64,000 nt of DNA from an uncultured Rhodospirillales bacterium (lineage in GTDB: Bacteria; Pseudomonadota; Alphaproteobacteria; Acetobacterales; Acetobacteraceae). Shown here piece by piece: positions 1 through 64,000 of this stretch. The notes under the pieces were generated by a model. The model ran no database searches. It was given only the letters and a program-made list of their open reading frames with translations, and was not told the origin of the DNA. A program made the position numbers and the translations under genes. Location of the stretch: contig CAIYSR010000145.1 in the NCBI GenBank assembly GCA_903928895.1, forward strand, positions 1-64,000. The letters run 5' to 3'. Numbering within the stretch: the stretch's first letter is position 1; each line of letters starts with the position of its first letter.

Positions 1-1
1 C

Positions 2-352
2 CGCCTGCCCAGTGGCCAGGCCTGGCTCGTCCGCCGCCTCCAGGACCACCACGTCAACACCCGCGCCTCCCAACTCCAGCATTTCCTCGCCAACACCCCC
101 GAACTCCAGGACTTCCTGACCGCCGCCCCGCAAGCCAACCGCCTGCTCCGCCCACTCTGCCGCATGCTCGGCCTAGCCCCACCCGTCCCCCTGCCGCCCC
201 GCGTCCAAACCGCGCGCCCCCGGCGCGCAAGACCGCCGCGCCCCGCCAAACCGCCCAAGCCCAAACCGCCGCCGCACCCCCCGGCCCCTTCGCGCGCCCC
301 CGAACTCAGCCTCGCCCAGCCCCCGCTCGGCCTCCGATTTTTGCCGCTCTGA
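2..352 (+). CDS. Hypothetical protein with Pro-rich tail, 5' truncated
   Basis: An open frame runs in from the left edge of the window and stops at the TGA at 350-352, leaving 116 residues. The first part is a helical-looking segment rich in Gln, Leu and Arg (for example WLVRRLQ, QLQHFL, RLLRPLCRMLG). The second part is a low-complexity tail dominated by Pro, Arg, Lys and Ala. It resembles uncharacterised proteins I associate with Acetobacteraceae that share the LLRPLCR-LG stretch, but no function is known to me. The real start lies outside the window; the internal ATG at 164 is unlikely to be the start because the frame and the conserved-looking part continue upstream of it. It converges with the ABC operon, 42 bases away. 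Confidence 0.6.
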   Translation, partial: RLPSGQAWLVRRLQDHHVNTRASQLQHFLANTPELQDFLTAAPQANRLLRPLCRMLGLAPPVPLPPRVQTARPRRARPPRPAKPPKPKPPPHPPAPSRAPELSLAQPPLGLRFLPL

Positions 353-394
353 CACCCCTCGCCAACGCACGCCCATATTATTCCACAATCGAAA

Positions 395-2017
395 CTACAA
401 CCCCGCGCGCCGCGCCAGCACCTCGTCCAGCCAGTCGCTCCGCATCTCCGGCACCGAAGACAGCAGCAACTCCGTGTACGGATGGAACGGCGGCGCAAAC
501 ACCTCCGCCGTCTCCCCCCCCGCCACCATCTTGCCCCGCAGCATCACCGCCACCTTGTTGGCGATCCGCTTCACCACGCCCAGATCATGGGTGATGAACA
601 GATACGCAATCCCCAATTCCTCCTGCAACCGCTTGAGCAGCCGCAGGATTTCCTCCCCCACCAGCTGATCCAGCGCCGAGGTCACCTCGTCGCAGATGAT
701 CAGATCGGGCTCCGCCGCCAAAGCCCGCGCAATCCCCACCCGCTGCTTCTGCCCGCCCGACAATTCCCCCGGCGTGCGATCGATGAAACTCTCCGGCAAA
801 TCCATCATCCGCAACAATTCCAGCACCCGCTCCCGGATCTCCGCCCGCGACCGCCCGAAATAGAACCCCACCGGCCGCCCGATGATATCGAGCAGCGTCT
901 GATGCGGATTCAACGCCACATCCGGCATCTGGTAGATCATCTGCACCCGCCGCTTCTGCTCGCGCGACCGCCGCGCCAGCGCCGGCGGCAACATTTCTCC
1001 CTTGAACAGAACCTCCCCGCTCTCCCGCGGCAACAACCCCGTGATCACCCGCGCCAGCGTGCTCTTGCCCGACCCCGACTCCCCCACCACCGCCACCGTA
1101 TCGCCCCGCCGCACCTCCAGACTCACCCCATCGATCACCCGCAGCAGCGTCGCATAACTCGCGGTCACCCCGCGGATCGACAACAGCGGCACCTCCTCCG
1201 CCACGCGCTCCACGAATGCATGCCCCTGCACCCGCTCCGCCACCAGCCGCCGCGTATACTCCGCCCGCGGCGCTTGCAGGATCTGCTCCGCCGTCCCGTG
1301 CTCGACCATCTTGCCATGGCGCAAAACCATGATGTCGTCGGCAATCTGCGCCACCACCGCGAGATCATGGGTGATATAGATCGCCGCCGTCCGATGCTCC
1401 TTGATCAGCTTGCGGAACGCCGCCAGCACCTCCACCTGCGTCGTCACATCGAGTGCGGTGGTCGGCTCGTCGAACACCAGGATATCCGGCTTTGCCGCCA
1501 TCGCCATCGCTGCCATCGCCCGTTGCAACTGCCCGCCCGAAACCTGGTGCGGATAGCGCCGCCCGAAAGTCTCCGGATCCGGCAAATCGAGTTCGCGGAA
1601 CAACCCGATCGCCACCTCGCGCGCCGCGTCGGCCGTCATCAACCCGTGGCGCACCGGAATCTCACACACCTGCTCGAACAACGTCATCGCCGGATTGAAC
1701 GACGCCGCGGCACTCTGCGCGATATACGCCACCCCCGGCCCCCGCAACGCCCGCCGCCCCGCCGGCGACAGCGTCAGAATATCCTGCCCCCGAAACACAA
1801 TCCGCCCGCCCTCGATCGCGCAGCCGTTGCGGGTATATCCGAGACACGCCAGCCCGATCGTCGTCTTCCCCGCGCCCGACTCCCCGATCAGCCCGATCAC
1901 CTCGCCCTGCCGCAGCGTGAACGAGACATCGTCCACCAGCACCGGCCCGGCGCCGCGATCATTGCGCGCCTGCACCCTGAGCCGGTCGACTTCGAGGACG
2001 ATGTCGTTGGTGTTCAT
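395..2017 (-). CDS. Dipeptide/oligopeptide-type ABC transporter, fused double ATPase (DppD-DppF type)
   Basis: This 540-residue protein carries two complete ABC ATPase domains and should energise import through the two permeases encoded just upstream. Domain 1 has Walker A GESGAGKTT at residues 45-53, signature SGGQLQRAM at 160-168 and Walker B ending DEPTTALD at 183-190. Domain 2 has GESGSGKST at 312-320, LSGGQKQRV at 419-427 and DEVTSALD at 443-450. The C-terminal part of each half carries the peptide/nickel-transporter extension (HPYTELLLSSVP near 512). The ATG at 2017 overlaps the permease stop as ATGA; the frame stays open further upstream, but that is shadow of the permease gene. Domain 1 has Leu where most members have Arg/Lys in SGGQ-x-QR. 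No substrate-binding protein gene accompanies it. Confidence 0.93.
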   Translation of the reverse strand: MNTNDIVLEVDRLRVQARNDRGAGPVLVDDVSFTLRQGEVIGLIGESGAGKTTIGLACLGYTRNGCAIEGGRIVFRGQDILTLSPAGRRALRGPGVAYIAQSAAASFNPAMTLFEQVCEIPVRHGLMTADAAREVAIGLFRELDLPDPETFGRRYPHQVSGGQLQRAMAAMAMAAKPDILVFDEPTTALDVTTQVEVLAAFRKLIKEHRTAAIYITHDLAVVAQIADDIMVLRHGKMVEHGTAEQILQAPRAEYTRRLVAERVQGHAFVERVAEEVPLLSIRGVTASYATLLRVIDGVSLEVRRGDTVAVVGESGSGKSTLARVITGLLPRESGEVLFKGEMLPPALARRSREQKRRVQMIYQMPDVALNPHQTLLDIIGRPVGFYFGRSRAEIRERVLELLRMMDLPESFIDRTPGELSGGQKQRVGIARALAAEPDLIICDEVTSALDQLVGEEILRLLKRLQEELGIAYLFITHDLGVVKRIANKVAVMLRGKMVAGGETAEVFAPPFHPYTELLLSSVPEMRSDWLDEVLARRAGL

Positions 2018-2841
2018 GCGTTCTCGCCATGCCCGCGCGACTGGATCGCGAGCAGCCAATCCACCACGAAATTCACCCCGATCGTCAGCACCGCAATCGC
2101 CCCGGCCGGCCAGAACGGCGCCGAGATCCCGAGATTGATCATGTCCCGGTAGTCCCGCACCATGCTCCCCCAATCCGCATCCGGCGGCTGGATGCCCAAG
2201 CCCAGAAACGACAAGGCCGCCACGAACAGGAACGCGAACGAGAACCGCAGCCCGAACTCCGCGATCAACGGGGCGCGGGCCGCCGGCAGCACCTCCCGCG
2301 TGATAATCCACCACAGACCCTCGCCCCGGAGTCGCGCGACCTCGACATATTCGAGCGCCACGATATTCATCGCCAGCGCCCGACTCAGCCGGAATACCCG
2401 CGTCGAATCCAGGCACGCCAGCGTCACCACCAGCACCGCCACATCCGTCCCCAGCACGGACAGCACGACAAACGCAAAAATCAGCGACGGCATCGCCAGC
2501 ATCAAATCGACCGCCCGGCTGAGCGCCGCATCGACCCATCCCTTGGCAATCGCCGCGGTGAATCCGGTCACGATCCCGATCGAAAACGACAGCGTCGTGA
2601 TCAGCAGCGACAAGCCGATCGACATCCGCGCCCCGAACAACAACCGGCTCAGCAGATCCCGCCCCAGATTGTCGCATCCCAGCAGATGCGAAGCACTCGG
2701 CTCATCCCACGCGTCGCACACCACCTCCGCCTGGTCGAACGGCGCGATCAAAGGCGCCCCCAGCGCGGCGAACAGATTGATCGCAATGATCAGAAATCCG
2801 AGCGCCGCCGGCCACGTCACCCGATGCCCGTACAGTCTCAT
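2014..2841 (-). CDS. Peptide-type ABC transporter permease (DppC/OppC family)
   Basis: This 275-residue integral membrane protein should be one of the two translocation subunits of the ABC importer. The N-terminal segment after Met-Arg-Leu-Tyr contains the first membrane span (AALGFLIIAINLFAAL). A DppC-typical region follows (LLGCDNLGRDLLSRLLFGARMSIGLSL), then the cytoplasmic coupling helix that contacts the ATPase (VEVARLRGEGLWWIITREVLPAA). The C-terminus is the usual FxxDWLLAIQSRG-type tail. I chose the ATG at 2841 because it overlaps the stop of the preceding permease (ATGA, 2838-2841) and gives the normal DppC N-terminus; a longer reading frame exists but lies inside the upstream gene. 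Substrate is not deducible. Confidence 0.93.
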   Translation of the reverse strand: MRLYGHRVTWPAALGFLIIAINLFAALGAPLIAPFDQAEVVCDAWDEPSASHLLGCDNLGRDLLSRLLFGARMSIGLSLLITTLSFSIGIVTGFTAAIAKGWVDAALSRAVDLMLAMPSLIFAFVVLSVLGTDVAVLVVTLACLDSTRVFRLSRALAMNIVALEYVEVARLRGEGLWWIITREVLPAARAPLIAEFGLRFSFAFLFVAALSFLGLGIQPPDADWGSMVRDYRDMINLGISAPFWPAGAIAVLTIGVNFVVDWLLAIQSRGHGENA

Positions 2842-3785
2842 CGCGGATGCCGCAGCCGCGGATTGGCCAGGATCGCCGCGATATCGGCCAGCATGTTCAG
2901 CAGAATGAATGCCGACGAAAACAACAACCCGCACGCCTGCACGACCGGCACATCATGCTTGGACACCGCATCCACCATGAGCTGCCCGAGCCCCGGATAG
3001 ACAAACACCGCCTCGACCACGACGACGCCGACGATGAGATACGCAAGGTTGAGCGCCACCACCGAAATCACCGGCGCCAGCGCGTTCGGAAACGCATGGC
3101 GCACCACGACGATCCATTTCGGGATGCCCTTGAGAAACGCCATCTCGATATAGGGGCTCGCCATGATCGCCAGCACCGAGGCCCGCGTCATACGCATCAT
3201 GTGCGCGATCACCACCAGCACCAGCGTCAGCATCGGCAACAGCGTCAGATAGAACCGTTCGCCGAGCGCCGTATCGTCCGTCACATTGGCCAATGTCGGC
3301 AGCCAGCCCAGCTCGACCGAGATGTATTTCATCAGCAGGTAGCCGACGAGATATTCGGGGATCGAGATCGTCATCAGCGTGACCATGTTGACCCCGCGGT
3401 CGAACACGCTGCCCTGCCACACCGCCGCCATCAGCCCGAGCGCAATCGCCAGCGGCACCGCGATCGCCGCGGCATAGACCGCGAGAAACAACGTGTTGCG
3501 CAATCGCGGGGCCAATTCCCCCGCCACCGGCCGCTCGCTCGCCAGCGACCGGCCGAGATCGCCCTGCAATGCGCCGCCGAACCACGCAGCGTAGCGCACC
3601 ACGGCGGGCCGATCGAGCCCGAGCTGCTCGCGCATCGTCGCCAGATTCTCCGGCGTCGCATTGTTCTGCAACAGCGCCGAGGCCAGATCGCCCGGCAGGA
3701 TCTCGGTCCCGGCGAAAATCAGCACCGAGGCCCCGAACAGCGTCATCACGCCGAGCGCCAAGCGCAAGCCGATCATCCTCAGCAT
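2838..3785 (-). CDS. Peptide-type ABC transporter permease (DppB/OppB family)
   Basis: This 315-residue protein is the first gene of a three-gene ABC operon (permease, permease, double ATPase). It has the DppB layout: an N-terminal span (IGLRLALGVMTLFGASVLIF), a periplasmic segment containing the family hallmark LGLDRPAVVRYAAW and GDLGRSLASERPV, then five membrane spans with the coupling loop around AFLKGIPKWIVVVRHAFPNAL. The C-terminus ends in VVVEAVFVYPGLGQLMVDAVSKHDVPVVQA, typical for the family. The chosen start is ATG 3785; a second ATG three codons later (3776) is equally possible. The upstream FAD oxidoreductase gene ends 92 bases away on the same strand. No binding protein gene is next to it. 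Confidence 0.92.
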   Translation of the reverse strand: MLRMIGLRLALGVMTLFGASVLIFAGTEILPGDLASALLQNNATPENLATMREQLGLDRPAVVRYAAWFGGALQGDLGRSLASERPVAGELAPRLRNTLFLAVYAAAIAVPLAIALGLMAAVWQGSVFDRGVNMVTLMTISIPEYLVGYLLMKYISVELGWLPTLANVTDDTALGERFYLTLLPMLTLVLVVIAHMMRMTRASVLAIMASPYIEMAFLKGIPKWIVVVRHAFPNALAPVISVVALNLAYLIVGVVVVEAVFVYPGLGQLMVDAVSKHDVPVVQACGLLFSSAFILLNMLADIAAILANPRLRHPR

Positions 3786-3877
3786 CGAGACCCGAGCCGC
3801 CCGGCCACGCCTGTTCTCCCGTTTTCGTTCCCCATTGTCCGGGCGCGGGCCGGTGCCGTCAACACAAGTCCGCCGGT

Positions 3878-5152
3878 TCAGACGTGGAGATAGTCCCGGA
3901 TCCGCCCGTACAGCACCCGCGCCGATACTGCCGTCTTCCATAGCGCATGGAACGGGATCTCCTTCAGCCCGGTCACCGGCATGTCGATGTCGCCGCCCAG
4001 GGTCCGCCGCGCGAGCTGGGCGCCCATGGTCGAGGCCATCGCCACGCCGCGGCCGTTATAGGCGACGCAGACCAGCACGCCGGGCGCCGGCTCGTGCACG
4101 TGCGGGTAGTGGTCCGGCGTGACCGCGAGCTGCCCGCTCCAGCCATGGGTCCATTTGAACGGCTTGATCTGCGGCCACAGGCGCTGCGCGTAGTCGATCA
4201 TCCACTGCACCTCGCCGGGCGCGGCGATCTCGCGCTGGCGGCAGCGGCCGCCCATCAGCAGCCGGTTGTCGCGGTCGAGCCGGTAGTAGGTGGTGATGCT
4301 GCCGAGTTCATAGACCGCGCTGCGCAGCGGCAGGATGTCGCGCGCGACCGCGTCGGGCAGCGGCTCGGTGGCGGCGATGCCGCTGAACACCGGCACCACC
4401 GAGCGCCGCAACTGCGGCCAGAGATCGTCGGTATAGCCGTTGGTCCCCAGCACCAGCCGTTCGGCGGTGATGGTGCCGGATGGGGTGACCACTTTCCAGT
4501 CCGCCCCGTCGCGATAGATGCGCTCCGCCGGGGTGCCGCCATGGATGGCAGCGCCGGCCTGCTGCGCCGCCTGGGCGAGACCGCGGGCATAGCCGAGCGG
4601 GTTCACATGGCCGCCGCGCCGGTCGAGCAGCGCGGTCAGGTAGCGTTCGGTCCCGGTCGCGGTGCGCAATGCGGCGCGGTCGAGTTGTTCGACCGGCATG
4701 CCGCGCCGCGCCCCCTGCTCGTAGGCGGCCGCGATCTCGGTGACGTTGTTGGCCTGGAACGCCGCCCGCAGCGTGCCGGACTGGGAGGCCTCGCAGGTGA
4801 TCTGGTGCCGCGCCACCAGGTTGAAAACGACATTCGGCGCATCCCATGCCATCGCCACCATCCGAGTGCCGAGATCGGGGCCGAAATCAGCCTCGACCCG
4901 GTCCGGGTCCCATTTCAGCCCGGGATTGACCTGCCCGCCGTTGCGTCCCGACGCCCCCCAGCCCGGCGTGTTGCGCTCGACCAGGACGACATCGACCCCT
5001 TGCTCCGCCAGATGCAGCGCGGTCGACAATCCGGTGAACCCGCCGCCGATCACGCAGACCGAGGCCCGGCGGTCGCCGTCGAGCGGTGGCGTCGCGGGCG
5101 CCGGGCGGGCGGTCTCGGCGTAGAGCGAAGGCGGCAGCGGCGCAGCGGTCAT
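3878..5152 (-). CDS. FAD-dependent oxidoreductase, DAO family (PuuB-like)
   Basis: This 424-residue protein is an FAD-dependent amine or amino-acid oxidase of the DAO family. The dinucleotide-binding motif VIGGGFTGLSTALHLAEQG lies about 30 residues in, followed by the Glu-Arg segment (VLVERNTPGWGASGRNGGQV) seen in gamma-glutamylputrescine oxidase-like and related enzymes. The C-terminal FAD-contacting region reads AYNGRGVAMASTMG. The best general label is FAD-binding oxidoreductase; PuuB-like activity on polyamine derivatives is a family inference only. The start ATG at 5152 is the only one giving a normal N-terminus before the Rossmann motif. It lies 29 bases downstream of the CCA-transferase gene, so it is probably the last gene of the DUF1285-NUDIX-CCA transcription unit. 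Confidence 0.9.
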   Translation of the reverse strand: MTAAPLPPSLYAETARPAPATPPLDGDRRASVCVIGGGFTGLSTALHLAEQGVDVVLVERNTPGWGASGRNGGQVNPGLKWDPDRVEADFGPDLGTRMVAMAWDAPNVVFNLVARHQITCEASQSGTLRAAFQANNVTEIAAAYEQGARRGMPVEQLDRAALRTATGTERYLTALLDRRGGHVNPLGYARGLAQAAQQAGAAIHGGTPAERIYRDGADWKVVTPSGTITAERLVLGTNGYTDDLWPQLRRSVVPVFSGIAATEPLPDAVARDILPLRSAVYELGSITTYYRLDRDNRLLMGGRCRQREIAAPGEVQWMIDYAQRLWPQIKPFKWTHGWSGQLAVTPDHYPHVHEPAPGVLVCVAYNGRGVAMASTMGAQLARRTLGGDIDMPVTGLKEIPFHALWKTAVSARVLYGRIRDYLHV

Positions 5153-5181
5153 GAAACCCTCCGGACGAAGACCACCCGAGG

Positions 5182-6351
5182 CTAGGCCGAGCCCAGGCGG
5201 CGTGCCAACTCGGCCCGACACGCAGCGGCATCGGCGAGGCAACCGCCATCGAGCCACCACTGCCGCAGATCGCGCAGCAATGCCCCCATCGCCACCCCCG
5301 GCGCCACGCCGGTGGCGGCGAGATCGCGGCCTCGGAGGGGGAAGTGCGGCACCGGCATCGCGGCGATGCGGGCGATCAGGCCGGCATCGCCGTGGGCGAG
5401 CCAGGCCCGGCCGGTCAGCACGACTGGCGGGGTGTCCGCCAAGGCGCGGCGCAGGTCGGCGTCGCTGGCGGTCGGGGCGAGACCAGGCGCGGCGCGCAGG
5501 GCGGCCAGGTCCGCATGCTCGTCGCCGGACAGAAGCAACCGGGCCGCCAGGGCGTCCGCATCGCCCTCCAGCAGCGCCGCCAGCCGCAGCAGCGGCGCCG
5601 GCGGGGCGCCGCGTGCGATCAGCGCATCGAGCCGGCCGGGCGCGGCGCCCTCCAGCAGCACCGCGGCGAGCACGCCGAGCCGCTCCATCAGCGCGATCGC
5701 CTGGCGCGGATCGGGTGCGGCGAGGATGCGCTTGACCTCGCTCCACACCCGTTCCGCCGACAGGCGCGCGAGCCCCGGCACCGCATGCGCAATGGCGGCC
5801 AGGGCCGCCGCGTCGGGTGCCGCGCTGCCGTAGCGCGCCTGGAAGCGGAAGAAGCGCAGCACGCGCAGATAGTCCTCGGCGATGCGCGTCGCCGGATCGC
5901 CGACGAAGCGCACGATGCCGGCGCGCAGGTCGTCGCGGCCGCCGAAATAGTCATGGACGGTGCCGTCGCGCGCCAGCGACATCGCGTTGATGGTAAAGTC
6001 CCGCCGCGCCGCGTCCTCTCGCCAGTCGTCGGTGAAGGCGACCACGGCATGGCGCCCGTCGGTCTCGACGTCGCGCCGCAGGGTGGTGATTTCGAAGCCG
6101 CGATGCGCGGCCACCGCCGTGACCGTGCCGTGGGCGAGCCCGGTCGGCACCGCCTTGAGCCCGGCCGCGCGCAGCCGGTCCATCACCGCATCCGGCTTCA
6201 GCGGGGAGGCGAGGTCGATATCCGCGACCGGGCTGCCGGCCAGCGCGTCGCGCACGGCGCCGCCGACGATGCGCGCCTCGGGCAGCACATCGAGCACCGC
6301 TGCCAGCGCCGGATCGGCGAGGAAGGCGGCCTCGATCCGGACGGGGTTCAC
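5182..6351 (-). CDS. cca: CCA tRNA nucleotidyltransferase (class II polymerase)
   Basis: This 389-residue enzyme adds or repairs the 3' CCA of tRNAs. The nucleotidyltransferase head has the flexible loop and metal site RIVGGAVRDALAGSPVADIDLA, with catalytic Asp residues in DID. Further class II motifs are RRDFTINAM, the DLRAGIVRFVGDPATRIAEDYLRVLRFFRF signature and a helical body with RLSAERVWSEVKRIL. It belongs to the alphaproteobacterial class of about 390-420 residues and has no HD domain that I can see. The start is GTG at 6351, overlapping the stop of the DUF6111 gene as GTGA. The longer open frame upstream lacks homology to the family. It is cotranscribed with the NUDIX and DUF1285 genes, a conserved alphaproteobacterial arrangement. 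Confidence 0.95.
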   Translation of the reverse strand: MNPVRIEAAFLADPALAAVLDVLPEARIVGGAVRDALAGSPVADIDLASPLKPDAVMDRLRAAGLKAVPTGLAHGTVTAVAAHRGFEITTLRRDVETDGRHAVVAFTDDWREDAARRDFTINAMSLARDGTVHDYFGGRDDLRAGIVRFVGDPATRIAEDYLRVLRFFRFQARYGSAAPDAAALAAIAHAVPGLARLSAERVWSEVKRILAAPDPRQAIALMERLGVLAAVLLEGAAPGRLDALIARGAPPAPLLRLAALLEGDADALAARLLLSGDEHADLAALRAAPGLAPTASDADLRRALADTPPVVLTGRAWLAHGDAGLIARIAAMPVPHFPLRGRDLAATGVAPGVAMGALLRDLRQWWLDGGCLADAAACRAELARRLGSA

Positions 6352-6596
6352 TTGTGCGGCTTCGCTGCCGCGTGTCCCGGCACGATCACCCCGTCCACCA
6401 CATGGGCGGGTTCGTAGGTGGTGCCGGGCGGCAGGGCATGGATCAGGCCGAACCAGATGGTGCCGGCCGCCATGGCCAGGGTGCTCACGACGGTGCCCCA
6501 TACCAGCCAGCGCGGCGTCCGCGCGCCGGCGATGAGCCAGGTGATGTAGAGCGCGAAGGGCGCCAGGAAAAGGCCGATCTCGGCCAGTCTGATCAT
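6348..6596 (-). CDS. Small two-span membrane protein, DUF6111 type
   Basis: This 82-residue protein starts MIRLAEIGLFLAPFALYITW and has two probable membrane segments (about residues 4-22 and 29-50), followed by a short soluble tail containing GTTYEPAHVVDG. It matches my recollection of the DUF6111 family, small membrane proteins placed between the NUDIX pyrophosphatase and CCA-transferase genes in Acetobacteraceae and relatives; its function is unknown. The ATG at 6596 overlaps the NUDIX stop (ATGA, 6593-6596) and its own stop overlaps the CCA-transferase GTG. It is therefore translationally locked into the operon, which supports it being a real gene despite its size. Confidence 0.8.
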   Translation of the reverse strand: MIRLAEIGLFLAPFALYITWLIAGARTPRWLVWGTVVSTLAMAAGTIWFGLIHALPPGTTYEPAHVVDGVIVPGHAAAKPHK

Positions 6597-7243
6597 GCGC
6601 CGCGCAGCCGCTCGGCCAGATGCACCAGGATCGCCGCCGTGGCGCCCCAGACGTAGTGGTCGGGATGCGGCCAGACCCAGAATTCGCGCCACCGCCCGCG
6701 ATAATAGGCCCGCCGCTTCTCGGGCGCCGCAGGGTCGAGCAGGACCGACATCGGCAGGGCGAACACCGATTCGACCTCGTCGGGCGAAGGGGTCAGGCGG
6801 AGATCCTCGAGTTCGAGCCCGTCCGGCAGCAGGCCGAGCACCGGGATCATGCGATAGCCGGTGCCGGTGGCGTAGTCGCCGAGCCGGCCGGCGAGTTCGA
6901 CCAGCGCCGGGTCGAGCCCGACCTCCTCCTGCGCCTCGCGCAGCGCGGCGGCTTCGGGCGAGGGGTCTTCGGGGTCGATCCGGCCGCCGGGGAAGCTGAC
7001 CTGGCCGGCGTGCTTCTTGAGATGGGCGGTCCGCTTGGTCAGCAGGATGCCGCGTTCGCGGCCCTGCACGAAGCTCACCAGTACCGCGGCCGGGACCAGG
7101 GGCTGGTCGGACAGGGACCAGCCGTCATCGGAATTGAGGGCGGCGCCCATCGCCGGCGGATTGTCGACGATAATGGTGCCCCGGACCGGCGGGCGGTACG
7201 GCAGCGGGGCGGCCAGACGGGCGCGCAGTTCGGCGGCGTTCAC
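6593..7243 (-). CDS. NUDIX hydrolase, CoA pyrophosphatase type
   Basis: This 216-residue protein should hydrolyse CoA or a CoA derivative to phosphopantetheine and 3',5'-ADP. The CoA-diphosphatase motif LLTKRTAHLKKHAGQVSFPGG precedes the Nudix box GGRIDPEDPSPEAAALREAQEEVGL, whose Glu residues (REAQEEVG) coordinate Mg. Length and motif order match the NUDT7/UPF0035 group. I chose the GTG at 7243 as start because it overlaps the stop of the DUF1285 gene (GTGA, 7240-7243); the reading frame continues upstream, but in the shadow of that gene. It is the second gene of the DUF1285-NUDIX-DUF6111-CCA operon. Assignment to CoA rather than another nucleotide is by family motif only. Confidence 0.92.
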   Translation of the reverse strand: MNAAELRARLAAPLPYRPPVRGTIIVDNPPAMGAALNSDDGWSLSDQPLVPAAVLVSFVQGRERGILLTKRTAHLKKHAGQVSFPGGRIDPEDPSPEAAALREAQEEVGLDPALVELAGRLGDYATGTGYRMIPVLGLLPDGLELEDLRLTPSPDEVESVFALPMSVLLDPAAPEKRRAYYRGRWREFWVWPHPDHYVWGATAAILVHLAERLRGA

Positions 7244-7830
7244 GGCGTATCGGTGTCCTCGGGCAGGTCGCCCAGCGGGAAGAAGACGCCGCGGCTCCAC
7301 ACCCCCAGCATCTGGCGGCCGTGGACCAGCCCGGGCTCGGCGAGGGCCACCAGCTCGTAATAGACCGCCCGCCCGATCCGCGCCTCCACCGGCAGCCGCC
7401 CGGCGCCGGGGCGCACGGTCAAATAGGGGGTGGGTTCGCAGGTGACGAGGTCATGGGACATGCGGATCGGATGCTCGGGGCCGGCGGTGATGAGCTGGTC
7501 GACATTGGTGCGGAAGGTCAGCACCTGGGTCTCGCCGATGCCCTGCCAGTCGAGCTCGACGGCGAGGAACGGCGCATCCTCGACCTCGATGCGGCCGCGC
7601 TCGGCCGGCGTTTCGAGCCAGAAGCTGCCCTCGCCGTCACGCTTGAGCACGGAGGCGAACAGGCAGACCAGTTCCTTGCGGTTGATCGCGCTGCCGCAAT
7701 AGAGCCATGAGCCGTCGCGCCGGATGAGGAAGGGCAGGTCGCCGCACTCCACCGGTGCGCGGCGCGCCCGCGGGGCCGGCGGGCAGAGCAGCCGGCGCGG
7801 GTCGTTCTTGGCTTGCGTGGACTCGTTCAC
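7240..7830 (-). CDS. DUF1285 domain-containing protein
   Basis: This 196-residue soluble protein matches the DUF1285 family, conserved in alphaproteobacteria and of unknown biochemical role. Recognisable parts are the CGDLPFLIRRDGSWLYCGSAI opening, the RKELVCLFASVLKRD segment and the central PFLAVELDWQG...LTFRTNVDQLITAG block. The start is a GTG at 7830, preceded by GAGGGTG as ribosome binding site. It is the first gene of the minus-strand unit and is divergent from the MoxR gene, with a 160-base shared upstream region. This divergent pairing with MoxR/DUF58/DUF4159 is a known alphaproteobacterial gene neighbourhood. Its stop overlaps the next start as GTGA. Confidence 0.88.
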   Translation of the reverse strand: MNESTQAKNDPRRLLCPPAPRARRAPVECGDLPFLIRRDGSWLYCGSAINRKELVCLFASVLKRDGEGSFWLETPAERGRIEVEDAPFLAVELDWQGIGETQVLTFRTNVDQLITAGPEHPIRMSHDLVTCEPTPYLTVRPGAGRLPVEARIGRAVYYELVALAEPGLVHGRQMLGVWSRGVFFPLGDLPEDTDTP

Positions 7831-7990
7831 GGCATCACACCCTCGGACGGACTATCGTCCCAGGGGAAGATATAGGTAGCATCCCCCGTCCTGGGGAAGT
7901 GGCGGCACGCCACCGCGACCCCAATTAAGTACTACGCCCGCTTCATCTGGACCCGTCGCATGGGTCCGGCGCCAGCCGAGGATCGACCGC

Positions 7991-8985
<995 letters not shown>

Positions 8986-8989
<4 letters not shown>

Positions 8990-9891
8990 GCATCGCCGAC
9001 CCCCTTGCCGAGGCGATAGGTGCCCGGCGTGCCGAGGCGACAGGTGCCCGGCGTGCCGAAGCGCTGGGCGCACTGCTGCCGCCGCTGCTGGTGGCCGCCG
9101 AGCGGGTGGCGGCGACGGTGGCGCAGGGGGTGCACGGGCGGCGGCGGGTGGGCCAGGGCGATTCGTTCTGGCAGTTCCGCCCGTTCCTGCCCGGCGATGC
9201 CACCAACCGGATCGACTGGCGCCAGTCCGGCCGCTCCGACCGCGCCTTCATCCGGGAAACCGAGTGGGAGGCGGCGCAGACGGTGGCGCTGTGGCGCGAC
9301 GGCGGCGAGACCATGCGCTGGCGCAAAGGCGGGCCGGTGGAGAAGGGCGAGCGGGCCGAACTGCTGCTGCTCGCGCTGGCGGCGCTGCTGTTGCGCGGGG
9401 GCGAGCGGGTGCGCCTGATCGGCGCCGAAGGGCCGGGGGTGTCGGGCCTGGACCGGATTGCGGAGCTGCTCGCGCGGCTGCCGGCGGGCGAGGGCGTGCC
9501 GCCGGAGGCGAAGCTGCCGCGGCATTGTCAGGCGGTGCTGATCGGTGACTTTCTCGCTCCGCTGGAGACGATCCAGGCGGCGATCGGGCGGATGGCGGCG
9601 GTGCCGGTGCGCGGGCATGTGCTTCAGGTACTCGATCCGGCGGAGGCGCTGCTGCCCTATGAGGGTCGCGTCCGCTTCGAGGGCATGCGGCGCGAGGCGG
9701 GCACGCTGATCTCCCGGGTGGAGGGGGTGCGTGCGGAGTACGCGCTCCGGCTTGCGGCCCAGCAGGATGGGCTCCAGGCGATCTGCCGCGCCGCCGGCTG
9801 GGGGTTCTCGGTGCACCGCACCGACCATCCGGCCGAGGCGGCGCTGCTCGGGCTCTACACCGCGCTGGCGCCGCAGGCGGGCCGCCGGTGA
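8986..9891 (+). CDS. DUF58 domain-containing protein
   Basis: This 301-residue protein carries the DUF58 signature: FWQFRPFLPGDATNRIDWRQSGRSDRAFIRETEWEAAQTVALW near residues 60-105. DUF58 proteins are VWA-like partners of MoxR ATPases. The start is the GTG at 8986 inside the MoxR stop (GTGA); there is no ATG alternative before the conserved region. The N-terminus is odd. Residues 8-25 are built from an 8-residue tandem repeat (AEAIGARR, AEATGARR, AEALGA) encoded by a 24-base DNA repeat. I would not expect this in the family, so it may be a recent local duplication. The protein is followed after 10 bases by the BatA/DUF4159 gene. Confidence 0.92.
9007..9054 (+). repeat. Two 24-base direct tandem repeats in the DUF58 coding start
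   Basis: Two adjacent 24-base units (9007-9030 and 9031-9054) each read GCCGAGGCGAyAGGTGCCCG followed by GCGT, differing at one position. A third, diverged partial unit starts at 9055 (GCCGAAGCGCTGGGCGC). The unit is in frame with the GTG start at 8986 and encodes AEA(I/T)GARR twice. In-frame slippage there would add or remove eight residues without breaking the protein. Confidence 0.9.
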
Positions 9892-9901
9892 GGGGACCCC
9901 G

Positions 9902-12583
9902 ATGATTTTTGCCTCGCCCTGGGTGCTGTTCGCGCTGGCGGCGCTGCCGGTGCTGTGGTGGCTGCTGCGGGTGACGCCGCCGGCGCCGCGGATGGAGCGG
10001 TTCCCCGCGATCCGGCTGCTGCACGGGCTGATCGCGCCGGCCGAGACGCCGGCGCGCACGCCGTGGTGGCTGCTGGCGCTGCGCTGCCTCGCCGCCGGGC
10101 TGATCATAATCGGGCTCGCGCGGCCGGTGCTCGATGCCGGCGGCGGCCTGCCCGGCAGCGGCGCCCTGCTGCTGGTGGTGGATGACGGCTGGGCCTCGGC
10201 GCGCGACTGGAGCCGGCGCATGGTCGCCGCGCGGGCGGTGCTCGACCGGGCCGAGCGGGCCGGGCGACCGGTGGTGCTGCTGTCGACCGCGCCCTCGGAG
10301 GGCGGGTTGGCGCCGCGGGCATCGGCGGCGCTGCCGGTGGCCGAGGCGCGGCCGTTGCTCGACGCGCTGCGGCCGAAGCCATGGCCGGTGGACCGGCGCG
10401 CGGCCGGGGCGGCGGTGGCGGAGTCGGGTGCCGGGGGCGTCGTCGTGATTTCCGACGGGCTGACCCATGGCGCGGCCTGGGCCGGGTATGAAGCTGCCAT
10501 CGCCCGGCTCGGACCGGTCGAGGAACTGCGCGGCGACGATCTGCCGACGCGGCTGCTGCTGCCGCCGCGGCCGGAGGCGGACCGTTTGGTGATCCGCCTG
10601 GCGCAGACCGCGCAGCCGCTTGACGGCGAGGCGGCGGTGCGCGCGGTTTCGGCCGACGGGCGCACCCTGGCGCGGCTGGTGCTCGCGGTGCCGGCCGGGG
10701 CGACGGTGGTCGAGGGGGCGATGACGCTGCCGCCCGAACTGCGCAACCGGCTGGCGCGGCTGGTCCTGGACGGGCCGCCGACAGCAGGCGGCGTTGTGTT
10801 GCTCGACGAACGCTGGCGGCGGCGGCCGGTGGGGCTGCTGGCCGGGGAGGCGACGACGGCGGGAACGCCGTTGACGGGACAGTTGTTCTATCTGCGGCGG
10901 GCGCTGGAGCCGTTCACGGAATTGCGCGAGGGCGAACTCGCGGTGCTGCTGGGGCGCGAGATCTCGGTGATCGTGCTGGCCGACCGGCCGGTGCCGGAGG
11001 GGCCGGAGCGGGACCTGCTGGCGGCCTGGGTCGACAAGGGCGGGCTGCTGGTGCGGTTTGCCGGGCCGGCGGTGGCGGAGCATCCGGACACGCTGGTGCC
11101 GGTCAGACTGCTGGAGGGGGACCGGCAACTGGGCGGTACGATGTCGTGGGGCAAGCCGGCGGGGCTCGCCGCGTTCGGGTCGGGCACGCCGTTCCAGGGA
11201 CTGGCGGTGCCCGGCGAGGTACGGGTGACGCGGCAGGTGCTGGCGGCGCCGGGGCTGCACCTCGCGGAGGCCACCTGGGCGCGGCTGGAGGACGGCACGC
11301 CGCTTGTGACCCAGGCCGCGCGCGGGGCGGGGCGGGTGGTGCTGTTCCATGTCACCGCCAATGCCGACTGGTCCGACCTGCCGCTGTCCGGGCTGTTCGT
11401 GGAGATGCTGCGCCGGCTGGTGGACCTGGCCAACGGGGTGAGCGGGGCGGAGGAGGGCGGGGTGGAGCGGCTGGCGCCGGTGGAGACGCTCGACGGGTTC
11501 GGGGTCGCCGGGGCGCCGGGGCCGGGGGCGATGGCGATGGCGGCGCGCGATCTGGCCACCGCGACCGCCGGTCCGCGCTCGCCGCCCGGTACCTATGGCC
11601 CCGAGGCGTCGCGCCGGGTGCTCAATCTGGCCAGCAACCTGGCGCTGCCCGAGGCGGCGCCGCCGATCCCGGGAGCGGCGGCGTTGCCGGTGGGCGGGGT
11701 GCCGCCGGAGCGGGCTTTGGCGCCGTGGCTGCTGGCGGCGGCGCTGGGGCTGCTCGCGGTCGATCTGCTGATATCGCTGCGGCTGCGTGGGCTGATCCGG
11801 GCGGCGCTGGTCGTGCTGGCGCTGTGGCCGGCGGCAGGCATCGCGCAGTCAACGCAACAGGCGCCGGAATTGTCGCGCGAGGACAATCCGGCCCGCGCCA
11901 CCCGGCTGGCCTATATGGGCACCGGCGATGGCGGGGTGGATGAGATCGTGCGCGCCGGGCTGGTCGGGTTGTCCGACTACGTCAACCGCCGTACCGCCGC
12001 GGCGCTGGCGGAGCCGGCCGCGATTGACCCGGAGGTCGACGACCTGTCGGTCTATCCGTTGATCTACTGGGTGGTGCTGCCCGATGCAGGGGCGCTGCCC
12101 GGCGCGGCGGTGGCGGCGCTCAACCGCTACATGGCCAATGGCGGGATCCTGCTGATCGACACCCGCAACGGCGGCTCCGGCGAGGGGTTCGCCGCCGGGG
12201 CCGAGGCCGCGCTCGAACGCGCCGCCCGCGGGCTGGCGGTGCCGGCGATGGCGGAGCTGACGCAGGCGCATGTGCTGGCCCGGTCGTTCTATCTGCTCGG
12301 CGATTTTCCCGGCCGCTTCGCCGGGGCGCAGGTCTGGGTGCAGCGCGACCAGGATCGCAGCAACGACAGCGTCTCCCCGGTGGTCGTCGGCGGGCATGAC
12401 TGGGCCTCGGCCTGGGCAGTGGATGGGCAGGGGCGCAATCCCTACGCCACCATTCCGGGCGGGGCGCGCCAGCGGGTGCTGGCTTATCGTTTCGGGGTCA
12501 ATTTGGTGATGTATGCGTTGACCGGGAACTACAAGGGCGACCAGGTGCATATCCCGGCGCTGCTGGAGCGGTTGGGGCAATGA
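9902..12583 (+). CDS. BatA/DUF4159 domain membrane protein
   Basis: This 893-residue protein begins with the BatA (aerotolerance regulator N-terminal) region: a membrane span (SPWVLFALAALPVLWWLL), a short ERFPAIRLL loop and a second span near residue 60. A VWA-like region follows, but its metal site is degenerate (LLLVVDDGWASARDW where DxSxS is expected). There is a membrane segment near residues 600-650 and then a C-terminal DUF4159 domain (from about EDNPARATRLAYMGTGDGG to the end, including YPLIYWVVLP and NGGILLIDTRNGG). It is likely the membrane scaffold of the MoxR/DUF58 complex. The ATG at 9902 has GAGGGG nearby. Its stop overlaps the next ATG (12580-12583). Confidence 0.9.
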   Translation: MIFASPWVLFALAALPVLWWLLRVTPPAPRMERFPAIRLLHGLIAPAETPARTPWWLLALRCLAAGLIIIGLARPVLDAGGGLPGSGALLLVVDDGWASARDWSRRMVAARAVLDRAERAGRPVVLLSTAPSEGGLAPRASAALPVAEARPLLDALRPKPWPVDRRAAGAAVAESGAGGVVVISDGLTHGAAWAGYEAAIARLGPVEELRGDDLPTRLLLPPRPEADRLVIRLAQTAQPLDGEAAVRAVSADGRTLARLVLAVPAGATVVEGAMTLPPELRNRLARLVLDGPPTAGGVVLLDERWRRRPVGLLAGEATTAGTPLTGQLFYLRRALEPFTELREGELAVLLGREISVIVLADRPVPEGPERDLLAAWVDKGGLLVRFAGPAVAEHPDTLVPVRLLEGDRQLGGTMSWGKPAGLAAFGSGTPFQGLAVPGEVRVTRQVLAAPGLHLAEATWARLEDGTPLVTQAARGAGRVVLFHVTANADWSDLPLSGLFVEMLRRLVDLANGVSGAEEGGVERLAPVETLDGFGVAGAPGPGAMAMAARDLATATAGPRSPPGTYGPEASRRVLNLASNLALPEAAPPIPGAAALPVGGVPPERALAPWLLAAALGLLAVDLLISLRLRGLIRAALVVLALWPAAGIAQSTQQAPELSREDNPARATRLAYMGTGDGGVDEIVRAGLVGLSDYVNRRTAAALAEPAAIDPEVDDLSVYPLIYWVVLPDAGALPGAAVAALNRYMANGGILLIDTRNGGSGEGFAAGAEAALERAARGLAVPAMAELTQAHVLARSFYLLGDFPGRFAGAQVWVQRDQDRSNDSVSPVVVGGHDWASAWAVDGQGRNPYATIPGGARQRVLAYRFGVNLVMYALTGNYKGDQVHIPALLERLGQ

Positions 12584-14688
12584 GGTTCGAACAGGCGATC
12601 GCCGCGCTGCGTTTCGACCCGGTGCTGCCCGGCTGGCTGCTGGCCGGGTTGGGCGGGCTCTGCGCCGTGGCGCTGGCGGTGGCGCTGTGGCGCCGGGCGC
12701 GGGGCACGGGGTGGCGGTTCCTGGCGTTCGCGGTGCTGCTGCTGTGGCTGGGCGGGCCGCGGCTGGTGGAGGAGACGCGCGAGACGCTGCCCGATATCGG
12801 GCTGCTCGTGGTCGACGAGAGCGCCAGCATGGGGCTGGGCGCGCGGGCCGGGCTGGCGGCGGCGGCGCGGACCAAAATCGAAGCGGCGGCGCGGGAGTTG
12901 CCCGATTTCGAGCTGCGCACGGTGGTGGTGCCGGAGGAGGGCAGCGAGGGCACGCTTCTGTTCGCCGCGATCGAGCGCGCGCTGGCCGATATTCCACGCG
13001 CCCGGCTGGCCGGGATCCTGGCGGTCAGCGACGGGCAGGCGCACGATGCGCCGGCCGTCAACGGGCCGCCGTTTGGCGGCGCGCCGTTGCATCTATTGGT
13101 GCCGGCGCGCGGCGAGGAGGTCGATCGCCGCGTCCGCATCATCGCCGCCCCGGGGTTCGGCATCGTCGGGCGGACGGCGACGATCCGCATGACGGTCGAG
13201 GACCTCGGCGTGGCGCGCAACGGGCTGGCCATTTTCGGCAGCGCGCGGCTCACCATCCGCCGCGATGGCGAGGCGCCGGTGGTGGAAAACGTGCCGATCG
13301 GGCTGGAGCATCAGGTCGACATCCCGATCACGCGGGGCGGGCCCAGCGTGATCGAACTGGAGGCCGAGCCGCTGCCGGGTGAGGTCTCGACCGTCAACAA
13401 CAAGGCGATCGTCGTCATCAACGGGGTGCGCGACCGGCTGCGGGTGCTGCTGGTATCCGGCGAGCCGCATGCCGGGGAGCGGACCTGGCGGCGGCTGCTG
13501 AAAGCCGATCCGGTGGTGGATCTGGTCCATTTCACCATCCTGCGGCCACCCGAAAAGGACGACACGACGCCGTCCAACGAGATGGCGCTGATCCCGTTCC
13601 CGACCCGCGAGCTGTTCCAGGTGAAGTTGCGGGAGTTCGACCTGGTGATTTTCGACCGGTTCCAGAACCGCAGCGTGCTGCCGCCGGTCTATCTGCGCAA
13701 TATCGCCGACTATGTGCGGGCCGGCGGGGCGTTGCTGATGAGCGTCGGCCCCGAGTTCACCGGCGCCACCAGCCTGGCGCCGAGTCCGCTGGGCAGCGTG
13801 TTGCCGGCGCGGCCGATCCCGCTCGGCGCGGTGGTGAACGAGGCGTTCCGCCCCGGCGTCACCGCCCTGGGCGAGCGCCATCCGGTGACCGCTGGGCTGG
13901 CGCCGGCTGTGGCCTCGGGTCCACCGGGTTGGGGCCAGTGGTACCGGCGCATCGCGGTGGGCGGCGAGGTCGGCGGAAGCGTGTTGATGGATGCGCCGGA
14001 GGGGGCGGGCCGGGCGCCGTTGCTGGTGGTCGACCATGTCGGCCAGGGCCGGGTGGCGCTGCTGCTGTCCGATCAGATCTGGCTGTGGTCACGCGGGCAT
14101 GACGGCGGCGGGCCGCAGGCGGAACTGCTGCGCCGGGTCGCGCATTGGCTGATGAAGGAGCCCGAGCTGGAGGAGCGCGCGCTGGTCGCGCGGCTGGAGA
14201 AGGGGCAGCTGACGGTCGAGCGGCGCGGCATCGAGGACGGGCCGCCGGGTGAGGTCGTGGTGACCGATCCGGCCGGGGCGAAGGCCACGCTCGCGCTGAC
14301 ACCGCTGCGGCCGGGCCAGGCGCGCGGGGCAATGCCGGCGGCGCTGGCCGGGGTGTGGCAGGTCACGGACGGCACGCTCAACGCCTTCGCCGCCGGGGAG
14401 AGCGCCAATCCGCTGGAGTTCGCCGATCTGCGCGCGACCGCCAGCGTGCTCGCGCCGCTGGTCCGGGCGAGCGGCGGCAGCGTGCACTGGCTCGACCCCG
14501 CCGGCGCGCCGGCGCTGCGCCGCACCGAGCCGGGGCGCGAGAGCTCGGGCAGCGCCTGGATCGGGCTGCAACGGCGGCACGACCACCTGGTCAGCGGGGT
14601 CGCGGCGACGCCGCTGCTGCCGGCGTGGCTGGCGTTGCCGCTGATCCTGGGGCTGGCGCTGCTGGCGTGGCGGCGGGAGGGGACGTAG
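12580..14688 (+). CDS. VWA/glutamine amidotransferase-like membrane protein of the MoxR cluster
   Basis: This 702-residue protein is the last gene of the MoxR-DUF58-DUF4159 unit. It has N-terminal membrane spans (LAGLGGLCAVALAVALW and FLAFAVLLLWLGG) and a VWA-like segment with an intact MIDAS core (LLVVDESASMGLG, matching DxSxS). The middle resembles a class I glutamine-amidotransferase-like fold (RVLLVSGEPHAGERTWRRLL, LVIFDRFQNRSVLPPVYL, YVRAGGALLMSVGPEF), with no obvious catalytic Cys. A C-terminal membrane anchor ends the protein (LPAWLALPLILGLALLAW). Such proteins probably bind partners at the membrane; no substrate is known. The ATG at 12580 overlaps the upstream stop. The gene ends only 15 bases from the convergent TRAP transporter operon. 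Confidence 0.88.
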   Translation: MRFEQAIAALRFDPVLPGWLLAGLGGLCAVALAVALWRRARGTGWRFLAFAVLLLWLGGPRLVEETRETLPDIGLLVVDESASMGLGARAGLAAAARTKIEAAARELPDFELRTVVVPEEGSEGTLLFAAIERALADIPRARLAGILAVSDGQAHDAPAVNGPPFGGAPLHLLVPARGEEVDRRVRIIAAPGFGIVGRTATIRMTVEDLGVARNGLAIFGSARLTIRRDGEAPVVENVPIGLEHQVDIPITRGGPSVIELEAEPLPGEVSTVNNKAIVVINGVRDRLRVLLVSGEPHAGERTWRRLLKADPVVDLVHFTILRPPEKDDTTPSNEMALIPFPTRELFQVKLREFDLVIFDRFQNRSVLPPVYLRNIADYVRAGGALLMSVGPEFTGATSLAPSPLGSVLPARPIPLGAVVNEAFRPGVTALGERHPVTAGLAPAVASGPPGWGQWYRRIAVGGEVGGSVLMDAPEGAGRAPLLVVDHVGQGRVALLLSDQIWLWSRGHDGGGPQAELLRRVAHWLMKEPELEERALVARLEKGQLTVERRGIEDGPPGEVVVTDPAGAKATLALTPLRPGQARGAMPAALAGVWQVTDGTLNAFAAGESANPLEFADLRATASVLAPLVRASGGSVHWLDPAGAPALRRTEPGRESSGSAWIGLQRRHDHLVSGVAATPLLPAWLALPLILGLALLAWRREGT

Positions 14689-14703
14689 GTCAGGCCGCCG
14701 GCA

Positions 14704-15984
14704 TCAATGCCCATAAACGAGGTTGGGCAGCCACAGGGTCAGCGCCGGCACATAGGTGATGATGCCGAGGACGATCAGCAGCAGGATCAGGAACGGCAGG
14801 ATGCCGCGGATGACCTCGCCGATCGGGGCGGTGGAGATCGTCGAGAGGACGTAGAGGTTCAGCCCGACCGGGGGGTGGATCAGGGCGATCTCCATGTTGT
14901 GGGTGAAGATGATGGAGAAATGCACCGGGTCGACCCCGAGCGGGCCGAGGGCGGGGGCCAGGATCGGCAGGACCAGGAGCAGGGCGGCCACCACTTCGAG
15001 GAAGCAGCCGAGCAGCAGCAGCAGCACGTTGATGGCGAGCAGGAACTGCCAGGTGGCGAAGTTGTGGTCCAGCACCCATTTCACCAGCAGCGCGGGCACG
15101 CCGGACTGGGTCATCCAGTGGCCGAAGGCGAGCGCGGTGGCGACGATGAGCATGATGGTGCCCGCGCTTTTCAGCGCGTCGGCGATCACGGTGAGCGACT
15201 GGGTCCAGTGGAAGCCCTTGTAGAAGACGAGGCTCACCACCATCGCCACCGCGGCCGCGATGGCCGCCGCCTCGGTGACGGTGACGATGCCGCCATAGAT
15301 GCCGTAGAGCACGATGACCGGCACCGCGAGTGCGGGGATGGCGCGTCGCGTGACCGCCCAGCGCTCGGCCATGGGCAGGGCGGGTTCCATCGGGAAGTTG
15401 CGACGGCGCGCGTCGTACCAGACCCAGGCGAAGAAGGCGCCGGCCTGGAGCAGGCCGGGCATGATGCCGGCGAGGAACAGGCGGGGGACCGACTGCTCGG
15501 CGACGATGCCGTAGAGGATCAGCGCGAGGCTGGGCGGGATGACGATGCCGATGGTGCCGGATGCACCGATCACGCCGAGGGCGAAAGAGCGGGGATAGCC
15601 CTTCTCGATCATCGCCGGCAGCAGGATGGTGCCCATTGCCAGCGCGGTGGCCACCGACGAGCCGCAGATGGCGGCGAACAAGGTGCAGGAGACGACGGTG
15701 ACGAGGCCGAGCGAGCCGCGGATGCCGCCAAGCCAGGCGGCGGAGACATCGACCAGCGCCTTGGCGACGCCGCCCTGGCGCATGAAGGCAGCGGCCATGA
15801 CGAACAGCGGCAGCGACATCAGGGTGGAAGAGTTGAGGGCGTCGATCACCACCTGGGCGACGCCGATCAGCGGCTCACCGGTGGTGACGAACAACACCGC
15901 GGCGCAGGCGCCGAGCACCAGGAAGATCGGCATCCCGGAGGCGAGCAGGCCGAAGAACAGCAGCAGGAAAAGGAAGGTGCCCAT
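14704..15984 (-). CDS. TRAP transporter large permease (DctM)
   Basis: This 426-residue membrane protein is the ion-coupled transport subunit of a TRAP transporter. It opens MGTFLFLLLFFGLLASGMPIFLVLGACA and contains family hallmarks: SVATALAMGTILLPAMIEKGYPRSFALGVIGASGTIGIVIPPSLALILYG, AGIMPGLLQAG, and near the end the repeat counterpart ALGPLGVDPVHFSIIFTHNMEIALIHPPVGLNLYV. Length and duplicated GxxPPS/HPPVG elements match DctM. The start ATG at 15984 lies 5 bases after the small-permease stop; the frame extends upstream only as shadow. The order binding protein, DctQ, DctM is normal for such operons. The substrate (usually a carboxylate) cannot be deduced. Confidence 0.94.
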   Translation of the reverse strand: MGTFLFLLLFFGLLASGMPIFLVLGACAAVLFVTTGEPLIGVAQVVIDALNSSTLMSLPLFVMAAAFMRQGGVAKALVDVSAAWLGGIRGSLGLVTVVSCTLFAAICGSSVATALAMGTILLPAMIEKGYPRSFALGVIGASGTIGIVIPPSLALILYGIVAEQSVPRLFLAGIMPGLLQAGAFFAWVWYDARRRNFPMEPALPMAERWAVTRRAIPALAVPVIVLYGIYGGIVTVTEAAAIAAAVAMVVSLVFYKGFHWTQSLTVIADALKSAGTIMLIVATALAFGHWMTQSGVPALLVKWVLDHNFATWQFLLAINVLLLLLGCFLEVVAALLLVLPILAPALGPLGVDPVHFSIIFTHNMEIALIHPPVGLNLYVLSTISTAPIGEVIRGILPFLILLLIVLGIITYVPALTLWLPNLVYGH

Positions 15985-15989
15985 GACGG

Positions 15990-16538
15990 TCAGTGCCCAG
16001 CGGAGGCGCCGCCGAGCGGCATGTCGTGTTCGGGGATGTGGCCGACGGTCATGGTGGCGGGGTCGAAATGCAGGGCGTAGCGATAGAGGCGGATGACATA
16101 GCGTCCCGCCATCAGCAGGCCGCCGGCGGGCAGAGCGGAGTAGTAGATCCACATCGGGAACGACAGGTCGGTCGAGCTGTGCTCGTCCAGCATGAGCGCA
16201 TTGGCGGTGATGTTGCAGCCGTACCAGACCATGCCGCCGCAGAAGATCAGGGCGACCACGCAGTTGAACATCTCGAGCCAGCGCTGCCCGCGCGGGCCGA
16301 CGGCGCGAAGCACGAGATCGGGGCGGACATGGCCGTCGGTGCGGACGAGCTGGCTGGAGACGATCATCACGCCCCACACCACGAGGTAAACGATGACCTC
16401 CTCGGCCCAGCTGATCGCCTGCTGCGGGAAGGCGTAGCGGCCCACCACCTGGACGATGCCGACCACCATGGCGAGCGCGCCGAGCAGGCCGACCAGAGTT
16501 CGTTCGGCGCGGTCCCAGACCGTATCGGGGCGCTTCAC
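15990..16538 (-). CDS. TRAP transporter small permease (DctQ)
   Basis: This approximately 182-residue protein has four predicted membrane spans, beginning around RTLVGLLGALAMVVGIVQVVGRYAF. It includes the DctQ-typical segment ISWAEEVIVYLVVWGVMIVSSQLVRTDGHVRPDLVLR (E/D-E before a span, then a charged loop with H-R-D). It partners with DctM. The start is uncertain: I prefer the GTG at 16538, four bases after the stop of the binding-protein gene (TGA-GCCC-GTG, a spacing seen repeatedly in this window). An ATG at 16604 would add 22 residues that overlap the upstream gene and look like shadow sequence. Confidence 0.85.
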   Translation of the reverse strand: MKRPDTVWDRAERTLVGLLGALAMVVGIVQVVGRYAFPQQAISWAEEVIVYLVVWGVMIVSSQLVRTDGHVRPDLVLRAVGPRGQRWLEMFNCVVALIFCGGMVWYGCNITANALMLDEHSSTDLSFPMWIYYSALPAGGLLMAGRYVIRLYRYALHFDPATMTVGHIPEHDMPLGGASAGH

Positions 16539-16542
16539 GGGC

Positions 16543-17565
16543 TCAGGCGGCCGAGCCGATGGCCTGTTTGACGAAGGCGACGACCTCGGGCGAGAGCTTG
16601 GCATCGGCCACCACCACGTCGAGCTGCGCCATCATTGCCTTGCGGGTGGCGGCGAGTTCGTCGGCGGAGGGGTCCTTGAAGATGACGCCGTTGGTCTCCA
16701 GCACCTTGCGGGCATTGGCCTGTGAGGCGTGCGAGCCCTTGCGCCAGGCCATGATGTTCTCGGCCCAGAGATCGTCCATCAGTTTCTGCTGCGCCGGGGA
16801 GATCTTGTTCCAGAACGCCTTGCTCACCATCGGGATGTACTGGCCCATGAACTGGTGGTCGGCGTAGGAGTATTTGACCCCGGCCTCCCACAGCTTGGCG
16901 GAGTTGCAGCTTTCGTCGGTGCTGACGAAGGCGTCGAAGGTGCCCTGCGAGAGCGCCAGCGGCACGTTCGGCCAGGCGGTGGTGTTGGCGATGCCGCCGG
17001 CGAACTTGATGCGCCAGGAGATCGCGGCACCGCCGGGGGAGCGTATCTTGAGGCCCTTGAGGGCGGCGAAGCTGTCGAGCTTCGTCTTGGTGCCATACCA
17101 GTTCTGGTAGCCGAGATCGAGCCAGGGGCCGAGCACGTGGGAGCCGAGCTTGGTTTCGAGCTGGCGGCTGACGTGCTGGCCTGCCCGCCCGTCGGTGGCG
17201 GCGTAGGTGGTCTCGGTCGACTGGCCGTAGAAATGGGGGAGCTGCACCATGTCGCAGTCCGGCACGATGCCGGTCTGGGTCCAGGCGCCGGGGGCGGCCA
17301 TCTCGATCTGGCCCTGGAGCAGGGCCTTGGAGACGTTGAGGTCGGCGTAGAGGGCGCCGGCGTGGAAGACTTCGCCGACCATCTGGCCGCCGGAGGCCTT
17401 TTCCAGCTTGGCGAGATAGTCAAGGAAGGCGACGTTGCGCGGGTGGCTGGCCGCGGTGTCGAGCGAACAGCGGATGCGCAGCGGTTCGGCGGCGCGCAGC
17501 ACGGCGGGCATGGCCAGCGCGCCGGCGAGACCGGCGAAAGCGCGGCGCGAAAGATCGAGACCCAT
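16543..17565 (-). CDS. TRAP transporter substrate-binding protein (DctP family)
   Basis: This 340-residue protein is the periplasmic receptor of the TRAP transporter. It starts MGLDLSRRAFAGLAGALAMP, a signal sequence with a twin Arg (SRRAFAG) that may use the Tat route. The mature part has typical DctP elements: LEKASGGQMVGEVFHAGAL, NVSKALLQGQIEMAAPG, WYGTKTKLDSFAALKGLKIRSPGG (which includes the substrate-carboxylate Arg region) and PLALSQGTFDAFVSTDES. I chose the ATG at 17565 because AGGAAGGAG stands just upstream; two further in-frame ATGs upstream give no better signal peptide. It is the first gene of the TRAP operon. Neighbouring Liv genes end 106 bases upstream on the same strand. Confidence 0.93.
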   Translation of the reverse strand: MGLDLSRRAFAGLAGALAMPAVLRAAEPLRIRCSLDTAASHPRNVAFLDYLAKLEKASGGQMVGEVFHAGALYADLNVSKALLQGQIEMAAPGAWTQTGIVPDCDMVQLPHFYGQSTETTYAATDGRAGQHVSRQLETKLGSHVLGPWLDLGYQNWYGTKTKLDSFAALKGLKIRSPGGAAISWRIKFAGGIANTTAWPNVPLALSQGTFDAFVSTDESCNSAKLWEAGVKYSYADHQFMGQYIPMVSKAFWNKISPAQQKLMDDLWAENIMAWRKGSHASQANARKVLETNGVIFKDPSADELAATRKAMMAQLDVVVADAKLSPEVVAFVKQAIGSAA

Positions 17566-17670
17566 GGAACGCTCCTTCCTCTTGGCCGTCATCGCGCGTG
17601 GTCGGCGAGGTTGCGGCTGTTGTGGCTTATAGCAGCACCCCGCCCCGTTCAAGCGGGCCGGGCGCGGTGG

Positions 17671-18393
17671 TCAGTGGGCGGCACCGAGATAGGCCGCGCG
17701 CACCGCCGGATCGTCCTTCAGCCGGGCGGCCGGGCCGGAGGCGCTGACCCGGCCGTTTTCCAGCACGTAGCCGAAATCGGCGACATCGAGCGCGGCGGCG
17801 GCGAACTGCTCGACCAGCAGCATGGTCACGCGTTCGGATTTGAGCCGGGCGATGATGGCGAAGACCTCCTCCACCAGGCGCGGGGCGAGGCCCATCGAGG
17901 GTTCGTCGAGCAGCAGCACCAGGGGGTTGAGCATGAGCGCGCGGGCCATCGCCAGCATCTGCTGCTCGCCGCCGGAGAGGGTGCCGGCGAGCTGGGCGCG
18001 GCGCTCGGCGAGGCGGGGGAAGAGGGCGTACATCCGCTCCAGGTCGCGCGCCACGTCGCCCTTGGGCCGGCTGCCGGTGACGCGGGTGAAGGCGCCGAGG
18101 AGCAGGTTGTCGGCGACGGGCAGGGTGGGGAAGACGCGGCGGCCTTCGGGCGAATGGGCGAGGCCGCCGCGGGTGATGGCGTGCGGCGCGAGGCCGGTGA
18201 TCTCGGCGCCGTTGAGGGTGATGCGGCCGGACTGGGTCGCGATCATGCCGGAGACGGCGCGCAGGGTGGTGGTCTTGCCGGCGCCGTTGGAGCCGATCAG
18301 GGTGACCAGCGTGCCCTGCGGGACGTGCAGGGAGACATCGTGAAGCACCTGGACCTTGCCGTAGCCGGCGACGAGGTTTTCGACCTTGAGCAT
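17671..18393 (-). CDS. livF: Branched-chain amino-acid type ABC transporter ATPase LivF
   Basis: This 240-residue protein is a LivF-type ATPase. It starts MLKVENLVAGYGKVQVLHDVSL, with Walker A GSNGAGKTT at residues 34-42, the signature LSGGEQQMLAMARAL, Walker B LLLDEPSMGL and the H-loop region (MLLVEQF). LivF members are about 235-240 residues and lack a C-terminal extension, as here. It is the last gene of a unit reading binding protein, LivH, LivM-LivG fusion, LivF. It starts 13 bases after the stop of the fusion gene. The HAAT family transports branched-chain amino acids but also amides, urea and aromatic acids, so the substrate is open. Confidence 0.95.
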   Translation of the reverse strand: MLKVENLVAGYGKVQVLHDVSLHVPQGTLVTLIGSNGAGKTTTLRAVSGMIATQSGRITLNGAEITGLAPHAITRGGLAHSPEGRRVFPTLPVADNLLLGAFTRVTGSRPKGDVARDLERMYALFPRLAERRAQLAGTLSGGEQQMLAMARALMLNPLVLLLDEPSMGLAPRLVEEVFAIIARLKSERVTMLLVEQFAAAALDVADFGYVLENGRVSASGPAARLKDDPAVRAAYLGAAH

Positions 18394-18406
18394 TGCCGGG
18401 TTCCCC

Positions 18407-20368
18407 TCAGGCCGCTTCAGCGTGGCTGCCGCCGAGATAGGCGGCGATGACCTTGGCGTCGGCCTGGACCTCGGCCGGTTTGCCCTCGGCGATCTTCTGA
18501 CCGAAATCGAGCACGGTGACGGTGTCGGACAGGGTCATCACCACGTCCATGTGGTGCTCGATCAGGATGAGGGTGATGCCGTGGTCGCGGATTTTGTGGA
18601 TGATCGCGATCAGCTCCTTGATGTCGGGCGCGGTGAGACCGGCGGCGGGTTCGTCGAGCAGCAGGAGCTTGGGGTCGAGCGCGAGGGCACGGGCGATCTC
18701 GAGCAGGCGCTGCTTGCCGTAGGGCAGGTTGCGCGCCTCCTCGTGGGCCAGCGCCTCGAGCCCGACGAAGCGCAGCAGCGAGGCGGCGCGCAGGCGGGCG
18801 GCGGCCTCCTCGCGGCGCGCGCGGGGCGTTGCCAGCGCCACATCGGCGACGCCGCCGCGATAGAAATGGTTGAGCCCGACCATGATGTTCTGGAGCAGGC
18901 TGAGTTCGCCGAACAACTGCACGTTCTGGAAGGTGCGGGCGATGCCGGCGCCGGCGATGGCGGACGGGGTCTGGCCTTGGATGTCCTGGCCCTCGAAGGC
19001 CACCGCCCCGGCGGTGGGGGTGTAGATGCCGGTGAGCACGTTCATCATCGTCGACTTGCCGGAGCCGTTGGGGCCGATCAGGCCATGGATGGTGCCGGGC
19101 ATGACGGTGAGGTCGATGTTGTCGAGCGCCTTCAGCCCGCCGAATTGCATGGTGATGTGCTTGACTTCGAGCAGGGCGCGGCCTTCGGCGACGCGAGGCG
19201 CGGTGGCGGACCAGACATTGGCGTCGTCGCCGCGGGCAGCGATCGGGGCTGGGGCGGATACGAAGCCGGCGAGGCCGGTGCGGACGAAGCCCCAGATGCC
19301 TTCGGGCAGGTAGTAGACCATGAACAGGATCATCAGGCCGAACACGGTCAGCTTGTAGTCGGTGATCTTCTCCAGCAGCAGGGAGAAGACGAAGAAGCCG
19401 AGGCAGAGCAGCACCGGCACCAGCGTGCGCAGGCGCTCCTCGGGCAGCTTGATCATGCGCCAGCCGCCGGACAGCACGGCCACCGCGGCGATGCTGCCGG
19501 CGACCGCGCGGAACTGGCCGATATCGGCGAGCAGGTTGGGCAGGTAGACCACGATCGCCGCGCCCAGGACCGGCCCGACGCGGGACTTGCGGCCGCCCAT
19601 GGTGACCGCAAGCAGGAACTGGATCGAGAGCTCAAAGCTGAAATTGTTGGGCGCGATGTACTGCTCGGAATAGGCGAACAGCACGCCGGCAAAGCCGGCG
19701 AAGCCGGCCGAGAGGACGAAGGCCAGCACCTTGTGGCGGTAGACGCTGACGCCCATGCAGTCCGACGCGATCGGGCTGTCGCGCAGGGCCTCGAAGGCGC
19801 GGCCGAAGCGCGAGGCGAGCAGCCGGTTGATCACCAGGACCACCAGGGCGAAGGAGGCCATCACGACGTAGTAGTATTCGACATCGCGCAGGCGTGGGCG
19901 CGACATCTCGAGGAAGGGCAGTTGCTCGCGCACATCGGCGAACAGCGGCTTGGACAGCGAGATGCCGAGCGGGCCGTTGGTGAGGAAGGTCATCTCGTTG
20001 ATCAGGATGGCGACGATGGTGCCGAAGGCGAGCGTGACCATCGCGAGATAGGGGCCGGTGACCCTGAGCGCCGGCAGGGCGAGCAGGGCGCCGAAGGCCA
20101 GCGCCACCACGATGGCGCAGGGGATGGCGATCCAGAAGCCGAGCCCGAACTGGAAGGCCAGCACGCCGGCGGTATAGGCCCCCACGCCGAACAGGGCGGC
20201 GTGGCCGAGCGAGACCTCGCCGGTGTAGCCGAAGACGATATCGAGCCCCATCGTCACGATCGAGAAGATCGCGATCACCACCACGAGGTGCAGGTAGTAG
20301 GGGCTGGTGACGAGGAAGGGGAACAGCACGGCGGCGGCGATGGCGGCAAGCGTGGCGAGGCGCTTCAT
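18407..20368 (-). CDS. Fused LivM permease - LivG ATPase
   Basis: This 653-residue protein joins two subunits normally encoded separately. Residues 1 to about 360 form a LivM permease (FGYTGEVSLGHAALFGVGAYTAG near 47-69, GPYLAMVTLAFGTI near 105-118 and the coupling loop FGRAFEALRDSPIASDCMGV near 188-207). A linker of about 40 residues follows, and residues 398-653 are a LivG ATPase (LLEVKHITMQFGGLKALDNI, Walker A GPNGSGKST at 432-440, LPYGKQRLLEIARAL and LLLDEPAAGL). LivM-LivG fusions occur in several proteobacteria, so this is a genuine architecture and not an error. The ATG at 20368 stands four bases after the LivH stop. The ATPase half should pair with LivF. Confidence 0.94.
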   Translation of the reverse strand: MKRLATLAAIAAAVLFPFLVTSPYYLHLVVVIAIFSIVTMGLDIVFGYTGEVSLGHAALFGVGAYTAGVLAFQFGLGFWIAIPCAIVVALAFGALLALPALRVTGPYLAMVTLAFGTIVAILINEMTFLTNGPLGISLSKPLFADVREQLPFLEMSRPRLRDVEYYYVVMASFALVVLVINRLLASRFGRAFEALRDSPIASDCMGVSVYRHKVLAFVLSAGFAGFAGVLFAYSEQYIAPNNFSFELSIQFLLAVTMGGRKSRVGPVLGAAIVVYLPNLLADIGQFRAVAGSIAAVAVLSGGWRMIKLPEERLRTLVPVLLCLGFFVFSLLLEKITDYKLTVFGLMILFMVYYLPEGIWGFVRTGLAGFVSAPAPIAARGDDANVWSATAPRVAEGRALLEVKHITMQFGGLKALDNIDLTVMPGTIHGLIGPNGSGKSTMMNVLTGIYTPTAGAVAFEGQDIQGQTPSAIAGAGIARTFQNVQLFGELSLLQNIMVGLNHFYRGGVADVALATPRARREEAAARLRAASLLRFVGLEALAHEEARNLPYGKQRLLEIARALALDPKLLLLDEPAAGLTAPDIKELIAIIHKIRDHGITLILIEHHMDVVMTLSDTVTVLDFGQKIAEGKPAEVQADAKVIAAYLGGSHAEAA

Positions 20369-20372
20369 CGGC

Positions 20373-21245
20373 TCAGACCTTTTTGATCGTGGCCGAACCG
20401 AACAGGCCGGAGGGCTTGAACGACAGCACCAGCAGCAGCAGGACCAGGCCGGGCACGTCCTTGTATCCGGTCGAGATGTAATAGCCGGTCAGGGTCTCGG
20501 TGATGCCGAGGATGAGTCCACCGACGACCACGCCCATGCCCGACGACAAGCCCCCGATGATGGCGACCGCGAAGGCCTTCAGCCCGAGCGCGCCGCCCAT
20601 CGCGGCGCCGGTGAGCGTGACCGGAGCGACCAGCACGCCGGCGAAGGCGGCGGTCATCGAGGAGAGCGAATAGGAGAAGGTGATCACCAGCGAGGTGTTG
20701 ATGCCCATCAGCCCTGCGGCGTCGCGGTCGTTGGCGGTGGCGACGACGGCCTTGCCGTAGATCGAGCGGCGATTGAAGACTTCGACCAGCAGCATCATGG
20801 CGAGCGCGCCGAAGACGATCACCACCTCCATCGGCAGCACGTTGACGCCCATGAACGACAGCGGCGCCTCGGGCAGCGGCGAGGGGAATTTCAGCGCGTC
20901 GCGGCCCCAGATGTTTTCGGCCAGGTTCTTGAAGATGATACCGAGCGCGATGGTGGCCATGATCCAGCCGGCCTCGGATTTGGTCCGAATCGCCTGACGT
21001 ACCCCGAGCCGCTCGACCACGGCGCCCTGCACCAGCCCGAAGGCAAGCACGATCGGCAGCATGATCCAGTAGCCGGTGAAGCTGACGACCGTGAGCCCCA
21101 CCAGCGAGCCCAGCATGAGCGCCTCGCCCTGGCCGAAATTCAGCGTCTTCGAGGTGGCGAAGGTGAGCTGATAGCCGAAGGCGATGACGCCGTAGATCAT
21201 GCCGACGGCGATGCCGCTTGCGATCAGCTGGGCCAGGATCTGCAT
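20373..21245 (-). CDS. livH: Branched-chain amino-acid type ABC transporter permease LivH
   Basis: This 290-residue membrane protein has the LivH pattern: MQILAQLIASGIAVGMIYGVIAFGYQLTF, then TSKTLNFGQGEALMLGSLVG (the FAQG-type motif of the family), GRDALKFPSPLPEAP, the coupling loop FNRRSIYGKAVVATANDRDAAGLMGIN and the final GGLILGITETLTGYYIS segment. It pairs with the LivM half of the next gene. The ATG at 21245 follows an unusually structured 106-base gap containing a T-rich palindrome (21262-21343) between this gene and the upstream binding-protein gene. That palindrome could lower expression of the permeases relative to the binding protein. Confidence 0.95.
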   Translation of the reverse strand: MQILAQLIASGIAVGMIYGVIAFGYQLTFATSKTLNFGQGEALMLGSLVGLTVVSFTGYWIMLPIVLAFGLVQGAVVERLGVRQAIRTKSEAGWIMATIALGIIFKNLAENIWGRDALKFPSPLPEAPLSFMGVNVLPMEVVIVFGALAMMLLVEVFNRRSIYGKAVVATANDRDAAGLMGINTSLVITFSYSLSSMTAAFAGVLVAPVTLTGAAMGGALGLKAFAVAIIGGLSSGMGVVVGGLILGITETLTGYYISTGYKDVPGLVLLLLVLSFKPSGLFGSATIKKV

Positions 21246-21261
21246 GCTCGACTCCGAAGCA

Positions 21262-21343
21262 AATGGGTGAAAGTTTTTTGTTTCTTTTTTTCAAAAAAGA
21301 AAGCGCTTCTTTTTGAAAAAAGAAGCAAAAACTTTCACCCATT
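21262..21343. repeat. T-rich palindromic element, copy 1 (possible attenuator)
   Basis: Outer arms pair AATGGGTGAAAGTTTTT with its complement ending CACCCATT. Inside are two smaller palindromes, TTCTTTTTTTCAAAAAAGAA and CTTCTTTTTGAAAAAAGAAG, separated by AGCG. On either strand a stem followed by a T-run appears, so it can act as an intrinsic terminator in both directions. It lies between the binding-protein stop (21352) and the livH start (21245), all read on the minus strand. Partial read-through would give more binding protein than transporter. Related copies occur at 27883-27932 and 59903-59987. Confidence 0.8.
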
Positions 21344-21351
21344 CAGGTTCC

Positions 21352-22539
21352 TTAGTTCTTCGGCTTCACCCGCACGGCCTTGTCGCCGGCGATGTCGTCC
21401 TCGTGGGCGACGACGACGCGGCCGCCTTTGACCACGCCGAAGACCGGGATGTTGCCGCTGATCGCCTCGTGGTCGGTCGCGGTGTAGGGGTGGTCGTAGA
21501 CGGTGACGACGCCGTCGACCTTGGTTTGCAGGTTTTCGAGAGCGGCGCGGATCTTGGCGCCGTCGGTCGACTTGGCCTGCTCGATGGCGGCCTTGAGCAG
21601 GAAGACGCTGTCATAGCCCTGGGCGGCGGAGACCGGGGAGGGGATGCGGTCGACCTTGTAGGCGGCCTGGTAGGCCTCGATGAAGCCCTTGCGCTTGGCG
21701 GTGTTGCCGGTCTGGATGAAGGTCTGCGGCATCATCGCGCCTTCGCCGTTGGCGCCGGCGTTGTCGATGAAGGTCGCCATCGAGAGCGTCCAGGAGCCGA
21801 TCATCGGCACCTTCCAGCCGAGCTTGGCCATGCCGTTGGCGATCTGCGCCAGCTCCGGGCCGATGGCGTAGGTGAGGATGACGTCGGCGCCGGCCTGCTT
21901 GGCGCGCAGGAGCTGGGCGGTCATGTCGGTGTCGCCGATGTTGAACTTTTCCTCGGCGACCGGCTTGATGTTGCTCAGCGCCAGCGCCTTGGTGAGGTCC
22001 TCGCGGCCGAGCTGGCCGTAGTTGGTGCTGTCGGCCAGGATCGCCGGGGCCTTGAAGCCCTGGCGCTTGACGGCCTCGCTGGCGATCATCGCGCTCTGGA
22101 TCTGGTCGTTGGCGGAGGTGCGGAAGATGTAGTTGGGCGACTTGAACTGGGTGGCGATGGCGGTGCCGGTGGCGACGTTGTTCAGCACCGGGATTTCGGC
22201 TTCCTGGTAGAAGCGCTGCGAGGCGAGGGCGACGCCGGTGTTGATGAAGCCGAGGGTGGCGACGACCTGCTCCTTGTTGATGAGCTCCTGGGCGATCTGC
22301 ACGCCGACCTCGTTTTTGGCCTCGTCGTCGCGCTCGACCAGCTGGATCTGGCGGCCCATGATGCCGCCGGCCTTGTTGATCTCGCCGACCGCGAGCTTGA
22401 CGCCGTCGCGCATCGAGACGCCCATCGAGGCGGAGCCGCCAGTGAAGGGTCCGGTCAGGCCGATCTTGACCGGCTGGGCCAGGGCTGTGGTTGTGAGCAG
22501 AGTGCTCAGGGCAAGCGCGACCGTAAGGTTTCTCAGCAT
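21352..22539 (-). CDS. Branched-chain amino-acid type ABC transporter substrate-binding protein
   Basis: This 395-residue periplasmic binding protein of the LivJ/LivK (Peripla_BP_6) type is the first gene of the Liv operon. The signal peptide is MLRNLTVALALSTLLTTTALA with likely cleavage before QPVKIGLTGPFTGG. Family features include SMGVSMRDGVKLAVGEINKAGGIMGRQIQLVERDDEA near residues 38-74 and LGFINTGVALASQRFYQEAEIPVL. The ATG at 22539 is favoured by a strong AAGGAGG about nine bases upstream; the upstream in-frame ATG at 22596 lacks this and would spoil the signal peptide. The substrate is not certain; a general amino acid or related small carboxylate is likely by family. Confidence 0.94.
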   Translation of the reverse strand: MLRNLTVALALSTLLTTTALAQPVKIGLTGPFTGGSASMGVSMRDGVKLAVGEINKAGGIMGRQIQLVERDDEAKNEVGVQIAQELINKEQVVATLGFINTGVALASQRFYQEAEIPVLNNVATGTAIATQFKSPNYIFRTSANDQIQSAMIASEAVKRQGFKAPAILADSTNYGQLGREDLTKALALSNIKPVAEEKFNIGDTDMTAQLLRAKQAGADVILTYAIGPELAQIANGMAKLGWKVPMIGSWTLSMATFIDNAGANGEGAMMPQTFIQTGNTAKRKGFIEAYQAAYKVDRIPSPVSAAQGYDSVFLLKAAIEQAKSTDGAKIRAALENLQTKVDGVVTVYDHPYTATDHEAISGNIPVFGVVKGGRVVVAHEDDIAGDKAVRVKPKN

Positions 22540-22681
22540 TTTCCATATCCTCCTTGGGGATGCCGGGCGCTTTCGCAGCCCTGTTATCCGCCGCATATCA
22601 CGGCGGCGTGACAGCGAGAACCACTATTATCGACCGTTACGCGGACTTGACGCCAGGACAAGGCGGTCGGATCAATGCGGC

Positions 22682-22855
22682 ATGACCGGATCACGCCCCA
22701 ACCTCACCGAAGCCGCCCGGATCGCGAAGACCGAGCGCGAGGCGCGCGCCGCGCAGGCGCTGCGCGAGAACCTGCGCAAGCGCAAACAGCAGACCCGCGC
22801 ACGCGACGCGGAAGTGGCGGGCGAGGCGGCTAAGCCCGGGGAACCCAAGCCATGA
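22682..22855 (+). CDS. Small charged protein, 57 residues, first gene of an operon
   Basis: This short ORF encodes a highly charged, probably helical peptide: MTGSRPNLTEAARIAKTERE, then ARAAQALRENLRKRKQQTRA and a tail ending EAAKPGEPKP. Its TGA overlaps the ATG of the glutamine amidotransferase gene (ATGA, 22852-22855), which argues that it is translated. Similar small Arg/Lys/Glu-rich proteins with an ALRENLRKRK-type stretch are familiar to me from Rhodospirillales genomes, without assigned function. The frame is open for a long way upstream, but that part is antisense to the Liv binding-protein gene, and ATG 22682 is the first start clear of it. A role as a nucleic-acid or protein-binding partner would be speculation. 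Confidence 0.7.
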   Translation: MTGSRPNLTEAARIAKTEREARAAQALRENLRKRKQQTRARDAEVAGEAAKPGEPKP

Positions 22856-23586
22856 CCGATCGCCCCCAGGTTCTGTTCATCTCGCTGCTCGGCGGCGAGG
22901 GCACCTATGATCCGCATATGTTCTGCCGCCTTGCCGGGGGCGACGACGACACGGTGTGGATGGGGCTGTGCCTGTCCAGCATGGGGCTCGACGATCGCAT
23001 CTCCTATCGCGGGGTGCGCCCCCACCGGGGAGAGGCGCTGCCGGATGTGGCCGGGGTGGACGCGGTGATCCTCGGCGGCAGCATCGATTCGGTGCATGAC
23101 GGGCACGAATGGCAGGGCCGCACGGTGGATTTCCTGCGGGCGTGGCGGGCGAGTGGCAAGCCCTGGTTCGGCATTTGTGGGGGCCACCAGATGGGCTCGG
23201 TGCTGGAGGGCGGCAAGGTCGGCGTCAATCCGCACGGGGTGACGGCGGGGTCGTATCCGGTGACGCGGACGGAGGCCGGGCGGAACCATTTCCTGTTCGA
23301 CGGGTTCGCGCCCGATGCGGCCTTCCATTTCAGCAACTACGACCGAGTGGAGACGCCACCGCCGGGTGCGACCGTGCTGGCGACGCGGGAGACGCTGCCG
23401 GCGGCAGCGCTCGATCATGGCGGCCACTGGTACTCGGTGCAGTTCCATCCCGAGGCAACGGCGGACTTGTTCGGCATCGTCTGGGGCAAGCGCGATCCGG
23501 CCCGCACCGCCAACTACCGCCCGCTGCCCGGCACCGAGCGCGTTCTGCTCAATTTCCTGACCGGGACCGGCGTCGTGGCGGCATGA
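22852..23586 (+). CDS. Class I glutamine amidotransferase-like protein
   Basis: This 244-residue protein has a stand-alone class I glutaminase fold. The nucleophile elbow is FGICGGHQM with Cys109, and the His-Glu pair is in VQFHPEAT near the C-terminus. The loop AVILGGSIDSVHD matches the oxyanion region. GMP synthase-like glutamine amidotransferases of this type hydrolyse gamma-glutamyl amides or supply ammonia to a partner, but no synthetase gene is adjacent. The gene overlaps both neighbours by four bases: the 57-residue ORF upstream and the HutD gene downstream. This suggests a three-protein unit. A gamma-glutamyl hydrolase role, perhaps on a polyamine or histidine-related compound, is inference only. 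Confidence 0.87.
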   Translation: MTDRPQVLFISLLGGEGTYDPHMFCRLAGGDDDTVWMGLCLSSMGLDDRISYRGVRPHRGEALPDVAGVDAVILGGSIDSVHDGHEWQGRTVDFLRAWRASGKPWFGICGGHQMGSVLEGGKVGVNPHGVTAGSYPVTRTEAGRNHFLFDGFAPDAAFHFSNYDRVETPPPGATVLATRETLPAAALDHGGHWYSVQFHPEATADLFGIVWGKRDPARTANYRPLPGTERVLLNFLTGTGVVAA

Positions 23587-24116
23587 ATCTGATCCGGCGC
23601 GGCGCGCTGATCGTCTCGCCGTGGCGCAACGGGGCGGGGCGGAAGGCCGATATCGCGACCGGGGCGGGTTGGCTGATCGGTTTCGCGTTCCTGGATGAAG
23701 ATGCGCCGTTCTCCGACTATGCCGGCCATGACCGCACCATCACTCTGGTGGAGGGGCCGGGATTCACCCTGGCCGGCGAGGAACGGGACCTCGGTGTGAC
23801 CGAGATCGGGCAGCCCGCCGCGTTCGATGGCGGCTGGCGCGTGGCGTGTCGTATCCATGGTGGTGCCTGCGTGGTGCTGAATGCGATGACGGAGCGCGCG
23901 CACTGGCGGCACAATGTGACGGTGCATCATGGCGGCGGGACCATTGCCGCCGATCCCGCCGGGGCGGTGGCCGATGTGCTCGTGGTGTTGCGCGGGGAAA
24001 TCCGCCTCGGCGATGTGGCCGCCGGGCCGCAGGATGCGATCAGGCTGGACGGGCCGGTGGTGGCGCAGGCCGATGTGACGGCGCTGGTGTGCCGGGTGCG
24101 GGTGCTGGCGGGCTGA
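23583..24116 (+). CDS. HutD/Ves family cupin-like protein
   Basis: This 177-residue protein belongs to the HutD (Ves) family of small bicupins. It opens LIRRGALIVSPWRNGAGRKADIATG (the family hallmark is PWxNGxGxT-x-E/D), followed by SDYAGHDRTITLVEGPGFTL and the LNAMTERAHWRHNVTVHH segment. HutD is often found beside histidine utilisation genes and is thought to be regulatory or to limit pathway flux, but its activity is not settled. No hut genes occur here. The ATG at 23583 overlaps the amidotransferase stop; the reading frame extends further upstream only as shadow of that gene. It is followed by a 63-base gap and then the FAH-family gene. Confidence 0.85.
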   Translation: MNLIRRGALIVSPWRNGAGRKADIATGAGWLIGFAFLDEDAPFSDYAGHDRTITLVEGPGFTLAGEERDLGVTEIGQPAAFDGGWRVACRIHGGACVVLNAMTERAHWRHNVTVHHGGGTIAADPAGAVADVLVVLRGEIRLGDVAAGPQDAIRLDGPVVAQADVTALVCRVRVLAG

Positions 24117-24179
24117 TACCCCCCTGTCCTGCCGCGCGCGCGTCCTCTATCCTGCGCCAAACACAGGTCGGAGGGCGCC

Positions 24180-25103
24180 ATGAAACTCGCATTCTTTAAT
24201 GATTACCGTCTCGGTGTGGTCCGCGGCGACGCGATCGTCGACGTTTCGGCCGAGGTCGCCGATGTGCCGCATACCGGGCCGCACAACCTGATCAGCAACC
24301 TGATCGGCGATTTCGCGCGCTACCGCACCCGGCTGGAAGCCGCCGCCGCCCGTGGCGCCGCCATTCCGCTCGCCACTGTGACCCTGCGCCCGCCGCTGCC
24401 CCGCCCCGGCAACATCATCTGCATGGCGGTGAACTACATGGAGGACGGCACCCGCACGGAGCCGGCCGCGATCAACGCCTTCAACAAGGCTTCGACCGCG
24501 GTGATCGGGCCGGGTGGCACGATGGTGCTGCCGGACCTGGCGGCGACGATTTTCGAAGGCGAGGCGGAACTCGCGGTGGTGATCGGCAAGACCGCGACGA
24601 ACGTGAAGGCCGCCGACGCGATGGCGCATGTGTTCGGCTACACCTGCTTCATCGACGGCTCGGCCCGCGGCGTGCCGGCGTTCTACCAGATGAAGTCGCG
24701 CGAGACCTTCGCGCCGATCGGGCCGTGGATCGTCACCGCCGATGAGATCGCCGACCCGCAGAAGCTCCAGGTCAGGCTGTGGAACAACGGCGAGCTCAAG
24801 CAGAACTTCAACACCGACGACATGGCGCACAAGATCGCGCGCTGCATCGAATGGGTCAGCTCGGTCCACACGTTGCTTCCCGGCGACATCCTGGCCACCG
24901 GCACCAACCATCGCGGGCTGCATGCGTTCCAGGACGGGGACAGGATCGAGCTCGAAGTCGAGCAGGTCGGCAAGTTGTCGATCACCGTGCGCGATGACCT
25001 CAAGCGGAGCTGGGGTCGCGATACGCGGCTTGAGCGCCACGGCATGAAGCCCGAGACCTCGCCGCAGCTCACCGGCAAATATGCGCCGGGCAACCAGGGC
25101 TGA
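24180..25103 (+). CDS. Fumarylacetoacetate hydrolase family protein
   Basis: This 307-residue enzyme belongs to the FAH superfamily, which cleaves C-C bonds in or isomerises or decarboxylates beta-dicarbonyl acids using a divalent metal. The family block begins RPGNIICMAVNYMEDG; the metal-binding Glu pair lies in FEGEAELAVVIGK and an acidic ligand in FIDGSARG. The latter corresponds to the usual NDVSARD and is altered here. The end shows GDILATGTNHRGL where GDIIATGTPAGVG is common. These changes suggest a subgroup with a different substrate. The N-terminal 70 residues look like a typical FAH lid. GGAGGGCGCC precedes the ATG at 24180. The next gene begins four bases after its stop. Confidence 0.88.
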   Translation: MKLAFFNDYRLGVVRGDAIVDVSAEVADVPHTGPHNLISNLIGDFARYRTRLEAAAARGAAIPLATVTLRPPLPRPGNIICMAVNYMEDGTRTEPAAINAFNKASTAVIGPGGTMVLPDLAATIFEGEAELAVVIGKTATNVKAADAMAHVFGYTCFIDGSARGVPAFYQMKSRETFAPIGPWIVTADEIADPQKLQVRLWNNGELKQNFNTDDMAHKIARCIEWVSSVHTLLPGDILATGTNHRGLHAFQDGDRIELEVEQVGKLSITVRDDLKRSWGRDTRLERHGMKPETSPQLTGKYAPGNQG

Positions 25104-25107
25104 TCGC

Positions 25108-26379
25108 ATGAAGATCGAGATTCTCTGCACCGGCGATGAGGTGCTGACCGGCAAGATCACCAACACCAACTTCTCCTACATGGCGCAGAAGCTCGAGGAT
25201 GTCGGCCTCAGCGTCTATTGGGGGACCACGGTGGGCGATGATCGCGAGGCGCTGCTCAGCGCCTTCCGGCTCGCCTCGGAGCGGGCCGATGTGGTGATCG
25301 TCAATGGCGGGCTCGGGCCGACGGTGGATGACCTGAGCCAGGAGATCGCCGCCCAGGCCGCGGGCGTCGGCCTGGTGCTGGACGAGGAATGGCTGGCGCG
25401 GATGGAGCATTTCTTCACCAGCCGCGGCCGCACCATGCCGCCGAACAACCGCAAGCAGGCGATGCTGCCGGACGGGGCGGAGTTCATCGACAACCCGATC
25501 GGCACGGCGTGCGGCTTCGCGCTCGATATCGGCAAGGCGCGCTTCTACTTCTCGCCCGGCGTGCCGCGCGAGCTGCACCGGATGCTGGAGCAGCAGTTCA
25601 TTCCGCGCCTGCTGGAACGTGCCGGGGCGCCGGGCATGATCAAGCTCAAGCGCTTCCACTGCTACGGGCTGGGCGAGAGTCATATCGATCAGATCCTGGA
25701 AGGGGTCGAGGACCTGGCGCCGGACGGCTCGGTCAAGCTCGGGTTTCGGGCGCATTATCCGCAGATCGAGATCAAGCTGACCACGCGCGGTACCGATGCC
25801 GACGACATCGACTTCAAGCTGGCGCCGGTGCAGGCCGAGGTGAAGCGGCGGATCGGCAACTTCATCATCGCCGAGGACGACCAGTCGCTGGAAGGCGTGG
25901 TGCTGGCGGCGCTGACCCGGGCGGGCGGGACGGTGGCGGTGGCGGAGACCTTCACCGCCGGGATCATCGCCTCACGGCTGGTGGCGCATCCGGCCGGGCG
26001 GCATGTGATGCGGCGCGGGGTGGTGACGCGGGACCGGGAGGAGCTGTACCGGGCGACCGGGCTTGCCGGTTTTCCGGGCGGCGATGCCTATGACGCGGAG
26101 ATCGCGGCGGCGGCGGCCGAAAATCTGGCGCGCGAATCAGGCTCGACCCATGCGCTGGCGGTGCTGATCGATGTCGACGAGGGGCCGGACCGGCGCGATC
26201 TTGGCGGCTTGATCCAGATCGCCATCGCCGGACCCGGTGGCACGGTGACGCGGACGACGCGCATCCTCGGCGGCTGGGAGTGGATCCGGCTGGGCGCGGT
26301 GGAACTGGCGCTCGATTGCCTGCGCCGGCATCTGCACGGGCTACCGGTGCATGAGCGGACGGATTTCGAGAAGCGCTAG
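25108..26379 (+). CDS. CinA-like protein: MoCF-type domain plus degenerate amidase domain
   Basis: This 423-residue protein has an N-terminal molybdopterin-binding-like (COG1058) domain with IEILCTGDEVLTGKITNTN, VNGGLGPTVDDLSQEIAA and FSPGVPRELHRML, as in CinA. In that family this domain acts as a pyrophosphatase on ADP-ribose/NAD-type substrates. The C-terminal part aligns with the PncC/CinA_C nicotinamide-nucleotide amidase domain but is degenerate. The catalytic AESCTGG motif reads AETFTAG (Ser to Thr, Cys to Phe) at about residue 281, and the usual YSNEAK and GIAGPGG motifs are not recognisable. Deamidase activity is therefore doubtful. The ATG at 25108 follows the FAH-family stop by four bases. 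Its TAG stop sits inside the left arm of a dispersed hairpin element. Confidence 0.85.
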   Translation: MKIEILCTGDEVLTGKITNTNFSYMAQKLEDVGLSVYWGTTVGDDREALLSAFRLASERADVVIVNGGLGPTVDDLSQEIAAQAAGVGLVLDEEWLARMEHFFTSRGRTMPPNNRKQAMLPDGAEFIDNPIGTACGFALDIGKARFYFSPGVPRELHRMLEQQFIPRLLERAGAPGMIKLKRFHCYGLGESHIDQILEGVEDLAPDGSVKLGFRAHYPQIEIKLTTRGTDADDIDFKLAPVQAEVKRRIGNFIIAEDDQSLEGVVLAALTRAGGTVAVAETFTAGIIASRLVAHPAGRHVMRRGVVTRDREELYRATGLAGFPGGDAYDAEIAAAAAENLARESGSTHALAVLIDVDEGPDRRDLGGLIQIAIAGPGGTVTRTTRILGGWEWIRLGAVELALDCLRRHLHGLPVHERTDFEKR

Positions 26380-26477
26380 AGCCTAGTCGGCACTGATAGG
26401 CGCGCCGCTTGGGCTCTAGCTCGTTGTTTTGTCGCGTGATTCACGCCGTCGTGCGATTACACCTCTGGCGATCACGC
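26375..26477. repeat. Dispersed ~100-bp hairpin element, copy 1
   Basis: An 18-base left arm starting GCTAGAGCC (26375-26392) pairs with the right arm ending GGGCTCTAGC (26403-26420) around a loop containing TGATAGGC. Sixteen of 18 positions pair if G-U is allowed. A tail follows (26421-26477) with GTCGCGTGATTCACG and ending GCGATCACGC. The other copy at 43893-43994 is in the opposite orientation and shares the loop, the tail and the tail end, while the arm sequences differ. Each copy fills the gap between convergent genes (here cinA-like and MFS) and overlaps or abuts their stop codons. A role in bidirectional termination is plausible. Confidence 0.8.
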
Positions 26478-26479
26478 TT

Positions 26480-27868
26480 CTAGGCCTTCCGGGTCAGCAC
26501 CAGCATCCGCCAGGCAGTAAAGGTCGCCGCCAGAGGAACCAGGGTGGAGACCCCGAACAGCCATGACGTGGTCGTCGCCAAGGCGGCCGGCGTGGTGGCC
26601 TCGGGGAGGCCGGCGACGTTGGCGAGCATGCCAACCAGCGCCGAGCCGAACACGTTGGCGAGGGTTTGCGTGGTGGTGATGAAGGGTCCGGCGACGTCGC
26701 GGTCGGCGGCGGGGGCGACGGCCATCAGCAAGGCGCAGAGATGGGCCCAGCAGACCCCGATGCCGGTGCCGAGAATGGCTTGTCCGACAAAAACCATGGC
26801 TAGATTCCCAGTGGGCAGAGTCAGCGCGACGAGGGCGAGGCCGCCGGTCATCAGGGCGGGGCCGAGGATCATCATGGCCCGGGCCTGGCTGGCCACAGCC
26901 GAGGCCGTGACGAAGGAAATCACTGTCCAGGACAAGGCGAAGGTCGCGTTGACATAGCCGCCGACGAGCGGCGTGACGCCGCTGCCGATGCGCAAGATGT
27001 AGGGGATGAAGGAGGTCGGCGCTCCGGTCATGATCAACAGGCCCATGGTGGCGGAGACGGCGCCGAGGGGAAGCCGTGGGTCGAAGGCGCCACCGGGGAG
27101 CATGCGTGGGGTCGATCTCGCGTCCAGCCGGAGCATGGTCACGATGAGGGCCACGGCGACCACCGTGCCGGCCGCGCTGAGCAGGAATTGGCCGGTGGCG
27201 CCGCCGGCGCTCAGCGCCATGGCTGCCGTCACCAGCAGCGCCAGCCTGAGGCCCGGGAACGGCCGGCGTCCGCCCGTCGCGGTGACTTCACCGGGCAGAA
27301 CCGTGCCGGACAGCAGCACGAACGCCGCCCCGATCATCACGTCGACCCAGAACGCCGCGCGCCATGTGGCGTATTGCGCGAACAGGCCGCCGATGGCGGG
27401 TCCGGCCAGGGCGGCGATGCCCCAGACGGAGCCGATCAGGACGATGGCGCGGGCGTGGAGACGGGGCGGGAAGATGGTGCGGACCAGGCCATAGCCGAGG
27501 GCGGGGAGCATGCCGCCGCCGAGGCCCTGGACCAGGCGGCCGGCCAGCAGCACCGGCATATTGGTGGCGAGCGAGCAGACCAGGCTGCCGGTGACGAAGA
27601 GCAGGCAGGCGAGGCGGTAGACATGGCGCGGCCCGGCGCGGGAGAGCAGCAGCGGCACGGCGGAGCTGCTGGCCAGCGAGCCCGCGACGTAGAGGGTCGC
27701 GGTCCAGGCGAAGAACGGCAGGCCGCCAATTTCGCCGACGATGACGGGCATGATGGTGACGACGACATAGATCGACACCGCATGCAGCCCGGTGCCGCCG
27801 GTGATGACGAGGGCCTTGAGCAGGTTCCCGCCGGCCAGCATGGCCCGCCATCCGGCATCGTCCTTCAC
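26480..27868 (-). CDS. MFS transporter (DHA2-like, 14-span type)
   Basis: This 462-residue protein is a major facilitator superfamily permease. It opens LLKALVITGGTGLHAVSIYVVVTIMPVIV and contains the loop 2-3 motif region (LLLSRAGPRHVYRLACLLFVTGSLVCSLATNMPVLLAGRLVQGLGGGMLPALGYGLV), close to drug:proton antiporters of the DHA2 group with LxGRxxQGxGGG. Hydrophobic spans continue to the end (LFGVSTLVPLAATFTAW). The start at 27868 is the first ATG after the T-rich repeat; a Met at 27841 is an alternative. It is divergent from another MFS gene at 27996. The substrate is unknown; multidrug export is only the family default. Confidence 0.88.
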   Translation of the reverse strand: MKDDAGWRAMLAGGNLLKALVITGGTGLHAVSIYVVVTIMPVIVGEIGGLPFFAWTATLYVAGSLASSSAVPLLLSRAGPRHVYRLACLLFVTGSLVCSLATNMPVLLAGRLVQGLGGGMLPALGYGLVRTIFPPRLHARAIVLIGSVWGIAALAGPAIGGLFAQYATWRAAFWVDVMIGAAFVLLSGTVLPGEVTATGGRRPFPGLRLALLVTAAMALSAGGATGQFLLSAAGTVVAVALIVTMLRLDARSTPRMLPGGAFDPRLPLGAVSATMGLLIMTGAPTSFIPYILRIGSGVTPLVGGYVNATFALSWTVISFVTASAVASQARAMMILGPALMTGGLALVALTLPTGNLAMVFVGQAILGTGIGVCWAHLCALLMAVAPAADRDVAGPFITTTQTLANVFGSALVGMLANVAGLPEATTPAALATTTSWLFGVSTLVPLAATFTAWRMLVLTRKA

Positions 27869-27882
27869 GTCCGTTCCCCCTT

Positions 27883-27932
27883 CATGGATGACGTTTTTTG
27901 GTTCTTTTTTTCAAAAAAGAACAGCGCTTCCT
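27883..27932. repeat. T-rich palindromic element, copy 2 (truncated)
   Basis: The stretch GGATGACGTTTTTTGGTTC continues into TTTTTTTCAAAAAAGAACAGCGCTTCC. It matches one half of the elements at 21262-21343 and 59903-59987, including the outer GGATGAACGTTTTTGG-like flank. The second half-palindrome is missing; the sequence changes after GCGCTTCCTGG. It lies between two divergent MFS genes, so it is not placed as a terminator for either. It may be an inactive remnant or part of the leader of the plus-strand MFS gene. Confidence 0.65.
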
Positions 27933-27995
27933 GGCTTTGACAGCCGCGCGGATGTGTGTGGCAATCGCCCCCTTGCCGAGGAAACGCCCGCACCA

Positions 27996-29207
27996 ATGAA
28001 TGATCCGAGGGTCTCGCCGGTCCGCGCGTTGGCCGCGAGCGACAAATTTCGCCGGATCTGGATCGTGGGCCTGGTGCTGTTCACGGTGCGCTGGCTCGAG
28101 ATGATCGCCTTCGGGGTGTTCGCCTATGCCGAGACCAATTCGGCGTTCATCGTCGCGATGGTGACGATGCTGCGGCTGCTGCCGATGGCGGTGTTCGGCG
28201 CCTTCATCGGGGCGTTCGCGGAAAGGATGGAGCGGCGGACGGCATTGCTCGCGGTGCTGGGGCTGCTCCTGGTGGGCGAAGTCGCGCTGGCGGGGAGCGC
28301 GATGACGGGGCATCTGGCGGTCTGGCAGGTGGCGTTGGCGAGTTTTGTCAACGGCATCGGCTGGGCGGCGGACAATCCGATCCGCCGGGTGATGATCGGT
28401 CAGGCGGCGGGGGCGGGGCGGATGAATGTGGCGATGGCGATCGATGTCGGCGCCAACAATGCGAGTCGGGCGCTGGGGCCGACGGTGGGCGGCGCGCTGC
28501 TGGCCTGGATCGGGATGCAGGGCGCGCTGCTGCTGGGGACGGCGCTGTATGTGGTGGCCCTGGTGGTGCTGCTGGGGCTGGGGCAGCGCGATCCGGTGCG
28601 GGGGGCGCAGCCGGCCCGCGTGTGGGCGACGATCCGGGAGGGGGCGGTTTTCGCGTGGCGGGATGCGAAGCTGCGGGGCATCCTGTGGGTGACGGTGGTG
28701 TATAATTTGTTTGGCTGGCCGTTCACCGGGATGATCCCGGTGATCGGGCGGGACAGCCTGGACCTCGGGCCGCAGGGGGTCGGGGTGCTGGCGAGCATGG
28801 ACGGGATCGGGGCGTTTGCCGGGGCGCTGTTCATGGCGCGGTGGTCGCGTGAGGGGAATTTCCAGCTCGCCTATGTCGGCGGCTGCATGATCTACATGGC
28901 GGCGATCGCGGGGTTCGCGCTGAGCCCCGGGTTCTGGCTCGCCAGCGCAGCGTTGTTTCTGACCGGGTTTTTCGGCACGGGCTACACCGTGATGCAGGCG
29001 ACATTGACCTATCGGGCGGCACCGCCAGCGATGAAGAGCCGGATGCTGGGGGTGTTGAGCGTGTGCATCGGGCTGGGGCCGATCGGCTTCCTGCTGCTCG
29101 GCGGGCTGGCGGAGGCGATCGGGGCGCCTTGGGCGACGGCACTGTGTGCGGCAGCGGGGGTGGTGGTGCTGGCGCTCACGGGGCGGGTCTGGCGGGTGAT
29201 CCGATGA
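27996..29207 (+). CDS. MFS transporter (DHA3-like, 12-span)
   Basis: This 403-residue major facilitator has about 12 predicted membrane spans. It starts MNDPRVSPVRALAASDKFRR, then FTVRWLEMIAFGVFAYAETNSAFIVAMVTMLRLLPMAVFGAFIGAFAERMERRTALL, the conserved loop 2-3 of the family (G-x3-ER-x-RR). The second half includes TGMIPVIGRDSLDLGPQGVGVLASMDGIGAFAGAL. It resembles DHA3-type exporters (macrolide/enterobactin exporter class). The ATG at 27996 is the first start after the T-rich repeat; the frame is open upstream through the repeat but without coding appearance. It is followed after 53 bases by the enoyl-reductase-like gene on the same strand. Confidence 0.87.
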   Translation: MNDPRVSPVRALAASDKFRRIWIVGLVLFTVRWLEMIAFGVFAYAETNSAFIVAMVTMLRLLPMAVFGAFIGAFAERMERRTALLAVLGLLLVGEVALAGSAMTGHLAVWQVALASFVNGIGWAADNPIRRVMIGQAAGAGRMNVAMAIDVGANNASRALGPTVGGALLAWIGMQGALLLGTALYVVALVVLLGLGQRDPVRGAQPARVWATIREGAVFAWRDAKLRGILWVTVVYNLFGWPFTGMIPVIGRDSLDLGPQGVGVLASMDGIGAFAGALFMARWSREGNFQLAYVGGCMIYMAAIAGFALSPGFWLASAALFLTGFFGTGYTVMQATLTYRAAPPAMKSRMLGVLSVCIGLGPIGFLLLGGLAEAIGAPWATALCAAAGVVVLALTGRVWRVIR

Positions 29208-29260
29208 TGCGGGGTGGCGTGCGGCTGGTGTAGGCTGGAGCAAAGCGAGGGAGAGCGAGA

Positions 29261-30250
29261 ATGAAACGGGTCGATATCCGCGCCTATGGCGTGCCGGAGG
29301 ACGTGGCGTCCTGCGTCGAGGTGGCGGATGTCGGGGCGCCAGGGCCGGGGCAGGTGGTGTTCGATGTGCTCGCCTTCCCGATTAATCCTGCCGATATCGG
29401 GTTTTGCCGGGGGGGATACCGGCTGCGCCCGCCGTTGCCGGCGACGCCGGGGGCGGAGTGCGTGGGCCGGGTGATCGCGGTGGGCGCCGGGGTAACGCAT
29501 GTGGTGGCGGGGGATTTGGTGATCAATCTCCAGCGCGAGAACTGGGCGCAGCGGCGGCGGGTGCGGGGCGAGGATGCGATCCCGCTGCCGGCGGGGATGG
29601 ATTTGCGGCAGGCGGCGATGGTGCGGATCAATCCGCCGACGGCGCTGCTGCTGCTGGCCGATTTCGTGACGCTGAAGCCCGGAGAGTGGGTGATCCAGAA
29701 CGTCGCCAACTCGGCGGTGGGGCGGCTGGTGATCATGCTGGCCAAGCGCCAGGGGCTCAGGACGCTGAATGTGGTGCGCCGCGAAAGCCTGTTCGCGGAG
29801 CTTTCGGCGCTGGGGGCGGATGCGTGTCTGGTGGATGGGCCTGATCTGGCAGCGCGGGCGGTGGCGGCGGCGGGCGGGGCTGCGATCCGGCTCGGGCTCG
29901 ATGCGGTGTCGGGCGCGGCGACGGGACGGATCGCGGCGTGTGTCGCCGATGAGGGGATTGTGGTGACGTACGGGTCGATGTCGGGCGAGGACCCGATGGT
30001 GGACCGGAGCCATTTTGTCTATCGCGGGGTGAACCTGGGCGGCTTCATGCTCGGGCGGCATCTGGCGCGGCGCGACGATGCGGCGATCCAGGCGATCTAC
30101 GCGGAACTCGGCGAGGCCATCGCCGATGGCAGCCTGCATGCGCCGGTGGACCGGGTCTATCCGATCGAGGAGATCAGGACAGCCCTGGCCCATGCCCAGC
30201 AGGGCGGCCGCAAGGGCAAGATCCTGGTGACACCCAACGGGGCGATCTGA
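29261..30250 (+). CDS. Zinc-independent MDR enzyme, trans-2-enoyl reductase (MECR/ETR)-like
   Basis: This 329-residue protein is a medium-chain dehydrogenase/reductase of the 2-enoyl thioester reductase group. The N-terminal catalytic domain has INPADIGFCRGGYRLRPPLPATPGAECVGRVIAVGAGV. The NADP-binding motif is IQNVANSAVGRLVIMLAKRQGLRTLNVVRRE, whose N-x-x-N-S-x-VG and VVRRE/VVRDR pattern characterises MECR/ETR1 rather than quinone reductases. No Cys/His zinc-ligand set is visible. Such enzymes reduce trans-2-enoyl-CoA or -ACP with NADPH; the true substrate here is unknown. GGGAGAGCGAG precedes the ATG at 29261. It ends 12 bases before the MBL-fold hydrolase gene. Confidence 0.87.
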   Translation: MKRVDIRAYGVPEDVASCVEVADVGAPGPGQVVFDVLAFPINPADIGFCRGGYRLRPPLPATPGAECVGRVIAVGAGVTHVVAGDLVINLQRENWAQRRRVRGEDAIPLPAGMDLRQAAMVRINPPTALLLLADFVTLKPGEWVIQNVANSAVGRLVIMLAKRQGLRTLNVVRRESLFAELSALGADACLVDGPDLAARAVAAAGGAAIRLGLDAVSGAATGRIAACVADEGIVVTYGSMSGEDPMVDRSHFVYRGVNLGGFMLGRHLARRDDAAIQAIYAELGEAIADGSLHAPVDRVYPIEEIRTALAHAQQGGRKGKILVTPNGAI

Positions 30251-30262
30251 TAGCCAGCCGGG

Positions 30263-30931
30263 ATGACCGACATCAAAATTGCCCTCGTTGCCGTCACCGT
30301 GTTCCAGCAGAACTGTTCGCTGGTGTGGGAGGCGGGGACAATGCGCGCCGCAGTGGTCGATCCGGGCGGCGAGCCGGGAAAGATCCTGGACGGAATCGCG
30401 CGGCTCGGGCTCAAGGTGGAGATGATCCTGCTGACGCACGGGCATCTCGATCACGCCGGCGGGGCGAAGGCGCTGAAGGGGGAGCTCGACGCGGCGCGGG
30501 CGGCCGAGGGGTTGGCCCCGGTGCCGATCGTGGGGCCAGACGTGCGCGATACCTTCCTGCTCGAAGGCATCGAGGAGGCGCAGAAGCAATTCGGCATGCA
30601 GGGGATGCGCAACGTTTCGCCGGACCGGTTCCTGAGCGAGGGCGAGACGGTGGCGCTGGGAGGGTTGACGTTCGAGGTGTTGCATGTGCCCGGGCACACG
30701 CCGGGGCATCTGGTGTTTTTCGAGCGAGCGGCGCGGGTGGCGTTCTCGGGCGATACGCTGTTCCGCGGCTCAGTCGGGCGCAGCGATTTTGCGTATGGCG
30801 ACGGGGCGCAGCTGGTGGCCGGGATCAAGGAGAAGCTGCTGCCGCTCGGCGATGACGTGACATTCATCCCCGGCCACGGCCCCGCATCCAGCTTCGGGGT
30901 GGAGCGGGGCGACAATCCCTTCCTTCAGTGA
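30263..30931 (+). CDS. MBL-fold metallo-hydrolase (YcbL/glyoxalase II-like)
   Basis: This 222-residue metallo-beta-lactamase-fold protein has the metal-binding motif [12 protein letters not shown] (THxHxDH) at about residues 57-68, a further His in [13 protein letters not shown], the bridging Asp in [16 protein letters not shown] and the final His in FIPGHGPAS. The FRGSVGRSD element is typical of YcbL/glyoxalase II-like hydrolases acting on thioesters such as S-lactoylglutathione. Here it follows an enoyl-reductase-like gene, and the two may act on related thioesters (inference). Its TGA overlaps, on opposite strands, the stop of the RND permease gene by seven bases (30925-30931), so both genes end within each other. 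Confidence 0.9.
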
Positions 30932-33900
30932 GCGCGGGGGGCGGCCTTGCGCTGCGTCCGGTGCGCCCGTTCGCGAAGCGCCTGGAAGGTGACGTAGAGC
31001 ATCGGGATCAGGAAGATGCCGATGGCGCTCGCCGCGATCATGCCGGCGAACACCGGGAGCCCGACCGAGCGGCGTGACAGCATCGCCGCGCCCTGCGCCG
31101 TCACCAGCGGCACCAGGCCGAGCACGAAGGCGATCGAGGTCATCATCACCGCGCGGAAGCGCATGCGCGCCCCGGTGACCGCCGCATCGCGGATGCCCAT
31201 GCCTTCCTCGCGCCGCTCCTTGGCGAATTCCACGATCAGGATGCCGTTTTTCGCCGCCAGCGCGATCAGCACGACGAGACCAATCTGCCCGTAGAGGTCG
31301 AGCGGCCGGCCGGTCAGCCACAGCCCGGCATAGGAGCCGAATACCCCGACGGTCACCGACAGCAGCACCGGGACCGGGATGATCCAGCTTTCGTAGAGAC
31401 CGACCAGGAAGAGGTAGGCGAAGAGCACCGCCAGCGCCAGGATCGGACCGGTTTGCCCGGCTGCCAGCTTCTCCTGGTAGGAGGTGTCGGTCCATTCGAA
31501 GTCGTAGCCGCCAGGCAGCGCCTTGGCCGATACCTGCTCCATCGCCAGCAGCGCGTCGCCGGAGGATTGGCCCGGCCGCGGCGAGCCCAGCACGGTGACG
31601 GTACGGTAGTTGTTGTAGCGTGAGATCGTCTGCGGCCCCAGCACAATGCGGATGTCGGCGATGGCGCGCAGCGGCACCATGGCGCCCTGGCGGTTGCGGA
31701 TCTGGATGGTCCAGATGCCCTCAATATCCGCCCGGTTCGCCGCCTCGCCCTGCAGGTTGACCTGCCAGGTTCGTCCGAACAGATTGAAATCATTCACGTA
31801 GAGCCCGCCGAGCGTGGCCTGCAAGGCGTTGAACACGTCACTCATGGCCAGCCCCAGCGCTTGGGCCTTGTCGCGATCGATATCGAGGTAGAGCATCGGC
31901 GTATTGGCCGAGAAGGTGGAGAACACCCGGGTCAGCCGCGGGTCGGAATTGGCCGCGCCTTGCAGGCCGAGCAGCACGCCGGCCATTTCAGCGGGTTCGC
32001 GGCCTTCGAGGTTCTGCAACTGGTAGGTGAAGCCACCACCGGTCGACAGCCCGATGATGGGGGGCAGGTTGAGCGGGAAGGCGATGGCGGAGCGAACGGT
32101 TTGCAGCCCGCCGAAGACCCGCCCGATCACCGCCTGCACGCTGTCCGCCGCAGCGGTGCGGCTGGCGAAAGGCTTCAGGCCGATCACCATGAAGGCGGCA
32201 TTGCTTTGTGCGGCGCTGTCGAGGAACGAGAAGCCGACGATGGCCAGCGTCTTGTCGACCTGGGGGATGTTGCGGACGAGGCCCTCAATCTGCGCCACCA
32301 CGGCGCGCGTTCGTGCCACGGATGCGCCGTCCGGCAACTGCACCGGGATGAAGAACGCGCCCTGGTCCTCCTCGGGCAGGAACCCGCCCGGCGTGAGCAG
32401 GGAGAGCCCGTAGATGCCACCGCCGAAGGCGCCGATGATCACCACTCCCAGGACCGCCACCCGCACCAGGCGGCGCACCACTGCGGCATAGCCGTCCCGC
32501 GCGCCGTCGATGCCGCGCATGACGATGCCCATCACGCCGCGCCGCTTGTCGGTATGGCGCAGGAAGACCCCGCACAGCGCCGGCGAAAGGGTCAGCGCGT
32601 TGATCGCGGAGATGATCATCGCCACGCTGATGGTCACCGCGAACTGGCGGAACAATTGGCCGGACAGGCCAGGGATGAACCCGATCGGGACGAACACGGA
32701 GAGCAGCACCAGCGAGATCGCGATGATCGGCCCGGTGATCTGGCCCATCGCCTTCTTGGTCGCCTCCCGCGGCGACAGGCCGGGCTCGTCTTCCAGCACG
32801 CGCTCGACGTTTTCCACCACCACGATCGCGTCATCCACCACGATGCCGATCGCCAGCACCAGAGCCAGCAGCGTCACCGTGTTGGCGGTGAAGCCGATCA
32901 CCAGCAGAACGGCGAAGGTGCCGACCAGGCTGACCGGAACCGCAACGATGGGGATGATGGTGGCACGCAGGTTGCCGAGGAACAGGAAGACAACGATGAC
33001 GACGAGGATGAAGGCCTCGCCGAGGGTCTTGACCACTTCGGCGATGGTATCGGAGACGAAGGTTGAGCTGTCGTAGAAGACGATCTTCTTCATGCCGTCG
33101 GGAAAGCGCGGCGCCAGCTTGTCCAGCGTCGCCGCCACACGGCGCGAGGTGTCCACCGCATTGGCGCCGGGGGCGAGGAAGATGCCGATGGAAATCGCCG
33201 GATTGCCGTTCAGCCGGCTTTCGGTGTCCTGGGTGGCGGCGCCAAGCTCGACCCGGGCGACATCACGCACCCGCAGCACCGAGCCGTCGGGGTTGGCACG
33301 CAGGATGATGGCGCCGAACTCCTCGGTGCTGGAGAGCCGGCCTTTGGTTTGCAGGTTGATCTGGATCTGCGTCGTCTCGGCGGTGGGCTTGGCGCCGAGA
33401 CGGCCGACCGCGGCCTGCACGTTCTGCGCCTGGATCGCCGCCGTGACATCGGACGGCGCGAGGCCGAGCTGGTTCATCCGCTCGGTGTCGAGCCAGATGC
33501 GCATGGAGTAGTCGAGCGCGCCGAACATGAACGCCTGACCGACGCCGGGCACGCGGGCGATGGCGTCCAGCACGTTGATGGTCACGTAATTGCTGATGAA
33601 CAGCGGGTCCTGCTTCGGCGTCCCCGCCGCGTCGGTCTCGCTGTAGAATTGCAGGAAGGCGAGGATCGCCGAGGAGCGCTTCTGCACCACGATGCCGGCG
33701 CGCTGCACCTCCGGCGGCAGCCGCGCCACCGCGGCCTGCACCCGGTTGTTGACGTTGACGGTGGCGATGTCGGGGTTGGTGCCGGGCTGGAACGTCACCG
33801 TCAGGCCGTAGCTGCCATCGTTCGAGCTGTTGGATTTCATGTACAGCATCTGGTCGACGCCGTTGACCTGCGCCTCCAGCGGCTGCGCCACGGTGGCCTC

Positions 33901-34074
33901 GACCACGGCGGCGGCGGCGCCGGCATAGCGGGTGCTGACCTGGACCTGCGGCGGCACGATATCGGGGAACTGCGCCACCGGAATGCGCAGCATGCCGATG
34001 ATCCCAGCCATGGTGGTGACAATGGCGATGACGATCGCCAGCCGCGGCCGGTCGACGAAAATGGACGAGAACAT
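30925..34074 (-). CDS. RND efflux pump inner-membrane transporter (HAE-1 family)
   Basis: This 1049-residue protein is an AcrB/MexB-type multidrug exporter. It opens [28 protein letters not shown] and has the periplasmic segment [32 protein letters not shown] typical of HAE-1. Proton-relay aspartates in span 4 are present ([25 protein letters not shown]), and the [33 protein letters not shown] region follows in the second half. Length is normal and the twelve spans and two large periplasmic loops are intact. The ATG at 34074 stands four bases after the adaptor stop (TGA-GCCC-ATG). There is no outer-membrane channel gene in the operon, so a TolC-like protein must come from elsewhere. Confidence 0.96.
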
Positions 34075-34078
34075 GGGC

Positions 34079-35233
34079 TCAACCGGCCGGTTTGGCTGCC
34101 GGGGCGCCGGCCGGGGCGGGCGTGGGGGCGACCACGATGCCCGGCCGCACCCGCTGGAGACCCTCGACCACGATGATGTCGCCTTCCTGCAAACCGCCGC
34201 TCACGCCGACCAGGGCGCCCTGGGCGGCGCCGAGCTGGACCCGGCGCTGCGCGACCTTGTTGTCCGCCTCCACCGCATAGACGTAGGCACCCTGTTGATC
34301 CTGTGCCACCGCCGCGCGCGGCACCGCGAGCGCCTGGATCGGCTCGACCCCCTCCACCAGCACGCCAACGAAGGCGCCGTCGATGAGATCGCGGTTGCCG
34401 GGTTCGCCGGGCTTGGCCCCGGCACGGAGCGGGTTCGGCATCCGCGCACGCAACATGATGGTGTCGGTGCCCGCCGTCACCGAGGGATCGGCATAGTCGA
34501 TGTTGCCGGTGGCCTTGTGCACCTGCCCGTCCGGCAGACGCAGCCGGATCGCCACTGCCGCGAACCCGCCTTGCGCGGCATAGCGGTTGCGCAGCTCCGC
34601 CACCGTGCGCGTCGGCACCGCAAAAAGCACATACATCGGGTCCTGGCTGACGATGCTCACCAGCGGCCCCGAGCCCGGCGTCACCAGATTGCCCACGGCC
34701 AGCGCCGAGCGCCCGATCTTGCCGGCCACCGGAGCACGGATCTCGGTGTAGCCGAGGCTGATCTCGGCGATCTTGACCTGCGCCTGCGCCGCTTGCAGCT
34801 GGGCCGCGAGCGAGGCCTGCTGGGCCAATGCGTCATCATAGTGCGAGCGCTGCCCGGCCGGCGTGCTCAGCAGCAACTGGGCGCGGTTGGTGGTCAGCAC
34901 CGCGTTCTTCAGCAGTGCCGAGATCTGGGCCACATTGGCCTGCTTTGCCGCCAGGTCGGCCTCGAAGGCGGGTCGTTCGAGGCGGTAGAGCAGGTCTCCC
35001 TGGGCCACCTCGGCCCCTTCGGCGAAGCCGCGCTCGACCAGCACCGCGGTCAGTCGGGCCACGATGTCGACCTTGTCGGTCGCCTGAACGCGGCCGACGA
35101 AGGCCTGGGATTCCGTCACCGCGGTTTTCCGCACCGTCATCACGCCGACCGCGGGCGGGCCGCCCGGGCCGAACTGGGCGGCGGCGGGCGTCGCGATCAG
35201 GAGGGTCAGCAGCAGCGGAACGGCAAAGCGCAT
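34079..35233 (-). CDS. RND efflux periplasmic adaptor (HlyD/MexA family)
   Basis: This 384-residue membrane-fusion protein links the RND pump to an outer-membrane channel. It begins [20 protein letters not shown], a Sec signal without a lipobox Cys, so it is probably a soluble periplasmic adaptor and not a lipoprotein like AcrA. The barrel-sandwich half-motifs are [42 protein letters not shown] and the mirror [25 protein letters not shown], flanking a helical hairpin (residues about 80-150). A Gly/Pro/Ala-rich tail ends the protein. The ATG at 35233 gives the natural signal peptide; upstream frame continuation is not coding-like. A palindromic operator-like site lies 43 bases upstream. Confidence 0.94.
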
Positions 35234-35275
35234 CGGAACACCCCGGCCAGCGGACGGGGCGAAATCCCCTTCCTG

Positions 35276-35297
35276 CATATGTTGCACTGCACATATG
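35276..35297. promoter_or_regulatory. Palindromic operator-like site upstream of RND operon
   Basis: CATATG at 35276-35281 and CATATG at 35292-35297 flank TTGCACTGCA. The site is 43 bases upstream of the adaptor start and downstream of the rodA terminator, a position suited to a repressor of the efflux operon. The core ATGTTGCACTGCACA (35279-35293) recurs with one change at 47956-47970, upstream of the cytochrome b561 gene. No regulator gene (TetR, MarR, LysR) is adjacent, so the protein involved is unknown. A TGC-N-GCA core is also a feature of PhaR-type sites. Confidence 0.5.
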
Positions 35298-35333
35298 GCA
35301 TCAGCGGGGGCGCTGGCGAGCCCCCGATGATGC
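35298..35333 (-). terminator. Hairpin downstream of rodA
   Basis: Arms GCATCAGCGGGGGC (35298-35311) and GCCCCCGATGATGC (35320-35333) pair at 13 of 14 positions around an eight-base loop. It lies 53 bases past the rodA stop on the minus strand and just before the RND operator-like site, so it probably ends the mre-mrd-rod transcript. There is no clear T-run after it, so Rho may be needed. Confidence 0.6.
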
Positions 35334-35385
35334 AATGCGGCTGCTTTTGCCGGGGCGAGGCCGACAACGCGACGCAAACTGCGCG

Positions 35386-36540
35386 TCAGAGTTCGTCGCG
35401 GCCGTCCTCGAATTCCACGTCGCGGTGCACGTGCACGCTCATCAGCAGCCCCATGCCGATCATCACCATGATCATCGCCGAGCCGCCATGCGAGACCAGC
35501 GGCAGCGGCACCCCGCCCACCGGAATGGACCCCGTCACCATGGCGATGTTGACGAACACATACATGAAGAAGTTCGTGCTGATGCCCAGCGCCAACAGTC
35601 GCCCATACTGATGCCGGCAGCGCAGGCCGATGGCGAGGCCGCCGACGATGATCGCGGCGAGCAGGCCGAGCAGCGCCAGCCCGCCGACCAGGCCGAACTC
35701 CTCGGCATAAATCGCGAAGATGAAATCAGTCTGCTTCTCCGGCAGGAAGTTGAGATGTCCCTGCGTGCCTTGCAGGAACCCTTTGCCCCACATGCCGCCC
35801 GAGCCCAGCGCGATACGCGACTGGATGATGTTGTAGCCGGTGCCGAGCGGGTCGCGCTCCGGATACAGGAAGTTGTCGATCCGGGCCCGCTGGTAGTCAT
35901 GCAGGTGGTCGTAGGCGATCGGCGCCACAAGCAGGATCGCGCCCACCACGATCGCCACCTTCCACCAGCGCACCCCGGCACCGAGGAACACCACGCCGCC
36001 GACCACGGCGCAGATCACCGCGGTGCCCAGATTGGGCTCCTTCAGGATCAACCCGACCGGCACCAGCAGGGCGATGATGGGAGGGATCAGGAACAGCGGA
36101 TTGCCCATCCGCTCCCATGACGCCTTGTGGAACCAGTGGGCCAGCGCCAGCACCAGGGCCAGCTTCATCAGTTCACTCGGCTGCCACAAGGTCCCGCCGA
36201 GATCGATCCAGCGCTGGGCGCCCTTGCCGACATGGCCCATCCGCAGCACCAGCACCAGCAGCGCCACGCCGCCGGCATAGACCACCCAGGACAGTTTCGC
36301 GATCAGCCTTATGTCGACCATCGCGATTGCCACCATCAACACCAGGCCGAAGCCGAAGCGCAGGATGTGCTTGGACGCGTAGGGTTCCGCTGCCCCGCCG
36401 GCCGCCGAAAACAGCGCGACGTAGCCGACGCCGGCCAGCATGCAGAGCAGCAGGATGTACACCCAACTCACCCGCCACAACTTGGTGGCGATGCCGAAAT
36501 CGGCCTCGGCCCGGATCAGCCGCCGCTCGTTCAGGGCCAT
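35386..36540 (-). CDS. rodA: Peptidoglycan glycosyltransferase RodA (SEDS)
   Basis: This 384-residue multi-span SEDS protein polymerises lipid II during cell elongation together with PBP2. It contains WQPSELMKLALVLALAHWFHK, LILKEPNLGTAVICAVVGGVVFLGAG, and the SEDS hallmark RIALGSGGMWGKGFLQGTQGHLNFLPEKQTDFIFAIYAEEFGLVGG, which carries the catalytic-loop Asp (QTDFIF). The C-terminal GGVPLPLVSHGGSAMIMVMIGMG is also canonical. The start ATG at 36540 is four bases after the mrdA stop (TGA-CGCC-ATG) and yields a normal N-terminus; the frame extends upstream as shadow. It is the last gene of mreB-mreC-mreD-mrdA-rodA. Confidence 0.96.
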   Translation of the reverse strand: MALNERRLIRAEADFGIATKLWRVSWVYILLLCMLAGVGYVALFSAAGGAAEPYASKHILRFGFGLVLMVAIAMVDIRLIAKLSWVVYAGGVALLVLVLRMGHVGKGAQRWIDLGGTLWQPSELMKLALVLALAHWFHKASWERMGNPLFLIPPIIALLVPVGLILKEPNLGTAVICAVVGGVVFLGAGVRWWKVAIVVGAILLVAPIAYDHLHDYQRARIDNFLYPERDPLGTGYNIIQSRIALGSGGMWGKGFLQGTQGHLNFLPEKQTDFIFAIYAEEFGLVGGLALLGLLAAIIVGGLAIGLRCRHQYGRLLALGISTNFFMYVFVNIAMVTGSIPVGGVPLPLVSHGGSAMIMVMIGMGLLMSVHVHRDVEFEDGRDEL

Positions 36541-36544
36541 GGCG

Positions 36545-38401
36545 TCAGCTCCGCCCGGCCAGGCGCGGCGACGGCTCGGCTCGCCGTGCCGGGTCCCGGA
36601 CCAGCACGTCATACATGATGTCCCGGGCGATCGGTGCGGCCGCCGCCGCGCCCGCGTTGCCGTGCTCGACCACCAGTGCCACCGCATAGCGCGGCGCGTC
36701 ATGGGGCGCGAAGCCCACGAACAGCGCGTGCGGCCGCAGCTCCCACGGCAGGTTCTCCGACTTGTAGCCCTTCTCGCGTTGCTCGCGGGTTACGTTGCGA
36801 ATTTGCACGGAGCCGGTCTTGCCCGACATCTGCACGCCGGGCAGATCAAGCTTGGCGATGGTCGCGGTGCCCTGCGGTTCGTTGACGACCGCCCACATCC
36901 CGTCGCGCACCTGCGACAGCAGCCGCTCCGGCAATCCGAGCGAAGGCCAATCCTCGGGCCGGGCGCCGGACGATGGCGTGGCGCCGATCGCCCGGGTCAG
37001 ATGCGGCTCCACCGCGCGCCCGGTGGCAAGCCGCGCCGTCATTGTCGCCAGCGCCAGCGGGCTCAGCTGGATATAACCCTGGCCGATGCCGCAGACGATG
37101 GTATCGCCGATATTCCACGCCTTGCCCTGCGACGCCCGCCACGCCCGCGTCGGCACGAAACCCTGGCGCGTGCCGGGCAGGTCGATGGCGAGTTTCGTGC
37201 CCAGCCCGAAGCGGTTGGACATCGCCGCGATCTTGTCGATGCCGGTGCGTCGGGCAATCTCGTAGAAATACACGTCGCAGCTGTTCTTGAGCGCGCCGCG
37301 CAGGTCCATGTTGCCGTGGCCGCCCTTGCTCCAGCAGTGGTAGCGGCGGTCGCCATAGTCGAGATAGCCGGGGCAATTGACCCGGTCGTTCGCCGTCACC
37401 GCCTTGGCTTCGAGCCCGGCCAGCGCCACCACCATCTTGAAGGTGGAACCGGGCGCGTAGAGGCCCGACGCCGCCTTGTTGATCAGCGGGGCGCGCCGGT
37501 TGTTGGTCCATTCCACCCATTGCGCCTGGCTCACGCCCGAGTTGAACAGGCTCGGGTCGAAGGACGGGTTGGTCGCCATCGCGAGGACTTCGCCGTTGCG
37601 CGCATCCAGCACGACCGCCGATGCGCTCTCCTCGCCGAGCCGTCCCAGCACGCTGGCCTGGAGTTCGGCATCGATGGTGAGGGTCACGTCGCGGCCCTGG
37701 GTGCCCTCCTGGCGGTCGAGCTCGCGGATCACCCGGCCGACCGCATTGACTTCGAGCTGCACCGCTCCGGCCCGGCCGCGCAGCACCTCGTCATGGGTGC
37801 GCTCCATTCCGCCGCGCCCAACCCGCATGCCGGGCAGCGCCAGCATGGTGTCCTGTGCCACATCGGCCTCGTTCGGCGGGGCGACATAGCCGAGGATATG
37901 CGCCATCTGCGGTCCGAGCGGGTATTGGCGGGTGGTGCCGACATCGACCAGCACGCCCGGCAATTCCGGCGCATTGACCTCGATGCGCGCCATCTCCTCC
38001 CAGCTCAGGAACTCCCGCAGCACGATGGGGATGAAGCGGCGGTGCCGGCGCAGGTCACGCTCGATGCGGTTGCGCTCGGTGTCGGTCAACGGAATGTAGC
38101 GGGCGAAGGCCTCCACACTGGCCGAGGCATCCGCCGCCTGCTCGGCAATCAGCAGCGCCCGCCAGTTCTGCCGGTTGCCCGCGATCACCGAGCCGAAACG
38201 GTCCAGCAGGCGCCCGCGTGGCGGCGCGATCAGGCGCGAGGAAATCCGGTTGGCCTCGGCCAGCGTCGAATAGCGCGCGCCCTCTTCGACCTGCACTTGG
38301 TAGAGCCTGCTGCCAAGCCAGCCAAGCGCGGCCAGCTGCGCGCCGGCGATCAGCAGCGTGCGCCGGGTGAACACGCCGGTGCGCTTGCTCTCCCGTTTCA
38401 C
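36545..38401 (-). CDS. mrdA: Penicillin-binding protein 2 (MrdA)
   Basis: This 618-residue class B penicillin-binding protein is the elongation-specific D,D-transpeptidase. A short N-terminal cytoplasmic part leads into one membrane anchor (RTLLIAGAQLAALGWLGSRLYQVQ). The PBP dimer domain follows (YPLGPQMAHILGYV, LPGMRVGRGGMERTHDEVLRGRAGAVQLEVNAVGRVIREL). Transpeptidase motifs are complete: SxxK as GSTFKMV, SxN as NSCDVYFYEIA (SCD replaces SxN, usual in PBP2) and KTG as MSGKTGSVQ. The start is GTG at 38401 overlapping the mreD stop (GTGA); upstream frame is shadow. It works with RodA, encoded directly downstream. Confidence 0.96.
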   Translation of the reverse strand: MKRESKRTGVFTRRTLLIAGAQLAALGWLGSRLYQVQVEEGARYSTLAEANRISSRLIAPPRGRLLDRFGSVIAGNRQNWRALLIAEQAADASASVEAFARYIPLTDTERNRIERDLRRHRRFIPIVLREFLSWEEMARIEVNAPELPGVLVDVGTTRQYPLGPQMAHILGYVAPPNEADVAQDTMLALPGMRVGRGGMERTHDEVLRGRAGAVQLEVNAVGRVIRELDRQEGTQGRDVTLTIDAELQASVLGRLGEESASAVVLDARNGEVLAMATNPSFDPSLFNSGVSQAQWVEWTNNRRAPLINKAASGLYAPGSTFKMVVALAGLEAKAVTANDRVNCPGYLDYGDRRYHCWSKGGHGNMDLRGALKNSCDVYFYEIARRTGIDKIAAMSNRFGLGTKLAIDLPGTRQGFVPTRAWRASQGKAWNIGDTIVCGIGQGYIQLSPLALATMTARLATGRAVEPHLTRAIGATPSSGARPEDWPSLGLPERLLSQVRDGMWAVVNEPQGTATIAKLDLPGVQMSGKTGSVQIRNVTREQREKGYKSENLPWELRPHALFVGFAPHDAPRYAVALVVEHGNAGAAAAAPIARDIMYDVLVRDPARRAEPSPRLAGRS

Positions 38402-38946
38402 GCCGCCTCTCCCTGCCCGAGCGACTGGTGCGCCCAGGTCAGCAGCACCGCGAGCAGCGGATACATCCCCGCCGCCAGCGCCGCCTGGAACAGGACCGGC
38501 CAGGGCGGCAACAGCGCCAGGATCAGCACGCTGGTCATGATCCATTGCAGCAGCGCCACCCCCACCGCCACCACGATGAAGGCAAGCCAGACCAGGAAGA
38601 AACCCTGCCGCGTCAGGAAACGTCGCCACAGCATCGCCAGCCCATGCGTGGCCAGCAGCGTGAACACGTTGACCCCCACCGGCGCGAAGCCGAGCAGATC
38701 CACCAGCAACCCGATGACGAAGACCAGCGGCGGCGCCATGCAGGACGGGCGGAACAACGACCAGAAGAAAACGCAGGCCAGCGATGTCGCGACCAGCAAC
38801 TGGGCCTGCCCGGGCAGGCCCAGCGGGGCAGCCGCGAGCAGCAGCAGCAGCGCCGTCCCCGCGCCCGGAAAACTGTGGCGCGCGAACCCATCCAGCCGCA
38901 GCCAGATGCTCTGCCGCGGCCGGATGCCGGGAAGCCGGTCGCTCAT
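38398..38946 (-). CDS. mreD: Rod shape-determining protein MreD
   Basis: This 182-residue integral membrane protein has about five spans: GTALLLLLAAAPLGLP, LLVATSLACVFFWSLFRPSCMAPPLVFVIGLLVDLLGFAPVGVNVFTLLATHGLAM, FFLVWLAFIVVAVGVALLQWI and further. The motif FxxGLLxDLL-x-PxGxNxF is typical of MreD. The position between mreC and mrdA confirms it. The ATG at 38946 gives a normal short N-terminus (MSDRLPGIRPRQSIWLRLDG). It starts 13 bases after the mreC stop, and its own stop overlaps the mrdA GTG. Confidence 0.93.
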   Translation of the reverse strand: MSDRLPGIRPRQSIWLRLDGFARHSFPGAGTALLLLLAAAPLGLPGQAQLLVATSLACVFFWSLFRPSCMAPPLVFVIGLLVDLLGFAPVGVNVFTLLATHGLAMLWRRFLTRQGFFLVWLAFIVVAVGVALLQWIMTSVLILALLPPWPVLFQAALAAGMYPLLAVLLTWAHQSLGQGEAA

Positions 38947-38959
38947 AGGGTGAACTGCA

Positions 38960-39820
38960 TCAGCGCCGGCGCTCGGCCGACCGGTTCGGCGTCTCCGGCG
39001 CCAGCACGCCGCGCAGCCCATAGTCGAACAGCCGCACGACCTCGAGCCGGTCGAGCCGCGCCTCGGGCTGCACCTCCGGCACGTTGCTGGCGGTGAAATG
39101 CACCGTGCCGACCGGCAGCCCGGCCGGAAACGCATTGGCCTCGGCCGAGGTAACGATCCGCTCGCCCTCCGCCGGCTGCACCCCCTCGGGCCAATGGAGC
39201 AGCCGCGGGCGCGACCCGTTGGTCCCCACCAGCATCGCCCGCGCCCGGCTCTGCTCCATCACCACTGGAATCCGGCTGTTGATGTCGGTCAGCAGCAGCA
39301 CCCGCGCGCTGCGCGTGCCCACTTCCGTCACCCGGCCGACCAGGCCGCGATCGTCGAGCGCGATCTGGCCCTTGACGATCCCGTGGTTCGGGCCGAGCGA
39401 GAGCAGCACCGCGCGCGCGTAGACGCCGCCCGCATCGGCCACCACGCGCGCGGTGACGTAGCTCGGTGTCGGGTCAGGCACCCAGCGCAGGTTGGCTTTG
39501 AGCAGCGCGTTCTCGGCATCCAGCGTCATCGCCACTGCCTGCCACTTGCGCAGCCGCTCGTTCTCCTCGCGCAGGCGGGCATTATCGGAATACAGCGTCA
39601 CCATGCGCTGCATGTTGTCAATCGTCGCACGGCCATGGGCCAGCGGCGCGGCCAGCACGCCGTAGATCGGCGCCAGCGCATCGGCGACCGCCATCCGCGC
39701 GCGCTCGGCCAGCACTGCATCGGCCTTGCCGAGCAGCATCAACCCGAAGGCCGCGGCAATCAGCACCGGAAGCGTAAGCTTCGACAGCGCCTGCCGAACC
39801 GGGATGGAAAGCCGAATCAC
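38960..39820 (-). CDS. mreC: Rod shape-determining protein MreC
   Basis: This 286-residue protein is a single-span periplasmic scaffold of the elongasome. The N-terminal anchor is LTLPVLIAAAFGLMLLGKADAVLAE. A coiled-coil follows (about residues 65-105: TIDNMQRMVTLYSDNARLREENERLRKWQAVAMTLDAENALLKANL), and then the beta-rich domain with ARVVADAGGVYARAVLLSLGPNHGIVKGQIALDDRGLVGRVTEVGTRSARVLLLTDINSRIPVVM, matching MreC closely. The gene lies 85 bases downstream of mreB. The ATG at 39820 is the first start and is consistent with the family. Confidence 0.95.
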   Translation of the reverse strand: MIRLSIPVRQALSKLTLPVLIAAAFGLMLLGKADAVLAERARMAVADALAPIYGVLAAPLAHGRATIDNMQRMVTLYSDNARLREENERLRKWQAVAMTLDAENALLKANLRWVPDPTPSYVTARVVADAGGVYARAVLLSLGPNHGIVKGQIALDDRGLVGRVTEVGTRSARVLLLTDINSRIPVVMEQSRARAMLVGTNGSRPRLLHWPEGVQPAEGERIVTSAEANAFPAGLPVGTVHFTASNVPEVQPEARLDRLEVVRLFDYGLRGVLAPETPNRSAERRR

Positions 39821-39905
39821 GACCCGACCCTACCCTCTTCGCAGCAACGGAGCCATTGGACGCCCATGCGCCCGGCCCTGCAAGTGAGCAGTGCCCGCCT
39901 CGATA

Positions 39906-41003
<1,098 letters not shown>

Positions 41004-41035
41004 TTAGCCCCGCCGGGCCGCAGCGGCAAGAGGTA

Positions 41036-41935
41036 TCACCCCTTGCGCAGCACCATCGCCGCCGCGACCAGCATCAAGGCCATGCCGCCGGCTTCGATCA
41101 GGTCCACCTGCTCGCCCAGCACGGCCATCCCGGCGGCCACGGAGATGACCGGCGAGATGAACGCATAGGTTCCGGTCCGGCTGGCACCCCAGTCGCGCAC
41201 GAGGATGAAGTAGATGGTGGTCGCGCCCAGCGAGCCGGCAAATACCATGAACGCCCAGGCCAGCCAGGCGTCGAGCCCCCAGTTCCCGGTCAACATCGGG
41301 CCGACGCCGGGTTCGAAGGCGATGGAAACGACCAGCAGCGTGACCCCGCCCATCAAATTGGTGGTCGCCGCCAGCGCCGCTGGCGCAAGCGTGCGCATCA
41401 GCGGGCGCGATAGCACCGAGCCCAGGCAATAGCTCAAATTGCCGACGATGATCCCGAGCGCGCCGAGCCCCTCAAGCAGGTCGAGCCGACCCTGCGCGAC
41501 TTTCGGCCCGTAGAGCAGCAGCATCCCCGCCACCCCGACCCCGATGGCCGCGACCTGCCGGCGGTTGAACCGCTCCTGTCCGAACATCACGGAAAACCCG
41601 AGCAGCGCGAGCGGCGTCAGCGCCGAACTCAGCACCGAAGCGAGCCCGCTGCTCACGTAGCGCAGCCCGTACAGCATGATGAACACGTTGATCGTGATCA
41701 GGATCTGCGACAACCAGAACAGCCGCGGCAGCAGCCGCCAGGGGATGCGCATGGTCTCGCCGGTGACGTATCGCCACAACAGCAGCGCCGCGCCGGCAAA
41801 GGCCCAGCGCGTGCCGGAGAAGAACCCCGGCGGCACCGCCGTCACCCCCACCTTCATCGCGACCCAGTTCACGCCCCAGACGAAGCAGAGAAAAGCAAAC
41901 AGCAGACGCTGCCGCACAAGAGGCGAGACGGGCAT
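41036..41935 (-). CDS. EamA/DMT family transporter
   Basis: This 299-residue protein is a drug/metabolite transporter superfamily exporter with about ten predicted spans and two EamA repeats. Repeat 1 starts LLFAFLCFVWGVNWVAMKVGVTAVPPGFFSGTRWAFAGAALLLW (the FxWGxNxxxxK pattern) and ends SGLASVLSSALTPLALLGFSVMFGQERFNRRQVAAIGVGVAGMLLL. Repeat 2 ends GTYAFISPVISVAAGMAVLGEQVDLIEAGGMALMLVAAAMVL. Members export amino acids, purines or unknown metabolites. It stands alone on the minus strand upstream of mreB and diverges from the GH2 gene. The start ATG at 41935 begins MPVSPLVRQR. Confidence 0.92.
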   Translation of the reverse strand: MPVSPLVRQRLLFAFLCFVWGVNWVAMKVGVTAVPPGFFSGTRWAFAGAALLLWRYVTGETMRIPWRLLPRLFWLSQILITINVFIMLYGLRYVSSGLASVLSSALTPLALLGFSVMFGQERFNRRQVAAIGVGVAGMLLLYGPKVAQGRLDLLEGLGALGIIVGNLSYCLGSVLSRPLMRTLAPAALAATTNLMGGVTLLVVSIAFEPGVGPMLTGNWGLDAWLAWAFMVFAGSLGATTIYFILVRDWGASRTGTYAFISPVISVAAGMAVLGEQVDLIEAGGMALMLVAAAMVLRKG

Positions 41936-42115
41936 GGATCAGCCGGACAAGGTTTCGGCCAATCTTATAGGCGCCCGCGCCGACCCTGTCCCGCCTGCCC
42001 GCGCGCGCCAGCCCCGCACGAGCTCGGACGGTCCGCAAACACCTTCCCTCTCGCCCGATTCCGCCGCATGGTCCGCCGCAATGCGCGCAAAGCGCCCCTT
42101 CGCATGGAGCCTGGG

Positions 42116-43891
42116 ATGACGTTCGACGACCCGTACTACCACCTGCACGACGAGGACTACGCTGCCCCCTTTGCCAAGGTCCGCGCAGTCCACGCTGACA
42201 TGATTGCCATGGGCGGCCGCAAACGGATCCCGCTTTCCGGCACCTGGCGCTTTACCACCGACCTGTTCGACGAGGGCCTGCGCCAGAAATGGTATCGCGA
42301 CCCGCCCGACACCCCGGCCGACTGGCGCATTCCGCGCGACTACGAGGATGCCGCCGCCGACCTCGTGCCGGTTCCCTCCTGCTGGACCGTTCAGAAGCCG
42401 GAGTGGCGCTATTTCGAGGGCTCCGGCTGGTATGTCCGCCATTTCAGCTTCCCGCCTGCCCACCATGGCGAGCGCGTGTTCCTGCGCGTCGGCGCTGCCA
42501 ACTACCAGGCCATCGTCTTCCTCAACGGCATCTTCCTCGCCTCCCACCGCGGCGGCTCGACGCCCTTCTTCATTGACGTCACCGCGCACCTGCAACCCGG
42601 CGACAACCGGCTGATGATCGCGGTCGACAACCGCCGCCGGCCCGAGCGAGTGCCGATGCACCATTGCGACTGGTTCAACCATGGCGGGCTCTACCGCGAG
42701 GTTGATCTCGTCGTCGTGCCGGCCGTCTTCATCAAGGATATCGTGGTGACCCTGGTGCCGGACGGCAGCTTCGGCACCATCGCGGCCCATGTCGAAATCT
42801 CCGAAGCGCTCGACAGCGCTGTCGATCTCGCCATCCCGGAGCTTGGCATCGCCGCCAGAATCCCGGTCACGGCCGGGCGGGGCACGCTACGCCTCGCCGC
42901 TCGGCCGGAACTATGGTCGCCCGCGACGCCGCGGCTCTACGAGGTCGAGGCCAGGCTCGGCGGCGATGTGGTGCGCGAGCGGATCGGTTTTCGTGAGATC
43001 AAGGTGCGCGGCCACGAGATCCTGCTCAATGGCCAGCCACTCTATCTGCGCGGCATCTGCGTCCACGAGGACGACGCTGAACTCGGCAAAGCCACCACCG
43101 AAGCCGACCTGCGCCGCCGCTTCACGCATGTCCGCGAGCTCGGCGCCAACTTCGTCCGCCTCGCCCACTACCCGCACCACGAGCGCGCCGCCGAACTCGC
43201 CGACGAGCTCGGCATCCTGCTGTGGGAGGAGATTCCGGTCTACTGGGCCATCGACTTCGCCAATCCGGGCACCTACGCCGACGCCGAGAACCAGTTGCTG
43301 GAAATGATCCGCCGCGACCGCAATCGCGCCAGCGTCATCATCTGGGGCGTCGGCAACGAGAACGCCGACACCGACGCCCGCTACGCCTTCATGTCGCGTC
43401 TCGCGCACGCCGCCCGCGGTGCCGACCCCACCCGCCTGATCAGCGCCGCCTGCCTGATCAACCGCCAGACCTTCTGCATCGAGGACCGGCTCGCCGCCGA
43501 TCTCGACGTGATCGGCCTCAACGAATATTTCGGCTGGTACGAACCGGACATGACCGGGCTCGAACGCCTGATCGAGAACTCCCGCCCCGGCAAGCCGGTC
43601 GTCATCAGCGAATGCGGCGCCGACGCCGAAGCCGGCCATATCGGCGCCCCTGGTGCGCTGTTCTCAGAGGAGCACCAGGTCGACGTCTTTCGCCGGCAGC
43701 TCCAGATTCTCGCCCGCGCCGACTACGTGCAGGGGTTCTGCCCCTGGATCATGTACGACTTCCAGACCGAACGCCGCCACACCCGCCACCAGCGCGGCTG
43801 GAACCGCAAGGGCCTCATCGCCGGCGACAAGGCCACGAAGAAGCGGGCGTTCCACTTCCTGGCGGAGCATTACCGCAGCCTTAACCGCTAG
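42116..43891 (+). CDS. Glycoside hydrolase family 2 protein (beta-glucuronidase/galactosidase-like)
   Basis: This approximately 591-residue enzyme has the GH2 domain order. A sugar-binding jelly roll (about residues 40-210: PLSGTWRFTTDLFDEG, SGWYVRHFSFP, GDNRLMIAVDNRR) is followed by an Ig-like domain, then the TIM barrel with LRGICVHEDDAELGKATTEADLRRRF and NFVRLAHYPHHERAAELADELGILLWEEIPVYW. The acid/base Glu is in IIWGVGNENAD and the nucleophile in VVISECGADAEAG; NxNE and SEGG-like contexts match beta-glucuronidases. There is no signal peptide, so it is probably cytoplasmic. I prefer the ATG at 42116 (GGAG ten bases upstream); an ATG at 42068 would add 16 basic residues. It ends against a dispersed hairpin element. 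Confidence 0.9.
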   Translation: MTFDDPYYHLHDEDYAAPFAKVRAVHADMIAMGGRKRIPLSGTWRFTTDLFDEGLRQKWYRDPPDTPADWRIPRDYEDAAADLVPVPSCWTVQKPEWRYFEGSGWYVRHFSFPPAHHGERVFLRVGAANYQAIVFLNGIFLASHRGGSTPFFIDVTAHLQPGDNRLMIAVDNRRRPERVPMHHCDWFNHGGLYREVDLVVVPAVFIKDIVVTLVPDGSFGTIAAHVEISEALDSAVDLAIPELGIAARIPVTAGRGTLRLAARPELWSPATPRLYEVEARLGGDVVRERIGFREIKVRGHEILLNGQPLYLRGICVHEDDAELGKATTEADLRRRFTHVRELGANFVRLAHYPHHERAAELADELGILLWEEIPVYWAIDFANPGTYADAENQLLEMIRRDRNRASVIIWGVGNENADTDARYAFMSRLAHAARGADPTRLISAACLINRQTFCIEDRLAADLDVIGLNEYFGWYEPDMTGLERLIENSRPGKPVVISECGADAEAGHIGAPGALFSEEHQVDVFRRQLQILARADYVQGFCPWIMYDFQTERRHTRHQRGWNRKGLIAGDKATKKRAFHFLAEHYRSLNR

Positions 43892-43892
43892 A

Positions 43893-43994
43893 GCGTGATC
43901 GTTTGAGGCCGACCGGTCAGAAAACATGAATCACGCGACCAAACAAAGAGCTAGAGCGATATCGGAACGCCTATCAGTTCCGATATCGCTCTAG
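43893..43994. repeat. Dispersed ~100-bp hairpin element, copy 2
   Basis: A perfect 18-base inverted repeat (43951-43968, CTAGAGCGATATCGGAAC, and 43977-43994) encloses the loop GCCTATCA. To its left is the tail (43893-43936), itself bracketed by GCGTGAT and ATCACGC. In reverse complement it matches the copy at 26375-26477: the loop TGATAGGC, the tail GTCGCGTGATTCA and the end GATCACGC are shared, while the stem arms differ. It fills the gap between the convergent GH2 and cheZ-like genes, starting beside the GH2 stop. Confidence 0.85.
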
Positions 43995-44007
43995 GCCGCG
44001 AGCCCCC

Positions 44008-44601
44008 TCACGCCAACAATCGGTCAATCTCGGACTGCGCCAGGTCGGACCCGCGCGAGGGGTGGTGAATGAAGGACCCGGGGGCCGGTTCAGTCGGCGT
44101 CGCAGGTGCGGCCGGGCCGGGCAGCATGCCCCCCAGCACGTGCTCCACCCGCTCGAGATGTTCGATCGCGCGGCGCACTCGCTGGCTGGTCAGGTCCTGG
44201 AACGCACAGGCCTCGAAAATCGCGTTGATCCGCGCGTTCACCAGCGCCCGCCCCTCGCGATCCGCGGCCCCGCTGCGCACCCAGTCGTCAATCGCCTCCG
44301 CCGCCTCCATGATCCGGTTGGCCGCCGTCTCCGTCACCTGGATGATCGCCTCCAGCTCCAGCCCGCTGTTGCGCGCCTCCGGCGTGGGGGCCGCCACCAC
44401 CGAGGCGATCTGCTCCTGCACCTGGGCGATCTGACCGGACAAATTCGTCTCGCTGTAGTCCAGCAACTGCACCGCGCCATGGACCTCGACGCTCAATTCC
44501 GCGATCCGCCGGTCCACCAGCTTGTGCAGCGACTGGAACGGTTCCGCCGTCTCGGCCCGCACAATGTCGCGGATCGTCTCCATCAGTGTGCGGTCCATCA
44601 T
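44008..44601 (-). CDS. cheZ: CheZ-family protein phosphatase
   Basis: This 197-residue, mostly helical protein matches the CheZ family, which dephosphorylates CheY-P. It has LELEAIIQVTETAANRIMEAAEAIDDW in the long helix and the catalytic motif ACAFQDLTSQRVRRAIEHLERVEHVL, with the Asp and Gln that position the attacking water in QDLTSQ. It ends in the CheY-binding tail SDLAQSEIDRLLA, a variant of the QxxVDDLL peptide. Two ATGs stand in tandem at 44601 and 44598. No other chemotaxis or flagellar gene lies in the window, so it may be an isolated gene, as in some other alphaproteobacteria, or act on a CheY-like protein elsewhere. Confidence 0.85.
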   Translation of the reverse strand: MMDRTLMETIRDIVRAETAEPFQSLHKLVDRRIAELSVEVHGAVQLLDYSETNLSGQIAQVQEQIASVVAAPTPEARNSGLELEAIIQVTETAANRIMEAAEAIDDWVRSGAADREGRALVNARINAIFEACAFQDLTSQRVRRAIEHLERVEHVLGGMLPGPAAPATPTEPAPGSFIHHPSRGSDLAQSEIDRLLA

Positions 44602-44726
44602 CCGGCGCCCCCATCTGGCTCACCCCGAGGAGCCAACCACGGAAACCCTAAGCCTTGGTGAACCCGCCGATTCCACCCCGGCCGCTTTTGCTCTATGCGG
44701 GCGACAAGATCGAGGAGACCCCAAAG

Positions 44727-45797
44727 ATGCAATTCGGTATCGCGCTTGCCACCGACGCGGAGTCCTGGAAAACCGTCGTCCGCGCCGAGGCGCTCGGCTT
44801 CAGCCACGCCTGGTTCTACGACACCCAGATGCTGAGCGCGGACTGCTTCGTCGCCATGGGTGCCGCGGCCGTGAAAACCGACCGCATTCGCCTCGGCACC
44901 GGCGTGCTCATCCCCTCCAACCGTATCGCCGCCGTCACCGCCAACGCCTTCGCCTCGCTCAACAAGCTCGCCCCGGGTCGCATTGATTTCGGCGTCGGCA
45001 CCGGCTTCACCGGCCGTCGCGCCATGGGCCTCGGCGCCATCAAGCTGGCGGAGATGAACGAATACATCCGGGTGGTGATGGCCCTGCTTCGCGGCGAAAC
45101 GGTCGAGACCACGATCGAGGGCGAGCGCCGCAAGATCCGCTTCCTCAACCCCGAACTCCGCCTCACCAACACCGCCGACCCGATCGCCCTGCACCTCTCC
45201 GCCTACGGCCCCCGCGCCATGGCCGCCACCGCCCGCTGGGGCGCCGGCTGGATCAACTTCGTCGGCGACGAGACTGCCGGCGCCGCGGCGATGTCCGCCA
45301 TGCGGGCGGCCTGGCGAAACGCGGGCCGCGATCCGGCCGATCTCGGCGCCGTGGCCTTCGCCCTCGGCTGCGTGCTCGCCCCCGGCGAGACGCTCGACTC
45401 GCCGCGGGTCATCGCCCAGTCCGGCCCGCGCGCCGCCGTGCTGCTGCATCGTGCCGCCGACGAAGCGCTCTCCGGCCTGCCCAACACCTCGCCGATTCCG
45501 CCGGAAGTGGCCGACGAGGTCGCCGGCTACGTGGCGCTGGCCCGGCACTTCCAGCCCGCCGATGCGCCCTGGATCGAGAACCACCGGGGTCATCTGATGG
45601 TGGTCAAGGACGAGGAGCGCCGCTTCATCACCCCCGAACTGATCCGCCGCACCACTTTCACCGGCACGCGCGACGCCCTGGTGAGGCGCATCGGAACGCT
45701 TCGCGATGCCGGCTACACCCAGTTCACCGTTCAGCTGACACCGGGGCAGGAAGCGGCGATCGAAGACTGGGCCGGCGTGATGCGGGCCTTCGTTTGA
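44727..45797 (+). CDS. LLM class flavin-dependent oxidoreductase
   Basis: This 356-residue protein belongs to the luciferase-like monooxygenase family using FMN or F420. It starts MQFGIALATDAESWKTVVRAEALGFSHAWFYDTQMLSAD. The hallmark RIRLGTGVLIPSNRIAAVTANAFASLNKLAPGRIDFGVGTGFTGRRAMGL follows, then PIALHLSAYGPRAMAATARWGAGWINF. The C-terminal part carries FTGTRDALVRRIGTLRDAGYTQFTVQ. Substrate cannot be inferred. I chose the ATG at 44727 because GAGGAG precedes it and the family N-terminus starts there; a start at 44655 would add 24 non-conserved residues. It is divergent from cheZ and converges with the Kdo hydroxylase gene. Confidence 0.9.
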   Translation: MQFGIALATDAESWKTVVRAEALGFSHAWFYDTQMLSADCFVAMGAAAVKTDRIRLGTGVLIPSNRIAAVTANAFASLNKLAPGRIDFGVGTGFTGRRAMGLGAIKLAEMNEYIRVVMALLRGETVETTIEGERRKIRFLNPELRLTNTADPIALHLSAYGPRAMAATARWGAGWINFVGDETAGAAAMSAMRAAWRNAGRDPADLGAVAFALGCVLAPGETLDSPRVIAQSGPRAAVLLHRAADEALSGLPNTSPIPPEVADEVAGYVALARHFQPADAPWIENHRGHLMVVKDEERRFITPELIRRTTFTGTRDALVRRIGTLRDAGYTQFTVQLTPGQEAAIEDWAGVMRAFV

Positions 45798-45828
45798 GCG
45801 CAGGCCTGCGACCTCCGGTTATCCGGGG

Positions 45829-46713
45829 CTAACCCAGCCGACGCCCCGCCAGGCGCTCCAGCACCCGGATCGGCGCGGTTTGCGGCCGCGCCATGGCCGC
45901 GACCGGCAGGTGGAACGTCTGTTCGAAGGCACAGCGTCCCGCCATGGCGGCATGCATCACCTGGTCGGTGAAGCAGATCCAGGTTGTCCCCGGCACGAAG
46001 GCCACCGCCGCCTGGGGCGCGCCGGCCTGATAGGCGTTATCGCGCTTGGCCGCGTCGTGCAGCCCCAGCATGAAGTGGTCGTAGTCGCTGCGCCGGCCCT
46101 TGGTCAGCCCCACCGCCGCCATCGCCCAGGCCTGGCCCGGGACCATACCGCGCAGCCGGGGAAGAAAGGCGCGGGCGAACGGCTCAAAAGGCTCTCCCAC
46201 CCGCCACTGCCGCACCGTGCCGTCGGGCGCCACATTGGTGAAGACCCGCAGGATCCGTTGCCCGCGGGTCGGCCGCGCCGGGAAGGCATCGACATGGAGT
46301 CGCCGGTCGTCATGCCGCGGCGAGGTGCTGCGCCCGCTGATTTCGGCCGGCCGGTAACTCGTTCGCGCCCGCTCCAGCGCCACGCCATAGCTCGGGCACA
46401 GCCCGCGCATAAGGCTCTCGGCCGCGGTGCCGTAGCGCTGCAACATCGCCGACAGCCCCGCCAATTGCGCCCCGTCATAGCCCGAACCGGCGCACCGCCC
46501 GGTCCGTGGATCATAGCTGATGTTCTTGCGCGAATTGTCGAGCACCCCGGCATCGAGAAACGGCTTCTCCTCGTCCTGGAGCGGGAACGGCAACGGCATT
46601 GCCAGCACCCGTCCCGCCTCCAGCGCCGCCACCGCGCGGGCACACAGGGACGGCTCGAACGGCCCTCCCCAGTCGGCCACCGACAATGGTTCCAGGACGT
46701 CGCTGGCATCCAT
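45829..46713 (-). CDS. Kdo hydroxylase family protein (KdoO-like Fe(II)/2-oxoglutarate dioxygenase)
   Basis: This 294-residue protein matches the KdoO family, which hydroxylates the Kdo residue of lipid A-linked inner core to Ko. The family blocks are PFPLQDEEKPFLDAGVLDNSRKNISYDPRTG, SYRPAEISGRSTSPRHDDRRLHVDAFPARPTRGQRILRVFTNVAP and TWICFTDQVMHAAMAGRCAFEQTFHLPV. The iron ligands are probably His and Asp of LHVDAF and the His of VMHAAM, with an Arg downstream for 2-oxoglutarate. It is the last gene of a unit with a dual-specificity phosphatase and a cytochrome b561 gene. An LPS inner-core modification role follows from the family. Confidence 0.87.
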   Translation of the reverse strand: MDASDVLEPLSVADWGGPFEPSLCARAVAALEAGRVLAMPLPFPLQDEEKPFLDAGVLDNSRKNISYDPRTGRCAGSGYDGAQLAGLSAMLQRYGTAAESLMRGLCPSYGVALERARTSYRPAEISGRSTSPRHDDRRLHVDAFPARPTRGQRILRVFTNVAPDGTVRQWRVGEPFEPFARAFLPRLRGMVPGQAWAMAAVGLTKGRRSDYDHFMLGLHDAAKRDNAYQAGAPQAAVAFVPGTTWICFTDQVMHAAMAGRCAFEQTFHLPVAAMARPQTAPIRVLERLAGRRLG

Positions 46714-46724
46714 CCGATCCCCTC

Positions 46725-47396
46725 CTATTCGCGGCGCAACACCCGATCATGCAGAAACCCGGCCACCCCGCCCGACCTGAAACGGCGCGTGATCGCGTCA
46801 GCATCATAACCCATCCGCACCCAGTCAAGGAACGGGGTCCGCCCCTCCGTCTCTGTCTCATATCGTAACAGCACGGCATCCAGCACCCCCGCGCGAGACC
46901 GCCGCAGATGCCCATGGCGCAGGCTCAACTGGCCGAGTGCCACCGCCACGGTCGCGCCCTCGACGAGCAGGAACACGGCGGCCGCGAACCCCGCCCGATC
47001 TGCGCCCGATTTGCAATGGAGCAGCGTCGGCTTGGGCGCCTCCCGCAGCGCGGCGCCAAGCGCCAGCAGCGTCTCGCGGGCCGGCGCCCGTCCGCTCGAC
47101 AGCGGCAGGTCGATAACCGCAAGCCCGAGCCGCCGGGCCTGCTCGCGCGACAGCGCGTCCGATCCGCTCCGTGTCGCCCCGCGCAGATTGACCACGCTGT
47201 TCAGTCCGAACCGGCGCCGCGCCCGCGCCAGCCGCCCCGGCGTGGGATGGTTGGCACGATACATCACGCCCGGCACCACCACGCCCCAATTGCTCCACAG
47301 CAGACGCAGCGCGGCATGGTCGACCAACAGGCTGTCGACCCAGGCCAGCAGCCGCCCATGGCGTGCCGCGAGGTCGCCGTGGAAGATCGACTCCAT
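46725..47396 (-). CDS. Dual-specificity/tyrosine phosphatase family protein
   Basis: This 223-residue protein has a Cys-based phosphatase fold. The P-loop is LLHCKSGADRAGFAAAVFLL, matching HCx5R with the Asp preceding Arg, as in some phosphoinositide- or lipid-directed phosphatases. The general acid region is IDLPLSSGRAPARETL, and PGVMYRANHPTPGRLARARRRFGLNSVVNLRGATRS is the N-terminal family block shared with DSP proteins. No signal peptide is present. Its ATG at 47396 overlaps the cytochrome b561 stop by one base (TGATG). Coupling to a Kdo hydroxylase gene suggests a lipid or LPS substrate, which is inference. Confidence 0.85.
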   Translation of the reverse strand: MESIFHGDLAARHGRLLAWVDSLLVDHAALRLLWSNWGVVVPGVMYRANHPTPGRLARARRRFGLNSVVNLRGATRSGSDALSREQARRLGLAVIDLPLSSGRAPARETLLALGAALREAPKPTLLHCKSGADRAGFAAAVFLLVEGATVAVALGQLSLRHGHLRRSRAGVLDAVLLRYETETEGRTPFLDWVRMGYDADAITRRFRSGGVAGFLHDRVLRRE

Positions 47397-47926
47397 CAGC
47401 CCCGCGGCGCCGGCATCATCCGACGCAGCAGCCCGTCACCCATGACATACTGATGGAACAGCGCCATCGCGGCATGGCCGAGCGCCACGAAGAGGATGGC
47501 ATTGGCCGCCAGCTCGTGCAGTTCGCCGATCGTCCCGCGTAACGCCTTGTCCGGCGGTGCCAGGCCGGCGAGGCTGACATAGCCGAACAGACTCTCGCCG
47601 CGCACCCAGGCATTGGCCAGCCCGGCCACCAGCGCCGCGGCCATCAGAGCATACAGTAGCACATGGCCGAACCCCGCCGCCCGCTCCAGCCAGCCCTCGG
47701 TCTGCGGCGGCCGCGCCCCGGCCACGGTCAGCCTCACCCCAACGCGCAGGATCAGAACCACAATCAGCGCGAGGCCGAACACGATATGCACCGAGCGTAC
47801 CGACGGCCGCTGCTCGCGCGGAAACAAGTCGATCAGCTGCGCCCCGAGCCACAGCGCCGCGATCAGCGCGGCCGTCAGCCAGTGCAGAACGATCAGGCGG
47901 CGATCATATCGGAATGTATCGGACAT
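47396..47926 (-). CDS. Cytochrome b561 family membrane protein
   Basis: This 176-residue protein has four membrane helices and belongs to the cytochrome b561 / Ni-hydrogenase b-type subunit fold. Candidate heme ligands are His in RLIVLHWLTAALIAALW, His in SVHIVFGLALIVVLILRVGVRL, His in GFGHVLLYALMAAALVAGLANAW, and His residues in IGELHELAANAILFVALGHAAMALFHQYV. Such proteins pass electrons from quinol to periplasmic acceptors or superoxide. It leads the unit b561-phosphatase-KdoO. Eighty bases separate its ATG at 47926 from the MbfA stop. This gap contains ATGTTGCACCGCACA, matching a site upstream of the RND pump. Confidence 0.88.
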   Translation of the reverse strand: MSDTFRYDRRLIVLHWLTAALIAALWLGAQLIDLFPREQRPSVRSVHIVFGLALIVVLILRVGVRLTVAGARPPQTEGWLERAAGFGHVLLYALMAAALVAGLANAWVRGESLFGYVSLAGLAPPDKALRGTIGELHELAANAILFVALGHAAMALFHQYVMGDGLLRRMMPAPRG

Positions 47927-47955
47927 CGTGCGGATCCCTCGTACGCGCTTGCATC

Positions 47956-47970
47956 ATGTTGCACCGCACA
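47956..47970. promoter_or_regulatory. ATGTTGCACCGCACA motif upstream of cytochrome b561
   Basis: The 15-base motif lies 30 bases before the b561 ATG. It differs at one position from ATGTTGCACTGCACA in the palindromic site upstream of the RND operon (35279-35293). The flanking CATATG arms seen there are weaker here (CATC before, CACATC after). A shared regulator is possible; none is encoded nearby. Confidence 0.35.
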
Positions 47971-48006
47971 AAGCACATCACGCCTGTCCTGTCGTGCTCC
48001 GAATCA

Positions 48007-48963
48007 TTAACTCGCGCCAATCAGGATGCCGGTCCCGAACACCAGAATGCCGCCGAACCCGACCTGCATGGCCGCCGAAAGTGGGGGCGTATCCATGTAT
48101 TTCCAGCGGATCCAGGTGATGATGGCGAGTTCCACCACCACCACCACGACCGCCAACACGGTCGCCGTATAGAAGTTCGGCAGCAGGAACGGCACGGTGT
48201 GCCCGATCCCGCCGAGCATGGTCATCAGCCCGCAGATCACGCCCCTGATCCATGGCGCGCCGCGCCCGGTCAGGCTGCCATTGTCGGACAGTGCCTCCGC
48301 GAAGCCCATCGAGATGCCGGCCCCGATCGTGGCGGCGAGCCCGACGAGGAATGCATCCCACGAGCTTTGCGTGGCGAACGCGGCGGCGAACACCGGCGCC
48401 AGCGTCGACACCGAGCCGTCCATCAGCCCGGCCAGCCCGGGCTGGATCACCCGCAGCACGAACATGCGCCGTGCCGCCTCGTCCTCCTCTTCGCGCACGC
48501 TGGCCGGCAGGTTCTCCTGCATGATGCGCTCGGCCGCGTGCTCATGCCTGGCCTCGGCTTCGGCGAGGTCGCCGAGCAGCTTGCGGATCGAGGCATCGGT
48601 GCTGCGCGTCGCCGCCTGCCGGTAGAACCGTGCCGCCTCGAATTCCATCTGCTCGGCCTGGCTGCGCACCAGTTCAAGCCGCAGCGGCTGGGTCTGCCAC
48701 ACCGGCTTGCGCGCGACGAAGCCGCGCACATCCTGGCGCCGGATCAGCGGGATGTGCTCGCCGAACTTCTCGCGGTAGAGGTCGATCAACCAGCGCCGAT
48801 GCTCGTTTTCCTCGGCTGCCATGTCGGTGAACACCTTGGCCGAGGCGGGATAGTCGGTCCGCAGGCCTTCGGCGAAATCGAGGTAGATGCGGCCGTCCTC
48901 CTCCTCGGCGCCGATCGCCAGCGCCAGGATTTCGCGCTCGGTCAGGTCACTGAAATTGCGCAT
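48007..48963 (-). CDS. mbfA: Membrane-bound ferritin MbfA (ferritin-like domain plus VIT1 iron transporter)
   Basis: This 318-residue protein joins a rubrerythrin/ferritin-like domain to a VIT1/CCC1-type membrane domain, the architecture of MbfA, an iron exporter of alphaproteobacteria. Residues 1 to about 160 hold the di-iron helices: GAEEEDGRIYLDFAE, AAEENEHRRWLIDLYREKFG, EQMEFEAARFYRQAA and EAEARHEHAAERI. The VIT1 part starts RVIQPGLAGLMDGSVSTLAPVFAAAFAT and carries AATIGAGISMGFAEALSDNGSLTGRGAPWIRGVICG, with several spans to the end. In rhizobia and Agrobacterium mbfA is controlled by Irr; no Irr-type box is clear here. It lies alone, with a strong hairpin upstream (49061-49106). Confidence 0.92.
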   Translation of the reverse strand: MRNFSDLTEREILALAIGAEEEDGRIYLDFAEGLRTDYPASAKVFTDMAAEENEHRRWLIDLYREKFGEHIPLIRRQDVRGFVARKPVWQTQPLRLELVRSQAEQMEFEAARFYRQAATRSTDASIRKLLGDLAEAEARHEHAAERIMQENLPASVREEEDEAARRMFVLRVIQPGLAGLMDGSVSTLAPVFAAAFATQSSWDAFLVGLAATIGAGISMGFAEALSDNGSLTGRGAPWIRGVICGLMTMLGGIGHTVPFLLPNFYTATVLAVVVVVVELAIITWIRWKYMDTPPLSAAMQVGFGGILVFGTGILIGAS

Positions 48964-49060
48964 CCGCCCGCCTCCAAGATCAACGGAGCGCTCCTAGCAC
49001 GGATGCTCCGGGCACGGGAGGGGAGCTGTGCTGCGACGCACCATGGCGCTCTGCGCGACT

Positions 49061-49106
49061 CCGCCCGTGGCGTCATGACCGTTCACGGTCAGGACGCCAC
49101 GGGCGG
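49061..49106. terminator. Long near-perfect hairpin between a small membrane-protein gene and mbfA
   Basis: CCGCCCGTGGCGTC (49061-49074) pairs fully with GACGCCACGGGCGG (49093-49106). Inside, TGACCG pairs with CGGTCA around TTCA, giving a 21-pair stem with one A/G mismatch. It begins 35 bases beyond the stop of the 103-residue membrane-protein gene and about 98 bases before the mbfA ATG. It has no T-run on either side, so it may be a Rho-assisted terminator or a structured mbfA leader. Confidence 0.6.
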
Positions 49107-49140
49107 CACGCGTCCCGCCGGGGTGGGAGGCGGTGTCCTT

Positions 49141-49452
49141 CTAGCCCGGCGAGCGGTCGAAGCGAACGGTGGCGCCCAGCCCGATCATGCCCGCGATCCA
49201 CAAGATCACGCCGGTGACATAGGTAAAGGCCGCATTGGAGAAGTATTGCGCCTGTATTTCGATTTGCTGATCGGCCGACAATGTCGCAAGATCGAACCAG
49301 GTTCGGTTATTGACTTGATATCCGTAAAATATTCCGAGAACAGGACCGGCAAACCCCCAGATCAGGAGGCACGCGAGCCCAATTTTTCCGGTGCGACTCA
49401 GTTCGGATGTCCGGACAGTGGGTACGATTTTGCCATGCGTGACGATTGCCAT
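49141..49452 (-). CDS. Small two-span membrane protein, unrecognised
   Basis: This 103-residue protein has two clear membrane spans: IGLACLLIWGFAGPVLGIFY (about residues 24-43) and TYVTGVILWIAGMIGLGATV (about 76-95). A polar loop between them contains NNRTWFDLATLSADQQIEIQ. I do not recognise a family. An AGGAG ribosome binding site precedes the ATG at 49452. Base composition of this gene and its upstream region is visibly lower in G+C than the neighbours. A perfect FNR-type box lies 126 bases upstream (49578-49591), suggesting expression at low oxygen. A strong hairpin follows its stop. Confidence 0.75.
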   Translation of the reverse strand: MAIVTHGKIVPTVRTSELSRTGKIGLACLLIWGFAGPVLGIFYGYQVNNRTWFDLATLSADQQIEIQAQYFSNAAFTYVTGVILWIAGMIGLGATVRFDRSPG

Positions 49453-49577
49453 GCCGATCTCCTACTTGATTTGTCCCTCCAGAAAGCCCAGTCCGAAACG
49501 GCGTCTCGATGCGAGTTCGGGCTCTATCTTGTCGGACTGATAACTTGGAACCCTAAGCCTATGCGGCAGGTTCGGCA

Positions 49578-49591
49578 TTGATCTAAATCAA
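49578..49591. promoter_or_regulatory. FNR/Anr-type box TTGATCTAAATCAA
   Basis: The sequence TTGAT-CTAA-ATCAA is an exact match to the FNR-family half sites TTGAT-N4-ATCAA. It lies in the 200-base non-coding gap between the enoyl-CoA hydratase stop (49653) and the 103-residue membrane protein start (49452), both on the minus strand. It is therefore upstream of the latter only. By family knowledge, such boxes are bound by oxygen-sensing FnrL/Anr/FixK proteins. The 126-base distance to the ATG is compatible with a box near -40 and a leader of some 80 bases. Confidence 0.7.
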
Positions 49592-49652
49592 AACGGCAAT
49601 ATCGCTGCCGGATATGCCCCGCCCGCGCGACCGCGGGCGGGGGGCCGCCTGA

Positions 49653-50453
49653 TCAGCGCCCGGTGAACACCGGCGCCCGCTTCTCCAGGAACGCAGTCAC
49701 CGCCTCGCGGTGATCCTCCGTTGTGTGCGCCAGCGCCTGCATCGCCGCGGACATCTCCAGAATGGCGGCGAGCCCCATGCCCTGGCCCTGTACCATCAGC
49801 CGTTTGGTCATGCGCACGGCCTTTGGCGGATTGGCGGCGATGCGGGCCGCCATCGCCCGCGCCGTCGGCATCAGCTCGGCATCCGGCACCACCTTGGATA
49901 CCAGCCGCGCCGCCAGCGCCTCCTGGGCGTTCAGGATATCGCCGGTGAAGGCCATCTCGCAGGCCTTGGAATATCCCACCACGCGCGGCAGCAGCCACGC
50001 CCCGCCGTCGCCGGGAATGATGCCGACCTTGACGAAACTCTCGGCGAACCGCGCGCTCTCGCTGGCGATACGGATATCGCACATGCAGGCCAGATCGTTG
50101 CCGGCCCCGATCGCCGGCCCGTTCACCGCCGCGATCACCGGCACTTCGACCTTCTCGAAGGCCAGCGGAATGCGCTGGATGCCGGCGGAATAGTAGCGCG
50201 GAGTCTCGGTCGGGTTGTCGGCCCGCTGCTTGAGCCCCTCGAACATCTTCTTGAGGTCACCGCCCGATGAAAACGCCGTCCCCGCGCCGGTCAGGATGGC
50301 GCAGCGGACGGAGGGGTCGGCGTTGATGCGCTCGAGCGCCGCCACGATCCCATCGACCATGCCGGCCTCGGAGATCGGATTGCGCATCTCGGGCCGGTTC
50401 ATCGTGATGGTGACGACGTGGCCGTCCTGTTCGTAGATCACGGGGTCGGACAT
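49653..50453 (-). CDS. Enoyl-CoA hydratase/isomerase (crotonase) family protein
   Basis: This 266-residue protein has the crotonase fold. It starts MSDPVIYEQDGHVVTITMNRPEMRNPIS. The oxyanion-hole block is FSSGGDLKKMFEG, with Ser-Gly-Gly-Asp where AGADLKE is standard. The second conserved region, PVIAAVNGPAIGAGNDLACMCDIRIASESARFAESFVKVGIIPGDGGAWLLPRVVG, places Gly and the acid positions as usual, with Asp in GDGG replacing one catalytic Glu. The substrate and exact activity are open. I chose the ATG at 50453, with GGAGG upstream. It lies 29 bases downstream of the M14 peptidase gene and is probably the last gene of the ABC/M14 unit. Confidence 0.9.
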   Translation of the reverse strand: MSDPVIYEQDGHVVTITMNRPEMRNPISEAGMVDGIVAALERINADPSVRCAILTGAGTAFSSGGDLKKMFEGLKQRADNPTETPRYYSAGIQRIPLAFEKVEVPVIAAVNGPAIGAGNDLACMCDIRIASESARFAESFVKVGIIPGDGGAWLLPRVVGYSKACEMAFTGDILNAQEALAARLVSKVVPDAELMPTARAMAARIAANPPKAVRMTKRLMVQGQGMGLAAILEMSAAMQALAHTTEDHREAVTAFLEKRAPVFTGR

Positions 50454-50482
50454 TTGGGGTTTCCTCCGGTTGATGGCTGAAC

Positions 50483-52216
50483 CTAGCCGCTTGCCGCCGT
50501 GGCAGGAAAGTCCCGCAGCAGCGCCACCGCCTTCAGCGCCGTGCGCATTTGCGTCCGCTGCGCGAGGCGGAAGGCATCGCCATAGATGGTCTCGTCCGGA
50601 TACTCGGTGATGAGCTGCCACGGCACCGTCTGGCGGGCGCTTTCGCCGATGTTGCAGGGGATGCCGTTGATCACCGGGAATGGCACCGCACCCGCATGCG
50701 CGGCCCAGGCGGCGAGCTGGGTGGCGTTGAAAGCCGCCAACTCGGCGTCCTCCGCGAGATCGGCGGTCAGCGCTTCGAGGAATTCGCGCGCGCCGGCGGC
50801 GTGGCCGGGCAAATGGCGCAGGATCAGGAAGAAGCCCTTCGGGATCGTCCACAGTTCGAAGCCGCGCGGCAGATAGCCCGAGAGCGGGCGGGTCCACTCG
50901 TGGGAGGGGTAGCCGTGCAGGTTGAGGTGGAGGCGGGCGCCGGTTTCCGCGATCAAGGCCAGCCGCGCCGCCTTTTCGTGCAGCGGCGGGGCTTCGCGGG
51001 CTTCGACATCGTCGCCGAGCGCCGAATAGCGGGCGGCGTGATGCATGTGGCGCGGATTGGCCGCGCGCAGGGCGTGATGCAGCGCGTTGCCGTCCGGGTT
51101 CTCGCAGGCGATGAACCCGAAGGCCTGCCCGGCCGCGCGCAACACCGCCGCCGCCCGCAGCGCGCCGACGATGCCCGAGGTCTCGTTGGCATGCTGCCCT
51201 GCCGACAGCAGCACCGCCGGCCCGGTTCCCTCGAACACCCGTGCCAGCAGCTTGCGCCCCTGCACCGAGACGATATCCCGCACGCCCCCTCCCAGCGCCT
51301 CGACCGCCGCATGGATCTGCGCCTCGGTGAGCGGCCTGTCCGCCCCGGCGAGATCGTCCGGCCCGCGCAGGGCGCGCGTGGCGGCGCTGTGCGGGAGCAA
51401 CGTGATGGTCAGCCGCGCCGGCCCATCCAGGGTGACGATCTCAGGCACGATCTGGCCGGGCTGGGCAGTCCGGTCCATCGGTCCGAGCCCGGCGCGGGCC
51501 TTCATCACGTCGAGGATCGAGAAATAGAAGTCCTCGTGCAGCGCCTCCGCCGTACTGATCACCTCGTCGCCATAAGGCAGGTCGCGCTCGATACCGGGCA
51601 GAACCGCCGCGATCGCCATCACCTCGAAACACGGCCAGCCCGGGGGCCAGGGATGCGTCGTGATGGCCGTCATCGCGGTGCGGAAGACCGCCTCGTATTC
51701 GGTCTCCAGCGGCCCATCCGCCATCAGCGTGCCCGCCGCATCCCAGTGCCGCAACCACCCGCAGGGCGTCAGCACCGGCACCCCAAGCGGGTCCGGCCGC
51801 AGCACATTCGGCGCGAACACCGGCACCACCGCCGCCCCATCAAGGCCGACGCCGTAGGACAGCTCCGCCTCCCCTGCAATAAAGGTCAGCCCGGCATCAG
51901 GATACATGCCGGCCAGCGGATAGGCTTCCAGCCGGAACCGTTCGGGCGGAGCCTGGGCGTGGCTCGGCAGCGCGATGCGCAGCGCCTGCGGCGGCCCGCC
52001 AACCTCCTCGAGAAAGAAATGCACCAGCGGCTTGTATGCGCTGCGGATCCGCGCCTGCACCCCGGCCGTGGCCAGCCGCGCCTCCACGGCACGCCGCGCC
52101 GCTGCGTTGTCGAACAGCCATGCCTCGATCCGCGCCCCGCGATGGGACCCGTCGCCGAACCGCGCCTCCAGCCCGTCCAGCGTGCGCGGCAAGGTCAGAT
52201 CGAGGAGAACGGTCAT
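50483..52216 (-). CDS. M14 family zinc peptidase-like protein in an ABC transporter operon
   Basis: This 577-residue protein combines an N-terminal region of about 310 residues, which I do not recognise, with a C-terminal M14 carboxypeptidase-type domain. Zinc ligands are the His and Glu of SAGQHANETSG (HxxE) and the His in HLNLHGYPSHEW; the catalytic Glu is probably in TEYPDETIYG. No signal peptide is visible, so it would act in the cytoplasm. Its ATG at 52216 overlaps the permease stop (ATGA, 52213-52216). It stands where the ATPase genes of a peptide ABC operon would normally follow. A role in cleaving the imported substrate fits the context but is inference. Confidence 0.85.
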   Translation of the reverse strand: MTVLLDLTLPRTLDGLEARFGDGSHRGARIEAWLFDNAAARRAVEARLATAGVQARIRSAYKPLVHFFLEEVGGPPQALRIALPSHAQAPPERFRLEAYPLAGMYPDAGLTFIAGEAELSYGVGLDGAAVVPVFAPNVLRPDPLGVPVLTPCGWLRHWDAAGTLMADGPLETEYEAVFRTAMTAITTHPWPPGWPCFEVMAIAAVLPGIERDLPYGDEVISTAEALHEDFYFSILDVMKARAGLGPMDRTAQPGQIVPEIVTLDGPARLTITLLPHSAATRALRGPDDLAGADRPLTEAQIHAAVEALGGGVRDIVSVQGRKLLARVFEGTGPAVLLSAGQHANETSGIVGALRAAAVLRAAGQAFGFIACENPDGNALHHALRAANPRHMHHAARYSALGDDVEAREAPPLHEKAARLALIAETGARLHLNLHGYPSHEWTRPLSGYLPRGFELWTIPKGFFLILRHLPGHAAGAREFLEALTADLAEDAELAAFNATQLAAWAAHAGAVPFPVINGIPCNIGESARQTVPWQLITEYPDETIYGDAFRLAQRTQMRTALKAVALLRDFPATAASG

Positions 52217-53037
52217 GGGGCACTCCGTGTGGTGGGATCGGTCCGGTCGCGCAGCCAGTCACCGAGCAGGTTCAAGCCGAGCACCGTCAGCATGATGGCA
52301 AGTCCGGGAAAGACGCTCACCCACCAGGCCGTTTGCAGATAGGTCCGCCCGTCCGCCAGCATCCCGCCCCAGGACGGGATCATCGGGTCGATACCCAGGC
52401 CAAGAAAGGTCAGGCTCGATTCGAGCAGGATGTTGTTGGCGACATTCAGCGTCATCAGCACCAACACCGGCGCGGCCGCATTGGGCAGGATGTGGCGGAA
52501 GATGATCGCCGGATCGCGCACCCCGACCGCCTGCGCCGCGACGACGAAATCGCGCTCGCGCAGCGCGATCGTCGCCGAGCGCACCACCCGCGCATACTGC
52601 ACCCACTGCGCGATCGCCATGAACAGGATCAGCTTCCACATGTCGGTGCCCAGAATAGCGGCGAAGGTCAGCGCCACCAGAATGAACGGCAGGGCCAGTT
52701 GCACATCGGCCCAGCGCATCAGCACCATGTCCCAGGCGCCGCGATAATACCCCGCGACCAGCCCTGCCACCGTCCCCGCCGTGGCCGCCGTTGCCACCGA
52801 CAACACCCCCACCGTCAGCGACACCTGCCCCCCGCTGACCACCCGGGCCAGCACATCGCGCCCCAGCGGATCGGTCCCCAGCGGATGCGGCCAGCTCTGG
52901 AACGGCAGGGTCAGCCGCATCGCGAGATCCATCGCATCCGCCCCGCCGGCAAACAGCAGGTCCGACAGCAGCACCGCCAGCACCATTGCCCCGGTCAGCC
53001 CGGCCCCCAGCAGAAATTCGAGCGAACGGTACCTCAT
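52213..53037 (-). CDS. Peptide-type ABC transporter permease (DppC family)
   Basis: This 274-residue membrane protein shows the DppC pattern: an N-terminal span (FLLGAGLTGAMVLAVLLSDLLF), PLGTDPLGRDVLARVVSGGQVSLTVGVLSV, and the coupling loop FVVAAQAVGVRDPAIIFRHILPNAAAPVLV. The end carries SLTFLGLGIDPMIPSWGGMLADGRTYLQTAWWVSVFPGLAIMLTVLGLNLLGDWLRD, which is canonical. It overlaps both neighbours by four bases (53034-53037 and 52213-52216). With the binding protein and the DppB-like permease upstream it forms an import system, but no ATPase is encoded in this operon. Confidence 0.94.
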   Translation of the reverse strand: MRYRSLEFLLGAGLTGAMVLAVLLSDLLFAGGADAMDLAMRLTLPFQSWPHPLGTDPLGRDVLARVVSGGQVSLTVGVLSVATAATAGTVAGLVAGYYRGAWDMVLMRWADVQLALPFILVALTFAAILGTDMWKLILFMAIAQWVQYARVVRSATIALRERDFVVAAQAVGVRDPAIIFRHILPNAAAPVLVLMTLNVANNILLESSLTFLGLGIDPMIPSWGGMLADGRTYLQTAWWVSVFPGLAIMLTVLGLNLLGDWLRDRTDPTTRSAP

Positions 53038-53957
53038 GTGCCGCGCACCCGCGGGTCCACCAGCCCGTACAGCACATCGACCAGCAGGTTCACCAGCACG
53101 ATCATCGCTGCCAGCACCGTCACCACCGCCTGCAACACCGGATAGTCACGCGAGGCCACCGCGTCGAAGGCGAGGCTCCCCATGCCGGGCCAGTTGAACA
53201 CCCGCTCGACCACGACGACGCCGCCGATCAGCCCGCCGAACTGCAAGCCGATGAAGGTGATCAGCGGGATCGCGCAGTTCCGCAGCGCATGCTTGTACAG
53301 CACCACCGTCTCGCTCAGCCCCTTCGAGCGCGCCACGGTGATGTACTGCGCGCCGAGCGTCTCCAGCATCGCCGTGCGCACCAGCCGCACATTGGTCGCG
53401 GAAAGGATGATGGCCATCGTTGCCACGGGCATCACCAGTCCGGCAAAACCCTCCGCCCCCGACGGCGGCAGCCAGCCAAGGGCGATGGAGAACACCAGCA
53501 CCAGCATGATGGCGAGCCAGAAATTGGGGAACGACAAGCCGAGCAGGGAAACGATGCGGATCGCCTGGTCGGACCAGCCGCCGCGATGCACCGCGGCCTG
53601 CACACCCAACGGCACCGAGATCAGCAGCGACACGGCGAGGGACAGCAATGCCAGCAGCAGGGTGAGCGGCAACGCCTGCGCCACCATCTTCGCCACCGGC
53701 ACCCCACCCATGAAGCTGCGCCCCATGTCGCCCGTGAGCATTCCAGCGACGAAGCCGGCGTACTGCGCCCAGAACGGCCGGTCGAGCCCGAGGGCCGCGC
53801 GGATGTTCCGCAGGTCCTGCGCGCTGAACGAGCTCGACCCCTCCGCCAGCATCACCGCCGGATCGCCGGACAGCCGGATCGCCCAGGCCACCAGCAGGGT
53901 GACGACGAAGACCACGAAGACCGCCAGCGCGAACCGCTGCGCCAGAAAGCGGCCCAT
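53034..53957 (-). CDS. Peptide-type ABC transporter permease (DppB family)
   Basis: This 307-residue permease has the DppB layout. The first span is FALAVFVVFVVTLLVAWAI. ALGLDRPFWAQYAGFVAGMLTGDMGRSFMGGVPVAKMV is the family block. The coupling loop is YITVARSKGLSETVVLYKHALRNCAIPLITF. The tail reads GGVVVVERVFNWPGMGSLAFDAVASRDYPVLQAVV, followed by DPRVRGT. The ATG at 53957 lies 21 bases after the binding-protein stop. It overlaps the next permease start as ATGA. It closely parallels the DppB-like protein at 2838-3785 but is not a recent duplicate, judging by visible sequence differences. Confidence 0.94.
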   Translation of the reverse strand: MGRFLAQRFALAVFVVFVVTLLVAWAIRLSGDPAVMLAEGSSSFSAQDLRNIRAALGLDRPFWAQYAGFVAGMLTGDMGRSFMGGVPVAKMVAQALPLTLLLALLSLAVSLLISVPLGVQAAVHRGGWSDQAIRIVSLLGLSFPNFWLAIMLVLVFSIALGWLPPSGAEGFAGLVMPVATMAIILSATNVRLVRTAMLETLGAQYITVARSKGLSETVVLYKHALRNCAIPLITFIGLQFGGLIGGVVVVERVFNWPGMGSLAFDAVASRDYPVLQAVVTVLAAMIVLVNLLVDVLYGLVDPRVRGT

Positions 53958-53978
53958 GCCGCCGCCTCGCCGACCTGC

Positions 53979-55505
53979 CTACTCGACGCTCGTGCCGATC
54001 AGGCGGAAGCGGTTATCAGGCGGCACCACCAGCCCCTTCACCCGCCTGTTCACGCCGTAGTAGGTGTCGACGTTGTAGAGCGGCAGTTCGAGGGCGTGGT
54101 CGGCAACGAAATTGGCGATCTTCTGCAAGGCCTTTTCGCGTTCGCCGCGATCGGCGATACGGCGCTGGCCTTCCAGCATGGCGTCAAGTCCGGCGTCCTT
54201 GTCGTACGGGTTCCAGTGCTCGCCGCTGTGGTACATCAGATAGGCGGTGTTGTCGTAATCGAAGGTCCAGCCGCCCCAGCCCATCTGGAACATCTCCCCG
54301 GTCTTGCCGTTGGGGATGATATCGTTGGTGAACAGGTTCATCTCGAATGGGCGGACCTGCGCCTTCAGCCCCGCCGCCGTCAGATATCCGGCGATGGCCT
54401 GGGCGACCTCGCGGAACGTCGTGTCATTGCTGCGAAAGTCGAGTGACACCACTGTCCCGGGCGGCAGCTTGGCCTCGGCCAGCAGCTTCTTCGCCCCCGC
54501 CGGATCGAACGGCACCGGCTTTTGCGCCGGGTCGAAGCCGAACGAAAGCGTGGACTGGAAGCTCGTCACCGCCTTGGCGTGGCCTTGCAGGATCTGCTTG
54601 ACGATGGCCTCGCGATCCACCGCCATCACCATCGCCCGGCGCACCCGCTCATCCCGGGTTGGCCCATTCGCCGTGTTGAACCGCAGCACGGTCACCGTTG
54701 GCCCCGTGGTCGAAAGCAAGTGCAGGCTCGGGCTCGCCGTGATCGCCGGGATCAGCGCGATCGGCACATTGCTCGCCACATCCACCCGCCCGGCCTGCAA
54801 TTCCGCCACCTGCGTATTGGGCTCGACGATGAAGCGATAGACCACCTTGTCCAGCTTCGGCTTGCCATCCCAATGCCCAGCGCTCGGCTCCAGCGTCAGG
54901 CTCACCTTGTTCTCGTAGCCGGTCACCTTGAAGGGCCCGGTCCCGACGGGGTGCTGGCCGAACTCGGCGCTGCCCTTCTCGGCGGTGTATTTCGGCGGCA
55001 CGATCATCGCCCCGTAGCCCGCCAGCTTCGAGATCATCACCGGGTCCGGCCGCTTGAGCACGATGTCCACGGTGTACGGGTCCAGCACCTCGACCGAGCC
55101 GATGGACGTGTAGTTCGACTGCTGCGGCCCCTTCGCCCCCTCCGGCCCGAGCAGCCGGGTCATGGTGAAGCGCACCGCCTCGGCGTCGAACGGTTCGCCG
55201 TTGTGGAATGTCACCCCCTGTCGCAGCTTGAACCGCAGCCGCATGCCCTCGTCCAGCACCTCCCACGAGGTCGCGAGTCCCGGCTTGAGGGTGAGTTGCT
55301 CGTCGCGCAGCACCAGGCCGTCGAACATGTTGGATGCCACCGCACCCCAGGCGATCAGGAAGGTCGAAATCGGGTCCCAGGTGTTGGGATCCTGCGCCTG
55401 CGCGATCGTCAGCGTCCCGGCCGCGCCCGCCGGCGGCGCCAGCACCGGGGCCGTCACGGCGGACAACGCCAGCACAGCAGTGGACAGCATCAGGCGCACA
55501 CGCAT
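53979..55505 (-). CDS. Peptide-type ABC transporter substrate-binding protein (SBP family 5)
   Basis: This 508-residue protein is a DppA/OppA-type (SBP_bac_5) receptor. The signal peptide is MRVRLMLSTAVLALSAVTAP with a likely cleavage after PPAGAAG. Family blocks are AQDPNTWDPISTFLIAWGAVASNMFDGLVLRDEQLTLKPGLATSWEVLDEGMRLRFKLRQGVTFHNGEPFDAEAVRFTMTRLL, FGQHPVGTGPFKVTGY and NPYDKDAGLDAMLEGQRRIADRGEREKALQKIANFVADHALELPLYN. The ATG at 55505 is chosen for the signal peptide; another Met five residues on is possible. It leads an operon with two permeases, an M14 peptidase and a crotonase. Glutathione-, peptide- or opine-type ligands are all seen in this family. Confidence 0.93.
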   Translation of the reverse strand: MRVRLMLSTAVLALSAVTAPVLAPPAGAAGTLTIAQAQDPNTWDPISTFLIAWGAVASNMFDGLVLRDEQLTLKPGLATSWEVLDEGMRLRFKLRQGVTFHNGEPFDAEAVRFTMTRLLGPEGAKGPQQSNYTSIGSVEVLDPYTVDIVLKRPDPVMISKLAGYGAMIVPPKYTAEKGSAEFGQHPVGTGPFKVTGYENKVSLTLEPSAGHWDGKPKLDKVVYRFIVEPNTQVAELQAGRVDVASNVPIALIPAITASPSLHLLSTTGPTVTVLRFNTANGPTRDERVRRAMVMAVDREAIVKQILQGHAKAVTSFQSTLSFGFDPAQKPVPFDPAGAKKLLAEAKLPPGTVVSLDFRSNDTTFREVAQAIAGYLTAAGLKAQVRPFEMNLFTNDIIPNGKTGEMFQMGWGGWTFDYDNTAYLMYHSGEHWNPYDKDAGLDAMLEGQRRIADRGEREKALQKIANFVADHALELPLYNVDTYYGVNRRVKGLVVPPDNRFRLIGTSVE

Positions 55506-55579
55506 CACGGAACACTCCCTGGCAACGCGGCGGACCATGCCGCCACCTCGGGGGAGTGTTCCGCCGCGCCGCGGGGCCG

Positions 55580-57538
55580 TCAACCTCTGCCGGATGCCGC
55601 GCGCGACTCCGCCAGATGATCGAACCGCCGCCGGTAGGTTCCCAGCCCCATCGTCTGCGAGCGCAGTTCGATGATGAAGTCGTGCAACTCGGCCTGCGGC
55701 ACCAGCGCCTCCATCTCGTCCCACCCCGGCGCATCCGGCGCCTCCGCAAACCCGAGAATCTGCCCGCGCCTCCCGGTCAGCAGCCGCTGGGCCCGCGGCG
55801 TGAAGTCGCTCGGCACCACGACCACCACGCGATCCACCGGCTCCAGCAGTATCGGCTCGGCCAACGCCAGCCCCTCGCGCATCGCCATCCCGGTCGCGGT
55901 CTTGAACGCCATATCGGAGCTGTCGACCGCATGGAACGAGCCATCGACCAAGGTGACGGAGACATCGACCACCGGGTTGCCGAGCGGCCCCTTGCGTGTC
56001 GCCTCCTCCGCCGCCTCACCCACCGCCGGGATGAAGTTGCGTGGCACCACCCCGCCGACGATCTTGTCGACGAACAGGAAACCCTCGCCGCGCGCCCGCG
56101 GCGCAATATCGATCTTCACGTCGGCGAACTGGCCGTGCCCGCCGGTCTGCCGCTTCAGCCTGCCGTTCTGGTGCACCGCCTTGCGGATGGTCTCGCGGTA
56201 AGCAACCTTCGGCGGCAGCGTGGTCACCTTCACGCCCGCGCCCTTGCCCAGCCGCTCGACGGCGGCGGAGAGATGCATCTCGCCCTGCCCGTGCAGAACG
56301 GTCTGCCCCAGGTTCGCGTCCTGGCTGACGCTCAGCGAGAGATCCTCCTCCATCGCCCGCTGCAACGCGCCGGACAGCTTGACATCGTCGTTGCGATCCC
56401 CCGTTGCGATCGCCAGGGCATAGACCGGCGCCGCCGGCACCGGGAACGGCAGCGCCGCCGCCCCGATCGTTGTCCCGGTGGCGATCCCGTCGAGCCGGCC
56501 GAGCGCGACCACGTCGCCCGCCTCCGCCTGCGCCACCTTCACCGGTTCCGCCCCCGGATAGCGGTAAATGCCGCCCAGCCGCTGGCCGCCGAGGCTCTGG
56601 CCGTCCTTCACCGTGCCGCGCAGCAGCCGCGCGAAGGAAAGCTTGCCGGTATGCCCGGCATAGACCGACTTGAACACCTGCAACACCGGTTCGGCGCCGG
56701 CGCCGATGCCCAGCCGCGCCGCCGTCTCCTCCGGCTGCGGCGCATCGTGGCGCAGCGTCTTCCACAGCCGCTGGATGCCGTTGTCGGTCTCGGCGGCGCC
56801 AAGCAGCACCTCCACCACTGCGTCGCTGGCCAGGTCGGCGCGCAACTGGCCGTAGATTTCGGCACTCGTCGGCGCCACATCCTCGATCAACTTCTCCAGC
56901 AGCACGTCGTTGTGGTCGGCCAGCTTCTCCAGCAGCACCCCGCGCACCTCCTGCTCGCGCGCCTTGACCTCCGCCGGCAGCGAAATCACCTCCGACGGCT
57001 GCCCCTTGCGGTAGCGGTAGGCGCGCTCGCTGACCACGTCGACATAGCCCGTCACATGCCCGTTCTCGCGGATCGGCACCTGGCGCAGCGCCAGCGGCAC
57101 CTGGGAAAAACCCTGCAACGCCTCGAGCGTGTCCTGCACCCGCCCTTCCAGGGTCTCGATCTTGTTGACGAAGATCAAATGGGGAATCTTCCGCGCGTCG
57201 AGCTGGCGCAGCAGCGGCCCCACCAGGATCGCCTTGGCCGGCTGCGGCTCGCACACCACGATGGCCACATCCACCGCGCCCAGCGCAGCGGACTGCTCGA
57301 AGGCGAATTCGACCGAACCCGGGCAGTCCAGGATCGACCACGAATCGCCCAGGAAATGGCAATGGCCGAGCCGCACCTCGGTGCCCATCCGCCGGCTGCG
57401 CGGATCACTGCGCCGGATCGGGGCGCCGGCGGCCGCCATCAAGGCCTCGAACACGGTTGACTTGCCACTGCCGTAGGGACCGACGACGGCGACGGAACGG
57501 GGACGATGCGTGCCGCCCCCGTTGGTTTGTCCTGACAT
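55580..57538 (-). CDS. Elongation factor G-like protein (fifth class, not canonical EF-G)
   Basis: This 652-residue translational GTPase-like protein has the EF-G domain series but unusual G motifs. The P-loop is GPYGSGKST (20-28), G3 reads DCPGS (71-75) where EF-G has DTPGH, so the catalytic His is Ser, and G4 is NKIE (125-128) in place of NKxD. Later regions are EF-G-like: VLQVFKSVYAGHTGKLSFARLLRGTV, HLSAAVERL, RETIRKAVHQNGRLKRQTGGHGQFADVKI and QTMGLGTYRRRFDHL. It belongs to the widespread elongation factor G-like family of unclear function and is shorter than EF-G (about 690). It stands alone, divergent from the DUF1489 gene. Confidence 0.9.
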   Translation of the reverse strand: MSGQTNGGGTHRPRSVAVVGPYGSGKSTVFEALMAAAGAPIRRSDPRSRRMGTEVRLGHCHFLGDSWSILDCPGSVEFAFEQSAALGAVDVAIVVCEPQPAKAILVGPLLRQLDARKIPHLIFVNKIETLEGRVQDTLEALQGFSQVPLALRQVPIRENGHVTGYVDVVSERAYRYRKGQPSEVISLPAEVKAREQEVRGVLLEKLADHNDVLLEKLIEDVAPTSAEIYGQLRADLASDAVVEVLLGAAETDNGIQRLWKTLRHDAPQPEETAARLGIGAGAEPVLQVFKSVYAGHTGKLSFARLLRGTVKDGQSLGGQRLGGIYRYPGAEPVKVAQAEAGDVVALGRLDGIATGTTIGAAALPFPVPAAPVYALAIATGDRNDDVKLSGALQRAMEEDLSLSVSQDANLGQTVLHGQGEMHLSAAVERLGKGAGVKVTTLPPKVAYRETIRKAVHQNGRLKRQTGGHGQFADVKIDIAPRARGEGFLFVDKIVGGVVPRNFIPAVGEAAEEATRKGPLGNPVVDVSVTLVDGSFHAVDSSDMAFKTATGMAMREGLALAEPILLEPVDRVVVVVPSDFTPRAQRLLTGRRGQILGFAEAPDAPGWDEMEALVPQAELHDFIIELRSQTMGLGTYRRRFDHLAESRAASGRG

Positions 57539-57727
57539 AAAGCGCCTCCTTTCGGACCGCTGCCGCGGTCTCGTTGCTCATTCGGCGCCCTGGAGACACC
57601 ACCTGCGCATCAGAAGGGCGCTCATCGATGCTACTCCACAATCGCCGACGGGGGCGTCTTCTTTCTGTCACTTTTCCAATCTCGCCCTGCACTTGCCCGA
57701 CCGACCCGGCGGGCGCACATCGGGGCC

Positions 57728-58147
57728 ATGCTTCACCTCCTCAAGCTCTGCGTCGGCATCCGCGACATCGCCCAACTCCAGTCCGTCCAGGCCGCCCGCC
57801 TTGCCGCCGGCACTGCGCTGCGCCATCAGACCCGCAACTTCCCGCGCCGTGCGCAGGAGATTGTCGATGGCGGCTCGCTCTATTGGGTGATCTCGGGCGC
57901 CATCCTGGTACGCCAGCGCATCACCGCCATCGAGGCCGAACGCTGGGACGACGGCAGCGCCTGCGCCGGTCTGCATCTCGACCCCGTGCTGGTCCCGGTC
58001 CAGGGCCGGTCAACCAGGCCGTTCCAGGGTTGGCGCTACCTCGAAGCCGCCGCCGCGCCAGCCGATCTCTCCGCTACCGAAGCCGACGGCGCCGATGCAC
58101 TTCCCGAGCCGATGCGCCGCGCCTTGCAGGCGCTCGGGCTGCTCTAA
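57728..58147 (+). CDS. DUF1489 family protein
   Basis: This 139-residue protein matches the DUF1489 family, a conserved alphaproteobacterial protein of unknown function. It begins MLHLLKLCVGIRDIAQLQSV; the conserved core is HQTRNFPRRAQEIVDGGSLYWVISGAILVRQRI, and HLDPVLVPVQGRSTRPFQGWRYL is the C-terminal block. No catalytic motif or membrane span is visible. The start ATG at 57728 is the natural one. It is divergent from the EF-G-like gene, with about 190 bases between, and precedes a small Lys-rich secreted protein gene by 140 bases. Confidence 0.9.
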   Translation: MLHLLKLCVGIRDIAQLQSVQAARLAAGTALRHQTRNFPRRAQEIVDGGSLYWVISGAILVRQRITAIEAERWDDGSACAGLHLDPVLVPVQGRSTRPFQGWRYLEAAAAPADLSATEADGADALPEPMRRALQALGLL

Positions 58148-58287
58148 CGACGGTTCCGCTCCCCATTAACGATTCGGGAAACCTCTTGCCGCGAATCGCG
58201 GAGGTGTGCATAGGGTAATCAGGCAGATAGCGCGTCTTGTTCGCGTCAAGCCTGAACCGAAACCTTAACCCTCGGAGCGCCACCAAG

Positions 58288-58467
58288 ATGTTCAACCGCC
58301 GCGCCTTGCTGGCCGCCATCGGCCTCACCCTCCCGGCCCTTGCCGTCGCCGAAGCCGCCGATGCCAAGAAGAAGGTCAAGAAGACCAAACCCGCCGCGCA
58401 CGGCCCCAAGGTCGCCAGCCACAAGACCCGCAAGACCGCCAAGCCGGCCCCCCAGGCCCAAGGCTGA
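58288..58467 (+). CDS. Small secreted Lys-rich protein, 59 residues
   Basis: This small protein has an N-terminal signal-like segment (MFNRRALLAAIGLTLPALAV, probable cleavage after AEA) and a strongly basic tail with repeated Lys-Lys and Pro/Ala (AKKKVKKTKPAAHGPKVASH, then KTRKTAKPAPQAQG). A twin Arg follows Asn (FNRRALL), so Tat export is possible. I do not know a function; a periplasmic polycation that binds nucleic acid, LPS or peptidoglycan could be imagined but is not supported. The ATG at 58288 is preceded by GGAGCG; an upstream in-frame ATG at 58237 is less likely because it would bury the signal. It converges with the ATC-hydrolase-like gene. Confidence 0.65.
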   Translation: MFNRRALLAAIGLTLPALAVAEAADAKKKVKKTKPAAHGPKVASHKTRKTAKPAPQAQG

Positions 58468-58477
58468 TAGGTCCAGA

Positions 58478-58520
58478 CACCGGTCCGGATCGGGAGCCCT
58501 GCTCCTGGACCAGACCGGTG
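58478..58520. terminator. Hairpin between convergent genes
   Basis: CACCGGTCCGG and later GGGAGC pair imperfectly with GCTCCTGGACCAGACCGGTG, a stem of about 20 positions with a three-base loop CCT. It fills most of the 72-base gap between the small secreted protein (stop 58467) and the minus-strand ATC-hydrolase-like gene (stop 58540), so it can end both transcripts. No long T-run follows. Confidence 0.55.
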
Positions 58521-58539
58521 CAACAGGCGGACGACTGGT

Positions 58540-59010
58540 TCAGCCTCCCTGCTCGTAACGATACCGGAAATCGCAATGGCTCGCGCCCTCCATCAGGGTT
58601 TGCGTGCGTTCCAGCTTGAGCTTCGGATCATAGCCCTCGCAGAACGCCCCGTCCCGGTTGCACGACAGGATTGCCCCAAGTTCCGCCAGGCCCATCGCCC
58701 GGTACATCTCGGAATAGCGGCATTTCACCACGTCGAAATGGAACTCCGTCGGCGTTGAGCGGATCACCTCGCTCCGCAGTGCGTCCTCTGCCGTCCAGCG
58801 CGGCTGGATGGCGCGGAACGAGTCGAGGCTCGGCCCGCCCGGCGCCTGCGCCGCCATTTCCGCTGCGGTGGCCTTGGCCAGCCTGACGATCGCGTTGGAC
58901 AGGATGCGCTTCGCCGCGGCGTCGCCGAGCTCCGCCTTCATCTCGTCATACACCCCCTTGGCGAACGCCGCCTCGATCCGGCGCTGGGTCAGAATCGGCA
59001 GATCGGTCAT
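58540..59010 (-). CDS. L-2-amino-thiazoline-4-carboxylic acid hydrolase-type protein
   Basis: This 156-residue protein matches the ATC hydrolase (DUF/PF14196-type) family. It begins MTDLPILTQRRIEAAFAKGVYDEMKAELG; the C-terminal half contains FHFDVVKCRYSEMYRAMGLAELGAILSCNRDGAFCEGYDPKLKLERTQTLMEGASHCDFRYR. The Cys residues in KCRYSEMY, SCNRD, FCEGY and HCDFRY are conserved in the family and form its likely active or structural site. True ATC hydrolysis was shown for few members, so this label is a family name and not a proven activity. AGGAGGGAG precedes the ATG at 59010. It diverges from the SDR gene with 87 bases between. Confidence 0.82.
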   Translation of the reverse strand: MTDLPILTQRRIEAAFAKGVYDEMKAELGDAAAKRILSNAIVRLAKATAAEMAAQAPGGPSLDSFRAIQPRWTAEDALRSEVIRSTPTEFHFDVVKCRYSEMYRAMGLAELGAILSCNRDGAFCEGYDPKLKLERTQTLMEGASHCDFRYRYEQGG

Positions 59011-59097
59011 CGCATGCTCCCTCCTGCGCCCCCTTCGCGCGGAGGCCGTCCGCGGGCATGATCGCCGGATAACGGGGATCAGGGAAGGACACCCTCC

Positions 59098-59880
59098 ATG
59101 GAAATCAAGCTCGACGGCCGCACCGCCGTCATCACCGGCGGCAGCAAGGGCCTCGGCCTCGCCATGGCCATCCGTTTCGCCGCCTCGGGCGCCGACGTCG
59201 CCATCCTCGCCCGCGGCCAGGAAGGGCTCGACGCCGCCCTGCCCGCGATCACCGCCACCGCCAAGGGCCGCGTCATCGCAGTGGCCTGCGACGTCTCCCG
59301 GGCCGATGACATCAAGCGTGCCTACGACACCGTGATGCAGCGCCTCGGCAAGATCGACATCGTCGTCAACAATGCCGGCCAGTCCCGCACCGGCGCCTTC
59401 GAAACCGTGACCGATGAGGTCTGGCAGGAGGATCTCGACCTGAAGCTGTTCGCCGCCATCCGCCTCACCCGCCTCGCCTGGCCGCAGATGCGGCAGCGCA
59501 AATGGGGCCGCGTCATCAATGTGCTGAACATCGGCGCCAAGACGCCCCGCGCCGGCAGCGCGCCCACCACCATCTCGCGTGCCGCCGGCATGGCGCTCAC
59601 CAAGGTGCTGGCCGGCGAGGGGGCGCCCGACAACGTGCTGGTCAATGCCATGCTGGTCGGTGTGATCGTTTCCGACCAGATCGTCCGCCGCCACGCAGCC
59701 CGTGGTGGCAACGTCACGCTGGAGGAGCAGATCGCCGAAGCCGGCAAGCCGGTGCCGATGGGCCGGATGGGCACCGCCGAGGAATTCGCCAACCTCGCCT
59801 GCTTCCTCGCCTCCGACCAGGGCGGCTACATCACCGGCACCGCCATCAACGTCGACGGCGGCATGTCCCCCGTCGTGTAG
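59098..59880 (+). CDS. SDR family protein lacking the catalytic Tyr and Lys
   Basis: This 260-residue protein has the classical short-chain dehydrogenase/reductase fold: cofactor motif TGGSKGLG (residues 13-20), CDVSRADD, NNAG (91-94) and a C-terminal GGYITGTAINVDGGMSPVV. The YxxxK active site, expected near residue 157, reads T157-T-I-S-R161, and the catalytic Ser on the preceding strand is also absent (NVLNIGAK). The protein should still bind NAD(P) but may not do standard SDR chemistry, or may use other residues. A subgroup with such a changed site exists in the databases as I recall, so it may not be a recent decay. It diverges from the ATC-hydrolase-like gene and ends at a T-rich palindrome. 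Confidence 0.9.
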   Translation: MEIKLDGRTAVITGGSKGLGLAMAIRFAASGADVAILARGQEGLDAALPAITATAKGRVIAVACDVSRADDIKRAYDTVMQRLGKIDIVVNNAGQSRTGAFETVTDEVWQEDLDLKLFAAIRLTRLAWPQMRQRKWGRVINVLNIGAKTPRAGSAPTTISRAAGMALTKVLAGEGAPDNVLVNAMLVGVIVSDQIVRRHAARGGNVTLEEQIAEAGKPVPMGRMGTAEEFANLACFLASDQGGYITGTAINVDGGMSPVV

Positions 59881-59902
59881 TCCCGGCGCCGATCAAGCAG
59901 GC

Positions 59903-59987
59903 ACGGATGGAAGTTTTTTTGGTTCTTTTTTTCAAGAAAGAACCGCACTCCCTTTTTGAAAAAAGGGAGCCAAAAACGTTCATCCGT
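59903..59987. repeat. T-rich palindromic element, copy 3 (likely bidirectional terminator)
   Basis: Outer arms ACGGATG...AAGTTTTTTTGG and the counterpart CCAAAAACGTTCATCCGT enclose two inner palindromes, GGTTCTTTTTTTCAAGAAAG and CTCCCTTTTTGAAAAAAGGG, with GAG following. It lies between the convergent SDR (stop 59880) and ribonuclease D (stop 59999) genes and offers a stem plus T-run on each strand. It is related to the copies at 21262-21343 and 27883-27932; flanks, inner T-runs and layout are shared, but stem bases differ. Confidence 0.8.
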
Positions 59988-59998
59988 TTCTCTTTCGC

Positions 59999-61180
59999 TC
60001 ACAGCTTGACGAGTTTGATGCGTTTGCCGTCGACGGCGAGGGCGACGTTGCCGCTTTTCAGGGCCTGCGCGTCGGCGCCGAAAACGTCGTGGCGCCAGCC
60101 GTGGAGTGCCGGCACGTCGGGGGCCTCTTCGAGCGCGAGGCGGTCGATGTCCTCGCTGTTGGCGACGAGCTTCGCCGCGACGTGATGCTGCTCGCATTTC
60201 GACGCCAGCAGCACCTTCAACAGCGACACCAGTGCCGGTGACGGTCGCGGCCCGTCGCGATGCGCCTGCGCCTCCGGCAGCGCCGAGTCGGGCAGCGCCT
60301 TGGCCTCCGCGATGGCGCCGATCAGGGACAGCCCCATCCGCCCCTCGGCGAAGCCGCGGGTGATGCCCCGGCAGCGCGCCAGGGCCTCGATATCCGTCGG
60401 TGCCGTCGCCGCGATCTCCAGCAGCGCCTCGTCCTTCAGCATACGGCCACGCGGGATGTTGCTCCGCTGCGCCTCGCGCTCGCGCCAGGCGGCGATGGCG
60501 CGCAGCACGCCGAGCATCCGGCGATTGTTGGTGCGCGGCTTCAGCCGTTCCCACATCTGCTCCGGATCGGCCAGATAAGTCGACGGCTCCGCCAGCACCC
60601 CCATCTCCTCGGACACCCAATCGAGCCGCCCTTCCTTCTCCAACCGGTCTCGCAGCTTAATGTACACGCCGCGCAGATGGGTCACGTCGGCGGCCGCATA
60701 AGTGATCTGCGAGGCTGACAACGGGCGGGCGGCCCAGTCCGAGAACCGGTGCGCCTTGTCGATGTGCCCGCCGGTCAGGGCCGCCACCAGCCCGTCATAG
60801 GCCACCTGGTCGCCGAACCCGGCCACCATGGCGGCCACCTGGGTGTCGAACAGCGGAGCCGGCACGGCCTGGAACAGCTGGACGAAAATCTCGATATCCT
60901 GCCGGCAGGCATGGAACACCTTGACCACATCAGGGTCGGCAAACAGCGGCGCCAGCGCGGCGAGATCAATGCCCGGGGCGAGCGCATCCACCACCGCCAC
61001 CTCGTGGTCGCCAGCAAGCTGGACGACGCAGAGTTCGGGCCAATAGGTCCGCTCGCGCATGAACTCGGTGTCCACCGTGACAAAAGTCTCGGCACGCAGC
61101 CGGGTGCAGAGCGCCTCGAGCGCTGCGGTGGTGGTGATGAGGGCAGGCGGCGGAAAATCCGGCTTCGGGCTCTTGGGCAT
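59999..61180 (-). CDS. rnd: Ribonuclease D
   Basis: This 393-residue 3'-5' exoribonuclease trims tRNA and other stable RNA 3' ends. The DEDDy active site is intact: DxE in FVTVDTEFMRE, Asp in VFHACRQDIEIF, and YxxxD in ITYAAADVTHL. HRFSDWAARPLSASQITYAAADV is a close family match. Two HRDC-type regions follow in the C-terminal half (NIPRGRMLKDEALLEIA with RCRGITRGF, and a second helical domain). Length is typical (about 380-400). The start ATG at 61180 begins MPKSPKPDFPPP. It lies between a T-rich terminator-like repeat and an isolated ORF. Confidence 0.95.
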   Translation of the reverse strand: MPKSPKPDFPPPALITTTAALEALCTRLRAETFVTVDTEFMRERTYWPELCVVQLAGDHEVAVVDALAPGIDLAALAPLFADPDVVKVFHACRQDIEIFVQLFQAVPAPLFDTQVAAMVAGFGDQVAYDGLVAALTGGHIDKAHRFSDWAARPLSASQITYAAADVTHLRGVYIKLRDRLEKEGRLDWVSEEMGVLAEPSTYLADPEQMWERLKPRTNNRRMLGVLRAIAAWREREAQRSNIPRGRMLKDEALLEIAATAPTDIEALARCRGITRGFAEGRMGLSLIGAIAEAKALPDSALPEAQAHRDGPRPSPALVSLLKVLLASKCEQHHVAAKLVANSEDIDRLALEEAPDVPALHGWRHDVFGADAQALKSGNVALAVDGKRIKLVKL

Positions 61181-61329
61181 CCAATCGTTCTACACGCAGG
61201 TGGTTAGATGGTGAAGACGCGAGTCAATGCCCTATCACAATTGGGAATTTGTCAGAGTGTTCGTGCGAGCCTAGGTTGAAGCCTCCTGGGACCTGGACCG
61301 AGGAGGGGCCGTTGGCAAGCGGATGGACG

Positions 61330-61737
61330 ATGACTGAGGCGTTTCGTCGACTTGGAGTCGAGATTAGCGCTCCGCGTGGAACTTGGTCAGGGAGGTCTGC
61401 CGATGCCAAGACGGTGGTTTTGGTGCTTTGGCGTGATCGGTTCGATTTTGCGAAGAATCCCGTCGAGTATCACGAAAGATCGGATGAGCGGCCCGACGAG
61501 TGGATCAACCGGCCAGGCAACCGGAAGCGTCGCGCGGATTTGGCTTGGGCACAGGACCATTGCAATGGGCTATTTCGAGTAGTTCTCGCTGAAGCTGTCA
61601 GCGAGACTGCAGAAACGAGAACTGGGGAAAGTTGGAGCCCGCGTCCCGATGTGCTGATGCGAATCACATATGTCAAAGATACAGGTCAGTTTGGTGCCGT
61701 CATGGTCGAAGGAAAGTTAAGACCGCTATCCCGTTAG
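61330..61737 (+). CDS. Unrecognised lower-GC ORF between rnd and aspS
   Basis: This reading frame gives 135 residues from the ATG at 61330 (MTEAFRRLGVEISAPRGTWS). A longer version from TTG at 61249 is also open (162 residues). It contains TWSGRSADAKTVVLVLWRDRFDFAKNPVEYH and later RADLAWAQDHCNGLFRVVLAEAVSETAETRTGESWSPRPDVLMRITYVKDTGQFGAVMVEG. Sparse Trp/Asp patterns (TWSGRS, TVVLVLWRD) recall a widespread small unassigned protein seen in variable gene contexts, including near restriction genes, but I cannot name a family. Base composition is visibly lower in G+C than its neighbours and third positions are less GC-biased, suggesting recent acquisition. No promoter or partner gene is evident. 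Confidence 0.6.
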   Translation: MTEAFRRLGVEISAPRGTWSGRSADAKTVVLVLWRDRFDFAKNPVEYHERSDERPDEWINRPGNRKRRADLAWAQDHCNGLFRVVLAEAVSETAETRTGESWSPRPDVLMRITYVKDTGQFGAVMVEGKLRPLSR

Positions 61738-61832
61738 ATGCTAGAGGACAGATGGCCAAATTCTGCTAGAGCGCCTTGACAGCACCGGCGGGGTCTGTTG
61801 TGACCCGGCACTTGCCAGACGGGACCTTCGAT

Positions 61833-63620
61833 ATGCACGCCTATCGCACCCATACCTGCGGCGCGCTGCGCGCCGCCGACGCCGGCCGGACCGCCCGGAT
61901 TTCCGGCTGGATCCACAGCAAGCGCGACCATGGCGGCCTGCTGTTCATCGACCTGCGCGACCATTACGGCCTGACCCAGTGCGTCTTCGCCGCCGGCAGC
62001 CAGGCCTTCGAGGCGGTCGAGCGCCTGCGCGTCGAAAGCGTCGTCACCGTCACCGGCACGGTGGTCAACCGCGAGGGCGCCACCATCAACCCCAAGCTGC
62101 CCACCGGCGAGATCGAGCTGAAGGCCGAGACGGTGGCCGTGCAATCCGCCGCCGACGTGCTGCCGATGCAGGTCGCCGGCGACGAGAAGTTCCCCGACGA
62201 GATCCGCCTCAAATACCGCTTCATCGACCTGCGCCGCGAAAAGATGCAGCGCAACATGAAGCTGCGCGCCGGCGTCATCGCCTCCATCCGCCGCCGGATG
62301 ATCGACAGCGGCTTCACCGAGTTCCAGACCCCGATCCTCACCGCCTCCTCCCCCGAGGGCGCGCGCGACTTCCTGGTCCCCTCGCGCAACCACCCCGGCA
62401 AGTTCTACGCCCTGCCGCAGGCGCCCCAGCAGTTCAAGCAGCTCGCCATGGTCGCGGGCCTGGACCGCTACTTCCAAATCGCGCCGTGCTTCCGCGACGA
62501 AGCCAGCCGCGCCGACCGCTCGCCGGGCGAGTTCTACCAGCTCGATTTCGAGATGAGCTTCGTGACGCAAGACGACGTCTTCAACACCCTCGAACCCGTC
62601 ATCGCCGGCGTCTTCGAGGAATTCGGCGAGGACCGCGCCGTCACCAAGCCGCCCTTCCCGCGCATTCCCTACGACACCTCGATGCTGCTCTACGGCTCCG
62701 ACAAGCCCGACCTGCGCAACCCGCTGCTGATCACCGACGTCACCGCGCACTTCGCCGGCTCCGGCTTCGGCCTCTTCGCCAAGATCGCCGCCTCCGGCGG
62801 CATCGTGCGCGCCATCCCGGCCCCCGGCACCGCCCACAACCCGCGCAGCTTCTTCGACAAGCTCAACGACTGGGCCCGCGAGTCCGGCGCCGGCGGCCTC
62901 GGCTACATCCAGTTCGACGCCGACGGCCCCAAAGGCCCGATCGCCCGCAACCTCGAAGCGGACCGCGCCGAAGCCATTCGCCTCGCCTGCGGCCTCAAGC
63001 CGGGCGACAGCGTCTTCTTCGCCGCCGGCAAGAAGGACGAAGCGCCGAAGTTCTCCGGCGCCGTGCGCACCCGCCTCGGCAACGAGCTCGGCCTGATCAA
63101 GGACGGCGACTTCAAGTTCTGCTGGATCACCGATTTCCCGATGTTCGAACTGAACGAGGAAACCAAGCAGATCGACTTCAGCCACAACCCCTTCAGCATG
63201 CCGCAGGGCGAGCTGGAGGCGCTGAACACCCAGGACCCGCTCACCATCAAGGCCTACCAGTACGACATCGTGTGCAACGGCATCGAGCTGTCCTCGGGCG
63301 CCATCCGCAACCACAGGCCGGACGTGATGATCCGCGCCTTCGAAATCGCCGGCTACACCAAGGACGACGTCGAGGCCCGCTTCGGCGGCATGCTCAACGC
63401 CTTCCGCTACGGCGCCCCGCCGCATGGCGGCTCCGCACCGGGCATCGACCGCATCGTCATGCTGCTCGCCGACGAGCCCAACATCCGCGAAGTCATCCTC
63501 TTCCCTCTCAACCAGCAGGGCGAGGACCTGATGATGGGCGCACCGGCCGAAATTCCCGCCGCGCGGCTGAAGGAGCTCTCGATCGCGCTGGCCCTGCCCC
63601 CGGTGGTACGCAAGGGGTAG
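61833..63620 (+). CDS. aspS: Aspartyl-tRNA synthetase
   Basis: This 595-residue class IIb synthetase charges tRNA-Asp. It begins [52 protein letters not shown] (anticodon-binding OB fold). Class II motif 2 appears as [32 protein letters not shown] and motif 3 as [18 protein letters not shown]. The bacterial GAD insertion lies between (about residues 280-420). Length matches bacterial AspRS, which in many alphaproteobacteria is non-discriminating and also charges tRNA-Asn; that cannot be judged here. I chose the ATG at 61833; an open TTG start at 61776 would add non-conserved residues. A stem-loop follows at 63685-63709. Confidence 0.97.
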
Positions 63621-63684
63621 CGGCCCGGGGCGCCGAGAGCTTCGACCGCCGCGTCATTTCAGGGGAATATCGGGGGAAGCCCCC

Positions 63685-63709
63685 CGGCCGCCCCCACCGG
63701 GAGCGGCCG
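63685..63709 (+). terminator. Probable aspS terminator stem-loop
   Basis: CGGCCGC (63685-63691) pairs with GCGGCCG (63703-63709) around an 11-base loop, and a smaller GGGGG/CCCCC stem (GGGGGAAGCCCCC) stands immediately before. It lies 64 bases after the aspS stop and 20 bases before the 3' end of the convergent tRNA-Lys gene. A short AAGTCCTT follows, without a proper T-run. Confidence 0.5.
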
Positions 63710-63729
63710 TAAGTCCTTGGGGAAATTGG

Positions 63730-63802
63730 TGAGCCCGTCGGGATTCGAACCCGAGGCCCCAAGATTAAAAGTCTCGTGCTCTACCAGCTGAGCTACGGGC
63801 TC
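63730..63802 (-). tRNA. tRNA-Lys, anticodon UUU
   Basis: On the minus strand the sequence starts GAGCCCGTAGCTCAGCTGGT and folds as a cloverleaf of 73 bases. The acceptor stem is GAGCCCG with CGGGCTC, and the discriminator is A. The D-arm contains AGCTGGTAGAGC. The anticodon stem and loop are GAGAC-TTTTAAT-like around CTTTTAA, giving anticodon TTT (Lys). The variable region and T-arm read CGGGTTCGAATCCCG. The 3' CCA is not encoded, in line with the CCA-adding enzyme in this window. It converges with aspS. A likely -10 element lies 15 bases upstream. Confidence 0.97.
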
Positions 63803-63817
63803 GACACTCCGCCGGAC

Positions 63818-63823
63818 ATCTTA
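63818..63823 (-). promoter_or_regulatory. Possible -10 element of the tRNA-Lys gene
   Basis: TAAGAT on the minus strand resembles a sigma-70 -10 box and lies 15 bases before the tRNA 5' end. The expected -35 position (about 17 bases further up) holds only a weak TTCAAG-like match. The assignment is tentative. Confidence 0.3.
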
Positions 63824-63938
63824 CCGGCGGGTCAGGCGCCTTGAACGACAAGCCGCCCGCGCGGTCAAGAGGCAGATGCGGACGTCAGGTATCACGCGCC
63901 GGGTTGGCGGGACGCGGCGCGCCAAACATCAGTCAAAC

Positions 63939-63977
63939 CGACCGGTATGACCCATTCTCCATGGGTCATACCGGTCG
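63939..63977. repeat. Perfect 17-base inverted repeat near the right edge
   Basis: CGACCGGTATGACCCAT (63939-63955) and ATGGGTCATACCGGTCG (63961-63977) are exact reverse complements around TCTCC. The layout (long perfect arms, short loop, non-coding position) is similar to the hairpin of the dispersed element at 43893-43994, but the sequence is different. The right side of the window ends 23 bases later, so it cannot be said whether it belongs to a terminator, an operator or a third dispersed family. The 136 bases between it and the tRNA hold no gene that I can support. Confidence 0.75.
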
Positions 63978-64000
63978 AAATGACTACTTGACGTCGGCAG

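Follow-up and report, generated by a model that had tools for sequence, protein, structure and literature searches.

A predicted class II FNR promoter ahead of an orphan two-span membrane protein in an uncultured member of the Acetobacteraceae

Introduction

Oxidases include small membrane proteins among their subunits, such as those of the CcoQ/FixQ and CydX type. Class II promoters dependent on FNR, FnrL or Anr, of which FF-41.5 is an example, are described as having the regulator at position -41.5 (PMC4505428, PMC4886647; the position as given in PMC4886647). The FnrL regulons of Rhodobacter, as outlined in PMC4634722, have ccoN and hemN as targets, with hypothetical proteins being common targets as well. 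In Bradyrhizobium, MbfA is described as Irr-regulated (PMC4902296). In our literature search, we found no paper joining FnrL with "small membrane protein", nor one joining Acetobacteraceae with FNR, cbb3 and "microaerobic".

Here, we propose that a palindromic box in a 64-kb stretch of DNA from an uncultured Rhodospirillales bacterium (contig CAIYSR010000145.1, positions 1 to 64,000; hereafter the window) acts as operator for a class II FNR promoter, and that this promoter drives a 103-residue protein made at low oxygen. Judging from the sequence evidence set out below, we consider this the likely explanation of the locus.

Results

The box, TTGATCTAAATCAA, is a palindromic FNR box at positions 49578-49591 (no strand assigned), and is the only exact match to TTGATN4ATCAA in the window, compared with a mean of 0.01 in shuffled sequence. 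It lies 125 bp from the ATG of the 103-residue ORF (49141-49452, minus strand). On the opposite side, an enoyl-CoA hydratase-like ORF (named by eye), also on the minus strand and with its end near 49653, runs towards the box, which leaves the 103-residue ORF as the sole gene on its downstream side. A Shine-Dalgarno-like AGGAG can be read at 49459-49463 (minus strand), and a GGAG-type sequence precedes the ATG in both homologues described below. A 555-residue plus-strand ORF (47914-49581) was set aside, being a mirror frame that stays open opposite the minus-strand genes. Elsewhere in the window, a relaxed box, TTGACGAAGATCAA, is found at 57165-57178 within an EF-G-like ORF (55580-57538, minus strand; identified by eye).

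The 103-residue protein, read from its ATG, has two hydrophobic stretches (approximately residues 21-41 and 79-99). The G+C content of its ORF is 0.554, lower than in the window (0.686) or in mbfA next to it (0.671), and that of the leader is likewise low (0.552). Searches of Pfam, NCBIfam, PHROGs and PDB sequences gave no meaningful family match, and a Pfam and NCBIfam search with all three homologues again gave none at a meaningful E-value, nor any to curated models for established small oxidase subunits of the CcoQ or CydX kind. The initial annotation had described an exact FNR/Anr half-site pair, and a two-span protein of 103 residues, of no recognised family and lower in G+C than its surroundings, as the sole gene to read from it; each of these descriptions holds, that on families with respect to Pfam, NCBIfam, PHROGs and PDB sequences.

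When the three proteins are compared, invariant residues cluster within the spans and close to them (W32, G36-P37, G40-I41, Y43, W52, Y70-F71, W85, and G88). The three proteins have no conserved Cys or His, and this speaks against their having a haem or metal site. The predicted model of the window protein consists of two long helices and is of low confidence (mean pLDDT 58.6). The distribution of charges favours both ends being inside in the window protein, and does so less clearly in the two homologues; because the N-terminus of the G166 protein carries no net positive charge, the topology is uncertain.

Two homologues were found. The one in G150, of the same genus, has 40% identity (E 4.5e-22) and the same place before mbfA, while the one in G166, of another genus, has 24% identity to the window protein (E 6e-13) and has as its neighbour not mbfA but a gene read by eye as an amino-acid ABC permease. 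A profile search of the family matched 12 of 397 genomes at E <= 0.1, of which 3 are convincing (own genome included) and nine are weak (E 0.0066-0.088). Four of these nine loci were opened (L034, L036, L037, and L039; L035, L038, and L040-L042 were left out), along with three loci that other searches had given: L048 (coinciding in place with L037), L049 and L012. No TTGAN6TCAA box and no relative of like size was found at any opened locus, and at L039 no ORF was found at all. At the level of the order, 4 of 395 genomes matched at E <= 0.01, of which two are genuine; at that of the class, the only match at E <= 0.001 among 367 genomes sampled was the genome itself. Within the genus of G166 the small gene is present in 1 of 8 genomes. 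These family, order, class and genus samples overlap.

Searches with the single sequence found nothing besides its own genome among 150 family genomes, no homologue in genome contigs or viral contigs, and nothing beyond noise in plasmids. A later scan of genome contigs returned the same two homologues, with identical protein sequences, from AlinenLipids_bin-4869 (G150), an uncultured Rhodospirillales MAG, and MAG_BA70 (G166), an Acetobacteraceae MAG with "Anoxic" in its record title. The latter, as a title and not a measurement, is in keeping with life near the oxygen boundary. On these sequence comparisons, we regard the 103-residue protein as a lineage-restricted orphan, found in three genomes only.

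In all three clear homologues (the window protein counted), a TTGAYN4RTCAA box lies 119-125 bp before the ATG: TTGATCCAGATCAA in G150 and TTGACTTGAATCAA in G166, each at 119 bp. The consensus box of class II promoters, TTGATN4ATCAA, is exact in the window, and the box of one homologue has a TTGAC half-site. Between pairs of the three leaders, identity within the box is 0.64-0.86; over 80 bp on its upstream side it is 0.24-0.39, and in the spacer immediately past the box it is 0.30-0.33. This conservation rests on three sequences because only three genomes carry the small gene. The initial annotation had raised the question of whether the box is kept upstream of orthologues; it is present in both homologues found, including that of another genus with different neighbours.

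Further into the leader, a putative -10-like hexamer, TAGGGT (49550-49555, minus strand), lies 22 nt past the box. Hexamers of the same xAxxxT form occur at the same offset in G150 (CATAAT) and G166 (CAGCAT); in each of the three leaders, 35 nt separate the hexamer end from the centre of the box. The window hexamer matches 3 of the 6 consensus -10 bases, and a sigma-70 scan found no promoter. The geometry of the three leaders would fit a class II FNR promoter, with the regulator at -41.5 from a predicted start site.

The three leaders also have in common GTTATCAG (49537-49544 in the window, minus strand), which overlaps the expected class II start site and lies 33, 33 and 32 nt past the box; an 8-mer common to all three arose in 0 of 20,000 shuffles. 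The pattern of box and GTTATCAG was found in 6 of 397 family genomes (control 0), three of the six being the small-gene promoters themselves. In a wider scan of spacings in 249 genomes, 8 of 21 TTATCAG matches lay 32-35 nt past the box (p 0.003), and 5 of 18 did so once the three small-gene promoters were removed (p 0.07). These counts are no more than suggestive of TTATCAG being a start-site element of FNR promoters in the family. Other family promoters with TTATCAG 32-35 nt past FNR-type boxes are at L050, L051, L053, and L061; the genes at such promoters include an ompW-like gene near an fnr-like gene and a GltD-like oxidoreductase (all by eye), a Host_attach/baeRF12 protein, and a DsbD_2-type gene adjoining ccoN.

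Judged by its sequence, the genome has all the parts of an FNR system. It encodes two FnrL-like regulators (L023 and L024), each with a C-x2-C-x7-C motif and a fourth Cys, as expected of a four-cysteine [4Fe-4S] regulator of the FNR type, and with an E-x2-SR recognition helix. Their best NCBIfam match is FnrL (E 3e-49 and 2e-43), with scores short of the 300 bits set as its curated cut-off, and other Crp-type HTH matches are also present. A relaxed box approximately 105 bp before the start of L023 suggests possible self-control of this gene.

Exact boxes number nine in 5.57 Mb. One lies between hemN (TIGR00538, E 1e-128) and ompW (PF03922, E 2e-50), another between ccoN (TIGR00780, E 9e-178) and a DsbD_2-type gene, and at least two are inside coding frames read by eye as recA and sdhB. 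The form TTGAYN4RTCAA is over-represented relative to its reversed control in each of the three genomes with the small gene (22 versus 3 in G000, the genome of the window, 29 versus 1 in G150, and 19 versus 1 in G166). A perfect box also lies approximately 62 bp before a small membrane protein of approximately 52 residues with no Pfam match (L007:1283-1495, minus strand).

Downstream of the small gene lies mbfA, encoding a rubrerythrin-VIT1 iron exporter (48007-48963, minus strand; NF045676, E 3.9e-159), with a long hairpin lacking a T-run between the two (49061-49106, minus strand). The RNA fold of the whole interval, 48964-49140, has a z of -4.3. Within the genus, mbfA is present in 4 of 5 genomes. 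The block 45829-48963, comprising mbfA, cytochrome b561, a dual-specificity-type phosphatase and a Kdo hydroxylase, is found in G111 and G151 as well, and a paralogue of the phosphatase (by eye) follows sdhB in L009.

Discussion

What might this locus do? At low oxygen, an FnrL-type [4Fe-4S] dimer would bind the box at 49578-49591, and RNA polymerase would begin transcription near GTTATCAG, approximately 41.5 bp away from the centre of the box. This would yield a leader of approximately 90 nt and then the protein, which would form a hairpin of two helices in the inner membrane; its two ends would probably be cytoplasmic, with a loop of approximately 30 residues outside. Of this scheme, the sequence shows the box and how it is conserved, the geometry of the promoter and the existence of the regulators; we infer that the regulator binds, that low oxygen activates the gene, where transcription starts and how the protein sits in the membrane. 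The initial annotation had predicted an oxygen-regulated membrane protein, perhaps connected with respiration. Its regulatory part gains support at the sequence level from the kept box, the cysteine-complete regulators and the boxes at known FNR targets; the link to respiration stays conjectural.

Other explanations of the box have to be weighed. Relatives of CRP and FNR are able to share one site, so the box might be bound by an FNR relative sensing another signal (nitric oxide or redox), the gene then not being oxygen-regulated as such. Having two cysteine-complete copies and other Crp-type HTH matches in one genome leaves room for this, yet we think it unlikely, as both of the best candidate regulators retain all the FNR cluster cysteines and the other boxed genes, hemN, ompW, and ccoN, are known targets of the oxygen response. 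That the palindrome arose by chance or is inert is highly improbable: its position is kept in all three homologues despite diverged surroundings, even if the exact copies within the frames read by eye as recA and sdhB indicate that not every copy need function.

It is also improbable, and slightly more so than a different signal, that the box serves the iron exporter mbfA, the small ORF being a passenger in the mbfA leader. The arrangement invites such a reading, with mbfA 177 bp downstream on the same strand as the small ORF and the order of box, small gene and mbfA kept in G150. However, two genomes of the same genus (G111 and G151) have mbfA with neither the small gene nor the box, for which reason mbfA is probably not the target, and in G166 the box and the small gene occur without mbfA alongside. 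These three genomes contradict the constant linkage that membership of an mbfA operon would entail. In addition, a strong hairpin separates the two genes in the window, and mbfA is described as being repressed by Irr (PMC4902296).

If the box is the operator of the small gene, as we favour, the most likely role of the protein may be as an accessory or regulatory subunit of a low-oxygen membrane complex, a proposal that we make with low confidence. We name the cbb3 oxidase as an example since the same kind of box occurs at its gene in this genome; neither family, structure nor a conserved neighbour ties the 103-residue protein to a respiratory complex. More speculative still is the idea that an FNR-controlled hairpin kept through deep divergence and a changed genomic place is a low-oxygen modulator of a complex in respiration or the envelope, with TTATCAG at 32-35 nt from the box marking an undescribed sub-type of FNR promoter.

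Our findings add a named candidate to the genes with which an environmental relative of the acetic acid bacteria would respond to low oxygen. Were it to modulate an oxidase, the protein would join the small subunits that annotation pipelines overlook, and should the GTTATCAG element be real, it would represent an extra layer in the FNR promoters of the family.

How, then, does the locus compare with known systems? On our reading, the small gene is a new orphan, restricted in lineage, that belongs to a regulon of a known kind, and the mechanism is not new. Like the oxidase subunits of the CcoQ/FixQ and CydX type, the 103-residue protein is small, in the membrane and probably made at low oxygen; unlike them, it has two spans, no Pfam match and a place outside any oxidase operon. 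The MbfA iron exporter (NF045676) is encoded next to the small gene, and where the small gene is missing there is no box at mbfA. As in the Rhodobacter FnrL regulons outlined in PMC4634722, ccoN and hemN are boxed here and a hypothetical protein would be a target, whereas the small protein is confined to its own genome among the 367 class genomes sampled. With the class II FNR promoters, as far as PMC4505428 and PMC4886647 describe them, the locus shares the consensus TTGATN4ATCAA, a putative -10-like element at a spacing that would fit -41.5 and a four-Cys, E-x2-SR regulator in the genome; it differs in that the small-gene promoter has an extra GTTATCAG at the expected start, a feature common to a few other FNR-type promoters of the family.
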